A stretch of DNA of 63,671 nucleotides, from NCBI GenBank assembly GCA_001796335.1, contig MGMF01000023.1, positions 209,900 through 273,570 of the forward strand, read 5' to 3'. Of the stretch, positions 1 through 63,671 are shown in pieces; the stretch's first letter is position 1, and the number at the start of each line of letters is the position of its first letter. The translations under genes were made by a program, and so were the position numbers. This stretch comes from Chloroflexi bacterium GWB2_49_20 (GTDB lineage: Bacteria > Chloroflexota > Anaerolineae > Anaerolineales > Villigracilaceae). The notes beneath the pieces were generated by a model. That model worked only from the letters and a program-made list of their open reading frames with translations, was not told where the DNA came from and made no database searches.

Positions 1-2177
1 ATCAATTCATGGTGGTTTCCTTTACCTACAATGCGGCCTTCTTCAAGCACGATGATCTGTTCGGCTGTCTTGATGGTCGAAACACGCTGGGTTACGATCA
101 ATATGTTACTTGCACCGGTATTTTGCTTAAGAGCTTTGCGAAGTGCCGAATCGGTTTTGAAGTCCAGTGCAGAGAAACTGTCATCAAAGATATAAATCGG
201 TGGTTTCTTCACCAACGCCCGTGCAATGGATAATCGCTGCTTCTGTCCGCCGGACACATTCGAACCACCCTGTGATATCTCAGCAGCCATGCCTTCCGGC
301 TTTGAAAAGATAAATTCGCTGGCTTGTGAGACCCGGATGGCATCCAGCATGGCTGCTTCGCTGGCATTTTCATCTGCATAACGCAGGTTGCTTTCAATGG
401 TTCCAGAAAAGAGCATCCCCTTTTGGGGTATATAACCAATCTTTTCGCGCAAGTCTGCCTGGTTCACATCACGAATATCGATCCCATCTACATAGATGGC
501 ACCTTCGGTCACTTCATGAAAACGTGGCAGCAGGTTCACCACCGTACTCTTTCCCGATCCGGTTGATCCAATGAAAGCCGTGGTCTGTCCAGGCAAGGCA
601 GTAAAACTGATATTGTGGAGGACATCTTCCTGGGCATCTGGATATTTGAAACTGACATTCCGGAACTCGACCTTCCCACTGAAGGATTCTGGAAATTTCT
701 TTGGCTGGACAGGGTCCTTGATAACTGGTTCGGTTTCCAATACATCTGCAATGCGACCGCCCGAAACCGATGCCCTCGGCAGGATAATAAACATCATGGA
801 TAACATCAGGAAGGCGAACACGATCTGCATGGCATATTGCATGAAAGCCATCATATCTCCCACCTGCATAGTATTGTTGGCCACCTGGTGCGCACCCACC
901 CAGATGATCCCCAATGACAATCCGTTCATGATGAGCATCATCAATGGCATCATTATCACCATCACTCTGGCAATGAACAGACTGTTACTGGTCAGATCCA
1001 GATTGGCCTTATCAAAGCGATCCTCTTCAAATTTCTGCATATTGAATGCACGGATCACCATCATGCCGGATAGATGTTCCCGGGTAACCAGGTTGAGCCG
1101 GTCGATGAGTTTTTGTATAATCTTGAATTTCGGCAGAGAAATCGAGAACACTACGATGATCAACGAGAGCAATGTAATGACTGCCACAGCAATGATCCAC
1201 CACATATTGGCGCTCTTCCCGATTGCGCGGATAATTCCACCCACACCGATGATTGGCGCATAAAAGACCATGCGCATGATCATAATGACCACCATCTGGA
1301 TCTGGGTCACATCATTGGTTGAGCGTGTGATCAGTGAGGCGGTTGAGAATTTGTCAAATTCAGAATTGGAGAAACTTTCCACTTTTTTAAATACATCCCG
1401 GCGCATATCCCGAGCTGCTCCGGCTGCGGTTTTTGCAGATAAGAATCCAACGATGATGGTACAGCCGACTGAAAGCAGGGATAGCAACAGCATCATATAG
1501 CCGGTATTGAGAATGTAATTCGTCTGGAGCTGGCTGGTATCCAAACCCAGGGCTGCATATTCAGTTTTCACAAATCCAACCGCCATCTGGTTGGTCATAC
1601 TGTATCCCAGAGAGGCGAATTTCTCGTCGATCCCGGCAGTGATCTGCTCCAACTGTGCAGACGGTAACATGGGAAGCGTGCTGAATAGATCCATTCCCGG
1701 CGGTATTTTGGTGATATCAAAACCCAAACTCTGCCCCATGGCCGCGGCCTTGGATGGATCTGCCATCATCTGTTCAATGCTGGATACTATCAGTTCTGCT
1801 TTTGCCATCACCGGGTTTAATAACGCAATCCCGGCTTTATCGATGTTGTTACGCACATAGATGGGTTGATCTGCAAGAATCGTGTAATCTGCCAGGTACT
1901 TTTCATAGTCTGGTGAATTTTTATCAACCAGCGCGTAATGCCCAAGAACCAAGTTCTTGTTTTCAGCACTTAAAAAGATGACCAACCGGTTCATCTCACT
2001 TTGGCGGATCGCCATCGGAATGGCATTTTCGACACCGCCTTGCTGAATCCCATTATTTACAATTTTAGACATGTAATCTGGCAGTGCAAGGTCCGCGTTT
2101 GCCTGAACAAATAGCAAGGCAATCGTGATCAGAACCATAAGGGTATAAGGTTTTAGATATCTGGCCAACCGTAGCAT
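1..2177 (-). CDS. ABC exporter half-transporter (permease-ATPase), 3' end cut by window edge
   Basis: Type IV ABC exporter half with a fused membrane domain and nucleotide-binding domain; 725 codons are visible and the C-terminus lies beyond the left edge. A first membrane segment (residues ~10-28) is followed by a ~180-residue non-membrane stretch, unusually long for the TM1-TM2 loop, then the rest of the membrane domain to ~residue 480. The ATPase shows Walker A GSTGSGKS (~residue 536), signature VSGGQKQR (~640) and Walker B IYIFDDSFSALD (~660). The usual catalytic glutamate after the Walker B aspartate is Asp, the pattern of the degenerate site in heterodimeric exporters, so a second half encoded just left of the window is expected. 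The start is ATG at 2177. A MarR gene lies 220 bp upstream on the same strand and probably controls it. The substrate cannot be told. Confidence 0.93.
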   Translation of the reverse strand, partial: MLRLARYLKPYTLMVLITIALLFVQANADLALPDYMSKIVNNGIQQGGVENAIPMAIRQSEMNRLVIFLSAENKNLVLGHYALVDKNSPDYEKYLADYTILADQPIYVRNNIDKAGIALLNPVMAKAELIVSSIEQMMADPSKAAAMGQSLGFDITKIPPGMDLFSTLPMLPSAQLEQITAGIDEKFASLGYSMTNQMAVGFVKTEYAALGLDTSQLQTNYILNTGYMMLLLSLLSVGCTIIVGFLSAKTAAGAARDMRRDVFKKVESFSNSEFDKFSTASLITRSTNDVTQIQMVVIMIMRMVFYAPIIGVGGIIRAIGKSANMWWIIAVAVITLLSLIIVVFSISLPKFKIIQKLIDRLNLVTREHLSGMMVIRAFNMQKFEEDRFDKANLDLTSNSLFIARVMVIMMPLMMLIMNGLSLGIIWVGAHQVANNTMQVGDMMAFMQYAMQIVFAFLMLSMMFIILPRASVSGGRIADVLETEPVIKDPVQPKKFPESFSGKVEFRNVSFKYPDAQEDVLHNISFTALPGQTTAFIGSTGSGKSTVVNLLPRFHEVTEGAIYVDGIDIRDVNQADLREKIGYIPQKGMLFSGTIESNLRYADENASEAAMLDAIRVSQASEFIFSKPEGMAAEISQGGSNVSGGQKQRLSIARALVKKPPIYIFDDSFSALDFKTDSALRKALKQNTGASNILIVTQRVSTIKTAEQIIVLEEGRIVGKGNHHEL

Positions 2178-2397
2178 AATTCTGGATGCTCCTTAATTTA
2201 ATGTGTTTTGATAAAAAAGCATCAAAAGGGGTTTTAATTTGTGAATGAAGGGAACTTGAGTTCTGTCTGCTAACCGGTTTTCTGTTTCGTGAAGGCGCTT
2301 CATCGTTATTGTTCATTTGAAGCGGATTAAAACAGGGAATCATCCATCTGGCAGCATTTGCAAATTACCCAAAGGTTTTCAATTTTTTCCCCAAAGG

Positions 2398-2847
2398 TCA
2401 AGGTGAATTTATAGTTTTAAGAGCAGCCTCCGTAAGGAGTGTTAACGCAGATGTGATCATTTCTTGTTGGTCAGGGTTGAGATTATCTGCAAGATTCTCT
2501 ATCCATTTACTGCGTGCGTCCACACCTTTTTCAATGATTACACGTCCCTCCTGGGTCAATTCCAGTTTTTTAGCCCGGCGGTCTTGGGGATCCTCTGTTC
2601 GACGGATCATTCCCATTTGCACCAGGCGATCCACGGTCTGGCTGGCGGCTGCATTTGTGATACCCATCTGCTCGCCAATCTCGGACACACCGCTCATACC
2701 ACCGTGAAACAGGCGCATCAGGATATTAACATGCGAAAAAGATAAGCCTGTCTCTTCCATGAATCGCTTAAAATCGCTCATCGAGCGATGCATGTAAATT
2801 TTCGCCCATTCCCTGACTACTTTGGAAAATTCTTCAGTTGGTGACAT
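2398..2847 (-). CDS. MarR-family transcriptional regulator
   Basis: A 149-residue protein of normal MarR length. A winged helix-turn-helix is visible at residues ~55-105, including the recognition-helix region GITNAAASQTVDRLVQMG and the wing motif DPQDRRAKKLELTQEG. MarR proteins bind DNA as dimers and are usually relieved by small ligands. It sits directly upstream of the ABC exporter half on the same strand, the common layout in which a MarR repressor controls its own gene and an efflux pump. The promoter in front carries a perfect inverted repeat over the -10 box, which supports autoregulation. The ATG at 2847 is preceded by a GAGTGG-like ribosome-binding site. The ligand is unknown. Confidence 0.95.
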   Translation of the reverse strand: MSPTEEFSKVVREWAKIYMHRSMSDFKRFMEETGLSFSHVNILMRLFHGGMSGVSEIGEQMGITNAAASQTVDRLVQMGMIRRTEDPQDRRAKKLELTQEGRVIIEKGVDARSKWIENLADNLNPDQQEMITSALTLLTEAALKTINSP

Positions 2848-2863
2848 TGTTAACCACTCTTAT

Positions 2864-2883
2864 TAGTTAAGTTTTGTTAACTA
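2864..2883. promoter_or_regulatory. Probable MarR operator palindrome
   Basis: Perfect inverted repeat TAGTTAA-6 nt-TTAACTA. It overlaps the last bases of the -10 box of the marR promoter and covers its probable start site. Another GTTAAC (2849-2854) lies next to the start codon. A 20-bp dyad in this position is typical of MarR autorepression; binding is inferred. Confidence 0.7.
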
Positions 2884-2908
2884 TATCTTAGCCCATTGAC
2901 CATGTCAA
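2880..2908 (-). promoter_or_regulatory. Sigma-70 promoter of the marR-ABC exporter genes
   Basis: On the minus strand, TTGACA (2908-2903), a 17-bp spacer, then TATAGT (2885-2880): a near-consensus housekeeping promoter reading into the MarR gene. Confidence 0.8.
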
Positions 2909-2949
2909 GGATTAGTAACATTAGAGTTCCATGATAATATTTAACAATA

Positions 2950-2970
2950 CCATCTCCTTTTGAGAGATGG
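2950..2970 (-). terminator. Weak terminator-like hairpin after the second plsC
   Basis: CCATCTC and GAGATGG form a 7-bp stem with a 7-nt loop, about 55 nt past the end of the acyltransferase gene. The minus-strand tail (TATTGTTAAATATT) is only partly T-rich, so termination is uncertain. Confidence 0.4.
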
Positions 2971-3024
2971 CAAGGTGAGGGCACTAAAAAAAGTTGTTGC
3001 CTAAAAGTTTTTCTTAGGTTAAAT

Positions 3025-3774
3025 TTATTCTGTCTTCTGTTCAAACTCGGCTTCAACATAACCGTATATTCCCCTGTATTGAGCAGGTAACATGTGAGCC
3101 AAAGCCTCCATAATCCTGCGTGTTCCATCCACCAGGGCAGTCTTTCGATCAGTATCACCAGGCAAATGGAATGGATCCCCCACCGTTAGTGTAACATCTG
3201 TGCGCTTAAAGCGTTTCATATTCCCATAGATACGCCAATTCTCCGTACCGGTGATCGCCACAGGCACGATCGGAACATTCGCTTTCCTGGCCAGGAAAGC
3301 TGCTCCCTCCGTGCCTCCCTCCAAAGCGCCCAGGGGGCTTTCACGCCCTTCCGGTGCAATGGAGATGATGCGTCCCTGGCGTAATCCCTCCAGGGCGGCA
3401 CTGATTGCCCGCCTGTCTGGAAGGCCGCGGTGTACCCATATGACACCATACATTTCGATGATCTTTCCGAGTATTGGTAAATCGATCAACTCTATCTTGG
3501 CAAGAGGATCGGTAAAAACTGGCCAGAAGGCAATTCCAAGCACTCCATCTGCATCCCCCAGGTGATTGATCACTACCAGGGCGGGACCCTTGCGGGGAAA
3601 TTTTTCCAATCCCTGCACTTTTGCCCGGGTGAATATGAACACGGCCAGGCGGACAAACCCGCGTATCCACCACCTGAAAAACCGTTGACCTGCCTTCAGG
3701 GCTGGCAGACGGGTCAGTTCAGGTCGCCAGATTTCACTTACCGGCTTGGGTGGGGCTGATGGCGCTGGCTGCAT
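3025..3774 (-). CDS. 1-acyl-sn-glycerol-3-phosphate acyltransferase-like protein (PlsC family)
   Basis: A 249-residue membrane-associated lysophosphatidic-acid-type acyltransferase. It has the catalytic HX4D motif in NHLGDAD (~residue 70) and the glycerol-phosphate-binding motif IAPEGRES (~138). This family transfers an acyl chain to the sn-2 position of lysophosphatidic acid on the inner face of the membrane. Its start (ATG 3774, GAGGC five bases upstream) overlaps the end of the neighbouring plsC paralogue by 41 nt, so the two are co-translated. The order cmk-plsC-plsC suggests a phospholipid role. Two paralogues side by side may differ in acyl or acceptor preference; this cannot be read from sequence. 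Confidence 0.93.
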   Translation of the reverse strand: MQPAPSAPPKPVSEIWRPELTRLPALKAGQRFFRWWIRGFVRLAVFIFTRAKVQGLEKFPRKGPALVVINHLGDADGVLGIAFWPVFTDPLAKIELIDLPILGKIIEMYGVIWVHRGLPDRRAISAALEGLRQGRIISIAPEGRESPLGALEGGTEGAAFLARKANVPIVPVAITGTENWRIYGNMKRFKRTDVTLTVGDPFHLPGDTDRKTALVDGTRRIMEALAHMLPAQYRGIYGYVEAEFEQKTE

Positions 3775-4441
3775 ATACGCCTCGATAATTTTCCGGTAAC
3801 AATCCGGCGATATACGACATGATCAGATCAGCGTTGCGCTGGCGGGATTCTTTTCTCTGGCTGCCTTTTCCTTCCACGGAAGGAAGTTGGATTGGTTTCC
3901 CGATGCGTAATTCCAGCAACGGTCGCTGTCCATGTATCGCCTTGTGCCAGAAATCATCCGTTGTACCCACGATCCCAACCGGTAGAACCGGAAAGCCCGA
4001 CTCCTCAACAATGAACGCCACACCCGGTTTGGCTGCACACATATTGGTATTATGTGAACGCCCACCTTCAGGTGCGATCAGCACAGGCCGGCCTGATCTT
4101 AATGCACTGAAGACTGTATCAAGTGCTTTTCGATCATATTCGCCGCGATGAACGGGAATGCCTCCATACAACCAGGCCAGGATGCCCTGCCCGGGTTTAT
4201 GCCAAACTTCTGCAGCCCCAAGCGACTCCACCAGTTCAGGCCAGCACGAAATGATGAACGGAGGGTCAAACAACGAGACATGATTCATAGCCAAAATATA
4301 AGGTTTTCCAAATGGGATGTTTTCTCTGCCGCTGATCTTGATGGGTGCAAGGATCATGAAAATGGCTTTCAAAACTGTGCGAACAAGAGGTCGAGCCAAC
4401 CAGCGTCTCCAGGCTGGGACATGATAGGGTTTCAAATCCAT
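3734..4441 (-). CDS. 1-acyl-sn-glycerol-3-phosphate acyltransferase-like protein (PlsC family), paralogue
   Basis: A 235-residue acyltransferase with HX4D in NHVSLFD (~residue 53) and the EGGRS motif in APEGGRS (~125). A hydrophobic N-terminal helix (~22-34) fits a membrane-anchored enzyme. The ATG at 4441 has a good ribosome-binding site, GTGGAGACATT, that lies inside the end of cmk; the two genes overlap by 10 nt. It overlaps the second plsC by 41 nt at its own 3' end. The two paralogues share motifs but are clearly diverged, so this is an old duplication rather than a recent one. Likely role: phosphatidic acid synthesis. Confidence 0.93.
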   Translation of the reverse strand: MDLKPYHVPAWRRWLARPLVRTVLKAIFMILAPIKISGRENIPFGKPYILAMNHVSLFDPPFIISCWPELVESLGAAEVWHKPGQGILAWLYGGIPVHRGEYDRKALDTVFSALRSGRPVLIAPEGGRSHNTNMCAAKPGVAFIVEESGFPVLPVGIVGTTDDFWHKAIHGQRPLLELRIGKPIQLPSVEGKGSQRKESRQRNADLIMSYIAGLLPENYRGVYAASAISPTQAGK

Positions 4442-5106
4442 AATGTCTCCACATACCTGAAAACTTCATCGATATCCATCTTGTCTGAATCTACGATCAC
4501 AGCGTCTTTGGCTGCGCGCAAGGGTGCCACAGCCCGCGTCGAATCAATTTTGTCCCGTCCAATTACATTCGCCAGGATATCGGAGTATGAAGCTGGATCA
4601 CCCCGTTCCACCAACTCGTCATAGCGACGCCGGGCGCGTACTTCAGGCGATGCATCCAGGTAGATCTTAAGGTCAGCTTCAGGCAGGACCACTGTCCCAA
4701 TATCCCGTCCCACCATGACCACCTGTCCACGCAGACCTATGCGCCTTTGCTGGGCAGCCAGTTCCTTGCGTACTCCGGCGTATGCAGACACGATCGAAAC
4801 AATCGCTTCCACTTCCGGCCGGCGGGTTTCCCAGGTGATATCCTGCCCATCCACCAGGACATCGCAGGCACGCCCATCATCTCTTGAAGATGGATTTACA
4901 TCGATCTGGATCTCCCTGGACAGAGTTGTCACTGCTGCTTCATTATGAACATCCAGATTTCTCTGTAACACCATCCAGGTGACTGCCCGGTACATTACAC
5001 CGGTGTCAAAGAACAGGTATCCCAGGGACCTGGCCAGGTTCTTCCCCAGTGTCGATTTACCTGAAGCTGCCGGACCATCGATTGCAATTATGTTCGGTTT
5101 TGTCAT
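4432..5106 (-). CDS. cmk: Cytidylate kinase
   Basis: Phosphorylates CMP and dCMP with ATP in the cytosol, feeding CTP for nucleic acids and CDP-lipids. The P-loop GPAASGKST is at residues ~10-18, the NMP-binding region in the middle, and GRDIGTVVLPEADLKIYLDA around residue 130, as in bacterial Cmk; 224 residues is the normal length. A TTG 12 nt further upstream (5118) could also start translation, but ATG 5106 gives the usual Cmk N-terminus and has AGGAAAC in front. It overlaps the first plsC by 10 nt, forming a cmk-plsC-plsC unit; in many bacteria cmk is linked to phospholipid or ribosomal protein genes. Confidence 0.95.
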   Translation of the reverse strand: MTKPNIIAIDGPAASGKSTLGKNLARSLGYLFFDTGVMYRAVTWMVLQRNLDVHNEAAVTTLSREIQIDVNPSSRDDGRACDVLVDGQDITWETRRPEVEAIVSIVSAYAGVRKELAAQQRRIGLRGQVVMVGRDIGTVVLPEADLKIYLDASPEVRARRRYDELVERGDPASYSDILANVIGRDKIDSTRAVAPLRAAKDAVIVDSDKMDIDEVFRYVETLWI

Positions 5107-5142
5107 GTTTCCTGCCAATGAGTATTATCTCTTCGCATAATT

Positions 5143-6903
5143 TTATGGGGTGGAAGTGTCCAAACCTGCCCCGGCATCCAGAAATAGATCATCCTGCGCC
5201 CACAGAACCAGGAATTCTGATTGTTCCGGTATTTTACGAAAAACGATCCACCGCAGCCAGCCATCCAGCGGAAGACCATACCAAACAGGTGTCTTCCTCA
5301 AAATAAAATCCTGTCCCCGATAGGCGGATGCAAGCCTGATCTCAACATCCTGTGGAAGTATCACCAGGTCGGGAGAAGCATCCAGCGCCAGTGCGTCCAC
5401 CTGCTCCACTTGCCAATTGCGCAGCAACCACAGCAGCGCCGGGGAATTCAAATCAGACGATATGGTTATATCCAGACTTTGGATATGACCTTTACTCCAA
5501 TCGGACAACTCATCGACTGTTTTTATCAACAGATCTGCCTGCACAAATTGTGGTGCTGGTTGCCATAGTTCGGATGAAAACGGTTGACGCAAACCGGCTG
5601 CGTTAAGGCCAGCGCTCACAGTGTATAGAAGTAAAGCAAAAGCGCCTCCATAGACAATACCCCATTGGGCAATTCTTTCCTCCCAAACTGCTGCCGCCAG
5701 GAACATGCTTAAAATCATCAAAAGCAGTGCTCCCAGCAATAACATCATGCGTGACTGCAGAATGCCTGGATCAGTGAATGCAGAAGGGATGCTAATCAGG
5801 TCCAGCCATATAAAAACCATGAAGGCAAATGTCACTCCTGCTACAAGTGCAATTTGCCATTTTCTGGCAGAACCAAAATCCAAATACCGACTTAGCTCGA
5901 TGGCTGCCAGGCTCCAAACAGGCACGAGCATCCAGACCAGATCCCCCGCCTGGTGTACAGGGTAGATGAGCGCCAGAAGGAAAAATGTACCTGACAATAA
6001 GCCAAGTTGGATGCTTGTCCGATCTGTTTTCCTTAAGCCTCGCGCCAGGCCGATTAAACCGAAGATCAGAGCCAGGGGGGCATAAACCAGCAGGACAACC
6101 AAAAATATCCAGAGTGGTACCGAGCCTGGTGTCCACCAACCTCTCATAAAATCCACAATGGAACCCGCCCATGCGCTCAACCCATTGGGAACCAGTAAAA
6201 ACAGCGTCCCTACCAAAAGCAGGGTTCCTGCTCCCCACTTAATAGCAGTTTTTCGTGGATTTTCTACAGGAAATGGCAATGGTGGAATTACAATTCCCGG
6301 GCCTTCATCGTCCTGGATGGTGTTGTCAACCCGCGTTCGACCACCTGAATAATTCAAAATTAACCAGGTGAATCCCAGCCCCAGTGCTCCAAACCACGCA
6401 GACGGACCACATAGCAGCGCCACACCACCCATAACACCTGCCAGCCTGTAACTTCTGGATTGCCAGGCAGCCAGGCTTAGCGCTATAAAACCAACCGCCA
6501 TCATCTGACTGCCAGCCATACGGGATAAGGCCAGCATGCCCGGATCCAATGCCAGTGCAAAAGCCAGGAAAATGGCTGCCTTCCGTCCCAAATGCTTTTG
6601 AAAAGCCGCGGGAACCAGAACCAAACCAGCCCCGGCCAGGGCTGGCCAGAAGCGAGCCATGAAATTGCTGGCTCCGAAAATAAAGAAGTTGATCGCGGTC
6701 AGCAGCAAATAAGCTGGTTGTGAACCCAACAAGGGTTTACTTCCCCGGGCAATCTCCAATGCCTGGAGAGCCCATTTAGCTTCCCGGTCTGTCAATGGTT
6801 GAGTGCCCAGACTAATAAAACGCACGACCAATGCCAGGATGAATGCCAGGGAAAACAAGCCTTGTTCGAGCGTGATTCTTCGTGGGGTTGTCATCATATT
6901 CAT
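5143..6903 (-). CDS. GT-C type membrane glycosyltransferase (PMT/ArnT-like)
   Basis: A 586-residue polytopic protein of about 11-12 hydrophobic segments with a soluble C-terminal part (~residues 440-586). After the first membrane helix comes RFISLGTQPLTDREAKWA, the position of the acidic Asp/Glu motif that GT-C enzymes use to bind lipid-phosphate sugar donors. Such enzymes move a sugar from a polyprenyl-phosphate carrier to an acceptor outside the cell membrane. It is the most downstream of four large membrane glycosyltransferase-like genes on this strand. The start may be ATG 6903 or one of the ATGs 2 and 3 codons later; no clear ribosome-binding site is seen. Donor and acceptor are unknown. 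Confidence 0.8.
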   Translation of the reverse strand: MNMMTTPRRITLEQGLFSLAFILALVVRFISLGTQPLTDREAKWALQALEIARGSKPLLGSQPAYLLLTAINFFIFGASNFMARFWPALAGAGLVLVPAAFQKHLGRKAAIFLAFALALDPGMLALSRMAGSQMMAVGFIALSLAAWQSRSYRLAGVMGGVALLCGPSAWFGALGLGFTWLILNYSGGRTRVDNTIQDDEGPGIVIPPLPFPVENPRKTAIKWGAGTLLLVGTLFLLVPNGLSAWAGSIVDFMRGWWTPGSVPLWIFLVVLLVYAPLALIFGLIGLARGLRKTDRTSIQLGLLSGTFFLLALIYPVHQAGDLVWMLVPVWSLAAIELSRYLDFGSARKWQIALVAGVTFAFMVFIWLDLISIPSAFTDPGILQSRMMLLLGALLLMILSMFLAAAVWEERIAQWGIVYGGAFALLLYTVSAGLNAAGLRQPFSSELWQPAPQFVQADLLIKTVDELSDWSKGHIQSLDITISSDLNSPALLWLLRNWQVEQVDALALDASPDLVILPQDVEIRLASAYRGQDFILRKTPVWYGLPLDGWLRWIVFRKIPEQSEFLVLWAQDDLFLDAGAGLDTSTP

Positions 6904-6968
6904 AATTTTACTGTGAAAGTATTGTACCCGGGTTTAATTTAACATCATGGTTAACGAGAATAAATATC

Positions 6969-9449
6969 TCAAGGAGCGGGGTAAATTACCACGTTCCCCT
7001 GTGAGTAAATCGGTTGCAAAATGTGCTGAAATTTGGATTCATTTACGTGATATGTACTGCGCTCGAGCGAACCAATGTAAATATAACGAATATCGTACTT
7101 CTTCAAGATCGCCTCTGCCTCCGTCCAGCTTGAGGATTCATATAAAAGTTTCACATCTTCCTGTCGGGTTCCCTGGGGAGTTGAACTGCCACGCCATTGA
7201 CCTTCGTGCCCGGGCCAACCCAGGACGGTCGGCAGTCCGGTCAGGGTGGAGATGCGCCCATAATTACTGTAGCTGCCTCCCACTGCCTCCACCACCACTC
7301 CATCGGGAGCCTGAATTAACCAGGCAATTGCTTGAGCTTCATCCGGATTGTCGCGTTGCATGTATGCTGCGCCATCCAAAGTCCAGCCAAAAGTGGGCTT
7401 GAAATCATTGGTTTTCGTCATCAATCCCAAAACAGTGTATGTAAACGCCATCAGCAGAGTAAAAAACAAACCCAAACGGAACGCCCAATCCCAGAATCTG
7501 CGCAATTTCATCAAAAGCATGGCTGTCCCCAGAGCCGCCATCAGACTCCACAACATCCAGGCCTGGTAATAAAACTTGAAAATGGTATTGATGCGCCAGC
7601 CAAATTGATCACGCAAAAATACAAAATCTGGAATCAGTACCAATAGCCCACCTAACAAGATCAGCATCAAAACAAAAGGTGTTGGATCGCTATCTGGTAT
7701 AAGCTCAGTAAAACCCGTGGGATCTTCCCCATCTGGTTGAACCGGATCTTTTTTCGCTGCAATCAGGGATCCAAATAACATGGCCAATGCAACTACTAGC
7801 ATTATAACCAGCGTCAGCAAGCCGCCAATATAAAGCAATCTCCGCTGGCTGGCAAGTTGGAACAAGGTCGCCAGGTCAGAAACCCCCTGGGACCGTAATA
7901 CAGCCGCAGTTATCTCCGGCATGCGTACAGACACCAGCCAGCTTGCCAACCATGACAGGCTCCACAGACCAACCATCAGACTCACCACCGTGAGAATGGC
8001 TGCTTTCCAATTTGCTTTCAATTTCTGGTTGAAGACAAGATATGCCAGGTAGACAAAAATTGGCACGAACAAGCTTCCAAACATTACCCAGAGATGGGCA
8101 CCTCGCGTCGGATTGACCAGGTTGGGCAGGATGCCACCTGCCTGGGATGAGAATCCGGTATAAAACGGTACATATAGCAGCAGGCTTCCAGCGCCCGCGA
8201 TCATTGCATAACCCAATGTTTCTTCGATCCGTCTCCAGCCCCACCCTGCATCCACAATACGATGTAATAAAAAGGCGCCGCATACCATTGCAGCAGCGAT
8301 CAATATATCCCAGGTATTCAGAAATGCCAGTCCGCCCAACACAACTGCCGGGATCAGAAGCCCTTGCCATTTGATGGGAAAAGGAATTCCAAATATCCTG
8401 GTATGCCCGCGCCAGCCGCCCAGAAACAAATTCAACCCCACCCCGATCGCCAGCAAGCCGAATGGTATAGACAATACATGGGGATGAAGGTCTCCCAGTA
8501 AGTAAGAGAAAACAGGAAATTCGTCAATCAACTCCTGAGGGTTATTTTGAAGGGTGGTATCACTGACCACGCGAGAAGCCCGCCACCACCACAAGTAGCG
8601 ATCCGGTAGCCACCCTAAAGGTTGGCTGGGTGCCTGGGTCAGATCTTTAATATCCAGCCATTTCCAGAAAGAGGAGGAGGCGGTTCCATCTGCAGAGATA
8701 TTCCAGAGCAACCCTTTGCGGTGCAATACTTCCAAAAATCCTTCCAGGTTGCTGGCAAGCAACAAGAACACAGGACCTAACACAGGTAGTGAAGTGATGG
8801 CTTTTCGAGACATCCTTTTGTCCTGCTTTTGCATCGCTGCCAACAGGTTATAAATGATCCCATAGGCACCAATGGCACCCAAGGCAAATACCAGTGCCAG
8901 CATCAGGTTGAAGGCAATACTGCCTGCCACTCCGGTCAACCTGGCCAGCATGGCGGTCATCACATATCCGAAGTAATAATAGGAAATTCCATATCCCGAC
9001 AACCAGGGGTCACGCGGTGGAAAGGTCGGTGAGCGCAGGATGGAATTAATAAAAGCTAATTCCATTGGCTTTTCGGTACCCAGAATCTCCGGGTTGGCGG
9101 AACGAATGATTGCCAGAGCCGCGAAAGCCAGGAGGAACAATGCCTCAATCGTGATGACCATGGAGACGTGTTGCTTCAACCAGGTCCGCATTTCCACCAG
9201 TCGGCTTCTCCCCACCCAGGCGCTCAAACCTGTCAGCAGAATGGCAGCCAGCAACAACCCTCCCAAGTCATTTTGCGCAACACCCAGAGATGTCAGCAAC
9301 CAGAAAATGTAACCCCACACCAACAAACTTGCGGCTCGCGCCAGGCTGTAACCTCGATCCGCCAATGCTGGTAACAAGGTATAAACCAGCGGAAATGTCA
9401 GCCAGCTTAAGACGGTAATTGACAAGTACCAGAGCAGAAATGCCATCAT
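6969..9449 (-). CDS. DUF2298-domain membrane protein (probable GT-C glycosyltransferase)
   Basis: An 826-residue protein that is nearly all membrane helices. It matches my memory of DUF2298 (the Chloroflexi/archaeal YYY-type domain): GYGISYYYFGYVMTAML (~residue 155) holds the YYY signature, and YLLGDLHPHVLSIPF (~310) the second conserved block. C-terminal blocks EAVGGSYSNYGRISTLTG and GWPGHEGQWRG match the same blocks in its 1659-residue neighbour. No biochemical role is established for this family; fold and neighbours suggest transfer of sugars from a lipid carrier. A TAAAAT box stands a few bases upstream, so ATG 9449 or 9446 could head a nearly leaderless transcript. It lies 7 nt after the DUF952 gene. 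Confidence 0.85.
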   Translation of the reverse strand: MMAFLLWYLSITVLSWLTFPLVYTLLPALADRGYSLARAASLLVWGYIFWLLTSLGVAQNDLGGLLLAAILLTGLSAWVGRSRLVEMRTWLKQHVSMVITIEALFLLAFAALAIIRSANPEILGTEKPMELAFINSILRSPTFPPRDPWLSGYGISYYYFGYVMTAMLARLTGVAGSIAFNLMLALVFALGAIGAYGIIYNLLAAMQKQDKRMSRKAITSLPVLGPVFLLLASNLEGFLEVLHRKGLLWNISADGTASSSFWKWLDIKDLTQAPSQPLGWLPDRYLWWWRASRVVSDTTLQNNPQELIDEFPVFSYLLGDLHPHVLSIPFGLLAIGVGLNLFLGGWRGHTRIFGIPFPIKWQGLLIPAVVLGGLAFLNTWDILIAAAMVCGAFLLHRIVDAGWGWRRIEETLGYAMIAGAGSLLLYVPFYTGFSSQAGGILPNLVNPTRGAHLWVMFGSLFVPIFVYLAYLVFNQKLKANWKAAILTVVSLMVGLWSLSWLASWLVSVRMPEITAAVLRSQGVSDLATLFQLASQRRLLYIGGLLTLVIMLVVALAMLFGSLIAAKKDPVQPDGEDPTGFTELIPDSDPTPFVLMLILLGGLLVLIPDFVFLRDQFGWRINTIFKFYYQAWMLWSLMAALGTAMLLMKLRRFWDWAFRLGLFFTLLMAFTYTVLGLMTKTNDFKPTFGWTLDGAAYMQRDNPDEAQAIAWLIQAPDGVVVEAVGGSYSNYGRISTLTGLPTVLGWPGHEGQWRGSSTPQGTRQEDVKLLYESSSWTEAEAILKKYDIRYIYIGSLERSTYHVNESKFQHILQPIYSQGNVVIYPAP

Positions 9450-9456
9450 TGTTATT

Positions 9457-9798
9457 TTACACTGAAGGCAGGTTAAATTGCCCTTCAGGATTCTCTTTGA
9501 AATCCAGAACCCGGCTGACCGCGTCCAGGTTTATCGGGCCATAAACATGAGGAAATAATTCGTCTTGTTTATCAGTACCTGGCTCCCAGCGCATTTCAGA
9601 GGTAAGCCTGGTTGGATCAATGACCAGGATCACCAGGTCTTTCTGCCCGCGATAGAATGTATTGGCTACGCGCAACAACTGTGTATACAGTGAGCAGTGG
9701 ATAAACCCCTCCCTGGCCAGTGAATCAGATTGATAACCATTTCTCTTTACAGCCTCTTCCCAGGCTTTCCATGAACTGATGTGGTAGATGTTAACCAT
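9457..9798 (-). CDS. DUF952 family protein
   Basis: A 113-residue soluble protein matching the DUF952 family: it opens with MVNIYHISSWKAWEEA, then GFIHCSLYTQL (~residue 32) and the C-terminal FPHVYGPINLDAVSRVLDF. Members have an ADP-ribosyltransferase-like fold by structural comparison, but no function has been shown. It sits between two giant glycosyltransferase genes, 7 nt before the DUF2298 gene and 23 nt after the fusion gene, so it is probably carried in their transcript. It is out of place for an envelope cluster; nothing in its sequence links it to sugar transfer. Confidence 0.88.
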   Translation of the reverse strand: MVNIYHISSWKAWEEAVKRNGYQSDSLAREGFIHCSLYTQLLRVANTFYRGQKDLVILVIDPTRLTSEMRWEPGTDKQDELFPHVYGPINLDAVSRVLDFKENPEGQFNLPSV

Positions 9799-9821
9799 AA
9801 CCCTTCCTTTTTTGTTTCTTT

Positions 9822-12800
9822 TCAGCCACCAATGACAGTATAGATAACCGTCTGCCCATCCCGGTAAACTTCATTCCACAGCGTGCCATTGTATTTCTCA
9901 AATTTCACCAGTCCGGCATCGTTATTTTCAATATCCCGATACTCTGCCCGTTCCAATTGTCCCACGATAATGTATTGGACGTGATATTTCTTCAAGAAAA
10001 CCACTACCTGAGCCGGATCTGAGGTTTTATAAAATGCAGTGATCTCATCCACTCGCTGAAAGACAGTGTTTGACGCCAAAACACGCTGCTGGCGCTGGTG
10101 CCAGTTCCATCCCACCACTCCAGGTAAACCCGTATAGATTGTAAATCGCGTCCCCCACCGATATTCCGGTACATTCGCTTCCACTATAACAGGTGAGCCT
10201 TTCACATTTTCCTGCATCCAGTGGATGGCACGATAATCAGCACTCAGATCCATATCCACGCCAAAATCAGAATAGGTGGCATAATTCATATAAGCCATAC
10301 TGTCCAGTGTATGTGGGGCGCTGGGTACCCAACGATCCCGAATCTTATCCATGCCCCCCAAAATAAGGAAGAGACTCGCGCAGACAACCAATCCCGTGGC
10401 AAAGAAATACCAGATAGATTGCCAGTTGAGGCGCCATTTGGGAATTTCAGTCAGAAGCCAACCAAACGCGGCCGCTGCACTCAACCCAAACAAGATCCAG
10501 GCTTGCAGGTAGAATTTAAAGACTGTATTCATCCGGCCGATATCTCCACGCAGCACAATGATTTCCACCACGAGTGTCAGCACCAGGCCAGTTCCCACCA
10601 TAAACAGTACTCCACGCTTGACATCCGGCATATCTTTCCGCAGGATCAAAACACCACACCAGGCTGCCAATGGCAGCACCAGCCAGGCAATGGCAACTTT
10701 TGTAGCCAGTAAAACCAGCAACGTGGCAGTCAGCAAGAACAGGATGATCTCGATCAGACCTCGGAAAGACCGCAGTTTGCTCATCGCTGAAAGAGGTGTT
10801 TCAGCCATCCATTGCCTGGTTTCCCAAGTCATCCAGGAGACTATGAAGAACAGGAATACACCCCACTGGGTCAGATACGACCCGATGGAAGTATGACTAT
10901 ATCTCCAATAATCCACGCTGCCGTAAGCCTGGGAAAACCATTGTGAGAATGGTTGAAATAATACAACCGATAAAACGATAACTGCAACCATGGCTGTGAT
11001 CGCATGTGCAGCTCTTGACGCTGATTGTGGAACACCCGACAAATGCTTTTGCACGAGTGGCAATCTCCAGGCAGCATAACCTATCGCCAGCACCCCCAAA
11101 GTCAGGTAAGTATAATAATCCCAAGTGTTGGTGGGTTTGAGCGAACCAATGACGAGGGCGCCCAGCCCCACTCCGATGACAGATTCCAATTTTCCTGCCC
11201 ACCTGGCACGTGACACCATTACAGACAGTGCCCAGGCAATCACCAGGATAGTCAAAGGCAGTACGATCATATGAGCATGCAGGTCACTATATATGAAAGT
11301 AAATAATGGAAACTCTGTGATCGGCTCCACATCCCCCTGGGCAGGAATGACCCGGCTGGGCAGCCAGTACCAGTCCCCTGTCATAAATGGCAGGGGAGTA
11401 CCGGCGAGTGTTTTGCCGAATCCCTGGATCGCCCACCACCACCTCTGGAATATATTTGTTGAGTCAATCATGCCTCCCGGTGCAGCCACCCGTTGAAAAC
11501 CCAGGTAGAGCATCCGGATAATGCCCAGGTTTCCGAACAGAAGCATGGCTGCAGATGAGGAAAATCCAGCCACAAAAGGCAGCCGTTGGAAGAGTCTCTT
11601 TCCTCGCTCGTTGTCGATGTTGATCCCGGCTCCCATGATATTCCACCCAACTGAAAACGCATTGACCGCCAGCATGGCAAACAACGTTGGCAGGATGAAA
11701 TTATATGCAATGGTTGGCACGATCCCCAGTAGCTTGACCGGTGTCCCCACCAGCACATATCCAAAATAGTAATAGTTTATGTACCCTCCTGCAAACCAGG
11801 GATCATAGGGTGGGAAGCGCGTGCTCTTGAGAACAGCATTTAAATACGAGAAATCCATCGGGCGTTCCCCCCCCTTGTATGGGTGCCAGAGATCGGGGTT
11901 GCCCAGCCGGATGCCCAGGTCTAACAAAAAGAACAGCAGGAAAACTCCTTCCACCAGCAGGAAGTATCTCCATTTGATCTGGATCTCCTCGCGCAGCTCC
12001 TTGCGCTGACGGAAGGCCATGAACCCCCCCAATCCAGCCAACACAAGCAGCACCAGCCCAATCGTGGTCCTGCTATAAGTAAGCCCCAGCGAGCCAGCCA
12101 TCCATGCCAGCCAGGCCCACAAAAGCAGCCCGACAGTGCGCGCCAAAGGATAGCCCCGATCGCTCAACCCAGGCATGGCTGCTCGCACAATTGGATAAAC
12201 CAGCCAACCAAGGATGAAGATGGTTAAATACCAGAGCACCAATCCGATGAACGGATAACGATTGTAAAAAATCTGGGTGTCGAATAACTCGGACCAGGTT
12301 CCTCCAGACTGTTGAGCTGCCAGTTGGTCCGACGGCAGCATCAAGGTTTTATAATTATCCGCCTGCCCCGGCGTAAGGTGGATGACATTGCTGATGTCGA
12401 CTGCAGTTAAAAGAGCTTCCATCCGGGACGGGTCAAAATTGGCATTCTTCTTAAAAATCATAACCTTTGGATGGTCATAGAATGTAAAGGCTTCTTCAGC
12501 CTGCTGGTCGTTGATCACCAGGTTGCCAAGCGTTGGGTAGGATGTAAATACCGCCACCAGGTCAAAGCCCAGTTTTCCCTCGAAAGTTCCCGGTTCAGCC
12601 GTGCGATAGCACCAGATGATTTCCTTATCTTCAGGGCAGCCTATCAACGCCCGGTAATAGGCAGTGGTAAGCGGATACCTTTCCGGTAAGCGCGTGATCT
12701 GCCCGTATTGGTGGTTGGTGGGAATGAAAATATAATCAGCTGCGTTCAGAGTGGTGATGAAACGAGTTAGTTTGTCTGCATTGTCGTCCCAATACACTTG

Positions 12801-14801
12801 CAGGTTCAAATCTCCCCGATAAAGACCGCCAAAACCATCATAACCGCCAATTCGAAATGGCAACCCGTAATCATAATCGGTCTCATTGACAACTGCCGAG
12901 CCATCCAGCACCAGCATTCCGCCTGTAGTTTCAAGATGTAGAAAATAAGTTTGTCCTTTGGTCAGTTGAACCGGCTGGTCCAATTTAAAAAGGTAGGCCT
13001 CGCCCTGGGAGGGATTGCCGGATGCAAAATCTGCAATTAATGCAGCACTGGCGTTTGCCTGCCCGGGTGAAGCAGGAGGCGGTGTCAATGAAACAGACAG
13101 GCTCAGCGTTTGCGGGCCGCTGACGGCAGAATCCATTACATGCGGCAGCAGAATTTCATTCAAAACACCATCTGCCTGAGCTACAAAAAAAGTATCAAAG
13201 GGGGCGCCAGGTTGGATGGCATTTCCCTGTGAGTAAGGTAATGGCTGTTGAATGGTTTCGTTCCCATTCGATTGGACCTCCAGAGTAATCGGGCCGGGAA
13301 TATTCTGGTAGATCCACTTTGAGGCAGCTATACGGGTTTCATCGCGCACATAAATACTTGAAAAGCTTATCGCCCAGACTGAGCTGGCAACCACTACACC
13401 CAGACCAATGACCAGGCTGGCAATAGTTGCAAACCGGCGGACATTTACCCACTTCTGCCCCGACTCTTTCGTTTTCCCGACACCCCACAGCCACACCAGC
13501 AACCAGGCTGCCATCAAGGCCAACAGGGGGTAGATTGGCAGTTCATAACGCATGGTCGGGTTGAACTGCAGGGATTGCCAGATAAAGTAGGCGGCTGTCC
13601 AGGACCACAACAGGATATGTTTACGCCATTCACCCTTTAAACTAAGCCAGCCCATCCAGGTAAAACCAGCCCAGGCTAAAATTCCAAGAGGTAAACCCAA
13701 CCCCCACATGGTCAGGTTCTCAAATGAATACAGGTGGGAGCGTCGTGCCCATTGTAAATTCCACGGCAGATCTGCATTGGCATTGGCCTGGGCGCGCTGC
13801 TCGCTAATATTTGCCAGCCATTGCGGATTTAATCCAAATCCATCAAATGCGTAAGGTTGGAAAATCCGGAAAGAAATGACCGCGAATAACCCGCCCACGA
13901 TCAGATACAGGATCACCTGGCCGAAAATATCCGGATGGTCATTCTCACGATCACTTTGGAAATATTTAACCATAAATGCCAGGGGCAGCAGCAAAGCTAG
14001 TGGAGCAGCATTCAATTTTGAAGCCACTGCCATGCCAAACGCCACCCCAAACAGCGCGCTCAGAAAAAAATCGCGCTCTTTCACCAAACGTTTCACCATA
14101 CCCAACGTACTGGTTTTTTGAGGATCCGTAGGGACCAGCTGGCTGGTTGAAAATCCGGAATGTTCACCTGCCACAATTTCAACTGCAAAATATATCGCCA
14201 GGAAGATAAAGAAATTGGTGAACAAGTCGCTGGTATAAAAATGGGATTGCTGGATCTGCATTACTGCCAGGGAGGAAAACACCGCTGCAAGCAGTGCCAC
14301 TCGTCTGCCATAAAGACGTGCGGCAATCACATACAACAGGGCAATTGTCATCAAGTCCATCAGGGCTGACAGCTGCCTACCGAAAAGTTTTAAATTCCCC
14401 ATCTGGTTTGTCCACTCAGCCAGGTATCGCGTCATGAACACAGGCAAAGTTCCATACGCATAGAATGCATGTCCGCGATTATGCGGGTTCAAAGGAGAAC
14501 AGGAGGTATCAAAATATCCACCCCATTTTGTACAATCCGGGAATTCACTTGCGAAGGCTGTTCGCCACGGAGCTGAAAGGGTGGTTGGAAGTGAAAACGT
14601 ATCATTTTTTGCACCAACCAGGCCAATATCATAGGTCACTGATGTTAGAAAGCCCTCATCCGGATGCTGATGCTGCAATTCGCCCCAATCACTGCCACGC
14701 AAACGCAAAAATGCTGCCCCAATTAAAACAACCAGGAATAACAGGTCATAAATCCAGTTACACTTAGGCTTGCGCTTTGATTCCATCATTTCAACATTCA
14801 T
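9822..14801 (-). CDS. Giant GT-C glycosyltransferase fused to a DUF2298 domain
   Basis: At 1659 residues this is the largest gene here. The N-terminal part (~1-490) is a PMT-like membrane glycosyltransferase with the acidic motif QHQHPDEGFLTSVTYD (~residue 40) after the first helix. A soluble, beta-rich region (~500-830) follows, with a repeated ...QLTKGQTYFLHLETTGG-type pattern and no membrane segment; it would lie outside the membrane. The C-terminal half (~845-1655) is a complete DUF2298 module: GGYINYYYFGYVLVG and FIYSDLHAHMIVLPL. The adjacent 826-residue gene carries DUF2298 alone, so the fusion joins two modules that also exist separately. ATG 14801 has AGGATG nine bases upstream. Probable job: assembly of a cell-surface glycan or glycoprotein; substrates unknown. 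Confidence 0.85.
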   Translation of the reverse strand: MNVEMMESKRKPKCNWIYDLLFLVVLIGAAFLRLRGSDWGELQHQHPDEGFLTSVTYDIGLVGAKNDTFSLPTTLSAPWRTAFASEFPDCTKWGGYFDTSCSPLNPHNRGHAFYAYGTLPVFMTRYLAEWTNQMGNLKLFGRQLSALMDLMTIALLYVIAARLYGRRVALLAAVFSSLAVMQIQQSHFYTSDLFTNFFIFLAIYFAVEIVAGEHSGFSTSQLVPTDPQKTSTLGMVKRLVKERDFFLSALFGVAFGMAVASKLNAAPLALLLPLAFMVKYFQSDRENDHPDIFGQVILYLIVGGLFAVISFRIFQPYAFDGFGLNPQWLANISEQRAQANANADLPWNLQWARRSHLYSFENLTMWGLGLPLGILAWAGFTWMGWLSLKGEWRKHILLWSWTAAYFIWQSLQFNPTMRYELPIYPLLALMAAWLLVWLWGVGKTKESGQKWVNVRRFATIASLVIGLGVVVASSVWAISFSSIYVRDETRIAASKWIYQNIPGPITLEVQSNGNETIQQPLPYSQGNAIQPGAPFDTFFVAQADGVLNEILLPHVMDSAVSGPQTLSLSVSLTPPPASPGQANASAALIADFASGNPSQGEAYLFKLDQPVQLTKGQTYFLHLETTGGMLVLDGSAVVNETDYDYGLPFRIGGYDGFGGLYRGDLNLQVYWDDNADKLTRFITTLNAADYIFIPTNHQYGQITRLPERYPLTTAYYRALIGCPEDKEIIWCYRTAEPGTFEGKLGFDLVAVFTSYPTLGNLVINDQQAEEAFTFYDHPKVMIFKKNANFDPSRMEALLTAVDISNVIHLTPGQADNYKTLMLPSDQLAAQQSGGTWSELFDTQIFYNRYPFIGLVLWYLTIFILGWLVYPIVRAAMPGLSDRGYPLARTVGLLLWAWLAWMAGSLGLTYSRTTIGLVLLVLAGLGGFMAFRQRKELREEIQIKWRYFLLVEGVFLLFFLLDLGIRLGNPDLWHPYKGGERPMDFSYLNAVLKSTRFPPYDPWFAGGYINYYYFGYVLVGTPVKLLGIVPTIAYNFILPTLFAMLAVNAFSVGWNIMGAGINIDNERGKRLFQRLPFVAGFSSSAAMLLFGNLGIIRMLYLGFQRVAAPGGMIDSTNIFQRWWWAIQGFGKTLAGTPLPFMTGDWYWLPSRVIPAQGDVEPITEFPLFTFIYSDLHAHMIVLPLTILVIAWALSVMVSRARWAGKLESVIGVGLGALVIGSLKPTNTWDYYTYLTLGVLAIGYAAWRLPLVQKHLSGVPQSASRAAHAITAMVAVIVLSVVLFQPFSQWFSQAYGSVDYWRYSHTSIGSYLTQWGVFLFFIVSWMTWETRQWMAETPLSAMSKLRSFRGLIEIILFLLTATLLVLLATKVAIAWLVLPLAAWCGVLILRKDMPDVKRGVLFMVGTGLVLTLVVEIIVLRGDIGRMNTVFKFYLQAWILFGLSAAAAFGWLLTEIPKWRLNWQSIWYFFATGLVVCASLFLILGGMDKIRDRWVPSAPHTLDSMAYMNYATYSDFGVDMDLSADYRAIHWMQENVKGSPVIVEANVPEYRWGTRFTIYTGLPGVVGWNWHQRQQRVLASNTVFQRVDEITAFYKTSDPAQVVVFLKKYHVQYIIVGQLERAEYRDIENNDAGLVKFEKYNGTLWNEVYRDGQTVIYTVIGG

Positions 14802-14974
14802 AAAGATTATTCATCCTACGATCCATATCCTCTCATTGATCTGGGGATATTGCCCTTCTTTTATGAGAAGATACGTATAATCTCAATAAACTTGGGGCTG
14901 GTGGTGTGGGAGGCTTCGTAGCCCACACACCAACCATCTTTGCCTCCTTATCGAGAAGATACTAAATATTTATT

Positions 14975-17062
14975 TTATTGGACAGGTACAAAAAAGATCA
15001 TAAAATCATGATTGGGCGTTTTAGATGAGAATCGGCTTACAGCACCCTGCGGGTAATAGCTTTGCAGAATATTGGCAACTTTATTGTCTTCGACATTGTA
15101 AATGAATAATTTTACGCCAGGCACTGGTAGTGTATCCACCAGGTTCTCAGGCCAGACAGCAAAATCGCGATTTGGAATACCTGCCCATACTCCCGGCAGG
15201 CGCGTATCCACCCAATATGGATATGGAATGATCCAGGTATTACCCGTGGATCCATAAGTCAACCCAAACTGCTTGATCACCTGACCCATCTCGGACGAAT
15301 TCCATGACCCCATACGGAATTGCTGGTCATACTGGTTGAAAACCAGGTCATAGTTCTGTGATATCGATATAACCAACAGGAGCCCGGCCACCGCCCAGGC
15401 CAGGTATTTCCCGCTGTTCCGGTTCATCACCGACCGGATACCCTCCAGCAAGCCTTCAAGTGCCAGCGCAATAATTATGAATACGGGTACATAAGCACCA
15501 GCCGTCCGGTTTAATGCCGGGTTCTCTGCCGGGTAAGCCAGGGAAAGGATTGAAGGCAACATCAAAATGGGTATGGACAGCATCAGGAACAGATCCAACC
15601 AGTTCCGTTCCCGCAGGTAACGGATGAGCAATAAAACCAGCCCCAGCACAAATAAACCGGCAGACACCAGGTCCAACGCCGGACGGTAAGGCACTGAATG
15701 TACCCAGATCTCTCCATCCGACCAGTTGAACATTCTCAATGCATTCCAGGTGTTGGATAAAAGGATTTGCCACCATATTCCTGAAAGAGGCTGTTCCAGA
15801 CTTCCCAATCGTGAAAAAGCCCGGTAGGAAAAAGCCTCCGGGTTTTGCATCCAGTAACGCAAGAGTGGCAGAAAAACAAATAGGGAAGTGATCGCCAATA
15901 GACCCAGCCACGCCCATACCTGCTTTCGGTTCCCCAGGGATTGGCGGTGAAGTAGATATAAAATGATGGCAAAAACAACCAGGATCGGCATGATCCGGAA
16001 AGGGCTGTAACCGTGCAAACCCAGGCCGAGGAAAAACCCGGCCAGGATGAAATCATTGCGCCAGGAACGTCGTAAACCCCGGATTAGGTAGTACAACACA
16101 GGAGCCACAAATAGTGGATATAACGGGAAACGCAGACCCACCCGGCTGATGATATTCGGCCAGTAAGCAATCCCACATAACAGCAGGGCGATCATTCCAA
16201 CCTTGCGATTCCCAATTTCTTTTCCCAACACATACATATATGGCAGGGTTGCCAGACCGAGTAAAACCGTCCCTATTTTCAGGCTTAAAAAAGATAAACC
16301 CGTCCCAAATATTCCTGCCACTGCAGCAGTAAGGTACATTTGCAGGGCTTCACGGCCTGTGTTGCGCGGGAAGAAAATATGGGTTTGTCCCATGGTGACA
16401 TCATACACATCCAGGATCTTCTCAGCATGATCACTAAAAGGTTCCGCGGGTACCGCGCCAAGCTGGTAAGTTCGGAAGAAGACTACCAATAGGATCGCTG
16501 CCAGAACCAGCACATCCCAACGCGAGATATTTATCTGCCAGGGTTCCCTCTTCAAAAAATTTTTCAGTCGCACCCAGGCTGAACCACCTTTCGATTCTTG
16601 CAGCCAGAATGCCCAGAACAGAAAAACGATGGCCAGGAGCCATAAAGTCAGGTTTAAAGCGTTGAAAAAGTTCCCGCCAAATAATGCAAAGGCTGCCAGG
16701 GCAAAAATACCAGCCGGAAGCAATGCCGTCAGGCGGACGCTCAACGGGTCCTGGCGCGGTTCTGTTGCCCGGATTGGAGCCAATCCCCATTCTGAGCGCA
16801 TTACAGCCAAGATCAGAAACACAACACTCAGCAGGTAAAAACCAATTCCTGCCACCCAGTTCCGGCTTGGCGGCTCAAAGCTTCTCTGCCCTGCCAGAGC
16901 CAGTACCACTGCCAGCAATGATCGCCAGGGGATCCTTCTGCTGCTGTATATGGTCTCTGGCCCAGGTTCTGGCAAGTTTTCTTCGAGAGGCAGTTCAAGT
17001 TTCTCTGCCTGCCAAAATCTGAGTTTCGATTTAACGTAATCCAGGACGCTTGGCTCTTCCAT
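14975..17062 (-). CDS. GT-C type membrane glycosyltransferase
   Basis: A 695-residue protein. A soluble N-terminal ~45 residues precede about 13 membrane segments and an outer C-terminal domain (~590-695). The GT-C acidic motif is in EPFSDHAEKILDVYD (~residue 215), followed by FFPRNTGREALQMYL, a stretch seen in ArnT/PMT-like enzymes. The active site therefore sits after an extra N-terminal membrane region of about 170 residues, unlike the 586-residue gene where it follows the first helix. It is separated from the giant fusion gene by 173 bp that hold no gene and only an imperfect GC-rich hairpin. Lipid-carrier donor and acceptor are unknown. Confidence 0.82.
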   Translation of the reverse strand: MEEPSVLDYVKSKLRFWQAEKLELPLEENLPEPGPETIYSSRRIPWRSLLAVVLALAGQRSFEPPSRNWVAGIGFYLLSVVFLILAVMRSEWGLAPIRATEPRQDPLSVRLTALLPAGIFALAAFALFGGNFFNALNLTLWLLAIVFLFWAFWLQESKGGSAWVRLKNFLKREPWQINISRWDVLVLAAILLVVFFRTYQLGAVPAEPFSDHAEKILDVYDVTMGQTHIFFPRNTGREALQMYLTAAVAGIFGTGLSFLSLKIGTVLLGLATLPYMYVLGKEIGNRKVGMIALLLCGIAYWPNIISRVGLRFPLYPLFVAPVLYYLIRGLRRSWRNDFILAGFFLGLGLHGYSPFRIMPILVVFAIILYLLHRQSLGNRKQVWAWLGLLAITSLFVFLPLLRYWMQNPEAFSYRAFSRLGSLEQPLSGIWWQILLSNTWNALRMFNWSDGEIWVHSVPYRPALDLVSAGLFVLGLVLLLIRYLRERNWLDLFLMLSIPILMLPSILSLAYPAENPALNRTAGAYVPVFIIIALALEGLLEGIRSVMNRNSGKYLAWAVAGLLLVISISQNYDLVFNQYDQQFRMGSWNSSEMGQVIKQFGLTYGSTGNTWIIPYPYWVDTRLPGVWAGIPNRDFAVWPENLVDTLPVPGVKLFIYNVEDNKVANILQSYYPQGAVSRFSSKTPNHDFMIFFVPVQ

Positions 17063-17127
17063 GTTCTATTCGCTCGATATCCTTATTACCTGATCTTTGT
17101 TATTCAAATTTCACTATTTCAGGGTTC

Positions 17128-17841
17128 TTATGCACGTCGGGCAATAACAATGATACTCTCTCCCCATCGGTAGGGCAAGAAGACCAATCCACTGATCGTC
17201 TGAAAACCACCCAGGGAGCCAAATATGAATTTCTGAACCATTTTTGGTATCCAGCGAATGTAAGGGACATCCCAAAATCCATCCGCAAAGACTCGCTCGA
17301 TCTTAAAACCGGCTTTTTTCAATAACCCCAGCCATTCCTTTGGCGGTTTCAGTGCGATGTGGGTGGGATCCTGGTAACCTATCCAGGTATTCCCCTTCAA
17401 GGGTTTCAGCAAAGAATCCAGGTTGGGAGTCGCCAGGATCAAAACTCCACCTGGAGCAAGCACCCGGCCAAGTTCTTCAATGCATTTGTCGGGATTTTCC
17501 AGATGCTCAACCACATGCTTGATGATGACCACGCCAAAGCTGCCGTCAGCATACGGGAGATCGACTGCGCTGCCCACCTGCAATCGGGTTGACCCGGCCA
17601 CAGCTTGGGATTGCACCAGCGCCCAATGATTTACATCCAGTCCAAGGGTTTCAAAATGGTCACCAAGTTGCCCCACCAGATGTCCCAGGCCACTGCCTAC
17701 TTCCAACAGAGGTGTGCCTTGTTGTCCATAACGGCGAGCGATTCGGGCAAAAAAACGATTCGACCACCAATATTGGCTGCATTTGCCAAAGGAAATTCCA
17801 GCATAAGTATGGGTGGAAAAATAATTTTCATCAAAGGACAT
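17128..17841 (-). CDS. Class I SAM-dependent methyltransferase
   Basis: A 237-residue Rossmann-type methyltransferase. Motif I is PLLEVGSGLGHLVGQL (~residue 45), with DLPYADGSFGVVIIKHVVEHL (split here: DLPYADGSFG, then VVIIKHVVEHL) around 95-115 and ILATPNLDSL at ~140. This is the UbiE/Methyltransf_11 style common in surface-polysaccharide clusters, where such enzymes methylate sugars or lipid-linked intermediates. ATG 17841 comes two bases after the stop of the upstream methyltransferase and has no Shine-Dalgarno sequence, so it is probably translated by coupling. The target cannot be deduced. Confidence 0.85.
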   Translation of the reverse strand: MSFDENYFSTHTYAGISFGKCSQYWWSNRFFARIARRYGQQGTPLLEVGSGLGHLVGQLGDHFETLGLDVNHWALVQSQAVAGSTRLQVGSAVDLPYADGSFGVVIIKHVVEHLENPDKCIEELGRVLAPGGVLILATPNLDSLLKPLKGNTWIGYQDPTHIALKPPKEWLGLLKKAGFKIERVFADGFWDVPYIRWIPKMVQKFIFGSLGGFQTISGLVFLPYRWGESIIVIARRA

Positions 17842-17843
17842 GA

Positions 17844-18632
17844 TTAACCAACGGAGTTTTTATCGGGTGTTATGGGTTTGCGTGCCAGGTAAAAGGTGAA
17901 TGTTCCATCCTCCACTGCCTGTGTTGAGGCGTATCGACGCACAAATCGTTCTGTCAGGAATAAATTCAACCGATTCGGAAGCAGGATCCACTTACCCGTC
18001 AAATAATGCGCCAAAAGTGATGGCAGGCCAAAATAATGTCCCCATTCTAACACGCGCATTGCTGAAGGCGGGAAGTAATGCCACCAGCGCTCCAGTTGAA
18101 ATCCGGCTGATTCCAACCGGATTTTCCAGACGTCTGGATCGTCGGCATGCTCAACGCGTGAAATTTTTCGAAACCAGGCTTCATATTTTTTACCAAACAA
18201 GTGAGTCAGGGACAAGGCGCTGAAATAGCGGGAATTTGGAACACAAAAAGCAAATAATGCCCCAGGTTTGAGCACACGCGCCGTATCCTTCAAAACCGAT
18301 TCTATATGCGGAATATGCTCCAGGACCGAGTTGCTGAAAGCGCTGCCAAAAACCTCTTCAGGAAAAGGACTGTCCCCGGCATCCGCTTCGACCAACAGAC
18401 GATAACAATCGCGTTTTTGTGCTTCATGGATGGGTCTATGCCAGGGGTCCAGACCGACATCAACAGCTTGATTGAAAACCAGGCTGGCAAAATGTCCATC
18501 TCCACAGCCGACATCCAGGGTCGGAGATTGTAGATCCAGTTCCTGATAATAAGAGGCCTCTACAGCTCTTACGAGCGCGCGGAAGTAAGGCAGTTCACGC
18601 AGGTGGAGGTAGAGGAAGTCTTTTTCAGGCAT
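17844..18632 (-). CDS. Class I SAM-dependent methyltransferase
   Basis: A 262-residue methyltransferase with motif I TLDVGCGDGHFASLVF (~residue 40), the acidic loop after beta-2 (VGLDPWHRP) and FGSAFSNSVLEHIPHI (~95). The C-terminal third (~150-262) has an amphipathic, aromatic-rich stretch ending RRYASTQAVEDGTFTF. It is paired with the next methyltransferase two bases downstream; the two differ in sequence and length and so probably act on different acceptors. It lies in the envelope glycosyltransferase region, pointing to a sugar or lipid-linked sugar as substrate, but this is inference. Confidence 0.83.
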   Translation of the reverse strand: MPEKDFLYLHLRELPYFRALVRAVEASYYQELDLQSPTLDVGCGDGHFASLVFNQAVDVGLDPWHRPIHEAQKRDCYRLLVEADAGDSPFPEEVFGSAFSNSVLEHIPHIESVLKDTARVLKPGALFAFCVPNSRYFSALSLTHLFGKKYEAWFRKISRVEHADDPDVWKIRLESAGFQLERWWHYFPPSAMRVLEWGHYFGLPSLLAHYLTGKWILLPNRLNLFLTERFVRRYASTQAVEDGTFTFYLARKPITPDKNSVG

Positions 18633-18726
18633 AGGTTACACAATATATTTCAATAAAATCCAGAATAATGGCTCTTGACTACGATAAATTCCCGGTTGGG
18701 GGGGAAAAAGATCAAATAATTAGGGT

Positions 18727-19878
18727 TTATCTTAATTTTGCAAATAATTTTTCATATTCGGCTGCCACGGCATCCGGGTCATACAACTCAGCTAGCTTGT
18801 TTATATCACACCGGTATTTCTGCGGTTCAGAGAGCACCGCCAACAAGCCGCGCGCCAGGTCATTTGCATTCCCGATGGCTGCTACCTCGCCCATCGAGTG
18901 CATCCTGACAGGTTGGCGCACCCCCGGCAAAGCCGAGGCCACACAGGGCACGTTATTCAACATGGCCTCAATCTGCACCAACCCAAAAGCCTCGGTGGAG
19001 TTAAGTGATGGCACCACCAGCGCATCCAGGTTGGGATAAAAGGCTGCCATCTGTTGGGGACTTAAAACATCCAAGAATTTCCAATGCCCGCCTACTTCAT
19101 AATCCCGAATGCGTGGCATCAGGCGTTCGGCATACACCTGTTCCCCCATGACACCCTGGTACTGTCCGGCAAACAAGACCTGGGCATTTGGGAATTTCTC
19201 CAATATTTTAGGCATGGCATCCAGCAAAACCTCCACACCTTTTTCGGCTGCAAAGCGGGCTGCCATACCGATGACCGGCTTTCGAGTGGATACCTGGTTC
19301 TGTGCAGCAAACGTATCCACTGCCCCGGGCACTGCGGCTGGCAGTTCCACCGGGGGCAGGATCGGCTTCAATTTATGCCGGTAACGCGACAAGTATGCAG
19401 AATGATCCGCATAGTCTTGGGTATAGGTAACAATATGTGATGCCAGCATGCCAGCCATGTTGTTTTGGAACTGTACCACCAGGTTCACCATCCGGTTGAA
19501 TATGCCCGGTGGCAGCAGTAGATCACAGTGATATGTCAGAACGACTGATTTGCCAAACAGGCGCGCCCTGAATGCCACACCTGGCGCATCAAATTGCGGT
19601 AGATGCAGTTGCACCACATCGTTTTCCCACGCCAGCCTGGTGGCAACCAACCCAAAGGTAGGCGCCAGTACGCCTTTGCTGATTCGGACTGCCACTGGCA
19701 GACGAATTACTTTTATCCCGTCGAGTATTTCCTGACGGGGCAGGCTTTTATCATATTGTGTGGTTAAAACAGTCACATCATGGCCACGCCGGGCAAACGC
19801 ACGTGCCAGCCGTTCAGCATAAATGGTCAGACCAGAGGTGTGGGGGCGGTAATAAGTCAGTACAGTCAGGATCTTCAA
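18727..19878 (-). CDS. GT4 family glycosyltransferase
   Basis: A 383-residue GT-B fold retaining glycosyltransferase using nucleotide-sugar donors at the cytosolic face. The N-terminal half starts MKILTVLTYYRPHTSGLTIY and contains the acceptor domain with the GHDVTVLTTQYD strand. The donor half has RKPVIGMAARFAAEKGVEVL (~200) and the E-X7-E motif in STEAFGLVQIEAML (~290). The start is TTG at 19878, supported by TGGAG nine bases upstream and by the family-typical N-terminus right after it; no ATG fits. With the two methyltransferases downstream it likely helps to make a lipid-linked glycan. Confidence 0.9.
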   Translation of the reverse strand: MKILTVLTYYRPHTSGLTIYAERLARAFARRGHDVTVLTTQYDKSLPRQEILDGIKVIRLPVAVRISKGVLAPTFGLVATRLAWENDVVQLHLPQFDAPGVAFRARLFGKSVVLTYHCDLLLPPGIFNRMVNLVVQFQNNMAGMLASHIVTYTQDYADHSAYLSRYRHKLKPILPPVELPAAVPGAVDTFAAQNQVSTRKPVIGMAARFAAEKGVEVLLDAMPKILEKFPNAQVLFAGQYQGVMGEQVYAERLMPRIRDYEVGGHWKFLDVLSPQQMAAFYPNLDALVVPSLNSTEAFGLVQIEAMLNNVPCVASALPGVRQPVRMHSMGEVAAIGNANDLARGLLAVLSEPQKYRCDINKLAELYDPDAVAAEYEKLFAKLR

Positions 19879-19964
19879 TCAGTATTCTCCAGGCAGGGTT
19901 AATAAACAATGTATTCTATTCCAATAAATCAATCCTGGCAAAAGTCGTCTTTGGAAGGATCATT

Positions 19965-19985
19965 GAAGATCTCTGTAAGATCTTC
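19965..19985. other. Short perfect hairpin between GT4 and zinc exporter genes
   Basis: GAAGATCT-CTGTA-AGATCTTC: an 8-bp perfect stem with a 5-nt loop, in the 188-bp gap downstream of the CDF gene. Neither strand has a proper T-run after it, so it may be an mRNA-stability hairpin rather than a terminator. Confidence 0.4.
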
Positions 19986-20066
19986 CTTATCTTGTTCAAA
20001 GAAATGGCTGGAGTATAAAGGAGAGTTTGAAAGACAGGAGAATTCAGCGTCAGCAATTCCCCCGCA

Positions 20067-20987
20067 TTACCTGGCAAGTTCGCAATAAAGTTCAGGCGGA
20101 TTGCAACCTTCACATTCCAGTTGCAGAGTGGCATGCGCAACCCGGTACTTGCGACTCAATAAGTCAGCCAGGTCCGCCTGTATCCTGGTGCCCTGGCTGA
20201 TGGCAATATCCTCCGTCAGGATATGCGCTGAAAGCGTACGCATCGAATGGTTGATGCTCCAGATGTGCAGGTCATGCACTCCACATACCCCGTCAACACT
20301 CTGCATATCCACCAGCATGGCATCTACATCAATGTCCGCCGGGGTGGCTTCCATCAGAATATCTATGGATTCGCGTACAATCCCCCAGGCATTCCATAAG
20401 ATGAGGAAACCAATAAATACACTCACCAGCGGATCGATCCAGTTTAACCCGGTGAAATAAATGATCACTCCTGCTATAACCGCCCCGATGGTCGAAAGGA
20501 CATCTCCCAATAGGTGCAGGAAAGCACTGCGCATGTTCAAGTCGTGCTGCGAGCCACGTCTGACCAACAAGGCGGTCACCAGGTTGACAATGACTGCCAA
20601 TACAGCCACAGTGATCATTAACCCCGCTTGTACATCTGGCGGGGACAAAAAGCGTTTATAGGCTTCATAGAAGATTCCCAGTGCGATCAACACCAGGGAG
20701 GTGGAGTTTACCAGGGCTACCAGGATCCCGGCCCGATGATAACCGAATGTCCGGCGGGCATGGGATGGCTGCGTTGCCAATCGCAGCGCCCACCAGCTAA
20801 GAGCCAGTGCCAGTACATCGGTGAAGTTGTGGGCGGCATCGGTTAATATTGCCAGCGAATTCGAGAGGATCCCAAAAAACACCTCAACAAATACAAAGGC
20901 CAGGGTGATACCAAGCGAGATTGCCAGACGTTGAATGGCGCTTTTTGTCAGATCTTTGATATGCAAATGCGGATGTGTTTCTTCCAT
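20067..20987 (-). CDS. Cation diffusion facilitator, probable zinc exporter (CzcD/ZitB-like)
   Basis: A 306-residue inner-membrane antiporter with six helices and a C-terminal cytosolic domain (~215-306). The transport-site residues are visible: HNFTD in helix 2 (LTDAAHNFTDVLALALS) and HLLGD in helix 5 (SAFLHLLGDVLSTIG). A histidine in both HXXXD pairs is typical of the zinc subgroup. A short His-containing N-terminus (THPHLHIKD) and a C-terminal ECEGC also fit metal handling. A TATAAT box lies 16 nt before the ATG, with no Shine-Dalgarno sequence, so it probably has its own promoter rather than belonging to the glycan operon around it. Confidence 0.93.
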   Translation of the reverse strand: MEETHPHLHIKDLTKSAIQRLAISLGITLAFVFVEVFFGILSNSLAILTDAAHNFTDVLALALSWWALRLATQPSHARRTFGYHRAGILVALVNSTSLVLIALGIFYEAYKRFLSPPDVQAGLMITVAVLAVIVNLVTALLVRRGSQHDLNMRSAFLHLLGDVLSTIGAVIAGVIIYFTGLNWIDPLVSVFIGFLILWNAWGIVRESIDILMEATPADIDVDAMLVDMQSVDGVCGVHDLHIWSINHSMRTLSAHILTEDIAISQGTRIQADLADLLSRKYRVAHATLQLECEGCNPPELYCELAR

Positions 20988-21042
20988 TTTACTAACCAGA
21001 GTGATTATAATCCAGCAAACAGAGTTGCTGGAACGATCATTC

Positions 21043-22068
21043 TCAGAACAAGTGCCTGTTTTCCAACACCCAGTTGAATAATCTCTTCACCCCTTCTTCC
21101 ACATTGATTTTTGGTTTCCAGCCCAGTTCGCTTTCTGCTTTGCGGATATCTGCCACAAAGACCTTCTGGTCACCGGGTCTCCAATCGCCATGTGTTACCG
21201 GGATAGGTTTACCAAGCAATTTTTCCAACATGGGTCCAAATTCCGCCCAGACCGAGATCACGTTGTTTGAGCCGCCGCCCAGGTTGTAGACTCTTCCTTT
21301 TACTTTTTCAATATTTGCAATGACGGCATCATAAGCATCCAGCAGGTCATCTACATGCAGCACATCGCGTACCTGTTTCCCGTCACCATAAATGCTGATT
21401 TTTCGTCCGGTGATGGCCGCGATGACCATCCAGGCCAGCCAGCCCTGGTCTTCAACCCCAAATTGACGGGGACCATAAATACAGCTCTGTCGAAAAACTA
21501 CGCTCCGCAAACCATAAATGCGGGAGTAATCCCGAACATACTGATCGCCGGCGCCCTTGCTGCAACCATATGGAGAATGAAAATCCAGGGGTTGGGTTTC
21601 CGGGCATCCCAAAGGAAGATTCTCATAACGCCAGCGGGTGGAAGCCTCCACCGCTGGCACATCTTCCATCTCACCATAAACTTTATTCGTGGAGGCAAAC
21701 AAAACAACCGGATCCCGCCCTGAACTGCGGGCTGCTTCTATTACATTGAAGGTGCCCTGGGCATTGATCTCAAAATCTTCTCGCGGTTGCAAAACCGAGG
21801 TGGTCACTGCCACTTGTGCAGCCAAATGTACGATGACATCCGCCTGGCGTGCCTTTTCAGCCAGGAGATCTGCATCACGCACATCCCCGGCAACCAGTTG
21901 GAACGCGTTATCTCCATGGGTTTCTTTCAGCCATTTTATATTCAGCGGGGCACCAGCCCTGCTAAGGTTATCGTAAATGGTGACCTTCGCCTTACGCTGC
22001 AATAGACGATTGACATAATTGGAACCGATGAAACCAGCCCCACCTGTAATAAAATATTCAACAGACAT
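21043..22068 (-). CDS. NAD-dependent sugar epimerase, RfbE (CDP-paratose 2-epimerase)-like
   Basis: A 341-residue extended short-chain dehydrogenase. The NAD motif is ITGGAGFIGSNYVNRLL (residues 7-23), and the catalytic triad is in FASTNKVYG and HSPYGCSKGAGDQYVRDY (YxxxK with K~175). RQSCIYGPRQFGVEDQGW is close to what I recall of CDP-paratose/tyvelose 2-epimerases, more than of UDP-glucose 4-epimerases. It would make a nucleotide sugar for the surface glycan. The start has GGAGTA in front and lies 2 nt after the flippase-like gene. No other CDP-dideoxyhexose gene is in the window, so the exact sugar stays open. Confidence 0.85.
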   Translation of the reverse strand: MSVEYFITGGAGFIGSNYVNRLLQRKAKVTIYDNLSRAGAPLNIKWLKETHGDNAFQLVAGDVRDADLLAEKARQADVIVHLAAQVAVTTSVLQPREDFEINAQGTFNVIEAARSSGRDPVVLFASTNKVYGEMEDVPAVEASTRWRYENLPLGCPETQPLDFHSPYGCSKGAGDQYVRDYSRIYGLRSVVFRQSCIYGPRQFGVEDQGWLAWMVIAAITGRKISIYGDGKQVRDVLHVDDLLDAYDAVIANIEKVKGRVYNLGGGSNNVISVWAEFGPMLEKLLGKPIPVTHGDWRPGDQKVFVADIRKAESELGWKPKINVEEGVKRLFNWVLENRHLF

Positions 22069-22070
22069 TT

Positions 22071-23090
22071 CTACTCCAAATTTTCACTCTGGGTTGATCT
22101 GGCTCGAAATCGGGTTACATCCCGGTAAAGCCCCGCCAGGGTCTGACCTTCCGTGCTCAATGCGATCAAGGCAGGCACTCCAGTGACCAGATAGTTAAAC
22201 AGCCGCATCACCACTACAAAAGCCGCAGCTGTATCAATATTTTGGGTAAGCATGGCGATCGCTCCACCTACTGCAGCGTCCAGTGTTCCAATCGCACCCG
22301 GCAGAGAAGGGATTGCACCTCCAAAAGCGGCCGCACCCAGGCTGAACATGGCCCAGGTCAAATTTGCCTGTGGGAAAAAAGCCCGCACCAGAATAAAATA
22401 TTGTCCGATTGCGATCAGCCAGTTGATCGTCATCCAGAACAGGAATTTGGCAAACAATCGGAAATCGGTCAGCACCACCAATCCTTCAAAAAAAGGGTCC
22501 AGGATACTTCCGCCAATCTGATGCAATTTTGGCCATCGCAGGCTGAGATTTTGAAAGACTTTCCCGGCCCAGATACGATTGCGGGCCAGGATAAAAAGGG
22601 AAAGCAACCCGACCAGCATCACGCCGCCAACAACATATCCGATCCGCTCTGCTCCAGATACACCCAACACAAATGGAACCGATAACACCAGGATGCCTGC
22701 TGAAAACATCAAATCCAGCACCCTTTCGATCACGATCGTGGGGAGAATTTCCATGAAGCGCAGATCAGTCTTGCGGCTGAGCAGGAAAGCCCGGCCTACC
22801 TCTCCCAATCTGAAAGGGAGGAAATTGTTCATCAAATAGCCTTCACTCAGGCAAAAAAAGGTCACCCGATAGGAAGGTCGATTTTGAAGCAGGGTTCTCC
22901 AGACAATTCCGCGCACCAAAAACCAGGTGATGCTGCCAGCCAGCGCCAACAGCAGTAAGCGATAATCCGCCTTGCGTAATGCAGTCCAGACTGCACCCAG
23001 ATCCACCAAATATAATATTACCCCTAATAACACTAGGCTGAGGACTGTCCCTGGCAGCCATCGGCGCGCAGATTTCCAGAAATTAGTCAT
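22071..23090 (-). CDS. Lysylphosphatidylglycerol synthase TM-region / UPF0104 family membrane protein
   Basis: A 339-residue protein with about eight membrane helices and no soluble catalytic domain. It fits the LPG_synthase_TM (YbhN/AglD-like) family, often encoded with glycosyltransferases. Conserved features include RLGEVGRAFLLSRK (~100) and GAIPSLPGAIGTLDAAVGGA (~270). Relatives flip charged lipids or lipid-linked sugars across the membrane, or act with a glycosyltransferase; which applies here is unknown. A strong GAGGGGAGG ribosome-binding site precedes ATG 23090. It is followed 2 nt later by the epimerase, so the two form an operon. Confidence 0.85.
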   Translation of the reverse strand: MTNFWKSARRWLPGTVLSLVLLGVILYLVDLGAVWTALRKADYRLLLLALAGSITWFLVRGIVWRTLLQNRPSYRVTFFCLSEGYLMNNFLPFRLGEVGRAFLLSRKTDLRFMEILPTIVIERVLDLMFSAGILVLSVPFVLGVSGAERIGYVVGGVMLVGLLSLFILARNRIWAGKVFQNLSLRWPKLHQIGGSILDPFFEGLVVLTDFRLFAKFLFWMTINWLIAIGQYFILVRAFFPQANLTWAMFSLGAAAFGGAIPSLPGAIGTLDAAVGGAIAMLTQNIDTAAAFVVVMRLFNYLVTGVPALIALSTEGQTLAGLYRDVTRFRARSTQSENLE

Positions 23091-23165
23091 TGCCTCCCCT
23101 CACACTAATGGTTCCAAAAGAATTCCAACCCCAGGCTTCGCAGAAATTCATGCGCCTGGTAAACA

Positions 23166-24965
23166 TTAATCATCTTCCAGGCTTAGGATTGCCATAAAAG
23201 CCTCCTGCGGGATCTCTACATTGCCAACCATTTTAAGACGTTTTTTACCCTTCTTTTGTTTCTCCAGCAACTTCTTCTTTCGGGAGATATCACCCCCATA
23301 ACATTTAGCCAGCACATCCTTTCGCACAGCCTTGACAATTGCCTTGGAGATAATGCGTCCACCCGAGGAAGCCTGGATGGCTACATCAAACATTTGGCGC
23401 GGAATGATTTCCTTAAGTTTGGTGATCATGCGCTGCCCTTTATGGAAAGCGTCCTTCTGGTGAACAATGGCTGCCAGAGCATCCACTGCATCACCATTCA
23501 CCAGGATATCCAATTTCTGCAATTTATCCATTCGGTATTCTATAAACTGATAATCCAAAGAAGCATAACCACGTGTGCGCGATTTAAGTTCATCGAAAAA
23601 GTCGACGATAATTTCAGAGAGAGGAATTTCATAATTTAATTGCACGCGGTGGGGAGCAGGGTATTCCTGGCTTTTATAAATACCACGCCGTTTTGTGACC
23701 AATTCCATGATCGGACCATAATAATCTGTTGGGGTGATCACCTGGATTTCCATCCATGGTTCGCGTACTTCCACGATTTGATTTTCTTCCGGAAGCGCAG
23801 CTGGTGAATCGATCACTACGGTCGTCCCATCGCGAAGCTGAACTTCATATTCCACGGTTGGAGCAGTGAATACCATGTTCAGGTCATATTCCCTCTCCAG
23901 GCGCTCCTGGATTATTTCCATGTGGAATAGACCCAGAAAACCTGCACGAAACCCAAATCCAAGCGCCTGGGAGGTTTCAGGGCTGAAGGTCAGGGATGCA
24001 TCGTTCAGTTGCAGCTTTTCAAGCGAGTCTCGTAATTCCGGATAATCATCCGGCTCAGCCGGGTAGATACCCGCAAAAACCATCGGCTTGGGATGAAGAT
24101 AACCAGGCAAAGGTGCAGCGGATGGGTTTACAGACTGTGTGATGGTGTCTCCCACCCGGCATTCATGCACGGTTTTGAAACCGGTGGCAATGTACCCCAC
24201 TTCTCCAGCAATCAATCTTTTGACAGGTTTCATGCCCGGCGAGAAAATACCAATTTCAACCGGCTTCAAATCAAAGTGAGTTGACATCATGCGCAAGGTG
24301 TCGGTCGCTCCAATGGCTCCCTCTACCACCCGGATATAGGCAATCACACCTTTATAAGAGTCATAATGGGAGTCAAATACCAAAGCTTGCAATGCAGCCT
24401 TTTCATCGCCACTGGGAGGCGGAGTTTTCTCGACAATGGCCTCCAAAACAGCTTCCACGTTGGTACCCGCTTTGGCCGAAACCCGGATCACACTGCTGGC
24501 AGGCACACCCAGCAAACTGCTGATATCCTCAGCCACTTCGTCTGGAACTGCGGAAACCAGGTCAACTTTGTTAATGACTGGGATGATCTCCAGGTTGGCA
24601 TCAATCGCGGAATACAGGTTCGCCAGAGTTTGGGCTTCAATACCCTGGGTGGCATCCACAACCAGCACAGCACTTTCACAGGCGTTTAAAGCCCGGCTTA
24701 CCTCGTAGCCAAAATCCACATGTCCGGGCGTATCGATCAAGTTGAGGGCATAAGTCTTGCCATCCCGGGCTGTATAATCCATATGCACAGCGGAGGCTTT
24801 AATCGTAACGCCCTTCTCACGTTCAATGTCCATGCTGTCCAGCACTTGTTCGGTCATCTCACGTTCAGATATTGTGCCGGTAACCTGCAAGAGCCGGTCA
24901 GCCAGCGTGGATTTGCCGTGATCGATATGAGCGATGATACAAAAGTTACGAATATTGGATGTCAT
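23166..24965 (-). CDS. lepA: Elongation factor 4 (back-translocating GTPase LepA)
   Basis: A 599-residue ribosome-associated GTPase. G1 is [14 protein letters not shown] (~residue 13), G3 DTPGHVDFG (~78) and G4 NKVDL (~132). The C-terminal LepA-specific domain ends [20 protein letters not shown], as in known LepA. EF4 binds stalled or mis-set ribosomes and influences assembly and translation under stress. Upstream, TAATAT lies exactly 6 nt before the ATG, so the transcript may begin at the start codon (leaderless). A 19-bp perfect hairpin stands ~50 bp further upstream. Confidence 0.98.
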
Positions 24966-25015
24966 GCAGTTATATTATTCTTCCCGGTATATCATCTCGA
25001 TAATTCGGGGAAAGG

Positions 25016-25056
25016 TTGGGGTGAGAAAGCGAGCGAAGCTCGCTTTCTCACCCCAA
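25016..25056. repeat. 19-bp perfect inverted repeat (hairpin) upstream of lepA
   Basis: TTGGGGTGAGAAAGCGAGC, 3-nt loop GAA, then its exact reverse complement (25038-25056). There is no T-run on either side, so it is not a usual terminator. It could be a genomic repeat unit, a protein-binding palindrome or a stable RNA hairpin. Confidence 0.8.
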
Positions 25057-25151
25057 CACCCCCACTTTTCTTATAAGTTACTGATGGGTGTCTAAAACAA
25101 GATATATCAATGGTCTGTTGATGATGGCATGCTTCGGAAGCGTTGGGTTTT

Positions 25152-25180
25152 CCCGGCCAGTCTATCTTTCCCTGGCCGGG
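25152..25180. terminator. Hairpin after the PH/SHOCT gene
   Basis: CCCGGCCAG, 11-nt loop, CTGGCCGGG: a 9-bp GC-rich stem about 50 nt past the stop of the SHOCT gene. The plus-strand side ends in TTTGTATT; the minus-strand side lacks a T-run, so its value as a terminator for the minus-strand gene is doubtful. Confidence 0.45.
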
Positions 25181-25227
25181 TTTGTATTATCTATATGCGC
25201 TATTTGTTTTTTATGCTTTCCGGGAGA

Positions 25228-25863
25228 TCAGAGTTTAGCCAGGAGAGCAGCCTTCTTTTGCTGGAATTCCTCTTCGGAGAGAACGCCCTGCTTGCGCAAT
25301 TCATCCAACTTGGCGATCATTGCTGGAATGTCCTGGGAGATTTGAGGATGAAATCCATTTTCATCGTAACCAAGTTTTTCCTTGGCATTCAACATGGCTG
25401 TTTTAAAATGTACTGGATCGCCTATCCGTTGAAATATATTCACACCCAGCTCGCTGGCGGTCAGGATCTCCACATTGCCGTAATCAAAAATTCTCCCAAA
25501 GAAAGATTGACTCATCTTGACATCATTTACTTTTTCCAACGACGAGTCAATCACATTCTTGTTGATAATACCATTCACCTGCATCACCCTCCGGTTGCTG
25601 ACAATATACTGGCGGTTGTACCAGATCAGGATATCCCGCACCATACTCACCACAGGGATCAGGATGACAATACATCCGATTGCCACGATTAAAATTGTTA
25701 AAAGCGGGAATGAAATTACTCCTGCAATAACTGCTGCCAGCAGCAGCAGGATGATAAATAACTCAGCCAGGATCATGCCAAAGAGCACGAACCAATGCTG
25801 GCGGGTCACCAACAAAATTTTTTCATTTTGTCCCAACATTTCATTAATATATTTGTTTTTCAT
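25228..25863 (-). CDS. Membrane protein with bacterial PH domain and C-terminal SHOCT motif
   Basis: A 211-residue protein. Two adjacent membrane helices (~25-70) are followed by a bacterial PH-like domain (~75-150) with the typical WYNRQYIVSNRRVMQVNGII pattern. The C-terminus IPAMIAKLDELRKQGVLSEE plus EFQQKKAALLAKL (~180-211) is a clear SHOCT motif, a short helical tail found at the ends of many membrane or multi-domain proteins. Its role is unknown; SHOCT is thought to aid oligomerisation. GAGGCGAC precedes the ATG. It stands alone between hairpins and the tlyA gene. Confidence 0.85.
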   Translation of the reverse strand: MKNKYINEMLGQNEKILLVTRQHWFVLFGMILAELFIILLLLAAVIAGVISFPLLTILIVAIGCIVILIPVVSMVRDILIWYNRQYIVSNRRVMQVNGIINKNVIDSSLEKVNDVKMSQSFFGRIFDYGNVEILTASELGVNIFQRIGDPVHFKTAMLNAKEKLGYDENGFHPQISQDIPAMIAKLDELRKQGVLSEEEFQQKKAALLAKL

Positions 25864-25915
25864 GTCGCCTCTTATTTTTTCTACAAGAAAGTGTAAAGGA
25901 ATAAATAGTTAAATG

Positions 25916-26692
25916 CTATTTTATCATAGCCACTGCGATCAACTCTTCTACATCACAGTCCAACCCGGGGAAATTAAGGCATGCCAGGAATTCCACATTT
26001 CCTTTGGGACCCAATAAAGGAGATCGTACCAATCCCTGTACGCCATATCCCTGCGTTTGGGCAAATGTCAAAATATCCACTAAAACCTGCTTGTGAATTT
26101 CAGGGTCCCGGATGACACCATCGCCTCTGGAAACTTCTTTCTTCCCTGCCTCAAATTGAGGCTTGACCAGGGTTACGACTACGGCAGGTGTTGATAACCA
26201 GTTTTTTACAACCGGTAACAAAGTTTTCAGTGATATGAAGGATGCATCGATGCACACAAACTGGACCTCTTCCGGCAGTCGTTCCACATAGCGGGCATTG
26301 GTTTGCTCCATGACTATCACATCAGACCGCTGACGCATTTTCCAGTGAAGAATGCCTTTGCCAACGTCAATGGCATACACTTTCCTGGCGCCATTCTGCA
26401 ACAGGCAGTCGGTAAAACCTCCTGTCGAAGCTCCAACATCTGCACAGGTTCGTCCGGTGACGCTGATATTAAAAGCCTGCAAGGCTGCTTCCAATTTTTC
26501 ACCTCCGCGTGAAACAAACCTGGGACCATGATCCAGGCTGATATCCATATCCGTCTCAACGCTCGCCGAAGACTTTAATACCACTTCCCCGTTCACGCGC
26601 ACCTGCCCCGCCATCACCATGCGTTGCGCCAGGCTGCGGGATTCCACCAAGCCACGCTCCACCATCAGGAGATCCAACCGTGTTTTTACCAT
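25916..26692 (-). CDS. tlyA: TlyA family rRNA 2'-O-methyltransferase
   Basis: A 258-residue protein with an N-terminal S4 RNA-binding domain (RLDLLMVERGLVESRSLAQR, residues 4-23, to ~60) and a FtsJ-type methyltransferase domain (~65-240). The SAM motif is CADVGASTGGFTDCLLQNGA. TlyA proteins 2'-O-methylate rRNA cytidines and control sensitivity to capreomycin-type drugs; old annotation calls them hemolysins. ATG 26692 is the first base triplet inside a palindrome shared with the divergent ubiA-family gene; a TAAAAT box 6 nt upstream suggests a leaderless mRNA. Confidence 0.95.
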   Translation of the reverse strand: MVKTRLDLLMVERGLVESRSLAQRMVMAGQVRVNGEVVLKSSASVETDMDISLDHGPRFVSRGGEKLEAALQAFNISVTGRTCADVGASTGGFTDCLLQNGARKVYAIDVGKGILHWKMRQRSDVIVMEQTNARYVERLPEEVQFVCIDASFISLKTLLPVVKNWLSTPAVVVTLVKPQFEAGKKEVSRGDGVIRDPEIHKQVLVDILTFAQTQGYGVQGLVRSPLLGPKGNVEFLACLNFPGLDCDVEELIAVAMIK

Positions 26693-26730
26693 GCCTGTAT
26701 TTTACCGCTTTCGGGTAAAATACAGGCATG
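26690..26730. promoter_or_regulatory. Symmetric divergent promoter palindrome joining two start codons
   Basis: A 17-bp arm (26690-26706), a 7-nt spacer and the exact reverse complement (26714-26730). The outer three bases of each arm are the start codons of tlyA (minus) and the UbiA-family gene (plus). Each arm carries TAAAAT (ATTTTA at 26699-26704; TAAAAT at 26716-26721) exactly six bases before its ATG, so both mRNAs would start at the A of ATG. No good -35 box is seen. Confidence 0.75.
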
Positions 26731-27594
26731 CTTTCGGCCTTGATTAAAACCATGCGGATACGCCAATGGACCAAAAATGCCCTGGTCTTTTTTGCCCTGG
26801 TTTTTGACAAGCAATTGTTCCAACCGAATGCCTTGTTGCGGACTGCAGGCGGTTTCATTTTATTCTGCCTTCTATCCAGTGCTGTTTACATATTTAATGA
26901 TCTTTCTGATATCGAAGCGGACCGACAGCACCCAAACAAGAAAAACCGTCCTCTGCCCTCAGGCAAACTTCCCATCAACTTGGCTCGCGCTGCCGGTATC
27001 TTCCTGGTTATCCTGGTAATGCCGTTGGGTTACCTGCTCTCTCCCTTCTTTGCGGCAGTCTTGCTGGCTTATTTGTTACTGATGCTGGCTTATTCCAAAT
27101 GGCTCAAACATATCCCCATCCTGGATGTGCTGATTATCTCCGCAGGGTTCGTATTGCGGGTACATGCCGGTGTGACTTTGATCACGATTGAGCGCTTTTC
27201 TCCCTGGTTATATGTCGTTACCACCCTGGGCGCATTGTATTTGGGCTTTGGAAAACGGCGTGCCGAACTTGCTTTGCTCGCCGGTAATGCGAACTCCCAC
27301 CGCCGTGTGCTGGACGGGTATACTGTTCCATTGTTGGACCAATACATCCTGATCGTCTCCAGCACCACCATTGTGGCTTACAGCCTGTATACCTTCTCAG
27401 CACCCAACCTGCCTGCCAATCATTCCATGATGCTGACCATACCATTTGTTCTGTACGGGGTATTCCGTTACCTGTACCTCGTCCAATCCAAGCACGCCGG
27501 CGGAGCCCCGGAGGAGGTTCTGCTCTCCGACCGGCCTCTGCAGGTAACCATCCTGCTCTGGGGACTCGCCATATTGGGCGTCTTTTACCTATGA
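26728..27594 (+). CDS. UbiA-family polyprenyl-phosphate transferase (decaprenyl-phosphate phosphoribosyltransferase-like)
   Basis: A 288-residue protein with about eight membrane helices. MRIRQWTKNALVFFALVFD at the N-terminus and the metal/diphosphate-binding motif NDLSDIEAD (~residue 58) resemble the subgroup of UbiA enzymes that put phosphoribose on a polyprenyl phosphate (Rv3806c-like) rather than quinone prenyltransferases. This step feeds arabinose or ribose donors for cell-surface glycans. Its last four bases overlap the mevalonate kinase start (ATGA), so isoprenoid supply and prenyl-phosphate use are co-expressed. The start ATG lies in the divergent palindrome, probably leaderless. Quinone or heme prenyl transfer is the main alternative. 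Confidence 0.85.
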   Translation: MLSALIKTMRIRQWTKNALVFFALVFDKQLFQPNALLRTAGGFILFCLLSSAVYIFNDLSDIEADRQHPNKKNRPLPSGKLPINLARAAGIFLVILVMPLGYLLSPFFAAVLLAYLLLMLAYSKWLKHIPILDVLIISAGFVLRVHAGVTLITIERFSPWLYVVTTLGALYLGFGKRRAELALLAGNANSHRRVLDGYTVPLLDQYILIVSSTTIVAYSLYTFSAPNLPANHSMMLTIPFVLYGVFRYLYLVQSKHAGGAPEEVLLSDRPLQVTILLWGLAILGVFYL

Positions 27595-28574
27595 TCTCCG
27601 CCACCGCTCCAGGGAAGCTCATCCTCTTTGGAGAACATGCTGTTGTTTACGGACGCCCGGCTCTGGCCATACCATTACTGCAGGTGGGAGTAACAGTAAT
27701 GATCGAACTGGCCGGACCAGACCCAGCCTCTTCCCATTCTTCAACATCAGATAGCCAGAATTGGCTGGAGCACATCAGCATAACCGCCCCGGATATTGGA
27801 CGCTATGGTACGCTGGCATCCTACGCATCAAAACCGGAACCTGACCCAATTGCAGCCGCTATAGGGAATTTATTCAGCGCCCTGGGGGTAACCACTCCTC
27901 CCGCGATGCGAATTCACATCACCTCCAGCATCCCGGTCGCCTCCGGACTTGGTTCCGGGGCTGCCGTGTCAGTTGCTCTCATCCGCGCCCTGGCAACCAG
28001 CCTTGGTAAAACTCTGTCGGATGAGCAGGTCAACCAACTGGCGTTTGAAACCGAAAAGCTTTATCACGGAACACCTTCCGGCATCGACAATACGGTCATC
28101 ACTTACGCCAGGCCGGTATACTTTGTAAAGAATTTACCATTGGAAACTTTTTCCGTCGGGGCGCCATTCACCCTGGTCATAGCGGATTCCGGAATCATTG
28201 CAGCCACGCACGAATCAGTGGGGGATGTGCGCAAACTCTGGCAGGCTGAACCTGTCAGGTTGGAAAAGATTTTCTCTTCCATCGCAAATATCGTTGATCA
28301 GGCTCGCCTTGCCATCCAGACCGGAGATATAAACTTTCTGGGTCCATTAATGAATCAAAACCATTCCTTGCTCCAGGAGTTGACCGTATCCTCACCTGAA
28401 CTGGACCGGCTGACAGCTGCCGCACTATCCTGCGGAGCCCTGGGCGCCAAACTTTCTGGAGGCGGGCGCGGCGGCAACATGATCGCCCTGGTTCAGCCTG
28501 AAACTGCACCCGCCATTGCCGTAGCCCTGCGTGATGCTGGGGCCCGCGGCACCATCATCACGCAGGTATCCTGA
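27591..28574 (+). CDS. mvk: Mevalonate kinase
   Basis: A 327-residue GHMP kinase. The N-terminus ATAPGKLILFGEHAVVYG is the mevalonate-kinase signature, motif 2 is PVASGLGSGAAVSVALIRAL (~115), and motif 3 GAKLSGGGRGGNMIAL (~285). It phosphorylates mevalonate at O5 in the cytosol, the first kinase step from mevalonate to IPP. No other mevalonate-pathway gene is in the window. It overlaps the UbiA-family gene by 4 nt, an operon linking isoprenoid synthesis to polyprenyl-phosphate use. It ends one base before the convergent SerK-like gene. Confidence 0.93.
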   Translation: MISATAPGKLILFGEHAVVYGRPALAIPLLQVGVTVMIELAGPDPASSHSSTSDSQNWLEHISITAPDIGRYGTLASYASKPEPDPIAAAIGNLFSALGVTTPPAMRIHITSSIPVASGLGSGAAVSVALIRALATSLGKTLSDEQVNQLAFETEKLYHGTPSGIDNTVITYARPVYFVKNLPLETFSVGAPFTLVIADSGIIAATHESVGDVRKLWQAEPVRLEKIFSSIANIVDQARLAIQTGDINFLGPLMNQNHSLLQELTVSSPELDRLTAAALSCGALGAKLSGGGRGGNMIALVQPETAPAIAVALRDAGARGTIITQVS

Positions 28575-28575
28575 C

Positions 28576-29469
28576 TTACTCATCAAACATAACCGTTGTC
28601 TCGTCGTAAGAGCGCACTCCCTTACGCGCGATGCGCTCCTGGATCCAGGCCAAGAGCAGCGCGTTTTTTTCAGCCAGTGATCCTTCAGCCCTCAAGTCAC
28701 ATATTCTATAGTTTACCCGCAGTGCCCGGGGAGAGATGGTGAAACGGGTAATGCCTGCCGGGATCATCTGCCTTGCTTTTGCCATTTGAATTACCTCCTC
28801 AATTTTTAAGCAAGGGAATACGATCAACCCGGCCAGGTCAGGATGCAGGCCCGTCAGGATATCAATGCTTTGGAGGTGCGTGCGGTCCAACCTGGCGGAT
28901 TTTCCGATCCTGTCCATAATGAAATTGAGTAGTTGGACTCTGCTCAAACGATCAGAAGCCTGTGCGTAGGCGGTATAAATTTCTCCCGTTGGCAAATGAA
29001 CCTGGATGACGCTTGAAATTCCCATGCGATCAGGAATAAGCCCGGGGCGTTTATCAATTTTCAGGTTGATATCCGGAATGCCGCCTAACAGGGCAAGCAG
29101 TTCTTCAGGGCTGATTCCAAGGACAACCTGGTTCCAGGTTGTCAAATCAAAACCAGACTCACCCGGTGAAGCGACCTGGACCAGGATGTGGGGAACTCTC
29201 ATCGTTTTCAAAGCGTTTGTACGGTTGGCGCCATCTAATACCACGTAATCACCTTCAGTATCCTGCAAAGAGGCAACGATGGGGGGATTGCGCAATACTC
29301 CATCTGCAATCAGCCTCGCTTCCAGGGAGAGTGTGCGCGCTGTATCGCATCGTTCGTGGGGCACAAGCTTTTCAACCGGCACGATTCGTAATGTCGGAAA
29401 GGTTGGATTCGGGTTTAAATAAGAGGCAGACATTAATACCTTATTGGTTGGCGTGAATACATCGATCAT
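28576..29469 (-). CDS. SerK/SbnI-like ParB-fold protein, probable free-serine kinase
   Basis: A 297-residue protein with an N-terminal ParB/Srx-like domain: VEKLVPHE (~residue 35), DGVLRNPPIV (~57) and VVLDGANRTNALK (~75). C-terminal blocks TGEIYTAYAQ and IVFPCLKIEEVIQMAKARQM plus TRFTISPRALRVNY have the order I recall for SerK (archaeal ADP-dependent serine kinase) and SbnI (ATP-dependent). Those proteins make O-phosphoserine from free serine, using the Glu of the PHE motif. The DGHHR motif of the relatives reads DGANR here, so the His is Asn. It has no helix-turn-helix, so a chromosome-partition role is unlikely. Its ATG overlaps the trpB2 stop (GTATGA) by 4 nt; see the finding on O-phosphoserine-dependent tryptophan synthesis. 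Confidence 0.72.
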   Translation of the reverse strand: MIDVFTPTNKVLMSASYLNPNPTFPTLRIVPVEKLVPHERCDTARTLSLEARLIADGVLRNPPIVASLQDTEGDYVVLDGANRTNALKTMRVPHILVQVASPGESGFDLTTWNQVVLGISPEELLALLGGIPDINLKIDKRPGLIPDRMGISSVIQVHLPTGEIYTAYAQASDRLSRVQLLNFIMDRIGKSARLDRTHLQSIDILTGLHPDLAGLIVFPCLKIEEVIQMAKARQMIPAGITRFTISPRALRVNYRICDLRAEGSLAEKNALLLAWIQERIARKGVRSYDETTVMFDE

Positions 29470-30845
29470 ACCAACCCCGCCATCTCCACCTGAGGTAATG
29501 TCTGAATTGCTTCCGCTACCGCCGCGGAGGGATAAGCATAATCTACCAGCATGCCGGATAAGTATTGTTGGTAAGACATCATATCGAAATGGCCATGCCC
29601 GGAAAGGTTGAAAAGGATGACGCGCTTCTCGCCTTTGACTTTTGCATCCAATGCCTCGTCTATTGCCACACGGATGGCGTGGGCAGACTCAGGAGCAGGA
29701 AGGATCCCCTCAGCTTTGGTGAACATGACCGCGGCCTCAAAAGTCCCAACTTGTGGAATGGCAACAGCCTCGATATATCCAGCATCATAAAGTGCCGAAA
29801 GCGACGGAGCCATGCCGTGATATCGCAATCCGCCAGCGTGAATACCAGCTGGCATAAATGTATGCCCTAGAGTATGCATCTTGACGATGGGTGCCATCAT
29901 GGCTGTGTCACCATAGTCGAATGCATAAACACCTTTTGTCAGGGATGGAGTTGCTGTAGGTTCAACCGCCAATAACCGGGTACGTTGACCATCCTTCAGG
30001 TTTTGACGCAAAAATGGATAAGCAATACCTGCAAAGTTCGAACCGCCTCCGACGCAACCGATGACCACATCCGGATACTCACCGGCCAGGTCCATCTGCT
30101 TGAGCGCTTCCTCGCCGATCACCGTCTGGTGCATGAGTACATGGTTGAGGACGGAACCAAGGCTGTACTTCTTTGTTCCGCCTGATTTTGCAGCCACTTC
30201 CACGGCTTCCGAAATGGCAATTCCCAGTGAACCACCATTCTCTGGATCTTTCGCCAACAGGCTGCGCCCAAAATCAGTTCGGTCGGTGGGGCTGGCAAAG
30301 ACTTGCGCCCCATAGGTTTCCATGAAGATGCGGCGGTAGGGTTTCTGCTGGTAGGATATTTTCACCATGTAAACTTCCAGATCCATCTCAAAAAAGTTGC
30401 AAGCCATTGCCAATGCGGTGCCCCACTGCCCTGCACCGGTTTCGGTGGTGATGGCTTTCGTTCCGGCGGCTTTGTTGTAAAAAGCCTGCGGGATGGCGGT
30501 GTTTGGTTTGTGGCTGCCCACTGGCGAAACGGACTCGTTCTTATAATAAATATGTGCTGGCGTGCCGAGTACCTTCTCCAGCCGCCGAGCCCGGATAAGT
30601 GGGGTGGGACGGTAGAGTTTGTAGATGTCGCTCACTTCCTGCGGGATGTCAATGAATCGGTCGGTGCTGATTTCCTGCAGGATGAGTTCCATTGGGAAGA
30701 GCACTGAGAGGAATTCAGGCGTTACAGGCTCCTTCGTCCCCGGATGCAAAACAGGTTGAGGCGGCACCGGGCTGTCAGCCAACACGTTGTACCACTGCTT
30801 CGGTAGATCGGTTTCGTTCAAGGTAAAGCCGGTTTGTTCAGACAT
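29466..30845 (-). CDS. trpB2: Tryptophan synthase beta chain, TrpB2 type
   Basis: A 459-residue PLP enzyme of the longer TrpB2 class: an extended N-terminus before YRPTPLIRARRLEKVLG, PLP lysine in SPVGSHKPNTAIPQ (~113), the catalytic glutamate region TTETGAGQWGTALAMA (~135) and the phosphate-binding GCVGGGSNFAG (~250). TrpB2 proteins join indole to a serine-derived aminoacrylate; work on archaeal members reports O-phosphoserine, not serine, as the preferred substrate. No trpA or other trp gene is nearby. It sits behind a tryptophan T-box and a small ORF and overlaps the SerK-like gene by 4 nt. AAGGAGATATACC gives a strong ribosome-binding site at ATG 30845. Confidence 0.95.
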   Translation of the reverse strand: MSEQTGFTLNETDLPKQWYNVLADSPVPPQPVLHPGTKEPVTPEFLSVLFPMELILQEISTDRFIDIPQEVSDIYKLYRPTPLIRARRLEKVLGTPAHIYYKNESVSPVGSHKPNTAIPQAFYNKAAGTKAITTETGAGQWGTALAMACNFFEMDLEVYMVKISYQQKPYRRIFMETYGAQVFASPTDRTDFGRSLLAKDPENGGSLGIAISEAVEVAAKSGGTKKYSLGSVLNHVLMHQTVIGEEALKQMDLAGEYPDVVIGCVGGGSNFAGIAYPFLRQNLKDGQRTRLLAVEPTATPSLTKGVYAFDYGDTAMMAPIVKMHTLGHTFMPAGIHAGGLRYHGMAPSLSALYDAGYIEAVAIPQVGTFEAAVMFTKAEGILPAPESAHAIRVAIDEALDAKVKGEKRVILFNLSGHGHFDMMSYQQYLSGMLVDYAYPSAAVAEAIQTLPQVEMAGLV

Positions 30846-30884
30846 GGTATATCTCCTTTTGAATGAGCATCTGGATGAAAAAAA

Positions 30885-30941
30885 TCATGGATGGAAGCGG
30901 TTTGAGAATGGATATCCCTTCAGGGTGGGCGGAAAATGCAT
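30885..30941 (-). CDS. Possible 18-codon mini-ORF before trpB2
   Basis: An ATG at 30941 follows AGGAGG (30958-30953) at 11 nt and is read for 18 codons (MHFPPTLKGYPFSNRFHP). It stands in the 116-nt gap between the 62-residue ORF and trpB2. It holds no Trp codon. The Shine-Dalgarno match is its only support; it may be chance. Confidence 0.22.
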   Translation of the reverse strand: MHFPPTLKGYPFSNRFHP

Positions 30942-30961
30942 ACCACCTTACGCCTCCTGTT

Positions 30962-31150
30962 CTAAGGGATAAAAACTGGCGCGGTGGATATGGCTCCGAT
31001 ATCGGCCGCCCGTTCGGATAAAATTTCGGCGAACGGCCGCTCAAACCGGTATGTTACAGGGTTTGCTACCAGTTCCTGAATAGGGAACCGTTCCTCCCGC
31101 CGGGGTGGTGTTTCAGTCGGGGTGATTTTGATTTTGGTGGTTATTTCCAT
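30962..31150 (-). CDS. Small protein between T-box and trpB2 (unknown)
   Basis: A 62-residue ORF starting MEITTKIKITPTETPPRREE, with many charged residues and no membrane segment. ATG 31150 has a strong Shine-Dalgarno sequence AGAAGGAG 7 nt upstream and begins about 30 nt after the T-box terminator, so it is the first reading frame of the tryptophan-controlled mRNA. It has no Trp codon, so it is not a classic attenuation leader peptide. I do not recognise it. It may be a real small protein or a spacer frame that improves translation of trpB2. A similar strong-SD small ORF follows the leuS T-box. Confidence 0.55.
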   Translation of the reverse strand: MEITTKIKITPTETPPRREERFPIQELVANPVTYRFERPFAEILSERAADIGAISTAPVFIP

Positions 31151-31180
31151 ACGTTTTCTCCTTCTTCTCGGTGGTTAAAC

Positions 31181-31531
31181 AAAAACACGTTCATCCGCAA
31201 ACGGGACGAACGCGTAGTCCGTGGTGCCACCCGAATTAGGTTGGTTTAAATAAAATTCCCTGCAATGGTGCACAGGGAAAAGGCCAGCCTCACTCTTGTC
31301 GGTCAGCTAGTTTTGCGAATTTATCAGATCTTCAAAATCTCGCCTGGCTAAGTGACCTGGCCCTGATAACGGTGGCCGCTCCGGCTGGAACTAATCACCT
31401 TCCGGTTTTCGTTCTGCAACTCCAAGGTCCATTCAGCTTCATCGTACGGGCAGGACTTTCACCACTTGCCGCCTGCTCTCTGAACCGTCGTACGAGGCTT
31501 ACTCGTCCTCTTCAACGTTTTTCAATTATTG
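31181..31531 (-). ncRNA. T-box leader with tryptophan specifier
   Basis: About 350 nt of structured leader before the trpB2 unit. The 14-nt T-box core GGGTGGCACCACGG is at 31232-31219 (minus strand). Stem I shows the E-loop GAGTA opposite GAA-TGG-ACC, with the specifier TGG (Trp) at 31431-31429. A terminator hairpin (arms at ~31213 and ~31188) with TTTTTG closes the leader at ~31181. T-box RNAs bind uncharged tRNA, which stabilises an antiterminator. Here uncharged tRNA-Trp should turn the genes on. The specifier agrees with the downstream tryptophan gene, which makes the call strong. Confidence 0.9.
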
Positions 31532-31537
31532 GACGTG

Positions 31538-31565
31538 ATTATATGCAAGGAACGGGATTTGTCAA
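31538..31565 (-). promoter_or_regulatory. Promoter of the T-box/trpB2 operon
   Basis: On the minus strand TTGACA (31565-31560), a 16-bp spacer and TATAAT (31543-31538), both consensus. Transcription would start near 31531, at the foot of the T-box stem I. Confidence 0.85.
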
Positions 31566-31740
31566 GATAATTGGAGAATGAAATCTGCTATTTGATATGT
31601 TTAACCGCAGAAAAAAGTTGAATGCTTGGTTGAACATGCCTGCTTTGGAATATGGTGTTTTAGGGATTCTCAATGTATCCATACAAATCGAATTGCCGTA
31701 TTATTAATAGCAGGGTCGTTAGACCGGAAAGGATATTTTG

Positions 31741-32127
31741 ATGAACAAGCTCTTTGTCTCTATTTATGCAGCTCTGATCTTCATCCTTCTGAACGCCATC
31801 GTTTGGCTCTCCTTCGGTTTGATCATTGCATTCGATATGCATCCTTCCCTCCCAGAATTGCCTCTCCTCAGAGATGGCATGGCATTTGTGTCACTGATCA
31901 TGGCTGGCATCTTGTTCGCATTGGAATTTTTCCTCGCCAGGCGTAATCGAATTGCCTTTTTCCTCACCGTGGGACTCTTGCTGATCACCTCTCTCCTGGG
32001 CTTCTTTGATGACTTTGGGGTTGCTGACTTTCTTTTCCTTGTCATCAATTTCGTCCCCATCCTCCTGCTCATTAAAGATCGAGCCTGGTATCTTCACAAC
32101 AAACTCCCCGAACCTGGGAATAAATAA
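31741..32127 (+). CDS. Small four-helix membrane protein (unknown)
   Basis: A 128-residue hydrophobic protein, start ATG 31741 (a TTG one codon upstream is less likely) with AAAGGA nine bases before it. Four membrane helices are visible at about 5-30, 45-65, 73-90 and 93-112; the third loop has FFDDFGVADF. No family recognised. It lies 26 bp before a HEAT-repeat gene on the same strand and is probably co-transcribed with it. The 160 bp between the trpB2 promoter and this gene hold nothing that I recognise. Confidence 0.7.
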   Translation: MNKLFVSIYAALIFILLNAIVWLSFGLIIAFDMHPSLPELPLLRDGMAFVSLIMAGILFALEFFLARRNRIAFFLTVGLLLITSLLGFFDDFGVADFLFLVINFVPILLLIKDRAWYLHNKLPEPGNK

Positions 32128-32153
32128 CCAGCCTGTCACTTTGAGGAACTCCT

Positions 32154-32783
32154 ATGTCTGTCCTTGAAAAGATCGCCTTCTTTCAAAACATCCGCAGCGA
32201 GATCCCAAACCAGCAACTGGCTCGCGAACTGGCCCGGGAACATGCCACGGCTGGTATAAAAGAGATCGCTGCCAATTTAACCCACCCGAACCAAAAGGTC
32301 TGCAGCGATTGCCTGAAAGTTTTGTACGAGATCGGTTACCTCGAGCCCGCCCTGATCGCTCCTTATGCCCAGGATTTTCTGACTCTTCTCAAAAGCAAAC
32401 ATAACCGCATGGTTTGGGGCGCCATGATCGCCCTGGCGACCATTGCCAGCCTGGCCCCGGATGCGATCTGGGTGGAGATCCCGGTTTTGCTCAAAGTCTT
32501 CGAAAAAGGTTCGGTCATCACGGTGGTGTGGGGGGTCAAGTTACTTACAGGTCTGGCAACAACTCGCCCGGAGTATTCCGAAAAGCTGTTCCCCATCCTG
32601 CTGCATACTCTGGAAACCTGCATTCCCCGCGATGTTCCCACGCATGCCGAAAACATGCTGCCTGCCATTAAACCGGAGAATAGGTCTCTCGTAATGGATA
32701 TATTGACTGCCCGGCAATCTGAGTTTACTAGTGCTCAACTGGCCCGTTGCAAGCGCGTTATTAAGCTGATCCAAGCCATCTGA
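32154..32783 (+). CDS. HEAT/ARM-repeat protein
   Basis: A 209-residue soluble, all-helical protein. Repeating pairs of amphipathic helices such as PNQKVCSDCLKVLYEIGYLE and HNRMVWGAMIALATIASLAP show the HEAT/ARM repeat spacing of about 36-40 residues, roughly four repeats. These folds act as protein-binding scaffolds; no enzymatic motif is present. A TGAGGAACTCCT leader supplies a Shine-Dalgarno sequence before ATG 32154. It follows the small membrane protein gene and ends before a two-way terminator hairpin. Partner unknown. Confidence 0.8.
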   Translation: MSVLEKIAFFQNIRSEIPNQQLARELAREHATAGIKEIAANLTHPNQKVCSDCLKVLYEIGYLEPALIAPYAQDFLTLLKSKHNRMVWGAMIALATIASLAPDAIWVEIPVLLKVFEKGSVITVVWGVKLLTGLATTRPEYSEKLFPILLHTLETCIPRDVPTHAENMLPAIKPENRSLVMDILTARQSEFTSAQLARCKRVIKLIQAI

Positions 32784-32806
32784 TATTAACCAACCATGCC
32801 CAAAAA

Positions 32807-32856
32807 GTCCCGCAGGTTTCCCTGATTTAAGCCTGTCTTCAGGGTTACTGCGGGAC
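32807..32856. terminator. Compound terminator hairpin between convergent genes
   Basis: GTCCCGCAG (32807-32815) pairs with CTGCGGGAC (32848-32856); inside it CCCTGA pairs with TCAGGG. It stands between the convergent HEAT and FAH genes and could act in both directions, although the T-runs are weak (CGTTTT on the plus strand, five bases after the stem-side GATA). Confidence 0.65.
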
Positions 32857-32888
32857 GATACGTTTTCTCAGGTATTTCGATTATTATG

Positions 32889-33650
32889 CTATTCAGCTGC
32901 CACCGGGTTGGACAGCTTCCCCAGACCTTCGATCTCTATCACCACCTCATCCCCGGCCACCAATGGACCGATCCCGGCTGGAGTACCGGTGAAGATGAGA
33001 TCACCCGGCTCGAGGGTCATGACGGATGAGATAAATGCAACCATGGCATCTACATTAAAAATCAAATCCCGGGTGGAACCCATTTGCCGCGGTTGGCCAC
33101 TTACCTTGCAGGTAATAAGTGCATCCGAGGCGTCAAATTCCGTATCGATCCAGGGACCAAATGGGCAAAAAGTATCAAACCCTTTGCCCCTGGTCCACTG
33201 ACCGTCCATCTTTTGTAAATCCCGCGCAGTGACATCATTCCCGATGGTATAACCATAAATAAAATCCCGGGCACTTTCAGCAGTGATGTGCCTTCCACGC
33301 TTGCCAACCACCGCCACCAATTCCGCCTCATGGTCAACTCTCGCTGATTGTGGGGGAAGTTTGATGGTATCTCCAGGATTAATGATCGAACTGGGTGGTT
33401 TAAAGAAGAGCAAGGGCAGCTTGGGCGTTTCCACTTCACGCTCTTTAATGTGCTCTTTATAATTATGCCCAACACAGATAATTTTGCTGGGTTGTACTGG
33501 AGCCAGCAAACGTACCTCGTTGAGCGGAATTTCCGCCTCCATGCGGCGATAATTCCCAAATGGATCACCTTCAATTTTCCCCACGAAATCATTCAATATC
33601 CAACCAAAAACAGGAGCTTCATGCTTATATTGAAAACGGACCAGACGCAT
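32889..33650 (-). CDS. Fumarylacetoacetate hydrolase (FAH) family protein
   Basis: A 253-residue enzyme of the FAH superfamily. Metal-binding carboxylates are seen in VDHEAELVAVVGKRGR (~residue 110), and GYTIGNDVTARDLQ (~140) is a family signature; TGTPAGIGPL is at ~225. Members hydrolyse or decarboxylate 2-oxo-acid type substrates (acylpyruvates, oxaloacetate, HHDD isomerase type), using Mg or Mn in the cytosol. The N-terminal extension of about 50 residues before the domain is usual. The start ATG 33650 has GGAGGG in front. No catabolic neighbours narrow the substrate; acylpyruvase or oxaloacetate decarboxylase activity are both possible. Confidence 0.92.
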   Translation of the reverse strand: MRLVRFQYKHEAPVFGWILNDFVGKIEGDPFGNYRRMEAEIPLNEVRLLAPVQPSKIICVGHNYKEHIKEREVETPKLPLLFFKPPSSIINPGDTIKLPPQSARVDHEAELVAVVGKRGRHITAESARDFIYGYTIGNDVTARDLQKMDGQWTRGKGFDTFCPFGPWIDTEFDASDALITCKVSGQPRQMGSTRDLIFNVDAMVAFISSVMTLEPGDLIFTGTPAGIGPLVAGDEVVIEIEGLGKLSNPVAAE

Positions 33651-33731
33651 AATTCCCTCCGGGATTAAGATGGTTAAAGTTTAACACATTTTCCATTCTA
33701 AACAATAATTCTTGGTATAATGATCGCTACC

Positions 33732-33923
<192 letters not shown>

Positions 33924-33925
33924 AG

Positions 33926-33955
33926 GAATCCTGCTTTTGCGGGATTCTTTGTTTT
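33926..33955 (+). terminator. Rho-independent terminator of tRNA-Val
   Basis: GAATCCTGC, loop TTTT, GCGGGATTC (one G-T pair), followed by TTTGTTTT: a 9-bp stem and T-tract ending the tRNA-Val transcript. The next ~230 bp before the DUF1786 gene hold nothing I recognise. Confidence 0.88.
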
Positions 33956-34189
33956 CCACCGACGTGCTTTTGATGGGAAAGGGCCTCTGACTAACAATAT
34001 ATACATGGACAAAAACAACAATTACATGATAACAAACCTGGTTGGTTTATAATTACACAATATATAAATCAAAAACCAGCCACATGACAGTTTGACGGAT
34101 ATGGAGAGAATGGAACTTTATCCGTGTTTCATTATTCACAATTTTATGAAGTGTTGGGGCGTTAAAAACAAATACTATTAGAGGAAATT

Positions 34190-35350
34190 TTGAAAATTCT
34201 TACCGTAGATATTGGCACAGGAACACAGGATATTTTTCTATATGACTCCCGCTTGGATATTGAGAACGGCTTCAAGCTGATCCTGCCATCCCCGACCATG
34301 CGTATCTTCAGGCGCATTCAGGGTGCAACCCAGAGCCGCAGTCCGATTCTGCTAAGTGGCGTTACCATGGGTGGAGGTCCTGCCTCCTGGGCTGCTGAAG
34401 CTCATGCCAAAGCCGGGCTCCCGGTATATGCGACTGTTCAGGCTGCCAAAACCCTCAATGACGACCTGGAAAAGGTGACCGGACTGGGCATTACCTTACT
34501 GTCTGATGACGAAGCCGCATCCCTTCCAGACTCGGTCCAACGTTTCGAGTTGAAAGATTTCGACTTTGCCGCCATAACAAAGGTATTAACCGATTTTGGT
34601 GTCCCTCTCAACGACCTGGCGGCTGTAGCTGTAGCTGTTTTCGACCATGGTGAAGCCCCGCCCCATATATCCGACCGGCAGTTCCGCTTTGACTATCTGA
34701 ATGCGCGGATTCGCTCTCGTAATGATCTCAGGACTTTTGCCCACCTACCCGGGGATATCCCGCCTTCCATGACACGTCTTCAGGCAGTGGTGGATTCTTC
34801 AAGGCAAGTCGATGTCCCCCTGGTGGTGATGGATACCGCGCCTGCCGCTATCCTTGGCGCCACCTTTGATCCTCTCGTACGCTCCAGGACTCACAATTTG
34901 ATGACTAATTTGGGCAACTTCCACACGCTGGCCTTCCGCCTGGGAGAGTCTGGAGTGGAAGGTGTTTTTGAGCATCATACCGGACTTATCAATCCTCAAA
35001 AACTGGAAATTCTGCTGCTTGCCCTTGCACAGGGCACGTTGCAACACGAGTTTGTCTTCAATGACCATGGTCACGGCGCCCTGGTCTACGATAAAACACC
35101 CTTCCAAATGGATACGAATGATTTCAATCTCGTTGTCACCGGTCCCCGCCGAAACATGCTCGCGCCGGGATCAATTAAAATGGATTCCAGCCTGCGCCCT
35201 TATTTTGCAGTTCCCTTCGGGGACATGATGATCGCAGGATGTTTTGGCTTGCTGGCAGCTGTGGCCGACTTGCTCACGGAGCTTGCCGAACCGGTCATTA
35301 ATTCTCTGCAGGGTTTGTCTGCGTCAAAAGTCGCCCCCTGGGAGGTTTAA
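34190..35350 (+). CDS. DUF1786 family protein (ASKHA-like)
   Basis: A 386-residue protein of the DUF1786 family, sometimes misnamed pyruvate-formate-lyase activating enzyme. The N-terminal TVDIGTGTQDIFLYD resembles the phosphate-1 loop of the actin/hexokinase/Hsp70 (ASKHA) fold; NLMTNLGNFHTLAF (~245) and NDHGHGALVYDKTP (~295) are other conserved blocks. It lacks the radical-SAM CxxxCxxC motif, so it is not an activating enzyme. The start is TTG at 34190: GAGG is five bases upstream, and the conserved DIGTG lies only 7 residues in. No function is known; ATP binding is a reasonable guess. Confidence 0.82.
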   Translation: MKILTVDIGTGTQDIFLYDSRLDIENGFKLILPSPTMRIFRRIQGATQSRSPILLSGVTMGGGPASWAAEAHAKAGLPVYATVQAAKTLNDDLEKVTGLGITLLSDDEAASLPDSVQRFELKDFDFAAITKVLTDFGVPLNDLAAVAVAVFDHGEAPPHISDRQFRFDYLNARIRSRNDLRTFAHLPGDIPPSMTRLQAVVDSSRQVDVPLVVMDTAPAAILGATFDPLVRSRTHNLMTNLGNFHTLAFRLGESGVEGVFEHHTGLINPQKLEILLLALAQGTLQHEFVFNDHGHGALVYDKTPFQMDTNDFNLVVTGPRRNMLAPGSIKMDSSLRPYFAVPFGDMMIAGCFGLLAAVADLLTELAEPVINSLQGLSASKVAPWEV

Positions 35351-35381
35351 CCCTGATGACAGACCAAATCACTGGATGCCC

Positions 35382-35410
35382 TTGACTTTTCATGTCCTAA
35401 TCCTTAGAAT
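35382..35410 (+). promoter_or_regulatory. Promoter of the glycine-cleavage operon
   Basis: TTGACT (35382-35387), 17-bp spacer, TAGAAT (35405-35410), about 45 nt before the first glycine aptamer. Confidence 0.75.
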
Positions 35411-35454
35411 GGAACCGCGGTAAAATATGGATATCAAACCGCACCACAATTCAA

Positions 35455-35641
35455 CGGAAAACAGGGAAGAGATCCTTGCAAGAGGACACCGAAGGTGCAA
35501 ACCCGGAGATAGGCGATCCCGGGCGAAACTCTCAGGTAAAAAGGACCCTGTTCCGAATAACTCTGGAAAGTCACATTTGCTGACACCGACGGGGCAAGCC
35601 CATGGGATCACCCGGGCGAATCTCTCAGGTCATGGACAGAG
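35455..35641 (+). ncRNA. Tandem glycine riboswitch (gcvT class)
   Basis: Two aptamers in series. Aptamer I (35455-35555): outer stem CGGAA..CAGGG / CCCTGTTCCG, with the conserved ACACCGAAGG and CGAAACTCTCAGGT segments. Aptamer II (35561-35641): outer stem CTCTG / CAGAG, with GACACCGACGGGGCAA and CGAATCTCTCAGGT. The last bases of the aptamer II stem are also the first bases of the following terminator stem, so glycine binding should keep the terminator from forming: an ON switch that allows glycine breakdown when glycine is high. Confidence 0.95.
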
Positions 35642-35677
35642 GACGCATGAATATAATTCGTGCGTCCTCTTTTGTTT
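35638..35677 (+). terminator. Riboswitch expression-platform terminator
   Basis: AGAGGACGCA, 13-nt loop, TGCGTCCTCT, then TTTGTTT: a perfect 10-bp stem with a T-tract. Its 5' arm overlaps the closing stem of aptamer II by four bases. Confidence 0.9.
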
Positions 35678-35704
35678 CGCCAATATTCCGATAGGAGATG
35701 CACA

Positions 35705-36082
35705 ATGAATATTCCCGCCAATTTGAAGTACTCAAAAACCGATGAATGGTTTGATCCGACCACCGGAGCCATGGGACTGACCGATTATGCCCAGGAACAG
35801 CTTTCCGATATCGTCTTTGTCGAGATATTGCTGTCCGTTGGAGAGACTGTCAAAGACGGTCAGCCTGCCGCCTCGGTTGAATCAGTCAAAGCAGCAGCCG
35901 AAACTTATACGGCTGTCAGCGGAAAAGTTAGTGAGATTAACGAAGCGCTTGCCGATTCACCCGAAATCCTCAACAGCGACCCCTTTGGTGCTGGTTGGAT
36001 GGTTAAAATTGAAGGTGGTGACGCTTCAGGCTTGATGGATGCTGACAAATATGAGAAATACTGTGCTGAGCGCAGCCATTAA
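35705..36082 (+). CDS. gcvH: Glycine cleavage system H protein
   Basis: A 125-residue lipoyl carrier. The lipoate-accepting lysine is in ASVESVKAAAETYTAVSG (~residue 64). It shuttles the aminomethyl group from GcvP to GcvT and electrons to the L protein. The start is ATG 35705, with GGAGATGCACA in front; reading frames opening further upstream would run into the terminator. It is the first gene of the glycine operon, 20 nt before gcvPA. An L-protein (dihydrolipoyl dehydrogenase) gene is not in the window and must be elsewhere. Confidence 0.97.
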   Translation: MNIPANLKYSKTDEWFDPTTGAMGLTDYAQEQLSDIVFVEILLSVGETVKDGQPAASVESVKAAAETYTAVSGKVSEINEALADSPEILNSDPFGAGWMVKIEGGDASGLMDADKYEKYCAERSH

Positions 36083-36102
36083 TCTTTAATAAAAAGGCGA
36101 AT

Positions 36103-37455
36103 ATGACTTATATACCCCACTCCCCCAAAGAGCGGGATGCGATGCTGGCAACCATTGGTGTAAAAAACCTGGAAGACCTGTTCAAGGACATTCCAGCCAA
36201 ACATCGCTTTCCCGATCTGGATTTACCCCCTGCATTGACAGAGATGGAAGCCGCAGCTGAGTTGGCAGGCTATGCCGATGCCAATGAGACCACCCAGTCT
36301 TTTGTATCCTTCCTGGGCGCAGGCGCTTACAATCACTATATCCCCGCTGCCATAGATCATATCCTGCGGCGCGGCGAATTTTACACTGCCTATACGCCCT
36401 ACCAGCCGGAGATCTCCCAGGGCACTCTCCAGGCGATATTCGAATACCAATCCATGATGACACTATTAACCGGAATGGAAGTATCGAACGCATCCCATTA
36501 TGATGGTGCCACCGCTGTTGCCGAAGCAGCCAATATGGCTTATGCCCAGTTTCGTGGCAAACGCACCAGGATGGTCATCTCTCCCACCGTTAATCCACAA
36601 TACCGGGAAACCCTGCGTACTTACACACAGGGCATGGGCTTGACCCTGGCTGGAGATGATACCCGGGCTAATCTCGATGGCGGACCGGAAACGATTGAAA
36701 AATTGATCGATGAGAATACCGCCCTTGTGATCGTGCAATACCCCGATTACTTCGGACGTATCTATGATTACACCCGGCTGGCTGATGCCGTACATGCTGC
36801 TGGTGCACTCTTCTGTGTGACTGCTAATCCCACTGCCCTGGCCATCCTCAAGACTCCTGGTGAGATGGGTGCAGACATCGTCGTTGGGGAGGGACAGCCT
36901 CTGGGCATTCCGCTGTCCTTTGGCGGCCCTTACCTGGGTTTTTTTACCACTCAAAAGAAATATATCCACAAAATGGCCGGACGCCTGGTCGGTGAAACGG
37001 TGGACAATCGCGGTCAGCGTGCCTTTGTACTGACTTTGACCGCCCGCGAGCAGCATATCAAACGTGAGCGCGCCACTTCCAACATTTGCTCCAATCAGGG
37101 GCTCCTGGCGCTGGCTTCGGCGGTATATCTTTCCCTGCTTGGTCAAACCGGTTTTCGCCAGGTTGCAGAATTGTGCTATCACAAAGCCCACTATGCCGCT
37201 GAACAGATCAGCAAGCTCAAAGGCTACCATCTGTGCTTTGACACGCCCTTCTTCCATGAGTTTTCAGTTTGCTGCCCCAAACCTGTGGCTGAGATCAACG
37301 CGCACTTGCTCGAACATGGCATTCTGGGCGGCTACGATCTCGGGCAGGATTACCCTGCCCTCAAGGATCACATGTTGATTGCAGTTACAGAAATGAACAC
37401 CCGGGAAGAGATCGATCTTTTGGTTGAAATCCTGGAGGAGGTCAGCCATGATTGA
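36103..37455 (+). CDS. gcvPA: Glycine dehydrogenase (decarboxylating) subunit 1
   Basis: A 450-residue N-terminal half of the split P protein, normal length. It opens with YIPHSPKERDAMLATIGV and contains SFLGAGAYNHYIPAAIDHIL (~75) and EGQPLGIPLSFGGPYLGFF (~275), all typical. With GcvPB it forms the PLP enzyme that decarboxylates glycine and loads the aminomethyl group on GcvH. Its stop overlaps the gcvPB start by 8 nt, giving tight coupling of the two subunits. Confidence 0.97.
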   Translation: MTYIPHSPKERDAMLATIGVKNLEDLFKDIPAKHRFPDLDLPPALTEMEAAAELAGYADANETTQSFVSFLGAGAYNHYIPAAIDHILRRGEFYTAYTPYQPEISQGTLQAIFEYQSMMTLLTGMEVSNASHYDGATAVAEAANMAYAQFRGKRTRMVISPTVNPQYRETLRTYTQGMGLTLAGDDTRANLDGGPETIEKLIDENTALVIVQYPDYFGRIYDYTRLADAVHAAGALFCVTANPTALAILKTPGEMGADIVVGEGQPLGIPLSFGGPYLGFFTTQKKYIHKMAGRLVGETVDNRGQRAFVLTLTAREQHIKRERATSNICSNQGLLALASAVYLSLLGQTGFRQVAELCYHKAHYAAEQISKLKGYHLCFDTPFFHEFSVCCPKPVAEINAHLLEHGILGGYDLGQDYPALKDHMLIAVTEMNTREEIDLLVEILEEVSHD

Positions 37456-38953
37456 GAATACCGTCCCCATGGAAAAACCAAAAGTAGTTGAGCCAACCCT
37501 GTTCGAACTTTCCTCTCCTGGCCGTAGCGGTGTAACCTTCCCCCAACCGGATGTACCCGTTGCCAGCCTGCCAAAATCTCTTCTACGCAAGGAGTTGCCT
37601 CTGCCGGAACTGGCGGAAGTGGATGTCATCCGCCACTATATGCACCTGTCCAAATTTAATTACAGTGTGGACGGTGGTTTCTACCCACTCGGTTCCTGCA
37701 CCATGAAATACAACCCCAAGATCAATGAGGATATCGCCCGCTTGCCCGGCTTTGCCTTCACCCATCCCCTCCAGCCTATTGAATCGGTTCAGGGCAACAT
37801 GGCACTGTTGTATACCATGCAGGAGTGGCTGAAAGAGATCAGTGGTTTCAAAGCGGTGACCTTGCAGCCTTCAGCTGGAGCGCAGGGCGAGCTGACAGGT
37901 GTCCTCATCATGCGTGCCTATCATCAGAGTCGTGGAGATACGAAACGCATCAAAATGCTCATTCCCGATTCCGCGCATGGCACCAATCCGGCCTCATCAG
38001 GCATGATTGGATTACAGATCGTTCAAATCCCATCGGATAAGCACGGAAATGTGGATCTGGCTGCCCTTAAAGCCGAATGTGATGACACGGTTGTCGGACT
38101 CATGCTCACCAACCCAAACACCCTGGGCCTTTTCGATGAACATCTTGAAGAAGTGGTTAAAACCATCCATGCGTGTGGAGGCCTGGTATATGGAGATGGC
38201 GCCAATCTGAACGCATTGCTGGGGGTTCTGAGACCCGGAGATGCCGGCATTGATTTGATGCACTTCAATCTGCACAAGACCTTCTCCACCCCGCATGGCG
38301 GCGGCGGTCCCGGTTCTGGTCCGGTCGGTGTAACGGCTTCCCTGGCTGATTTTCTCCCCGCCCCCATCGTGGACATTGTGGATGAAGGTGACGATGATAT
38401 CCCACCCCTGTATGGGTTTATAAATCCACCCAAAACCATTGGACGGGTAAAGTCCTTCCATGGGCATTTTGGGGTCATCCTCCGTGCCTTTACTTACATC
38501 GCCATGCACGGACCAGAGGGTCTGCGCCAGATCTCTGAATATGCTGTATTGAACGCCAATTATCTGCTGGCACGCCTGCGCAGCACTTATAATGTGCCCT
38601 ATGATCGCATTTGTATGCATGAATTCGTCGCAGAAGGTATGGTGGAAGGCTCGGATGTGCGTGCTCTTGATATCGCCAAACGACTGATGGATTACGATTT
38701 CCATCCGCCCACCAATTACTTCCCCATGATTGTGCATGAAGCGCTCATGATCGAGCCCACCGAAACCGAGAACAAAGATACGTTGGATGCCTTTGCTGAA
38801 GCGCTCATCAAGATCGCCGCTGAAGCAAAAACGAACCCTGAACTTCTGCATGAAGCTCCCCACAAAACCCCCTTTGGTCGTATGGACGAGGTAAAAGCCG
38901 CCCGCGAGTTGGTGTTGTGCTGCTGGCTGCCTGAAGACTATGCCAGTTCTTAA
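37448..38953 (+). CDS. gcvPB: Glycine dehydrogenase (decarboxylating) subunit 2
   Basis: A 501-residue C-terminal half of the split P protein, carrying the PLP lysine in HFNLHKTFSTPHGGGGPGSG (~275). SAHGTNPASSGMIG (~180) and YPLGSCTMKYNPK (~78) are further conserved sites. It starts at ATG 37448 inside the end of gcvPA; an in-frame start 24 nt upstream would add residues not found in the family. The downstream glyA-gcvT fusion begins 18 nt after its stop behind AGGAGAAT. Confidence 0.97.
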   Translation: MIENTVPMEKPKVVEPTLFELSSPGRSGVTFPQPDVPVASLPKSLLRKELPLPELAEVDVIRHYMHLSKFNYSVDGGFYPLGSCTMKYNPKINEDIARLPGFAFTHPLQPIESVQGNMALLYTMQEWLKEISGFKAVTLQPSAGAQGELTGVLIMRAYHQSRGDTKRIKMLIPDSAHGTNPASSGMIGLQIVQIPSDKHGNVDLAALKAECDDTVVGLMLTNPNTLGLFDEHLEEVVKTIHACGGLVYGDGANLNALLGVLRPGDAGIDLMHFNLHKTFSTPHGGGGPGSGPVGVTASLADFLPAPIVDIVDEGDDDIPPLYGFINPPKTIGRVKSFHGHFGVILRAFTYIAMHGPEGLRQISEYAVLNANYLLARLRSTYNVPYDRICMHEFVAEGMVEGSDVRALDIAKRLMDYDFHPPTNYFPMIVHEALMIEPTETENKDTLDAFAEALIKIAAEAKTNPELLHEAPHKTPFGRMDEVKAARELVLCCWLPEDYASS

Positions 38954-38971
38954 TATTAATAGGAGAATCTT

Positions 38972-41900
38972 ATGTCCGATTTTCTCGTGCGCGGAAGCCT
39001 GGCTGAGCTGGATCCAGATGTCTATGAACTAACCCAGCTCGAAGCCGAGCGCCAATACCGCAAATTGATCCTCATTCCCAGCGAAAGCCAGGCACCCCTG
39101 GCTGTGCGTGAAGCCATGGCTTCCGCATTTCAAAATATATATGCCGAAGGTTATCCTGACGAGGAAACCCGCTGGATGACAGAAGAAGAAATCCTTGCAT
39201 ACCCGGAAAGGCTGGCTCACTACCGTCGATACTCGGATCCACGCTACTATAAAGGAGTGGAATATGCCGACTTGGTTGAAGCCCTGGCGAAACGGCGTTG
39301 CTCGGAAGCCTTTGCTGCCAATGGGGTCAAAGCTGACCAGGTTTTTGTAAACATCCAGGCACTATCGGGTGCACCTGCCAACAATGCTGTTTACCATGCC
39401 TTGGTAAAACCCGGTGACACAGTCATGGGCATGAACCTGCTGCATGGCGGACATCTTTCCCATGGTTCCTCTGTGAACCGCTCGGGTGAGTACTATAACA
39501 TCGTTCATTACAATGTCGATCCTGAAACCGAACAGATCGATTACGCCGCCATAATGGCGCTCGCCAAACAGCACAAACCAAAAATGATCATCGCCGGGTA
39601 TTCATCCTATCCCTGGATACCTGACTGGAAGAAGTTCCGCCAGATCGCCGACAGCGTGGATGCATACCTGCTGGCGGATATATCCCACATCGGTGGATTG
39701 GTGGCTTCAGGAGTAGTCCCCTCTCCAATCGGATATGCTCACGTCATCACCTCGACCACACACAAGACTCTGCACGGGCCGCGTGGCGCCATCATCCTGA
39801 CCACCGACCCGGTCCTTGCAAAAAAGATCGACAAAGCTGTCTTCCCCGGTGAACAGGGTGGACCTCATGTTCACATATTTGCAGCCCTGGCACTTACATT
39901 TAAGATTGCACGCAGCAAGGAATTTAAGAAACTCCAAAATCTTACCATTCGCAATGCTGTTGCGCTCTCAGAACGTCTCAAGGAACGCGGTTTCCGCATC
40001 CCGTTTGGTGGGACGAACTCCCACATGCTCAATGTGGATTGCACAGTAGTCAAGGCACCCGATGGCACCAGCCTGAGTGGTGACCAGGCCGCCCGCATTC
40101 TCGACCTGGTGGGGATCGTTACCAACCGCAACACCATCCCAGGGGATAAGAACTCGCGCGATCCATCCGGCATTCGCCTGGGCACCCCGTGGATCACCCA
40201 GCGTGGCTTTGATGAAGCCAAAACCCGCCAACTGGGTGATATCATCGCAGATGTCCTCCTGGCGGCGGCTCCACACTCCGTGGATACCCCGCACCAGGGG
40301 CGTGTACGTCGCGCCAAGGTCCCCTTTAATGTGCTCGAAGATGCCCGTAACCGGGTCCGCCAACTGGCTGAAGCTGCCGGGATCGACTTTGAAGCCAGCC
40401 AGCACGGGTACCCGCACTTTTATTACCTGGATGACCAGCCCAAGCAGAAGGATGGTCTGTCTGTTTTTGAAATTTCCGGCCCCCGAACCCGGCAGGTTTT
40501 GGATTACACACTTTCATCCGATCTCTCGGCACTGCAACCCGGCAAATCCCAGCCATCCCGGCTGGTCACACCCAACGGCAACATCACTGTTACATTAACC
40601 TGCCTTTCACAAGATAGTTACCAATTAAGCCTGCCCGGCGGGCAGGCCTCTCTGGCCGCAGCCTGGTTACGAAACTTATCCGATGGGTACACCTCTCTCG
40701 ATCTGTTCGGAAGATCCGATTTTTCAGCCTTGCGCATACCTGGACCTTTCGTAATTAAAGAATCCAACCTTAAAGCAGTTAAAGCTCAAGGACAACCCGA
40801 ATGGAATGAAAAACCCTGGTATTTAGGAGTTTCCTCCAGAACTGGAAACGCCCTGCCCGATTTCAACTGGCAGGAACCCGCTGATCCCCCCTTGCGCCGG
40901 ACTCCTCTTTACGAAGCCCATAAAGCTCTGGGTGCCAGGATTATCCCCTTTGCCGGTTGGGAAATGCCTGTCTGGTACACCTCCGTCGTTGAAGAACATT
41001 TGGCTACTCGTCAGGCGGCGGGTTTATTCGATGTGGCTCATATGGGTGTTTACCAGGTGGAAGGTGCCGATGCAGCTGCTTTCCTCGATACAGTTTGCTC
41101 TAATGATGTGGGTGGTTTGCTTCCGGGTGAATCCCTCTACTCCCACTTTCTGACCCCAAATGCTGACGTGATTGACGATACCCTGGTTTACCGCCGAGCA
41201 GTGGATAAATTCCTGGTGGTGGTGAATGCCTCCAACGATGACAAAGATCGCACCTGGCTTGAATCCGTGCGGGATGGCAAAGTAAAGATCGACAACTCTC
41301 GCCCGTGGGCATGCACTTATGGTTACAAGGCAGTCATACGTAACCTGAGGGATCCCAAGGCTGGCGCAGATATGCGCGTGGACATCGCCCTGCAGGGGCC
41401 CAAAAGCCGGGATATTCTGTTGGCCATGGGTGTCAGCGCGGCAGACAGGCGCAGGATCATGGCTCTCAAGCGAACGCAACTGTGCGATGCCACGGTGGGT
41501 GGATTTAACCTGATCGTCTCCCGCACCGGTTACACCGGGGAAAAGATGGCCTTTGAGCTGTTCGTACACCCCGACCGGGCATTTGATTTCTGGAATACCG
41601 TGCTCAAAACAGGAGAGAGATTTGGCGTCAAACCCATTGGATTGGGCGCACGTGATTCTTTACGCACCGAAGCCGGTTTACCACTCTACGGGCATGAAAT
41701 GGGTCTTGGATCCGGCAAAAACCAGCGCGACCTGGGCGTGGCAGAAGGCGGTTTTGGTTCATACGTTAAAACCTACAAACCCTGGTTCATTGGCCGCGCG
41801 GCGTATGTTGCCCGTGAACAGGAACGCAAAGGCGTGGTAGCCCGCTTCCGCTTTACAGAAAAAGGCGTGCGCATGGCTCACAATGGCGATCCCGTACTCG

Positions 41901-42130
41901 ACAAGCGCGGCAAGGTAATTGGCTGGGTTACCAGTTGTGCTGTGGACGCCGAAGGGTATCTCACCGGACAGGCATTCGTTGAGCTGAAATCCGCTGAAGA
42001 AGGCACTCCCATCTTTATTTTCCAGGGCGCTCCCGACAAACCCGGGCAATCCCCCTCCAGCATGAAGACCGGTGATAAGACCGTCCTGCCCACTGCTGCA
42101 GTAGTGTTAAGCCGGTTTCCGAAACTATAG
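38972..42130 (+). CDS. glyA-gcvT: Serine hydroxymethyltransferase-aminomethyltransferase (GlyA-GcvT) fusion
   Basis: A 1052-residue protein with three parts. Residues ~1-440 are SHMT: substrate and PLP sites, the lysine in ITSTTHKTLHGPRGA (~265), and a ~25-residue charged insert (EETRWMTEEEILAYPERLAH) after YAEGYPD compared with usual SHMT. Residues ~450-635 look like a degenerate GcvT/YgfZ-type folate domain (VFEISGPRTRQVL, RLVTPNGNITVTL). Residues ~640-1050 are a full GcvT: TPLYEAHKALGARIIPFAGW, FDVAHMGVYQVEG, SRTGYTGEKMAFELF. The product would release 5,10-methylene-THF in one active site and use it with glycine to make serine in the other. No stop or frameshift separates the parts. It is the last gene of the riboswitch operon. 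Confidence 0.93.
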   Translation: MSDFLVRGSLAELDPDVYELTQLEAERQYRKLILIPSESQAPLAVREAMASAFQNIYAEGYPDEETRWMTEEEILAYPERLAHYRRYSDPRYYKGVEYADLVEALAKRRCSEAFAANGVKADQVFVNIQALSGAPANNAVYHALVKPGDTVMGMNLLHGGHLSHGSSVNRSGEYYNIVHYNVDPETEQIDYAAIMALAKQHKPKMIIAGYSSYPWIPDWKKFRQIADSVDAYLLADISHIGGLVASGVVPSPIGYAHVITSTTHKTLHGPRGAIILTTDPVLAKKIDKAVFPGEQGGPHVHIFAALALTFKIARSKEFKKLQNLTIRNAVALSERLKERGFRIPFGGTNSHMLNVDCTVVKAPDGTSLSGDQAARILDLVGIVTNRNTIPGDKNSRDPSGIRLGTPWITQRGFDEAKTRQLGDIIADVLLAAAPHSVDTPHQGRVRRAKVPFNVLEDARNRVRQLAEAAGIDFEASQHGYPHFYYLDDQPKQKDGLSVFEISGPRTRQVLDYTLSSDLSALQPGKSQPSRLVTPNGNITVTLTCLSQDSYQLSLPGGQASLAAAWLRNLSDGYTSLDLFGRSDFSALRIPGPFVIKESNLKAVKAQGQPEWNEKPWYLGVSSRTGNALPDFNWQEPADPPLRRTPLYEAHKALGARIIPFAGWEMPVWYTSVVEEHLATRQAAGLFDVAHMGVYQVEGADAAAFLDTVCSNDVGGLLPGESLYSHFLTPNADVIDDTLVYRRAVDKFLVVVNASNDDKDRTWLESVRDGKVKIDNSRPWACTYGYKAVIRNLRDPKAGADMRVDIALQGPKSRDILLAMGVSAADRRRIMALKRTQLCDATVGGFNLIVSRTGYTGEKMAFELFVHPDRAFDFWNTVLKTGERFGVKPIGLGARDSLRTEAGLPLYGHEMGLGSGKNQRDLGVAEGGFGSYVKTYKPWFIGRAAYVAREQERKGVVARFRFTEKGVRMAHNGDPVLDKRGKVIGWVTSCAVDAEGYLTGQAFVELKSAEEGTPIFIFQGAPDKPGQSPSSMKTGDKTVLPTAAVVLSRFPKL

Positions 42131-42153
42131 ATACTTGATATTTGATACTTGAG

Positions 42154-42198
42154 AGAAATCCGATTTTCACAATTGAACATCGGATTTCTTTTTATTTA
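42154..42198 (+). terminator. Terminator of the glycine operon
   Basis: AGAAATCCGAT, 14-nt loop, ATCGGATTTCT, then TTTTATTT: an 11-bp perfect stem with a T-tract, 24 nt after the fusion gene. Confidence 0.9.
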
Positions 42199-42281
42199 TA
42201 AATCATTATTAATGAAGTGGATTTGTAATATAATTAACAGAATTCGACCAAAATCCATCACATAATTGAGGTGAAACATCT

Positions 42282-43358
42282 TTGAAGACTTCCATCGCTA
42301 AAACACAAATGTTCCTATCTCTCTTATCCCTAATTGTCCTATCTTGTAATTACATCAACCAAATGGCAGCGAGTTCCACGCAAAAAGCCATTGATGTCGG
42401 ACTCACTCAGACAGCTTTATTTCCCACAGCCACCGCCACCAGTACCCCAATACCAACCCCCACTCCAACACCCATCCCGCTGGACCTTATCCTCCAGTTT
42501 GAACCGAACCCAATTGAAGCTGTTAAGAATGACGATGGCAGCTGGGTCTGGTCATATACGTTCTTGATCTATAACCCCAACAGTTATCCGGTTAAAATTG
42601 CTGCCTTTGGGGGTGATAGTGAGGGTTGTGCCGATGATATCAATTCCTGCCAATATGGCGCAGCCGAATTCATCCAGTGGTTCATTTATTGTGACGCTGT
42701 CGGTGAGGAAATTCCTGCCGAAAAATCTGCCTGCGATACAGGTTACTGGTATCGAACCACAGATAAACCCACCGAAGACATGATCATCCGCAATATTGTC
42801 TGGTATCGCGATCCATCCGGCAATCTCTTCAAAGTGATCGGCGAACCCATCACCCTGTACAAACCCTACGACCCGATTGCAACTGTGAATGACACGACTT
42901 ACCTCTGGGAAGGTCCAGGAACCGAATATCGCGCCATAACCACTTACGAGTTGGGGACACAGGTGACCATCACAGGCCAGGCTTTTAATTGCGGGTGGCT
43001 GCAAGTCATCGATGACAACTATGAAACCGGCTGGGTTTACGCTCCCGATATGCTTTATTCAATGGCATGTTCTGAGATATCAGAAGCCAGTTATCCTGAA
43101 CCTCCGCCCACCAAAATTTCAGCCACTGCCACACCCTCCTGTTCTCTTGATGGCACCTTGAGCATTCAAAATGACACTGGAGGATCAGTCACCCTTTATC
43201 TATCCGGACCAACCGGCTTCACCTTCTACCTGGGTACGGGCAGCACTCAATTGAGCATCTGCTCGGGGACATATAGTTATACTGCCTATGGGTGTGGTGG
43301 CGCGACAGACACCGGCACAATGAGCGCTGGAGAAAGCCATACATTTTTCTGCCAATAA
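42282..43358 (+). CDS. Secreted lipoprotein with SH3-like domain (unknown)
   Basis: A 358-residue exported protein. A signal peptide with a lipobox-like LIVLSC places the lipid cysteine at residue 22. A Thr/Pro-rich linker (TATATSTPIPTPTPTPIP) is followed by a beta-rich domain with eight or so Cys (~70-200), then a bacterial SH3-like domain (~203-260: TVNDTTYLWEGPGTEYRAIT), a second short linker and a C-terminal beta domain (~285-358). It starts at TTG 42282, supported by GAGGTG eight bases upstream. SH3b domains usually bind cell-wall peptides. It stands alone, followed by a two-way terminator. Function unknown. Confidence 0.8.
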   Translation: MKTSIAKTQMFLSLLSLIVLSCNYINQMAASSTQKAIDVGLTQTALFPTATATSTPIPTPTPTPIPLDLILQFEPNPIEAVKNDDGSWVWSYTFLIYNPNSYPVKIAAFGGDSEGCADDINSCQYGAAEFIQWFIYCDAVGEEIPAEKSACDTGYWYRTTDKPTEDMIIRNIVWYRDPSGNLFKVIGEPITLYKPYDPIATVNDTTYLWEGPGTEYRAITTYELGTQVTITGQAFNCGWLQVIDDNYETGWVYAPDMLYSMACSEISEASYPEPPPTKISATATPSCSLDGTLSIQNDTGGSVTLYLSGPTGFTFYLGTGSTQLSICSGTYSYTAYGCGGATDTGTMSAGESHTFFCQ

Positions 43359-43370
43359 CAAATCCCGAAC

Positions 43371-43407
43371 ATCAAACACAGGCTTCTTTTGGACGCCTGT
43401 GTTTGAT
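43371..43407. terminator. Bidirectional terminator
   Basis: ATCAAACACAGGC, 11-nt loop, GCCTGTGTTTGAT: a 13-bp perfect stem between the convergent lipoprotein and ferritin genes. Confidence 0.85.
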
Positions 43408-43427
43408 TTCTATCGATCATCCGGCTT

Positions 43428-43919
43428 CTAGCCGCCGCGCTTGCCTAATTGCTTGTCAAGCAGCAACACGGCTGTGTCATGTGCATCGATCATCTTTAAC
43501 TGTTGGATGATGTCTGCAGCGTTCTTTTCTTCTTCCACTTGTTCACTGATGAACCATTGCAGCAGGATCTGGGTTGGATAATCTTTTTCCTTTTGTGCCA
43601 GTTCATAAAGCTCGTTGATGGAGGCGCTGATCATCTCCTCATGCTCGAGAACCTGGTGGAACGCTTCGAGGGAATTCGTCCAATCTCCTTTGGGTGCCGC
43701 GATCGCCCCAAGGCTGACCCGCCCTCCACGTTCCACCAGGAAATCATAAAACTTCATGGCATGCTGGTTTTCCTCATTGGTCTGTAAACGCATCCAATGA
43801 GCAAAACCGGAAAGATGCTTCTCCTCAAAATAGGCAGCCATTGAAAGATATAAATAAGAAGAGGACATCTCCTTGTTAATTTGATTATTGATGGCTTCTT
43901 GCATGGTTTTGGTTATCAT
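43428..43919 (-). CDS. ftn: Bacterial non-heme ferritin
   Basis: A 163-residue four-helix ferritin. Ferroxidase ligands are visible: Glu in NKEMSSSYLYLSMAAYFEEK (~17), and NEENQHAMKFYDFL (~49-53) with E and H, then EQVEEEKNA (~130). It has no heme-binding Met at the bacterioferritin position, so it is an FtnA type. It oxidises Fe(II) and stores iron in a 24-mer in the cytosol. CCAGGAGAAACCACATG gives its ribosome-binding site. It is a single gene with no iron-regulator gene nearby. Confidence 0.95.
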   Translation of the reverse strand: MITKTMQEAINNQINKEMSSSYLYLSMAAYFEEKHLSGFAHWMRLQTNEENQHAMKFYDFLVERGGRVSLGAIAAPKGDWTNSLEAFHQVLEHEEMISASINELYELAQKEKDYPTQILLQWFISEQVEEEKNAADIIQQLKMIDAHDTAVLLLDKQLGKRGG

Positions 43920-44019
43920 GTGGTTTCTCCTGGATCTGATTCTAATTTGGATAATATATATAATATTATACTGATTTTTGACGCAGATACAGTTAACATC
44001 ATGTTAGAAAACCCAACTT

Positions 44020-44451
44020 CTACTCTTCACCGCCGTCATCATCGCTGCTGATGGCAGGTTGGTCTAATCTGACCACATCTCCATGAACATTGATTACTAC
44101 TCGAAAACCGAGCATTCCCATGTACGCCCGGCTTTCCTCGGGGATGCCCATATCCAGGATATTGTCAAACTGCTGGTCCATGTTTTTCAATTGTGTTTCG
44201 ATCATCGCACGGGAAAAAATATCATCGGTTCCCAGCATTTTTGCAGTCTGCTCGCTCAGCAAATCCTCCTTGCCTTTCATCTGTTCCCGCATCGTTTCCA
44301 GCACCTGGCAATCCACTTTTTCAGATAAGATGTGTTGTTTAAATCCATTATCGTCAATCACATAACAGGGGTCATCTCCCACAAAGGTCGTTGTAACCGG
44401 GCGGCCTGCTTCATCCACAATTAAACCTTCAAATATTGCTTTTCGGGTCAT
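44020..44451 (-). CDS. Conserved-looking hypothetical protein
   Basis: A 143-residue soluble, acidic protein starting MTRKAIFEGLIVDEAGRPVT. A beta-rich N-terminal ~45 residues are followed by a long helix (~50-100, with KVDCQVLETMREQMKGKEDL) and a C-terminal strand pair (GFRVVINVHGDVVRLDQP) ending in an acidic tail SSDDDGGEE. No family I can name and no catalytic motif. Its start has AAAGG very close to the ATG. It lies between ferritin and an L,D-transpeptidase; neither points to a role. Confidence 0.6.
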   Translation of the reverse strand: MTRKAIFEGLIVDEAGRPVTTTFVGDDPCYVIDDNGFKQHILSEKVDCQVLETMREQMKGKEDLLSEQTAKMLGTDDIFSRAMIETQLKNMDQQFDNILDMGIPEESRAYMGMLGFRVVINVHGDVVRLDQPAISSDDDGGEE

Positions 44452-44526
44452 AGCCTTTGGATTCCTCCGAATGCACTAATCTTTGTAATCTTTCCGGCAA
44501 TTATTACATTTCTGTCTGTCAAATTG

Positions 44527-45567
44527 TCATTCCACGACATCAACTCTCGTCCCATAATCCAGAAATCGATATTTCACATCAGGTGGGACTACCGGTTGTG
44601 TCCAGCGATAGAGCCATTTGGCAGCTTGGCAGGAAACATTAATGCAACCATGGCTGCGCGGGGAGCCAAAATCATTATGCCAGAAAGTCCCATGAAATGC
44701 CACTCCACTTTCGGTGATATAACTCACCCAGGGAACCCCTGGTAAGTCGAAACCATTTGAAGCCAGGTTGCCGGCAGCCATATGGGCAGATGGTCGTTTA
44801 TGGAATGTAATGTGCCTGCCGGAAGGGGTGGCAAAAATCCCATTGTTGAAACTACCACCCGTGGAAGCCCGGGTCATATAAACCGGTCTGTCAGCTTCGT
44901 ATGCTATTACCAATTGCTGGTTGAGATGCACTTCAATACGTTTAAGCTCCGCAGGTACCTCCGGAGATAGCAGGGACAGTTCCCCTTCGGGAATGAGACG
45001 CATATGGTTCGCAGGCACATATTGAAAAGTTTCAAATTTATCATCATTGACGCGATACCATAAATTTCTTTCATGGTCTGCAACGACTTCATCCACCCAA
45101 TGGGTGGTCTCATAATAGAACCGATAACGTGCTTCAGCAGATTTATTAGGATAAGCGCGTGCATCCGTAAAAGGAACGGTTACTTCTGCCAGATTATTAA
45201 TTTTAGGAAGTTGGACCACAGGGTCATTCAACATTGTTTTCACCGGTTGTATGGATCCTGAATAAGCATATCCCACTCCATTAACCTGGTACCACACCCG
45301 GTTATAGGCGCTGGGATCATCACTTATAGCAATACCGGTCAGAGGCAGAACTATATCGCGCCAGTAAATATTGATAATTTCATCATCAAAACTGGGGGAT
45401 TTGTGAATTTTAATGGTTGCATCAGTCACCCTCCCCTGTTGACTGGGAGTAATAAAAACATTGGCAATATCAGCCATGCTTTTGAATCGAGGCAGGAACA
45501 ACCCAAATAACCCCACTCCACCAAGCTTCAGAAAATCACGCCTGGAAATAGATGCAGATCCATTCAT
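44527..45567 (-). CDS. L,D-transpeptidase (YkuD) with Tat signal
   Basis: A 346-residue exported cell-wall enzyme. The twin-arginine signal ISRRDFLKLGGVGLFGLF is at residues 7-24. A middle region (~50-215) contains two SH3-like segments. The YkuD catalytic domain (~210-346) has the AFHGTFWHNDFG and SPRSHGCINVSCQAA motifs with the active-site cysteine. It forms 3-3 cross-links in peptidoglycan or attaches proteins to it. Export through Tat implies folding in the cytoplasm first. A second L,D-transpeptidase gene of another architecture lies 99 bp upstream. Confidence 0.92.
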   Translation of the reverse strand: MNGSASISRRDFLKLGGVGLFGLFLPRFKSMADIANVFITPSQQGRVTDATIKIHKSPSFDDEIINIYWRDIVLPLTGIAISDDPSAYNRVWYQVNGVGYAYSGSIQPVKTMLNDPVVQLPKINNLAEVTVPFTDARAYPNKSAEARYRFYYETTHWVDEVVADHERNLWYRVNDDKFETFQYVPANHMRLIPEGELSLLSPEVPAELKRIEVHLNQQLVIAYEADRPVYMTRASTGGSFNNGIFATPSGRHITFHKRPSAHMAAGNLASNGFDLPGVPWVSYITESGVAFHGTFWHNDFGSPRSHGCINVSCQAAKWLYRWTQPVVPPDVKYRFLDYGTRVDVVE

Positions 45568-45666
45568 CTTATATAAATTGTAACATCTTTGTGGACTATA
45601 TGCAGACTACCCAAATCCCACCAAACCTCGAGACAGGATCAGGAAATGGGACTGAAACGTATAATT

Positions 45667-46827
45667 TTAATAATGGATATTGACAAGGGTCCCCACCGAA
45701 GCCCAGTTGAACAGCAATTCGGAATCTGGAATGCTTAGATTGATGCAGCCATGGCTCATGGGCACTCCAAAATTGCTGTGCCAATAGGTACCATGCAAGC
45801 CATAACCTGAGTAAAAATACATTGTATAGGGTACATCTGGTAAATAATAACCTGGTCCGGCCATGTCTGTGTAACGCAATTTGATATAGATATTAAATTG
45901 CCCTGTTACAGTCGGATGGAGCCAGGTTCCTGTGGAAACCAGGAATGAATATACCAATGTGGAGCCTTCATAGGCATAAACCCTCTGCTCGGAAAGGTTT
46001 ACATCGATCCACCGTTCTCCCCCGCTTCCCGGTTCACCACTCGGTATTGGAATGGGGGTCCAGGTTGGCAGGGGTGTATTGGTTGGCAAGGGAGTATTGG
46101 TTGGAAGGGGTGTGTTGGTTGGTGAAGGCGTTAATGTATAAGTGGGTGTGGGCGTATAGGTTGGAGTGGGTGTATATGTCGGAGTAAAAGTAGCGGTGTA
46201 AGTGGGTTTCAAAACTCCGGCCAAGGCTGCCGGTAAAGAAGGAGTGACCTGCGCGTGTGAAATATTCTTACGCAGAAATGCCTGCACAGGCACCACATTT
46301 CCCGGCCAGATGGCCCATACACCAGCCAGTACACAAGCAACCAGGAGCAACAAGGGGAATAATGAAAGACGCCGGGAGGCCAACTCGCTGCTGGGTGTTT
46401 GTATGCCAGGTCGGGATTCTGCTTGTCGAAGGCTCGCATGTTTGGAAGGAGCCTGCATTGCAGAAATGGTGGTTGGATCCACCATCGGTTGGATTGGAGC
46501 CGAAGTTCTTATGTTTGGTTCAGCCGATGTAGGAAGTTTCTCGGTAACCGCGACCGGTGGGTTCTGGTTTCGCAGGCGTGTGACCGCCCAATGCATACCT
46601 TTGCGAGCAAACCTGCTTTGTGGGTTGATCACCAACGCCTTTTTTAAATAAGCCACACTCTCCTGCGGATCCACCAGGGCAGCCAGGATCAGCCAGGGTT
46701 CCTCCAATTCAGGCGCTTGCGAGACAGCTAATTCAGCCAGCCGTTTGGCCGTTTGACGATCGCCGCGTTGAAGTGCCCGACGGGCATCCATTAGTGTTTC
46801 GCTGACAAGAGGTGTCTCAGATTCCAT
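45667..46827 (-). CDS. L,D-transpeptidase (YkuD) with cytosolic TPR-like N-terminus
   Basis: A 386-residue membrane-anchored enzyme. Residues ~10-80 form a TPR-like helical repeat (ARRALQRGDRQTAKRLAELA, ...SVAYLKKALVINPQSRFARK) that would lie in the cytosol. A membrane helix is at ~155-175 (SLFPLLLLVACVLAGVWAIW). A Thr/Pro linker of TPTYTP and NTPLPT repeats (~215-260) spans the wall, and the YkuD domain (~270-386) carries HGTYWHSNFGVPMSHGCINL. The DNA for the linker is made of tandem 18-bp units, so its length may vary between strains. It is 8 nt after the amidase gene, so the two are one unit. Confidence 0.9.
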   Translation of the reverse strand: MESETPLVSETLMDARRALQRGDRQTAKRLAELAVSQAPELEEPWLILAALVDPQESVAYLKKALVINPQSRFARKGMHWAVTRLRNQNPPVAVTEKLPTSAEPNIRTSAPIQPMVDPTTISAMQAPSKHASLRQAESRPGIQTPSSELASRRLSLFPLLLLVACVLAGVWAIWPGNVVPVQAFLRKNISHAQVTPSLPAALAGVLKPTYTATFTPTYTPTPTYTPTPTYTLTPSPTNTPLPTNTPLPTNTPLPTWTPIPIPSGEPGSGGERWIDVNLSEQRVYAYEGSTLVYSFLVSTGTWLHPTVTGQFNIYIKLRYTDMAGPGYYLPDVPYTMYFYSGYGLHGTYWHSNFGVPMSHGCINLSIPDSELLFNWASVGTLVNIHY

Positions 46828-46835
46828 AACCTACA

Positions 46836-47705
46836 TCATGGATTTCCATCCGGCATGGGTGTGGCATCAATAGCTTCGTTGTTGAGATAGCAAATAATCC
46901 CATTAACAACTCCGGTTGCAATTTTATCAGGTTGTTGCGTCAGGAGTGCATAATCGATGGGATTGGAGAGAAAACCAGTTTCAATGATCGCCGCAGAAGT
47001 AGACGAGTCGATCTCTCTGAATGCATGATAATCTGTCATATCCGGTGTGATGCTTCCGGGATGATAAGGCAAATTGGTTTCTTTCTGGTAGCGATCATAC
47101 ATGCAATCTGCCAGGCGTTGGGAACGATCCGGGTTTTTGCCGTCGGTGCTTGGGGCGATCTTAAAACCCGTGGTTAATTCATTACTAATGACGCATGAAT
47201 CATTATGGATCGATACCAGTAGAACACCCTTGTACCCATCCAAGCGTGGGTCGTGTTCTTGCAGCAGATCCACCTGGTATAGTTTCTTGGAAGTCAATTG
47301 CTGCTGCACAATGGTCGCGATCTTTAGGTTGACATCCATTTCTGTCACCCCATTTGCACATACTGTACCAGAATCATATCCCCAATGCCCGGAGATAATC
47401 CCGATTCGTAATTCATCCGGATTGGAGACACCAACTAAATTGGTTTCTGGCTGGGGAGTTAGCAGCAAAGACAACCTCTCATTAAAATCACTGGTGAGGA
47501 TCGTTGGCGGAAAAGCTGTAAAGATGGTTGCCAACACCAGCGCAACACTCAGTGTTGTTTGCAGAATTTTGCCAGAACGTATGGGATTCTTTTGGCGATT
47601 TTCAGGGGGAAGAGTGGATGTATTCATCGTTGGTTTAATGTTACCTAACTCAGAATTAAAAAGCAAGCGATTTACTGGGGTCAATGTCTGGTCAATATTG
47701 CCCAT
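46836..47705 (-). CDS. N-acetylmuramoyl-L-alanine amidase (Amidase_3)
   Basis: A 289-residue zinc amidase that cuts the bond between muramic acid and the stem peptide. Zinc ligands and catalytic Glu are seen in RIGIISGHWGYDSG (~105, with GHWG for the usual GHGG), VTEMDVNLKIA (~128), VSIHNDSC (~175) and AIIETGFLSN (~250). A single membrane helix (~45-65) anchors it outside. ATG 47705 gives a 26-residue longer N-terminus; ATG 47627 is an equal candidate, as neither has a clear ribosome-binding site. Its pairing with an L,D-transpeptidase suggests joint wall remodelling. Confidence 0.9.
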   Translation of the reverse strand: MGNIDQTLTPVNRLLFNSELGNIKPTMNTSTLPPENRQKNPIRSGKILQTTLSVALVLATIFTAFPPTILTSDFNERLSLLLTPQPETNLVGVSNPDELRIGIISGHWGYDSGTVCANGVTEMDVNLKIATIVQQQLTSKKLYQVDLLQEHDPRLDGYKGVLLVSIHNDSCVISNELTTGFKIAPSTDGKNPDRSQRLADCMYDRYQKETNLPYHPGSITPDMTDYHAFREIDSSTSAAIIETGFLSNPIDYALLTQQPDKIATGVVNGIICYLNNEAIDATPMPDGNP

Positions 47706-47758
47706 TTTCTTTGCTGGATGAGTCCACTTTCATGATACTCTAACCGCCATAAACAACA

Positions 47759-48595
47759 CTAGTGACTTTCCTGGTATTCCAGAACATAATAACTACGACC
47801 ATGCTCATATAAAAAGTCGATCACAGTGTACCTGTTCGCAAACGCATATTCAAGGATCTCCCTGCTTGCCTGTCTCCAGGCCTTCGCAAGAGGAAAATTG
47901 ACAGTCTTCAAAGCCAAATAATCACTGCGAATTTCAATTGAGAGTAACACATGGTTCAATTTTGGCATACCGGAAGGTGGTTCCATTTCTTTTGTTGAGT
48001 TAAGAATCTCTACATCCATTTCCAAAAGATCATCCAGGTGCAGTCCATGATCATCAGGGGAATTTAAACATTTTTCCACCCGGCATGAATCCAGATGCCA
48101 ATCCACCTGGAAGCGGTCTGAGTCCAACCCGGTGTTTAATCCGTCACGCATCTGCCCATAAGCTGATCGTCTGTAGGTATTGCTTACTGCTCCCAGTCTG
48201 GTGATATTTAAGTATGCATTCCGACTGAGTAATGGATCGTAAGTCCATGTGATCAGGTTAAGGCCTTGTTTGAGGACAAATCGCCGCTGGGTACACTTAA
48301 GCGCAAACCCTAAGCCAGCGTCACGGAAATCCGGGTGAACCCCAAGCATATGTGAACAGTGTTTTAATTGCAATCCATTTTGGGTTGCAACCAACCCGGG
48401 AAAGCCAAACAACATGCCAACCAGCCTGTTGTTTGCATAAGCCCCCAGCACCAGGCCTCCATTATGTATGGCAGCCAGAAACACATGCACAGGTACAATA
48501 TCACGTTGACTGCCTGGCCAGATCACATCCTGCAAGGCCTCGATCTCCTCCAGGGTTTCTGGAGTTTCAAGCTGGCGAATTTCCCAATTAACCAT
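47759..48595 (-). CDS. GNAT-superfamily acetyltransferase (COG3375-like)
   Basis: A 278-residue protein. The N-terminal half (~1-150) follows the GNAT fold with GGLVLGAYANNRLVGMLFGF and the acyl-CoA region HMLGVHPDFRDAGLGFALK (~85-103). The C-terminal half (~190-278) is a further alpha/beta domain. It resembles the large, poorly studied COG3375 group whose substrates are unknown. It overlaps the upstream NAD(P)-binding gene by 8 nt, so the two are translated together. Confidence 0.82.
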   Translation of the reverse strand: MVNWEIRQLETPETLEEIEALQDVIWPGSQRDIVPVHVFLAAIHNGGLVLGAYANNRLVGMLFGFPGLVATQNGLQLKHCSHMLGVHPDFRDAGLGFALKCTQRRFVLKQGLNLITWTYDPLLSRNAYLNITRLGAVSNTYRRSAYGQMRDGLNTGLDSDRFQVDWHLDSCRVEKCLNSPDDHGLHLDDLLEMDVEILNSTKEMEPPSGMPKLNHVLLSIEIRSDYLALKTVNFPLAKAWRQASREILEYAFANRYTVIDFLYEHGRSYYVLEYQESH

Positions 48596-49526
48596 GGCGG
48601 GTAAAAATCCTGCTGAGCAATTTCTTGTTCCAATTGACCCCGCGTAAATGATCCAATTTGGTTGAAAAACGTGCCGGCATTAATCCAAATAATCGTGGCA
48701 CAGAATCAACACTACACAGACGATCTACTGCCAGGTAATCCAACCAGAATACCGTGCTGGGAAAACGAGGGAAGACATTTTCTGCCACAACCGTTAATGC
48801 CCGCATATATGGGTTGGGCCAGAAAACCAGCAGCCGGCGTTTTTTGATCACTTCCATGATGGTCCGAACGATTTTCTCCAGGCTGATATACTCACTGCCG
48901 CCCACTTCCAACACCTTATTGATGGTATCTGGGTCATGCAGTGCCCACAAAAAACAGGTCACCAGGTCTTCAATCCATAAAGGTTGCAAAATGGTTTTCC
49001 CTTTCCCAGGCAAGGGCAGGAAACCGGGAGATGAATTTATTAGCAGTGACAAACCCGTGGTAAACCCATCATCCGGGCCAAAGAGAATGGATGAGCGTAG
49101 AATGGTATATTTAACTCCACTCTCACGGATATGCTCTTCGGCTATTCCCTTGGCTTTAAGTACAGGGAAACCTGAAGCTCGATCGGCATCCAGGTGGCTG
49201 AGATAGAACAGCCTCTCAATTCGGGCACTCGCTGCTGCCTTTGCAAGAGTGCGTGTGCCATTAATATCGATCAACTCAAGGTTGGTCCGGGCACCCTGGT
49301 TTTCCCCTCCAGCCAGGTGATAAATCACGTCCACCCCCCGCATGGCGGCTCGTAAACCGCTTTCATCATTTAAACTGGTTACAGCTACCTCCACAGGTAC
49401 ACCCAAAGGCACATTGGGGGTGCGTTGGGAAGGTCGTAAAAGCAATCGTACTGCGTGCCCGTTGTTTACCAATTGCCGCACGAGTGTACGCCCGACGAAG
49501 CCTGTTCCTCCGGTGATCAGAATCAT
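48588..49526 (-). CDS. NAD(P)-binding SDR protein (NmrA/NDUFA9-like)
   Basis: A 312-residue atypical short-chain dehydrogenase: MILITGGTGFVGRTLVRQL at the N-terminus binds NAD(P). No clear YxxxK catalytic pair is visible, in line with the NDUFA9-type binding proteins rather than active reductases. An open frame extends 81 nt further upstream (49607), but the Rossmann motif argues for ATG 49526. TATAAT lies 7 nt before this ATG, so the mRNA would begin one base before the start codon and carry no ribosome-binding site. It overlaps the GNAT gene by 8 nt. Confidence 0.85.
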   Translation of the reverse strand: MILITGGTGFVGRTLVRQLVNNGHAVRLLLRPSQRTPNVPLGVPVEVAVTSLNDESGLRAAMRGVDVIYHLAGGENQGARTNLELIDINGTRTLAKAAASARIERLFYLSHLDADRASGFPVLKAKGIAEEHIRESGVKYTILRSSILFGPDDGFTTGLSLLINSSPGFLPLPGKGKTILQPLWIEDLVTCFLWALHDPDTINKVLEVGGSEYISLEKIVRTIMEVIKKRRLLVFWPNPYMRALTVVAENVFPRFPSTVFWLDYLAVDRLCSVDSVPRLFGLMPARFSTKLDHLRGVNWNKKLLSRIFTRHG

Positions 49527-49672
49527 TGAATGGATTATAGCAGGAAAGGGGCTGACAAATTGAACGTTTTTTTCAGCCGATCCCCAGGCAAATAAGGATA
49601 TAATCACCCTTGCATACCAGAAGGCTTCTTAGCCTTCTCTCTGGTATTAATGTCAAATAATAATGGAGTTGG

Positions 49673-50782
49673 ATGATTATTATGAACCTGAATCTTATTG
49701 GCGGATTGGCCTTCCTGGCAGTCTTTGCCGGCATCATACTTACACACGAATTGGGGCATTTCATCGTTGCCAGGCTGGTCGGTATTGAAGTCGAGGAATT
49801 TGGAATCGGCTTCCCCCCACGAATCCTTACTCTTTTCACCTGGAAAGGCACAAAATTCTCTCTGAACTGGATACCCTTGGGAGGTTTTAATCGCATGAAA
49901 GGCGAGGATGATCCAAATTCCACCGATGGGTTTTCCTTTGCGAAACCTTGGGCACGCATTATAACTCTACTGGCAGGCTCGGGCATGAATCTGATTACCG
50001 CCATCCTGGCATTCAGCATCCTATACACTCAGGTGGGCATCCCCGACCCGACCAGTGCACAGATCTTGGAAGTCTCGTCTAATTCACCTGCTCAACAAGC
50101 TGGGTTAATGGTTGATGATATAGTTCTCAGCGCTGGCTCTCAAAAAGTTACCAGTACTGATCAATTGCGAAACATCATTTTGGCCAACCTTGACCAGCCT
50201 CTCCCGTTGACCATCCAACGCGGCAATGAAGTTTTGGATATTGTAGTCACCCCGGATAGCAACCGCCCGGCTAGTGATGGAGCCACCGGCATCATGCTGG
50301 GCAACAGGCTCGAACCAGCCAATTCATGGTTTGCCACACTCCCCATCAGCTTGCGGGCTACATATGAAACCGGGCGTGAACTTCTCTCCTTGCCCGGGCG
50401 CATGATCGCAGGTGTGATCAAGCCATCTGAGGCGGAATTGCTTGGACCGCGCAGCATTTGGAATTTGTTCCAACAATCCGTCCGGCGCGATGTGGAAAGC
50501 CGTCAACCGATCACTGGAAGCCAGCCGCAATTGCCGACTAACTATACTCTCACCGGTATCATCTCTCTAACTCTCTCCTTGGGGTTGATCAACCTCCTGC
50601 CAATACCAGCATTGGATGGCGGCAGGATACTTTTCATCCTTCCCGAGCTGATCTTTCGTAAACGCATTCCTCCCAAATACGAAAGCATGATCCACGGGGT
50701 CAGTTTCTTGGTCCTGCTTACTTTATTGGGTTACTTCTATATATTGGATTTCATCCATCCGGTGAATATTATCCTTCCATAG
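49673..50782 (+). CDS. rseP: Site-2 zinc metalloprotease, RseP/MmpA type
   Basis: A 369-residue membrane protease. The zinc motif HExxH is in THELGHFIVARLVG (~25), the third ligand region in LLPIPALDGGRILF (~310), and a PDZ domain lies between (~120-200: SPAQQAGLMVDDIVLSAGSQ). It cuts membrane-bound anti-sigma factors or signal-peptide remnants within the bilayer. The ATG at 49673 or 49682 could start it; neither has a strong ribosome-binding site. It is followed 15 nt later by a HEAT-repeat gene. In many bacteria this protease gene is next to dxr or ispC; that is not so here. Confidence 0.93.
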   Translation: MIIMNLNLIGGLAFLAVFAGIILTHELGHFIVARLVGIEVEEFGIGFPPRILTLFTWKGTKFSLNWIPLGGFNRMKGEDDPNSTDGFSFAKPWARIITLLAGSGMNLITAILAFSILYTQVGIPDPTSAQILEVSSNSPAQQAGLMVDDIVLSAGSQKVTSTDQLRNIILANLDQPLPLTIQRGNEVLDIVVTPDSNRPASDGATGIMLGNRLEPANSWFATLPISLRATYETGRELLSLPGRMIAGVIKPSEAELLGPRSIWNLFQQSVRRDVESRQPITGSQPQLPTNYTLTGIISLTLSLGLINLLPIPALDGGRILFILPELIFRKRIPPKYESMIHGVSFLVLLTLLGYFYILDFIHPVNIILP

Positions 50783-50797
50783 AATCAGGAATCGTAA

Positions 50798-51781
50798 ATG
50801 GCAGAGATTGTCCCTTTCAGTACAGTTATTAAAGCCTTGCTCGATGAGAATAATCCTTTTCCTGCCAGGTATTTGCACCAGTTTTCTGATATTGAACCTG
50901 ACCACCTTAAGGCTCTTATAAAAGCCTGGCCAGGTATTACCATCACTCGCAAACAGAATTTACTGGAAGACCTGGAAAACCTGGCCGAAAAAGACACGCT
51001 TCTTTCCTTCGATGCTCTGGCTGCCAGCCTGCTTAAAGACACGGAGGCAACCGTTCGCACACTGGCGATCCGTTTGTTGTGGGAATGCGAGGATGTCAGG
51101 TTGGTACCTGAATTCCTGAAAATATTAACCACAGATTCATCCGCAATAACATCTGCAGCAGCAGCCACCGCCCTGGGTCTTTTTATCTACCTGGGAGAAT
51201 TGGAAGAAATACCGGGCCATACCTTGAAGTTTGTAGAAGATGAGCTTTTCAAGGCAGCCCGTGGAGCTAAAGACTCCCTCGTGCGACGCAGGGCGATCGA
51301 AGCTCTGGGTGCATCTTCACATCCGGAAGTGACGGAATTGATCGAATCAACCTATTCGGCTTCTGACCCCGATTGGATCGTCAGTGCATTATTCGCAATG
51401 GGTCGCTCATGTGACCATCGCTGGGAAAAAGAGGTGATCGCCCATTTGCATCATCCAGACAATGATGTACGCATGGAAGCCATCCAGGCAGCCGGAGAAA
51501 TAAACCTGGATGCAGCCCGTCCGCTCCTGTTGGAACAACTGGAAGATGATGAGGATCAAGAAATCCAGCATGCCATTCTTTGGTCTCTTTCCCAGATCGG
51601 GGGGGAAGGTGTGCGCCACCGTTTGGATGAATTTATTGAAACGATTGATGACCCTGAAGAACAAGATTTCCTGGAAGAAGTTCTAGAAAACCTGAAAATC
51701 ACTGAAGAAATGGCTTCATTTGATTTTCTGGACCTGGATTCTGGTGATGAGTTGGATGATGAGTTGGATCTCGATGAATGA
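50798..51781 (+). CDS. HEAT-repeat protein with acidic tail
   Basis: A 327-residue soluble helical-repeat protein. At least six HEAT-type repeats are visible, for example SLVRRRAIEALGASSHPEVT, HPDNDVRMEAIQAAGEINLD and DDEDQEIQHAILWSLSQIGG. The last 20 residues (SGDELDDELDLDE and before) are highly acidic. It is likely a protein-binding scaffold. It follows the site-2 protease by 15 nt, so they are co-transcribed, but no functional link is known. The 230 bp after it have only a weak CCCCT/AGGGG stem. Confidence 0.85.
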   Translation: MAEIVPFSTVIKALLDENNPFPARYLHQFSDIEPDHLKALIKAWPGITITRKQNLLEDLENLAEKDTLLSFDALAASLLKDTEATVRTLAIRLLWECEDVRLVPEFLKILTTDSSAITSAAAATALGLFIYLGELEEIPGHTLKFVEDELFKAARGAKDSLVRRRAIEALGASSHPEVTELIESTYSASDPDWIVSALFAMGRSCDHRWEKEVIAHLHHPDNDVRMEAIQAAGEINLDAARPLLLEQLEDDEDQEIQHAILWSLSQIGGEGVRHRLDEFIETIDDPEEQDFLEEVLENLKITEEMASFDFLDLDSGDELDDELDLDE

Positions 51782-52013
51782 AGCCCCTCCCAATAGATCA
51801 GAAGGGGTAAATAGGGTAATCCTCTATATTACAGTGCTCCGAGCCTCTGGTGTTGATGAAGCTTCCAGATGAATCCGGAAATGGCATAACAACACCAATA
51901 TAGTAAAAGATGGGTTGAGGACGAAACTTAGTAACATTTCCACTTATAATTTAACAGTCCAAAGCCCAACATTGTATTCTACTAACCTCATTTAATTCTT
52001 TCTTGGAGTAGCT

Positions 52014-52925
52014 TTGACAGAATTACTTCAAATCTTTGCAAACAACCTGCTGCCCATCTTGTTGATCAGCGGCACCGGGTTTCTCATCGGCAAATATCTC
52101 CACGTTGAACCACGTACATTCGGACGTATCATTTTCTATATTCTTTACCCGGCATTGGTATTGGATTTACTCACCCGGAACCAACTCTCACTTGTCGACA
52201 TCCTTAAAACGTCGGGCTTTGCATTAAGCGTCTTGATAGTATCCGGCAGTCTTACATTTCTGGTTGGTTACCTGTTCAAATTGGAACGCCCGATTCTCAT
52301 GGCTGTCCTGCTGACCAGTGTTTTCGCCAATAGTGGTAACTACGGACTTCCTCTCATCTCTTTTGCATTTGGGCAGGATGCCCTGGCGTATGCCTCCATT
52401 TATTACATTACAATCGCTTTATTATTCAACACGCTGGGGGTTTTAATCGCCTCCATGGGGCATTTGAATTTCAAAGATGCCTTGTTGGGTATGCTCAAGG
52501 TACCCACCATTTACGCCATTATTGTCGCCATGATCATCGTGCGGACTGGTTGGGTAATGCCCTCCCCACTGGAGCGCACTGTCACCTTACTGGCTGGCGG
52601 CGCCATTCCTTGCATGCTCATTCTGCTCGGGTTGGAACTTCAACGCGCCCAATGGAGCAAGAATATCATGGCGATATCCATAAGTGTTTTCATGCGGCTG
52701 ATCATTGGTCCGCTTGTTGGATGGGGATTGAGTATATTATTTGGTCTGAAGGGAGCATTCCGCCAGGCCGGAGTAACCGATGCATCGCTTCCGACAGCAG
52801 TTATGACCACCATTCTTGCAACCGAATATAATCTGGAACCATCCCTGGTGACAGCCATTGTCTTCACAAGCACCGTACTCAGTCCACTTACCTTGACTCC
52901 GGTCTTGTTTATTTTAGGTAAGTAA
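52014..52925 (+). CDS. AEC family transporter (auxin efflux carrier/malonate-type)
   Basis: A 303-residue protein of about ten membrane helices in two inverted five-helix halves. TSVFANSGNYGLPLISFAFG (~105) is the signature of the first half, and ASLPTAVMTTILATEYNLEP (~260) of the second. AEC carriers export or import organic anions with ion gradients. The start is TTG 52014, with TTGGAG in front and no suitable ATG. It is a single gene; no catabolic neighbour gives the substrate. Confidence 0.88.
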   Translation: MTELLQIFANNLLPILLISGTGFLIGKYLHVEPRTFGRIIFYILYPALVLDLLTRNQLSLVDILKTSGFALSVLIVSGSLTFLVGYLFKLERPILMAVLLTSVFANSGNYGLPLISFAFGQDALAYASIYYITIALLFNTLGVLIASMGHLNFKDALLGMLKVPTIYAIIVAMIIVRTGWVMPSPLERTVTLLAGGAIPCMLILLGLELQRAQWSKNIMAISISVFMRLIIGPLVGWGLSILFGLKGAFRQAGVTDASLPTAVMTTILATEYNLEPSLVTAIVFTSTVLSPLTLTPVLFILGK

Positions 52926-53130
52926 ATACTGATCTTATTATTCACTTGAAAACATCCAAAACTTCGCTGCTCCCATTGTAGCCCGCTTTCGCACAGACAT
53001 CAGTTCAAATGTCAGATATCAGATTGATTCCACATTTGGTCGTGAAATCACCATCACTGCCCAAATCTTGGATTCTGACGCCGACAAAGATATATTCTTC
53101 TTTTTCCAGTATGAGAAGTTGAAGCAGGAA

Positions 53131-53427
53131 ATGATGCCATACATACATGAACCAGGATGCATTCATATATTTGTCAGTGGTAAGGTACAGGGGGTGGGTT
53201 TTCGGGCATTTGTACAACGCACAGCAAATGTGCTTGGGTTATCTGGGTGGGTTCGCAATGTTGGTTATAACCAGGTTGAAGCCATTGCTGAAGGCAGCCC
53301 GGATGTTCTAAAGCGTTTTCTGGAAACCATACGGGTTGGCCCGCGGGGTGGACGCGTTGACGATGTGAATTTTAATTGGGAAGTTCCGCTTGGGGAATTC
53401 GATCGTTTTGAAATAAGGTACCGCTAA
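53131..53427 (+). CDS. acyP: Acylphosphatase
   Basis: A 98-residue small alpha/beta enzyme hydrolysing carboxyl-phosphate bonds. The phosphate loop is in VSGKVQGVGFRAFVQRTANV with the catalytic Arg, and the catalytic Asn is in SGWVRNVGYNQVEAIAEG. An open frame runs 63 nt further upstream, but the family's normal length favours ATG 53131 or 53134; AGGAA lies just before. It is convergent with radC, 18 nt away. Glycolytic or amino-acid acyl-phosphates are the usual substrates. Confidence 0.92.
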   Translation: MMPYIHEPGCIHIFVSGKVQGVGFRAFVQRTANVLGLSGWVRNVGYNQVEAIAEGSPDVLKRFLETIRVGPRGGRVDDVNFNWEVPLGEFDRFEIRYR

Positions 53428-53445
53428 AAGTATTGGATAACTGCT

Positions 53446-54150
53446 TTAAACAAAACCCAAACCGCGCTGCTTGAGCGAAACATGACCGTGCCTGGCGATG
53501 ACAATATGGTCCAGTACATCCACATCCAGTAATTTGCCAGCCTGGACAATGGCGCGCGTCATGGCAACATCGTCCGGGCTGGGAGTGGGGTCGCCGCTCG
53601 GATGATTATGAATGACGATCAAGGAGGGTGCGTTTCTGCGCACAGCGGGAGTGAAGATCTCCGCCACCCGCACCTGGGATGAATTGACTGAACCACGGTA
53701 CACTTCCACGCTTTCGAGTATGTGATTGCGTGTGTCCATCAAGATCACCATCAGCACTTCCTGTTCCAGTTCGGCCAGATCATATTTATAAATCTCAGCC
53801 ACGTCTTCAGGACTACTGATGATGACCCGCTTTTCGGAATCCCCTTGTTTCAATCTGCTGCCCAACTCGATGGCCGCTTTAATTTGGGCGGCTTTGGCTG
53901 CTCCCACACCATGCTGGTTGCAGATCTCTGCCAGGGAAGCGCGCTGGATCCCTTCCAGCCCGCCAAATTTATCCAACAATCGTTGGCCGACTTGTATGGC
54001 ATTTTCGCCGGGGACTCCCGTGCGCAGCAGGATTGCCAACAATTCTGCTTTACTTAAGCTTTTGGCTCCTCTTTCTGCCAGGCGTTCGCGTGGACGGTCT
54101 GAAGCTTCCAGGTCGATGATGCGGTAGTCGGGTTTGGGTTCATTCCTCAT
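53446..54150 (-). CDS. radC: RadC family JAB/MPN-domain protein
   Basis: A 234-residue protein. N-terminal helix-hairpin-helix region (~20-90: RLAERGAKSLSKAELLAIL) and a C-terminal JAB metalloprotease-like domain (~110-234) with the metal motif SLIVIHNHPSGDPTPSPDD. The name comes from a DNA-repair link that is now doubted; the JAB domain suggests a zinc hydrolase. It is a single gene; the ATG at 54150 gives the usual RadC start with PDYRIIDLEASDRPRERL close by. Confidence 0.95.
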   Translation of the reverse strand: MRNEPKPDYRIIDLEASDRPRERLAERGAKSLSKAELLAILLRTGVPGENAIQVGQRLLDKFGGLEGIQRASLAEICNQHGVGAAKAAQIKAAIELGSRLKQGDSEKRVIISSPEDVAEIYKYDLAELEQEVLMVILMDTRNHILESVEVYRGSVNSSQVRVAEIFTPAVRRNAPSLIVIHNHPSGDPTPSPDDVAMTRAIVQAGKLLDVDVLDHIVIARHGHVSLKQRGLGFV

Positions 54151-54301
54151 GAATACTTCCTTATGACCGGGATTTAACTTGTATTCCAGTTGGCAATATC
54201 AAAGACCCCATCACTATACAATGAGATTTACGATATAACAAGTTGTTTTCACTTCCAATTCCATGCTCACAACAGGAGAGTGTATGTTTAAGGCCTCCAG
54301 C

Positions 54302-54330
54302 TTGACATTCATCAATGGGTCAGATACAAT
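54302..54330 (+). promoter_or_regulatory. Promoter of tRNA-Ala(CGC)
   Basis: TTGACA (54302-54307), 17-bp spacer, TACAAT (54325-54330), 12 nt before the tRNA. Confidence 0.85.
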
Positions 54331-54342
54331 CTGCTCACTTAC

Positions 54343-54415
54343 GGGCCTGTAGCGCAGTTGGGAGCGCGCCTCAATCGCACTGAGGAGGCCAGGGGTTCGA
54401 ATCCCCTCAGGTCCA
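54343..54415 (+). tRNA. tRNA-Ala (anticodon CGC)
   Basis: A 73-nt cloverleaf: acceptor GGGCCTG/CAGGTCC, anticodon stem CCTCA/TGAGG with loop ATCGCAC (anticodon CGC, Ala), T arm AGGGG-TTCGAAT-CCCCT, discriminator A. CCA is not encoded. Confidence 0.95.
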
Positions 54416-54435
54416 CTCGTCAGGTTACAGATTGG

Positions 54436-54464
54436 TTGACGGAACCGCCGTTTGCGTGTACAAT
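54436..54464 (+). promoter_or_regulatory. Promoter of tRNA-Ala(GGC) and probably the leuS leader
   Basis: TTGACG (54436-54441), 17-bp spacer, TACAAT (54459-54464). It is the last clear promoter before the leuS T-box, with no terminator in between. Confidence 0.8.
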
Positions 54465-54499
54465 CGCCGTCGCATTGTGACCAGGATAAATTATCATCT

Positions 54500-54572
54500 G
54501 GGCCCATAGCGCAGTTGGGAGCGCGTCTCAATGGCATTGAGAAGGTCGAGGGTTCGAATCCCTCTGGGTCCA
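54500..54572 (+). tRNA. tRNA-Ala (anticodon GGC)
   Basis: A 73-nt cloverleaf: acceptor GGGCCCA/TGGGTCC, anticodon stem TCTCA/TGAGA with loop ATGGCAT (anticodon GGC, Ala), T arm GAGGG-TTCGAAT-CCCTC, discriminator A. The leuS T-box leader begins about 14 nt after its 3' end. Confidence 0.95.
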
Positions 54573-54586
54573 CTGTTAGACCAATA

Positions 54587-54863
54587 AGTGAAAGTCAGAC
54601 AGGAGTAGTAGGTCATCCTGCCAGCGAGATGGGAGAGTGAGGTGGAAGCCCATCACGGTATCTGCAGAATGCCACTTGAAGACCGAACTCGCCTGCCACC
54701 CGCAAGGGAGACTGCGTTGGTGAAACCAGTAGTCAACGCCGGCTGCAGCCCGTTACAGCGCCCCAGAGTGATCCTTGAACATGTTCAAGGTTAACCAGGG
54801 TGGTACCGCGGAGAATCTTTTCCAGAATCCTTCGTCCCTGTGTGGATGAAGGATTCTTTTATT
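54587..54863 (+). ncRNA. T-box leader of leuS
   Basis: The T-box core AGGGTGGTACCGCG is at 54797-54810. Stem I is closed by AAGTG (54587) and CACTT, with the AGTA E-loop and AGCGAG motifs inside. The terminator has arms AGAATCCTTCGTCC (54824-54837) and GGATGAAGGATTCT (54844-54857) and a TTTT run. Uncharged tRNA would stabilise the antiterminator and allow leuS expression. The gene implies tRNA-Leu; a CTG triplet lies in the right area, but a GAA-NNN reading would give TGC, so the specifier is not settled by eye. Confidence 0.88.
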
Positions 54864-54887
54864 AACACCTCAAAAAGGAGGTGCCGG

Positions 54888-55040
54888 ATGAACACTGAAA
54901 ACAATATTCACATAATTCCATCTCAGGAGTATGCCTGCCTTCTCGCGCACCTCCCGCTCGGGATCCGCCTGCCTGTCTCAACACCACCTGTTTCCTGCTT
55001 CGCTACGCATATTCCCAAAAAACCAACCATCATGAGGTAA
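54888..55040 (+). CDS. Small ORF between T-box and leuS (unknown)
   Basis: A 50-residue frame, MNTENNIHIIPSQEYACLLA and on, preceded by a near-perfect Shine-Dalgarno sequence AAAAAGGAGGTGCCGG. It begins ~30 nt after the T-box terminator and its stop lies 4 nt before the leuS ATG; the leuS ribosome-binding site (GAGGT) is inside its last codons, so leuS translation is probably coupled to it. It has five Leu codons in a 13-residue stretch (CLLAHLPLGIRL region), which could matter for leucine-dependent stalling. I do not recognise the protein. Confidence 0.5.
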   Translation: MNTENNIHIIPSQEYACLLAHLPLGIRLPVSTPPVSCFATHIPKKPTIMR

Positions 55041-55044
55041 TAGA

Positions 55045-57507
55045 ATGAACGAGAAACGAAATATAAGCGAAGGGTATGTACCTTCCTTGATCGAAACAAA
55101 ATGGCAGCAAAAATGGCACGCCGATGGTCTGTATAATGCCAACATCGACCCAAACAAACCCAAGCACTATGCCCTGACCATGCTGCCCTATCCTTCCGGT
55201 GACCTGCATATCGGGCACTGGTACGCCATGACACCCAGCGACGCGCGTGCCCGATTTATGCGCATGAATGGCTACAACGTCATGTTCCCGATCGGTTTTG
55301 ATGCCTTCGGGCTGCCGGCCGAAAACGCCGCCATCAAAAACAGGGTCCACCCAAAACAGTGGACTTACAAGAATATTGAGTTCATGCGCGCTCAACTGCG
55401 CTCCATGGGAGCCATGTGGGATTGGCGGCGTGAAGCCATCTCCGCCGACCCCGAATATTACCGCTGGACGCAGTGGTTCTTCACCCGGCTTTACAAGCAC
55501 GGGCTGGCCTACCGAAAAATGTCACCGGTGGACTTTTGTCCGAACTGCAACACTACCCTGGCACGCGAGCAGGTCTGGGGGGATGACCGGCATTGCGAGC
55601 GCTGCGGAACCCCGGTCATCAAGAAGGATCTCGACCAGTGGTTTTTCCGCACCACCAGCTATGCCGAAGAGCTGCTCGACTATGCAGGCACGGATTGGCC
55701 CGACCGCGTGCGTACACTGCAAACCAACTGGATCGGCAAAAGCCAGGGTGCTTCGGTCATCTTCAGGACCGAACAGGGAGACCCGCTGGAGATCTTCACC
55801 ACCCGCCCGGATACCCTGTGGGGCGCCACCTTCATGGTACTCTCCCCGGAGCACCCGCTGGTGGATAAGCTCACCACTCCCGCACAAAATGACGCTGTCC
55901 AGGAATATAAATTGCAGGCAACCCGCCAGTCGGATATCGAACGCGAGGCGGTTGACAAGGAAAAGACTGGCGTTTTCACCGGCAGCTTCGCCATCAACCC
56001 GGTCAACGGGGAGAAGATCCAGGTCTGGATCGCCGATTATGTGCTAATGAGTTACGGCACCGGCGCCATCATGGCCGTACCAGCCCATGACCAGCGCGAT
56101 TTTGAATTCGCCCGCAAATTCGGTCTGGAAGTGCGCGTCGTCATCCAGCCGGAGGGTGCCGATCCCCTGGATGGCGCCTCCATGCCCGCATCCGTTCCGG
56201 CCTCGGGCACAATGGTCAACTCCGGCTCTTTGACCGGCACATCCGCAGATGAAGCCTTCACAGCCGCCATCCGCTACCTGGAAGAAAAAGGCACGGGTAA
56301 AGCCTCCACCAATTACAAGCTGCGCGATTGGCTGATCTCGCGCCAGAGATACTGGGGCGCGCCCATCCCCATGGTGTACTGCGGCGAATGCGGCTGGAAC
56401 CCGGTCCCGGATGACCAACTACCGGTGCTGCTGCCCGATGATGTGGAGTGGAAACCCACCGGTGAATCACCCCTCAAGCTGCACCCCACCTGGAAGAACA
56501 CTTCCTGCCCGGTGTGTGCCAAACCTGCTATGCGTGAGACCGACACCATGGACACCTTCATGTGCTCATCCTGGTATCACCTGCGTTACCTGAGCCCAAA
56601 ATATGACCGGGGTCCTTTTGATCCGCAAGAATACGACTATTGGATGCCGGTGGATACCTACACCGGCGGCATCGAGCACGCCAATATGCACCTGATCTAC
56701 ACCCGTTTTTTCCACAAGGCCGGGCGCGATATGGGTATCATGAAAGGCCGTGAACCTATGACCCAACTGCGCAACCAGGGCATGGTGCTGGGGGAAGACC
56801 ACGAAAAAATGTCCAAGAGCCGTGGCAATGTCATCGCACCGGATGTATTGGTGGAACGCTACGGGGCGGACGCGGTGCGCGCCTTCCTGATGTTCTTCGC
56901 CCGCTGGGACATGGGCGCCCCCTGGAACTCAAATGGCATTGATGGGACCGTCCGCTGGCTGAGGCGTGTCTGGAGCGCGGTCATCGAACCGGGCACCCCT
57001 GCCAACCCCGACCCGGAGATCCTGGTGGCCTTGCGGCGCAAAGTACACCAGACCTTAAGGCAGGTCACCCGTGATTTTGAGACCTTTGAATTCAACACCA
57101 TTGTCTCGGCCCTGATGGAGTTAATGAACGAGATGTACAAGGCCCGCGAGGCAGGCGCAGGCGGCACTCCCGCCTGGCAGGAAGCCATCAACCTTTACCT
57201 GCTCATGCTGGCGCCGGTTTGCCCGCACGTTGCCGAAGAGCTGTGGCAGTACATTGGTAAACCTTATTCGATCCATACCCAATCCTGGCCCAAAGTGGAC
57301 CAGGCTGCCGCAGCCGAACAGGAGATCACGCTCATCGTGCAGGTCAACGGCAAGCTGCGGGACCGCATTACCGTACCGGCAGATATTCAGGATGAGGCCG
57401 CCAAAGCCATTGCCCTGGCCAGCCCGGCAGTTCAAAAATTGCTGGGTGGCAGATCTCCCCGCCAGGTCATCCTGGTGCCAAAACGGCTGGTAAATATCGT
57501 TCTGTAA
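55045..57507 (+). CDS. leuS: Leucyl-tRNA synthetase
   Basis: An 820-residue class I synthetase, normal length. HIGH is in MLPYPSGDLHIGHW (~47-60) and KMSKS in DHEKMSKSRGNVIAPDVL (~588). The editing domain (~220-400) and zinc-binding CPNCNTTLAREQVWGDDRHC region (~165) are present. It attaches leucine to tRNA-Leu and edits mischarged norvaline or isoleucine. It is controlled by the T-box leader upstream and is translated behind a small ORF. Confidence 0.98.
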   Translation: MNEKRNISEGYVPSLIETKWQQKWHADGLYNANIDPNKPKHYALTMLPYPSGDLHIGHWYAMTPSDARARFMRMNGYNVMFPIGFDAFGLPAENAAIKNRVHPKQWTYKNIEFMRAQLRSMGAMWDWRREAISADPEYYRWTQWFFTRLYKHGLAYRKMSPVDFCPNCNTTLAREQVWGDDRHCERCGTPVIKKDLDQWFFRTTSYAEELLDYAGTDWPDRVRTLQTNWIGKSQGASVIFRTEQGDPLEIFTTRPDTLWGATFMVLSPEHPLVDKLTTPAQNDAVQEYKLQATRQSDIEREAVDKEKTGVFTGSFAINPVNGEKIQVWIADYVLMSYGTGAIMAVPAHDQRDFEFARKFGLEVRVVIQPEGADPLDGASMPASVPASGTMVNSGSLTGTSADEAFTAAIRYLEEKGTGKASTNYKLRDWLISRQRYWGAPIPMVYCGECGWNPVPDDQLPVLLPDDVEWKPTGESPLKLHPTWKNTSCPVCAKPAMRETDTMDTFMCSSWYHLRYLSPKYDRGPFDPQEYDYWMPVDTYTGGIEHANMHLIYTRFFHKAGRDMGIMKGREPMTQLRNQGMVLGEDHEKMSKSRGNVIAPDVLVERYGADAVRAFLMFFARWDMGAPWNSNGIDGTVRWLRRVWSAVIEPGTPANPDPEILVALRRKVHQTLRQVTRDFETFEFNTIVSALMELMNEMYKAREAGAGGTPAWQEAINLYLLMLAPVCPHVAEELWQYIGKPYSIHTQSWPKVDQAAAAEQEITLIVQVNGKLRDRITVPADIQDEAAKAIALASPAVQKLLGGRSPRQVILVPKRLVNIVL

Positions 57508-57537
57508 TTAATACGTATCTACTCACCATATCAGATT

Positions 57538-57622
57538 TTGTCACTGCGAGCGCAGCGTGGTAGTCTCCTCTCCGGCATGGGGATTGCCACGTCGCTGGGA
57601 GGATGCTCCTCGCAAAGACAGA
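57538..57622. repeat. MITE/REP-like imperfect palindrome after leuS
   Basis: The left end TTGTCACTGCGAGCGCAGCG and the right end (reverse-complement TGTCTTTGCGAGGAGC) form imperfect inverted repeats; inner segments GTGGTAGTCTCC and GGGGATTGCCAC pair as well. This TGCGAGGAGC-type palindrome is familiar to me as a dispersed repeat in several bacterial genomes. No transposase is near. Confidence 0.7.
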
Positions 57623-57644
57623 AGATAGAGCTTTTTTGCATTGA

Positions 57645-57690
57645 ACTCGCTGGGCGTGGGTCTCCCGACTCGCTGGGCGTGGGTCTCCCG
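57645..57690 (+). repeat. Tandem 23-bp direct repeat
   Basis: Two identical copies of a 23-bp unit beginning ACTCGCTGGGCGTGGGTCTC, then a degenerate third start (ACCCCGCCCAGG). They lie between the palindromic element and the creatininase-family gene. Confidence 0.85.
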
Positions 57691-57747
57691 ACCCCGCCCA
57701 GGATTTGACCGCCGAAAGCCTCTGTGCCAAAAAATGGAGAAAACACG

Positions 57748-58434
57748 ATGCGCATTGAAGACCTCAATTGGATGGATGTTGAAACCTACCTGAAAAATGA
57801 AGACCGCCTGATCCTGATCGTCGGCGCCACCGAACAGCACGGCTACTTGAGCCTGGTTTCGGATGTGCGCATTCCCCAGGCGCTGGCGGATGCAGCCGCC
57901 CAGCAGACCGGTGTCCTGGTGGCTCCCCCGCTTAATTTCGGCAGCTCACCTTATTTCCTGGCTTACCCGGGCACTTTCAGTTTGCGCATCAGCACCCTGC
58001 TGGATGCCATTGAAGACCTGGTTCGCTCGGCTTATGGGCAGGGCTTCCGGCGCATCCTGCTGCTGAACGGACACGGCGGCAATGACGGCGCGCGTGCCCG
58101 CCTGGCGGAGCTTGCCAGCCAGATGCCCGACCTGCACCTGGCCTGGTATTCCTGGTGGGTGGCCCACAGCGTTTTGAACGTGGCTGAAAAGCACCAGATC
58201 AAGCCCTCGCATGCCAACTGGCTGGAAGCCTTTCCCTTTAATGTAGTCAGCGAGCTGCCCGACGAGGACAAAAACCCGCCCTTCGTCCCCGGCATCCTGG
58301 GGGCAAAACGAGCCCGCCTGGTCTACGGGGATGGCTCCTTCGGCGGCAAATACCAGGTGGGAGCGGATATCATGCAGGAGTTGTTCGATGCCGCCCTGCA
58401 GGACGTGCTCACCCTGCTCGAGTTTGACAGCTAA
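57748..58434 (+). CDS. Creatininase family metal-dependent amidohydrolase
   Basis: A 228-residue protein of the creatininase fold. Metal ligands are seen in VGATEQHGYLSLVSDVRIPQ (Glu, His, Asp, ~residues 27-45) and LLNGHGGNDGARARLAE (His, ~105). Members include creatininase, the riboflavin-pathway FAPy deformylase ArfB, and the mycofactocin peptidase MftE; none of their partner genes is here. The start ATG 57748 has GGAGA eight bases upstream; an in-frame start 24 nt earlier is less likely. It is flanked on both sides by repeat elements. Confidence 0.9.
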   Translation: MRIEDLNWMDVETYLKNEDRLILIVGATEQHGYLSLVSDVRIPQALADAAAQQTGVLVAPPLNFGSSPYFLAYPGTFSLRISTLLDAIEDLVRSAYGQGFRRILLLNGHGGNDGARARLAELASQMPDLHLAWYSWWVAHSVLNVAEKHQIKPSHANWLEAFPFNVVSELPDEDKNPPFVPGILGAKRARLVYGDGSFGGKYQVGADIMQELFDAALQDVLTLLEFDS

Positions 58435-58450
58435 AGGCTGGTTTTATTGA

Positions 58451-58542
58451 GACCCTAAAGGTTTTCAGCCTGACTGACGTACCGGTTTGCAAATCTCTTT
58501 TGGAAGATGGGACGAAGGTTAACGGTAAAAACCTTTAGGGTC
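58451..58542. repeat. 92-bp element with 15-bp perfect terminal inverted repeats
   Basis: GACCCTAAAGGTTTT (58451-58465) and its exact reverse complement (58528-58542) flank 62 bp without an ORF. This fits a miniature inverted-repeat element. No target-site duplication is evident. Confidence 0.7.
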
Positions 58543-58611
58543 TATAGGTTAAGGTGCAAAATCCTGCCTCACTCCAGTCAGGGGATCCTTCGCTGTGCTC
58601 ACACCGTCCCG

Positions 58612-58659
58612 GCATCGTCCCGATGTTCTTACGGGGCATCGTCCCGATGTTCTTACGGG
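58612..58659 (+). repeat. Tandem 24-bp direct repeat
   Basis: Two copies of a 24-bp unit beginning GCATCGTCCCGATGTTCTTA; part of a ~470-bp gene-free stretch (58435-58906) made mostly of short repeat elements. Confidence 0.85.
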
Positions 58660-58709
58660 GTGTCCTTCGGGAGAATGCCTGGGTGAGGGCTTTTGGGTGA
58701 GATCCGTAG

Positions 58710-58730
58710 GGGCGACCTTCATGGTCGCCC
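58710..58730. repeat. GGGCGACC palindrome
   Basis: GGGCGACC-TTCAT-GGTCGCCC, an 8-bp perfect stem inside a GTAGGGGCGAC... segment; another GTAGGGGCGCA piece follows at ~58760. It looks like a degraded REP-type repeat. Confidence 0.6.
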
Positions 58731-58906
58731 TGTTTCTTTGGGATGCGTTCGCCCAAAATCGTAGGGGCGCAGTGCCTCATGTTCCGGCCTCTTTTTCCGG
58801 GATGCATCCTTTTTTGTTCTGCTTTGTATTTAGAAAATTTTTTTAGTAAAACCCGTCTCTAAGAAGATCTCGCTGGTTAGGATCCTCTTTGATTTTAAAC
58901 AAATCG

Positions 58907-60721
58907 TCAGTCTTTAAATTTAGCCTTACTTTCAAGCAACCGTAATTGCTGGGTAACTTTGTGCCCATCATTATCATTATAGGTTCGTTTTTCAGTCATG
59001 CCATTAGTTCGGGCGGCGGCGGTAACTTCACCCCAACTCACAAAATATTTATCGTAATATTCAATTGGGTATTTCCCAAATTTTGAAAGTTCATCCCGTG
59101 ATGGAATATGGCCAATTTCTCCAGCCACTCGTTTTACTTCCAATTGCAAAGTTTTTTTAGGAACTTTATAAACTTGCTTTTCTAAGCGGGGAACAGGGCT
59201 ATTTTTGCTAGTTAAAACTCGTTCCATTTTGCGAAATGGATCTAAACCATTCTGAATTTCTTGATGTCTTTCATTAGATAAATTCCAATATTTCTCTGAA
59301 GCTTCGATTCCTATATATTTTCTGCCAAGTTGATGGGCTGTTAGTGTTGTTGTACCAGATCCATTGAAACAATCTAAGACAATTTCGTTGGGTTTTGTAA
59401 AAATTGAAATGATTCTATACATCAAGTGTGGCGGTAATTGAGTTGGGTGGTCAACCCGTCTGCTATTGTGTTTAAGGCGATGAATATCACTCCATAAATC
59501 AGTTAATTTTGCCCTATCGTTAATTTTTGCGGCAATACGAGTATCTACACAATTTTCACGCAAGCAATAATCATCGGCTAAAGGTTCGAATGAATTAAAA
59601 CTCGTAGGTGCGCTCGATAAACGAATATGCTCTGATCCACCTGTGAAACATGGCAGTTCTCTTGATTCGCCTTTTGTAAAACAAAGAATTGTATAGTGTG
59701 CTGGCATAATCATACGTACTGGAAATGCTAAAGCCTCCCAAACAAGCCAATTTTGATATTTCAAAATAGTTTGCATGTAGAGGAAATGCCTAATTGACCA
59801 AAGAGGAATATTCAATAAGGCAAGAGTTCGTCCTGGCTTTATCACACGGGATAACTCATAAATCCATTCATCACACCACTTGAAATAATCTTGAATGTCT
59901 AAATCATCTAAGTAACCAGAATATTTCTTTTTCAGGTTGTATGGCGGGTCAACAAATACAAAATCAATAGAATTGTCAGGAACTAACTTTAATTTTTCAA
60001 GACAATCACCATTAATAATGGTATTAGTTAATTCTTCCGGAAGTTGATTCTCTTGAAATTCAATATGTACAATTGGATTAGCCTGCCGATATAAACCAAT
60101 CTCTTTAGTGTCAATTACGGTTAAAGTCCTATATGGTTCCAAACCAAAAAGGTCTGCAAACCGCTTAATTACTGTACTTAAATCGCCGTTCAATTCACAG
60201 GCAATATCTCGCCAAACATCGGAGATTAAGGTACCTGCTTCATGGTAAGTATGTTTTTTGCCACCATAATCTTTTGTTGTTTTATCGCACACGGGGCAAT
60301 AAGTGTATTCAATCCGTGTTTTGGTGTGACGCAATGATGCTTTATACCGTGTGTAAACTAGTGCTCCGAAGTGCCGATGGGGTAATTTGCGTTGATTTCC
60401 ATCAATTATTGTCCCCCGTTTTATTGCTATCCAATGTTGATACATTAATATATCTGGCATTTGGGCTTGTACTTGAACGAGATCTATTACTTCACCTAAT
60501 ACAACTAAAGTTGCTTTTTCACCAAGATTTTTTGATACTTCTGCTACTAAATCTCCAACTCCCTGTAATGGCTGATCGAGTTGGCTTGGGGTTTGGCTGG
60601 CAGGTAATATTATAAGGCAAACATCACTTAAATTCTTACAAACCGAGAGAAATTCATCTCGGTTTTTCACCAACGAATGTGCGATTTCTAAAGTTTGATA
60701 GTTTTCTGAAAAATGGGTCAT
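58907..60721 (-). CDS. Site-specific DNA methyltransferase (N6-adenine/N4-cytosine class, beta order)
   Basis: A 604-residue restriction-modification methylase. Catalytic motif IV DPPYNLKKK (in DFVFVDPPYNL, ~265) precedes the SAM motif I VLDCFNGSGTTTLTAHQLG (~450), the beta-class order of PF01555 enzymes. The N-terminal ~200 residues contain a zinc-ribbon-like CPVCDKTTKDYGGKKHTYHE and GTLISDVWRDIACELNGDL, also seen in other large methylases of this type as far as I recall; the C-terminal ~100 residues are probably target-recognition. Its ATG is one base after the stop of the upstream gene, and no Shine-Dalgarno sequence is present, so it is translated by coupling. Base and site methylated are unknown. 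Confidence 0.9.
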   Translation of the reverse strand: MTHFSENYQTLEIAHSLVKNRDEFLSVCKNLSDVCLIILPASQTPSQLDQPLQGVGDLVAEVSKNLGEKATLVVLGEVIDLVQVQAQMPDILMYQHWIAIKRGTIIDGNQRKLPHRHFGALVYTRYKASLRHTKTRIEYTYCPVCDKTTKDYGGKKHTYHEAGTLISDVWRDIACELNGDLSTVIKRFADLFGLEPYRTLTVIDTKEIGLYRQANPIVHIEFQENQLPEELTNTIINGDCLEKLKLVPDNSIDFVFVDPPYNLKKKYSGYLDDLDIQDYFKWCDEWIYELSRVIKPGRTLALLNIPLWSIRHFLYMQTILKYQNWLVWEALAFPVRMIMPAHYTILCFTKGESRELPCFTGGSEHIRLSSAPTSFNSFEPLADDYCLRENCVDTRIAAKINDRAKLTDLWSDIHRLKHNSRRVDHPTQLPPHLMYRIISIFTKPNEIVLDCFNGSGTTTLTAHQLGRKYIGIEASEKYWNLSNERHQEIQNGLDPFRKMERVLTSKNSPVPRLEKQVYKVPKKTLQLEVKRVAGEIGHIPSRDELSKFGKYPIEYYDKYFVSWGEVTAAARTNGMTEKRTYNDNDGHKVTQQLRLLESKAKFKD

Positions 60722-60722
60722 T

Positions 60723-61757
60723 TTAGAATTGTTCTCTTAAAAATTGACACAATACATTAAGTTCACTGCGAGAAAATGCAACTGTACAATGACTGTAAGA
60801 ACATATTATCCGTAGAGCAGTCTCTCGCTGAAAATTGCCTGCTCCGTCTAAAACATAAGCAATTTTATGACCCGCTCTTTCCACTTGTTCGTACCGTGCC
60901 CGTGCTTGCCCTGACTTACGCTCAATAACACTATTTGTGGTTACTTGAAAACCTACTTCGATGGCAACATATTTTGTACCATCAGTGACAACAATATCAA
61001 ATGCTGTCATTCGCCCTGTGGCGCTATCTGTATGAGTAACATTCGGCAACCTACCGCCTGTTTTTATTTCAACATTTTCTAAACCCAAATGTTCTGAAAT
61101 ATATGCAGCAACGAACCTTTGTGCAATTTGCCCAAGACTATTGGAAGTTGCTCCGCCTGTTATTCGACTTACCCAAATATATCGTTGCTTTATAAAGGTC
61201 GTCAGTTCGTCAGTCTTGCCAAAATACTCTCCAATTTCACATTTTGCCAAAGTTGAAGCTACTTCTTGATCTTCATCACTGTATGCGCTTCCGAATAATA
61301 GAAGAGCGATAGCATCCTTCTGTAAATCATCAAGATGATGATTATTGAGCAATTCTTTACCATCAATCTTTAACTCTTTATTACTGAATTTCTTTTTTGG
61401 CAATGCGCAAAATTTATAAGTTCTTGGCTCTCCATGCCAGAGGTAATGAAGTTCATCCGATGGGAATAAAGTTCCAAACTCTGCGCTAACCCTTTGAAGC
61501 ATTTCGCCGCCAAAATCGGCAAGTATGACAAGGTGCTTCAAAAATAAGTTTGCCGGAAAACTTGATGCTTCAATTATTGTGAAAAGGTTTTCTAGATCCG
61601 GCGTTTCCACGCTAATAATGCTAATGAATTGGTCTTGAGTTTTGAGTAATAGCGGAATAATGCTTAACTTTGATTCAATTTCCGAAAGTTCGGAAGGCCA
61701 AAACTTCGATGCAACGGCTTCAAGTTCTTCAAACGTTTTTGTGTAATTTGCAGACAT
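60723..61757 (-). CDS. Probable type II restriction endonuclease
   Basis: A 344-residue protein with no family I can name. The C-terminal third has a plausible PD-(D/E)XK-type site: MTAFDIVVTDGTKYVAIEVG (Asp, then E-V-G ~15 residues on) followed by FQVTTNSVIERKSGQARARY. A helical N-terminal ~120 residues may bind DNA. It is encoded directly before the methyltransferase (1 nt gap), the usual layout of a restriction-modification pair. ATG 61757 has TGAGGT nine bases upstream; a start 33 nt earlier is possible. AT-rich codon use like its neighbours and unlike the rest of the window suggests transfer as a unit. Confidence 0.6.
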   Translation of the reverse strand: MSANYTKTFEELEAVASKFWPSELSEIESKLSIIPLLLKTQDQFISIISVETPDLENLFTIIEASSFPANLFLKHLVILADFGGEMLQRVSAEFGTLFPSDELHYLWHGEPRTYKFCALPKKKFSNKELKIDGKELLNNHHLDDLQKDAIALLLFGSAYSDEDQEVASTLAKCEIGEYFGKTDELTTFIKQRYIWVSRITGGATSNSLGQIAQRFVAAYISEHLGLENVEIKTGGRLPNVTHTDSATGRMTAFDIVVTDGTKYVAIEVGFQVTTNSVIERKSGQARARYEQVERAGHKIAYVLDGAGNFQRETALRIICSYSHCTVAFSRSELNVLCQFLREQF

Positions 61758-61915
61758 AGTCGATAACCTCAAAAGGGAATGACCTTCCATCCTAGTTTAG
61801 CACAAGTATTTGATTAAAAAAATGGAACTGCGTATAAGGGAAGTGCTTCATGGTTTGTTTTAGCGGCTGTAGCAAAACCGCTGTCCGGTGGAGCCTTTGT
61901 TAGGATGCAAGAGTG

Positions 61916-62635
61916 TCAAACATCGTTTTTATTTTGCCATTTGATATACATCGTTAATCCGTCTAAGTCTGGGAAAAGGGATCGATAATTTATTCCGAGC
62001 ATATCCAAATCTCTCTTGAATCTTCCCTTATCATTTTTGTTGATTATGAACTTGACGAAGTTCTCAATGCCTGCTTCCTTAAAATTTGCATCTTCAATTG
62101 GTACTAGGGGAGGAACTTTCCCTGTGTCATTATTGTGTATTGGGAATGAGTGAATTGTAAAGCAACCTTCTTGTGCTATTAGTCTGTTGTTGATGTGCCT
62201 TGGATAGAATGCGCTTAGCGAGGATATGTTGTCGAGACTGTCGAGGTTTTCGAACCATATAGTATTATCGAAAGCCAAAAGGCTTCCATCATTGTAATTA
62301 TCATCTAAGGAAAAGAAGAGGGCTTTCAATGGATTAGTTGTCCAATCCAGCAATCTCGTTGGTAGCCCATGATGTTGACCAATTACCAACCAATCAACAT
62401 CGTTTTTGGGTTCGGTAGATAAGTGTGGGATTGAATACTTCTTAAATTTTTCCAGTAGTTCTTCTTCAAATATATGCCAACCAAAAACTGACATCCTAAT
62501 ATTGTCCAATCTGCCAATGGATGGTATTAGCTTCCATGTGCTATTGGCCTGACCACGGTACATCGAGAATGGACCCAAGCTTCCAATATGGTTAAGCAGA
62601 TCTGATATAGTCGAAATTATTATTTCTTTTATCAT
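61916..62635 (-). CDS. FRG-domain protein
   Basis: A 239-residue protein of the FRG family, named for its Phe-Arg-Gly-like motif. Here FSMYRGQANSTWKLIPSIGR (~residue 23) and WLVIGQHHGLPTRLLDWTTN plus PLKALFFSL (~83-112) are the hallmark blocks. FRG proteins often appear in phage-defence and toxin islands; their chemistry is unknown to me. It lies 158 bp upstream of the restriction gene on the same strand. There is only a weak AAGG ribosome-binding site. AT-rich codon use matches the island. Confidence 0.87.
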   Translation of the reverse strand: MIKEIIISTISDLLNHIGSLGPFSMYRGQANSTWKLIPSIGRLDNIRMSVFGWHIFEEELLEKFKKYSIPHLSTEPKNDVDWLVIGQHHGLPTRLLDWTTNPLKALFFSLDDNYNDGSLLAFDNTIWFENLDSLDNISSLSAFYPRHINNRLIAQEGCFTIHSFPIHNNDTGKVPPLVPIEDANFKEAGIENFVKFIINKNDKGRFKRDLDMLGINYRSLFPDLDGLTMYIKWQNKNDV

Positions 62636-62788
62636 TCAATTTAGCCTTGCAATCTATTGGTTTGCGTTAGATGCAGCGGGGCGGACGTGGACTCTACTTC
62701 GTATCATGGTACTACCTTAGCTTAGCATAATCCCATTTTAGCAGGGCGAATCCCTGTCAACTAGTACGCTTTAATAGTCCACTTTTTA

Positions 62789-63364
62789 TTATTTCTTATT
62801 CTCTGGGTTCGGTTCAAAGTTTGCTTGATTGCTTTCAGCGAGTTTTCCAATATAACCTAATATTGATCCAATTTCGCCTGCATAAGTGTTGCGTTGGGTA
62901 GGTGTCCAATCTTCTTGGAGTGATTTTTCCGCATTATCAATTAGTTTTAATAACCTAATCTCAATTGGAGTATTTACAAACCCAAGCGAGCGAATGTGGT
63001 GCAATGATTGGCGTAAACCATGAACTATATTTTCCCGAGGTGCGCCACGAATAATTACGTCTATTGTCCACATCAAGTCGTGTCCCACCCAAAAAATATT
63101 TCCAGAATTACTCCACTTCACTGCCTTATTACCTTCAAGATGTATTCTATCTTTCAATTTCTCGTTTTCTTCGTCTAGAGGAGTAAGTTTATCAACGTTT
63201 GCCTCTCCAAAAAATAATGTTTCTGCGCCACCAGGCCACTTGGCTTTTTTTAACCGATTTAATAGACTGCTAATATCTTTCCTGAACAGGAATAAAAACA
63301 AAACACCAATAATAAGAACAACGAGGGGCCAAAGTAAGGCTTTTAGAATCTCAGGTGTAATCAT
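62789..63364 (-). CDS. Single-pass membrane protein in the defence island (unknown)
   Basis: A 191-residue protein. One N-terminal membrane helix (~8-30: LLWPLVVLIIGVLFLFLF) is followed by a cytosolic helical region with AKWPGGAETLFFGE (~45) and a helical bundle-like C-terminal half (IIRGAPRENIVHGLRQSLHH). No known family. ATG 63364 with AAAGGG upstream is chosen over a start 51 nt earlier, which would put a polar 17-residue extension before the membrane helix. It shares the AT-rich base composition of the restriction and FRG genes; a defence role is only guilt by association. Confidence 0.65.
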   Translation of the reverse strand: MITPEILKALLWPLVVLIIGVLFLFLFRKDISSLLNRLKKAKWPGGAETLFFGEANVDKLTPLDEENEKLKDRIHLEGNKAVKWSNSGNIFWVGHDLMWTIDVIIRGAPRENIVHGLRQSLHHIRSLGFVNTPIEIRLLKLIDNAEKSLQEDWTPTQRNTYAGEIGSILGYIGKLAESNQANFEPNPENKK

Positions 63365-63618
63365 TGTTATAACCCTTTCACTAATTATTTGCACTTGAGT
63401 AGATTTGTGTAACAAGGAGAGTGGGCTTTAGATTCAGTCGTTATTACACTATCCCTTTTAACAAAAAAATATGTTATTCGGCTCCATTTGGTCAGGTTGC
63501 AATGGTTCTTTAGTATCCCACAATGGTAGCCCCACAACCTTTATTATAGCACTGTTGTTCTATTTGTAAAGGTAGGGAATGAGAGTGTTGAAAAACAAGT
63601 GACAAAATGGTTGGTTAA

Positions 63619-63647
63619 TTGACGGAAGGGGAAAAATTTAATACAAT
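63619..63647 (+). promoter_or_regulatory. Promoter reading off the right edge
   Basis: TTGACG (63619-63624), 17-bp spacer, TACAAT (63642-63647), then CAGGAGA as the last bases of the window: a promoter and ribosome-binding site for a plus-strand gene starting just beyond 63671. The ~250 bp before it hold no gene. Confidence 0.7.
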
Positions 63648-63671
63648 TGGAGCAACCATCAATACAGGAGA

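Follow-up and report, generated by a model that had tools for sequence, protein, structure and literature searches.

We propose that DUF2298 (PF10060) is probably a family of glycosyltransferases with a GT-C fold, and that the block described here, whose four genes carry five GT-C or GT-C-like modules, likely specifies a machine for extracytoplasmic glycosylation. The proposal draws on computed gene order and module makeup, on the predicted GT-C folds of a stand-alone DUF2298 protein (P2) and of the first module of a fusion protein, and on invariant residues.

DUF2298 is already a named family, one with no named function. In the literature searched, we found no description of its function and no activity data for any member, no mention of TIGR03662, TIGR03663, PF10060, or “Chlor_Arch_YYY,” and nothing on GT-C enzymes in connection with DUF2079 or a Pfam clan or on N-glycosylation in Chloroflexi. 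PF10060 may already belong to the Pfam GT-C clan, in which case assigning it this fold would be nothing new. One paper names DUF2298 in a gene-neighborhood table, and a database paper also contains the name. The predicted fold, the candidate site, and the constant set of partners make the family amenable to deletion and point-mutation tests.

A recurrent block of membrane-protein genes

The window is a 63,671-nucleotide stretch of a contig from Chloroflexi bacterium GWB2_49_20. As an earlier note on this DNA had described, four large membrane-protein genes lie in one block on one strand, and all four open reading frames, of 586, 826, 1659, and 695 amino acids, are intact between positions 5143 and 17062 of the minus strand (Table 1). 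A DUF952 gene within the block adds to that four-gene description.

Table 1. Features of the DUF2298 gene block, in window positions
Feature	Positions	Strand	Description
P1	5143-6903	(-)	586 aa, Agl23-related GT-C-like membrane protein
P1 D39-x-E41	6781-6789	(-)	First loop
P2	6969-9449	(-)	826 aa, stand-alone DUF2298 protein
P2 residues 695-826	6972-7367	(-)	C-terminal outer dome, AglB/STT3 C-terminal-domain-like
P2 residues 95-679	7413-9167	(-)	GT-C membrane part; 13 long helices by count on the model
P2 RINTIFKFY	7569-7595	(-)	Contains R619
P2 GDLHPH	8478-8495	(-)	D320-x-H322, putative outer loop 2
P2 TEKPME	9060-9077	(-)	Contains E126, putative first outer loop
P2 residues 1-94	9168-9449	(-)	Three extra N-terminal helices ahead of the GT-C part (model)
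DUF952 gene	9457-9798	(-)	Inside the block; PF06108, 101 bits
Fusion protein	9822-14801	(-)	1659 aa, GT-C + outer domain + DUF2298
Fusion residues 851-1656	9834-12251	(-)	DUF2298 module; PF10060, TIGR03662
Fusion RMNTVFKFY	10509-10535	(-)	DUF2298 motif
Fusion YSDLHAH	11271-11291	(-)	DUF2298 motif
Fusion GGERPMD	11853-11873	(-)	DUF2298 motif
Fusion residues 489-810	12372-13337	(-)	Outer domain, from model secondary structure; strands at about 505-639 (516-639 = 12885-13256)
Fusion residues 10-490	13332-14774	(-)	First GT-C module, PMT/ArnT/AglB-like; HPDE motif within 14649-14666
P4	14975-17062	(-)	695 aa, PMT_2 GT-C-type protein
P4 D211-H-A-E214-K	16418-16432	(-)	Putative first outer loop

In near relatives the genes again follow the order P4, fusion, DUF2298, P1; the counts below, from the best 80 of at least 569 relatives, describe such near relatives. 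A fusion-type gene stands upstream of DUF2298 at 60 of 66 judgeable loci (recognized at 7 of these loci by its DUF2298 half alone), a P1-type gene stands downstream at 61 of 71, and P4 lies upstream of the fusion at 39 of 47. DUF952 homologues were found at 24 of the 80 related loci, 20 of these 24 lying between the fusion and DUF2298.

Across the phylum, PF10060 finds a match at E ≤ 0.001 in 170 of 251 Chloroflexota genomes (E < 1e-70 in 162 of them); DUF2298 is thus present in about two thirds of the sampled genomes. Because the gene order recurs and the family is this widespread, the block is not a product of chance. Strong DUF2298 matches are found in 79 of 81 P1-positive genomes and in none of the 20 P1-negative genomes listed (40 were P1 negative in all). 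Six low PF10060 matches (L168 to L172 and L174; 22.8 to 37.2 bits), in which no DLHxH was found, were set aside as another family; the weak partial matches L167 and L173 fall outside that motif check.

DUF2298 proteins also occur in archaea, including Haloferax volcanii, and on a Firmicutes plasmid, where DUF2298 stands alone in a glycan locus. Its next annotated neighbors there are a hypothetical protein and an NDP-sugar epimerase/dehydratase; a glucosyltransferase-domain protein lies ~5 kb away, and an O-antigen ligase family protein is annotated in the locus as well.

Predicted structure of P2

P2 is a member of DUF2298, with 371 bits against PF10060 over residues 44 to 634 (cutoff, 27.8) and 509 bits against TIGR03662 (cutoff, 300). 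Its structure was predicted with a pLDDT of 95.9 and a pTM of 0.95. The earlier note had asked for a comparison of such a structure with GT-C folds, and the prediction is GT-C-like by both Foldseek and VIA-align. All six PDB matches with E ≤ 0.001 in Foldseek are GT-C enzymes (DPY19, STT3A, and AftA), with low TM-scores for the six best (0.29 to 0.39 by query and 0.34 to 0.52 by target; root mean square deviation [rmsd], 13 to 18 Å). In VIA-align, the 36 listed entries that reach a Z of 8 consist entirely of GT-C enzymes and the AglB C-terminal domain; only 5 entries reach 13, and a Z below about that value can reflect a common helical-bundle arrangement. The best superposition is that of AftA (Z 15.5; 496 residues; 4.9 Å); yeast STT3 follows at Z 13.9 (458 residues; 7.1 Å), and AglB, ArnT, and DPY19 also superpose, with Z values below that of AftA. 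The first unrelated entry has a Z of 6.3. Overall, the predicted structure of P2, the one on which this assignment rests, gives DUF2298 a GT-C membrane fold.

The modeled N-terminal helices span residues 2 to 25, 34 to 54, and 62 to 93, and 33 of those 36 VIA-align entries begin to align at model residues 77 to 100. The C-terminal dome superposes on the AglB C-terminal domain (3vu0_A; Z 9.8; rmsd 2.8; 112 aligned residues). At the sequence level, residues 654 to 794 match a seven-row STT3 profile by hhalign at 82% (E 1e-5) and at 29% when alignment A1 is put in place.

As far as sequence profiles go, the C-terminal part of DUF2298 matches STT3, and they find no homology with GT-C families in its N-terminal half. 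In a search of PDB sequences with the DUF2298 profile, the top matches were all chance hits to membrane proteins (best E, 0.035). Residues 85 to 350 compared with the STT3 profile gave 0.26% (reversed control, 0.12%), and 0.16% in global mode, level with the reversed control at 0.15%. The same segment gave no link to the N-module of the fusion (0.84%), P4 (3.9%), or P1 (0.28%); full-length DUF2298 profiles gave 7.7% to P4 and 10.1% to P1. An 84% match between the DUF2298 alignment (A2) and that of the fusion N-modules (A3) was rejected as homology: the overlap is of 25 residues, where A3 ends and DUF2298 has already begun. In a motif-window test against STT3, the segment of outer loop 1 ranked 12/126 and 5/129 and that of outer loop 2, with the loop matched by helix count, ranked 5/131 and 7/133; both fall in the top 4 to 10% of windows and are at most suggestive. 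The segment of helix 12 that holds R619 is unremarkable (30/132 and 14/134).

The alignments left out 16 of 38 sequences (A1, DUF2298 domains), 3 of 71 and 5 of 51 near-duplicates (A2), 6 of 51 (A3), 9 of 61 (A4, P1-type homologues; 7 short and 2 by hand), and 3 of 43 (A5, P4-type homologues; 2 short and 1 more).

Conserved residues and a candidate active site

Four residues of P2, E126, E310, D320, and H322, are invariant in 115 of 115 rows of A2 and 23 of 23 rows of A1, and none was a seed of the scan. By comparison, the conservation of R619 to K625 and of the YYY motif in A2 is partly built in, as those motifs seeded the scan. The Firmicutes homologue keeps all four residues at 25% identity, and DLHAH is present in an archaeal DUF2298 piece too. 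A conserved acidic site near the membrane surface had been named as a second check on the idea, and the invariant E126 lies in the putative first outer loop, a position assigned by counting helices on the model and by chain offsets rather than from distances. By the same helix count, D320-x-H322 would lie in the loop matching the second DXD motif (D-x-H) of AglB. Together, the invariant Glu and this Asp-x-His suggest a working, perhaps metal-dependent, candidate site.

The metal ligands of AglB are reported as D47, D161, and H163 (PMC8342417). In an alignment by eye of TEKPME with AglB GGNDPW, the Asp of the first motif is absent from P2: K127 aligns with D47, and E126 is one place off. WWDYG is absent from the P2 dome and from the A2 consensus; for comparison, “WWD” is present in five of seven Chloroflexota STT3 homologues. 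For the acid of the TIXE/SVSE motif (EL5), no invariant or nearly invariant residue is listed within P2 residues 449 to 607.

The earlier note had also taken the shared YYYFGY and DLH-H blocks as a sign that DUF2298 is a lipid-linked sugar transferase or its partner. By themselves the blocks do not carry that argument, because both are DUF2298 family motifs, common to the two DUF2298 copies and not to DUF2298 and the PMT module.

The fusion protein and its neighbors

The 1659-residue protein is, as had been noted, a fusion of a PMT- and STT3-like GT-C module, an outer domain, and DUF2298. Its C-terminal half scores 412 bits against PF10060 (residues 894 to 1438; cutoff, 27.8) and 526 bits against TIGR03662 (cutoff, 300). 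A scan of the whole protein gave no PMT match, and the N-terminal part alone matches PMT_2 at 27.5 bits (cutoff, 26.1) and, among PDB sequences, ArnT at E 0.017. In the model of residues 1 to 870 (pLDDT, 88.4; pTM, 0.87), the first module superposes on AglB (3waj; Z 28.2), ArnT (5f15; Z 26.9), Pmt4, and Pmt1-Pmt2. D48 and E49 are present in 43 of 46 rows, the remaining 3 being gapped. In the model, we take the strands of the outer domain to form a beta-sandwich inserted in an alpha/beta part; DUF4082 matches 3 of 46 family members here at E ≤ 0.01. Since the DUF2298 model of P2 superposes on GT-C enzymes, the fusion probably joins two GT-C enzymes in a single chain. Long frames found in other lineages carry two DUF2298 copies, and the TIGR03662 entry presumably mentions two-copy proteins. 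Such frames and the natural fusion of two GT-C modules would offer a handle on how enzymes of this kind cooperate at the membrane surface.

The two flanking genes had both been described as PMT-like enzymes. This applies to P4, which matches PMT_2 (30.8 bits; cutoff, 26.1) and the fusion N-module profile (hhalign, 98.1%) and in whose family D211 and E214 are kept in 40 and 38 of 41 rows. P1 has no Pfam PMT match of its own, and its kinship is with TIGR03663 (Agl23), reported as a flippase from work on the Haloarcula protein. It scores 45.8 bits against that model, below the cutoff of 126.25, and is thus related without being filed as a member; all 53 aligned members of its family match TIGR03663 at E ≤ 0.01. 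P1 also matches the fusion N-module (hhalign, 93.3%). The comment of TIGR03663 presumably records co-occurrence with TIGR03662.

Working model and alternatives

The working model that follows is inferred from these features, and so are the membrane topology, the enzyme activity, the metal, the donor and acceptor, the coupling of transfers, and the part played by P1. Cytoplasmic enzymes would load a sugar on polyprenyl (pyro)phosphate, and the lipid-linked sugar would be brought to the outer side of the membrane, perhaps aided by the Agl23-like P1. There, P4, the fusion, and DUF2298, through active sites that face outward, would pass the sugar to an acceptor. In DUF2298, E126 could be the catalytic acid/base, and D320-x-H322 together with R619 could bind a metal ion and the departing phosphate group. 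Two successive transfers may be coupled in the fusion, or it may act as a built-in heterodimer.

The proposal that DUF2298 is a lipid-linked sugar transferase or the partner of one is partly supported and is the likeliest reading because the predicted structure is GT-C-like and E126 is invariant. It is weakened by the loss of the motif argument and by the placing of P1 nearer to Agl23, a reported flippase. A bolder and rather doubtful extension would make DUF2298 a metal-dependent oligosaccharyltransferase (OST)-like class on the STT3 plan (a 13-helix GT-C fold, a D-x-H metal site, and an outer dome) that stands outside the STT3 family. With Agl23-like proteins, it would be a main extracytoplasmic glycosylation machine of Chloroflexota, true STT3 would be rare there, and the PMT-like GT-C fusion would be a processive double transferase.

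PIG-U is a noncatalytic partner in GPI transamidase, and DUF2298 could likewise be a structural or acceptor-binding partner, with a GT-C fold, of the PMT-like modules. Its fusion to and location beside GT-C-type proteins fit this role, as does a GPI-transamidase chain (9ub7_B; Z 7.8) among the P2 matches. However, the invariant E126, E310, D320, and H322, charged residues spread over the two putative outer loops, exceed what a scaffold needs, and DUF2298 stands alone in the Firmicutes glycan locus, although with the glucosyltransferase-domain protein nearby; we therefore consider a purely supporting role unlikely. It is quite improbable that DUF2298 and P1 together form a flippase for polyprenyl-linked sugars, leaving only P4 and the first fusion module as transferases. 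The kinship of P1 to Agl23 and the co-occurrence of DUF2298 and P1-like genes point that way, and purified Haloarcula Agl23 is reported to have moved lipid-linked oligosaccharide across liposome membranes and Agl23 to have suppressed a yeast rft1 deletion (PMC11182771). Against this, the conserved DUF2298 residues lie, by helix counting, in outer loops, as in transferases, and DUF2298 has a C-terminal dome of the OST and DPY19 type.

The metal-site-like D-x-H and OST-like dome would also suit (pyro)phosphate-linked oligosaccharide as a substrate, and the Firmicutes homologue sits in a glycan locus. Yet it is very improbable that DUF2298 is a polymerase, ligase, or hydrolase acting on lipid-linked oligosaccharide rather than a single-sugar transferase: that locus already has its O-antigen ligase family protein, and the best superposition is on AftA, a single-sugar transferase. 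Treating Agl23 as a member of a DUF2298 system could also inform the question of how sugars linked to lipids cross membranes.

Relation to known systems

Both DUF2298 modules of the block exceed the curated cutoffs of TIGR03662 and PF10060, library entries that name no function; the present analysis supplies a predicted fold and proposes a candidate active site. The PMT_2 matches of P4 and of the first fusion module, and the superposition of the latter on ArnT, resemble PMT/ArnT enzymes; unlike those, the first module is joined to a DUF2298 module via an outer domain. P1 resembles Agl23 in that its family matches the TIGR03663 model and it adjoins DUF2298, and differs in its score far below the cutoff and in the D-x-E of its first loop.

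By superposition, P2 shares with AglB, STT3, and PglB a GT-C fold with an outer dome at the C terminus and, as read by helix counting, 13 long helices, an Arg starting the last-but-one helix, and possibly the D-x-H of outer loop 2. In contrast, it has no WWDYG, has EK for the first-motif Asp, lacks a conserved TIXE-like acid, carries three extra N-terminal helices, and has an N-terminal half with no sequence-level match. The arabinosyltransferase AftA aligns from model residue 16, with 12% identity over the aligned part, and may share part of the N-terminal extension of P2.

Three-component extracytoplasmic glycosylation systems (GtrB-GtrA-GT-C; GT136) are reported to combine a lipid-linked donor, a flippase, and a GT-C enzyme (PMC11127046), and the block would follow this general scheme. 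It differs in that no family 2 donor synthase was recognized among the block genes scanned and in that five GT-C or GT-C-like modules, two of them fused, are brought together in one cassette.

Gene block and its conservation

All four open reading frames described in the earlier note lie on the minus strand at 5143-17062 in the window translation, and the only two DUF2298 matches that a search of the window's own genome returned are inside this conserved block, a glycosylation cassette that is probably extracytoplasmic. Gene order was counted in the best 80 of at least 569 relatives, with absence scored where at least 6 kb of room was left for the fusion. At 60 of these 80 loci DUF2298 is preceded by a fusion-type gene (absent with room at 6, not judgeable at 14); 7 of the 60 are visible as the DUF2298 half alone, 5 of them at contig ends. 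P4 precedes the fusion at 39 loci (absent with room at 8, without room at 13), and a P1-type gene follows DUF2298 at 61 (absent with room at 10, without room at 9). The full order P4-fusion-P2-P1 was found at 32/80 loci, one of them without the fusion N-module. Homologues of the DUF952 gene, which matches RNA 2'-phosphotransferase very weakly (12.6 bits; cut-off, 231), occur at 24 of the 80 loci, in 20 cases between the fusion and DUF2298.

Features of the block and an example of a downstream gene at a related locus
Feature	Position	Strand	Length	Domains	Transcription order
P4	14975-17062	minus	695 aa	PMT_2	first
Fusion	9822-14801	minus	1659 aa	C-terminal half DUF2298/TIGR03662	second
DUF952 gene	9457-9798	minus			third (fusion, DUF952, P2)
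P2	6969-9449	minus	826 aa	DUF2298/TIGR03662	fourth
P1	5143-6903	minus	586 aa	sub-threshold TIGR03663	last
Histidine kinase	L059:15810-19088		1093 aa	Cache, GAF, PAS	

Across the phylum, PF10060 (DUF2298) matches at E <= 0.001 were obtained in 170 of 251 genomes; in 167 they exceed the cut-off, and in 162 (a hand count from the genome listing) E falls below 1e-70. Frames of 2,501-2,867 aa are present in 15 listed genomes, and for 14 of these genomes two DUF2298 matches are listed within the one frame. In a second draw, 81/121 genomes had a P1-like match (E <= 1e-8); DUF2298 was strong in 79 of these 81, the exceptions (G027 and G103) having marginal P1-like matches, and in 0 of the 20 P1-negative genomes listed, although the sampled genomes are related and the co-occurrence counts are therefore not independent events.

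Neighboring genes and possible donor side

Upstream in the window are two methyltransferases, a family 4 glycosyltransferase, a cation efflux protein, an NDP-sugar epimerase, and an LPG_synthase_TM protein; a cytidylate kinase and two PlsC-type acyltransferases directly follow the cassette (3025-5118), and a MarR-type regulator is also downstream. Among the best 80 of at least 569 relatives, homologues of the two methyltransferases occur at 32 and 30 loci, the glycosyltransferase upstream at 30, LPG_synthase_TM at 10, the epimerase upstream at 9, the kinase downstream at 36, and the acyltransferases downstream at 19; histidine kinase frames lie downstream at about 31.

The window's own genome has 13 family 2 glycosyltransferase matches, and three of the 5 scanned resemble lipid-linked sugar synthases with every score below cut-off (AglJ-like, 124 and 135 bits; PgfS/ArnC-like, 278 and 201 bits). 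True STT3 is rare in the phylum: 1 of 101 genomes has matches at 69-93 bits, 29 of 101 have a match at E <= 0.001 (13 over the cut-off), and 5/60 genomes of the class containing the 69-93-bit matches reach E <= 1e-10. One genome, G159, carries an STT3 homologue and DUF2298 together; another, G079, has three STT3 matches and does not figure among the listed DUF2298-positive genomes.

P1 and the fusion N-module

P1 may act either as a flippase or as a further transferase. Its sole match is to TIGR03663, which NCBIfam calls "flippase activity-associated protein Agl23"; this model matches 53/53 aligned P1-family members, P1 itself falling below cut-off. Passages of PMC11182771 describe Haloarcula Agl23 as a putative flippase of hexose-phosphodolichol that suppressed a yeast rft1 deletion and, when purified, moved lipid-linked oligosaccharide in liposomes. 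Profile comparison also ties the P1 profile to the fusion's GT-C module. Separate PMT/Agl23-like frames of 1,100-1,211 aa occur at L107:11740-15372, where the frame bears a C-terminal NHL beta-propeller, and on contigs C20 and C21 of the window's own genome.

In profile comparisons the fusion N-module is linked to P4 (98.1%), STT3 homologues (96.3%), and P1 (93.3%). Of 46 such modules scanned, 40 match PMT_2 and 30 weakly match the archaeal STT3 model TIGR04154; D48 and E49 of the HPDE motif are kept in 43/46 rows, and the remaining 3 have a gap at these positions. The predicted structure of fusion residues 1-870 (pLDDT 88.4, pTM 0.87) superposes on AglB (Z 28.2), ArnT (Z 26.9), and Pmt proteins. 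Its outer domain, residues 489-810, is predicted to hold many beta strands.

Fold of DUF2298

Compared with known GT-C folds, as the earlier note had proposed, the predicted P2 structure (pLDDT 95.9, pTM 0.95) is GT-C-like, and DUF2298 very likely has this fold. All six Foldseek PDB rows at E <= 0.001 are GT-C, with low TM-scores (0.29-0.39 by query). VIA-align matched P2 to AftA (Z 15.5, rmsd 4.9, 496 aligned), yeast STT3 (Z 13.9, rmsd 7.1, 458), AglB (Z 12.3, rmsd 7.0, 458), and ArnT (Z 11.5, rmsd 6.4, 454). The matches include the GT-C enzymes ALG9 and ALG12. The aligner cautions that helical bundles below a Z of about 13 may share merely a common arrangement, but the GT-C reading is favored because no other fold comes near: every one of the 36 entries listed at Z >= 8 is either a GT-C enzyme or the C-terminal domain of AglB, and the score drops to Z 6.3 at the first unrelated row. 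For the matched proteins other than ALG9 and ALG12, the class assignment follows portions of PMC11127046 and PMC10154233.

Since 33 of the 36 superpositions begin at residues 77-100, three P2 helices precede the GT-C core; the AftA alignment starts at residue 16. The DSSP line of the model gives 13 long helices in residues 95-679, the number stated for STT3/AglB/PglB and for DPY19 in sections of PMC8342417 and PMC10154233, respectively. Over 112 residues, the C-terminal dome (695-826) can be superposed on the AglB-S2 domain with Z 9.8 and rmsd 2.8. By sequence profile, it alone within P2 connects to STT3 (82%, or 29% when the smaller alignment A1 is used). DUF2298 is likely a transferase. Its earlier description as a lipid-linked sugar transferase or partner gains from the predicted fold.

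Candidate active site and comparison with oligosaccharyltransferases

E126, E310, D320, H322, R619, N621, and K625 of P2 are invariant in 115/115 rows of A2 (115 DUF2298 domains from 80 named loci) and 23/23 rows of A1, with R619, N621, and K625 falling within a motif used to seed the search from which A2 was built. Helix counting on the model places E126 in the first outer loop, D320-x-H322 where the second outer loop ends, and R619 where helix 12 begins. As a working hypothesis based on this placement, E126, D320-x-H322, and R619 form a putative active site.

A Pseudobutyrivibrio plasmid homologue (25.2% identity) keeps GTEKFMD, GDLHAH, and R-x-NT-x-FK and is surrounded by glycan genes, among them two for family 2 glycosyltransferases and one for an O-antigen ligase family protein; a Halarchaeum piece keeps DLHAH and R-x-NT-x-FK. 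The divergent Chloroflexota members L165, L166, and L175 all keep the Glu and D-x-H, with Ala replacing the following Lys in L166. Frames of 713-767 aa at L168-L172 and L174 (PF10060 at 22.8-37.2 bits) have PQVPYFAG...YHWFADFH where the YYY block is expected, and DLHxH was not found in them; they are another GT-C-like membrane family.

Counted from the first aligned residues of the VIA-align superpositions, known first-loop acids project near P2 residues 123 (ArnT), 127 (yeast STT3), 131 (AglB), and 137 (PglB). Profile comparison gave no sequence link to STT3 for DUF2298 residues 85-350; in a window test the loop segments rank within the top 4-10% of windows, no higher, and the helix 12 segment does not stand out. 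By eye, AglB D47 matches the residue one place after E126, a position occupied by Lys or Arg in 114/115 rows. In AglB, as set out in part of PMC8342417, the first motif supplies one metal ligand (D47) and the second motif two (D161 and H163), and conserved arginines accompany metal and phosphate. Unlike STT3, AglB, and PglB, DUF2298 has neither the WWDYG motif nor a conserved acid at the expected TIXE place and is therefore not filed as an oligosaccharyltransferase, although it may work like one.
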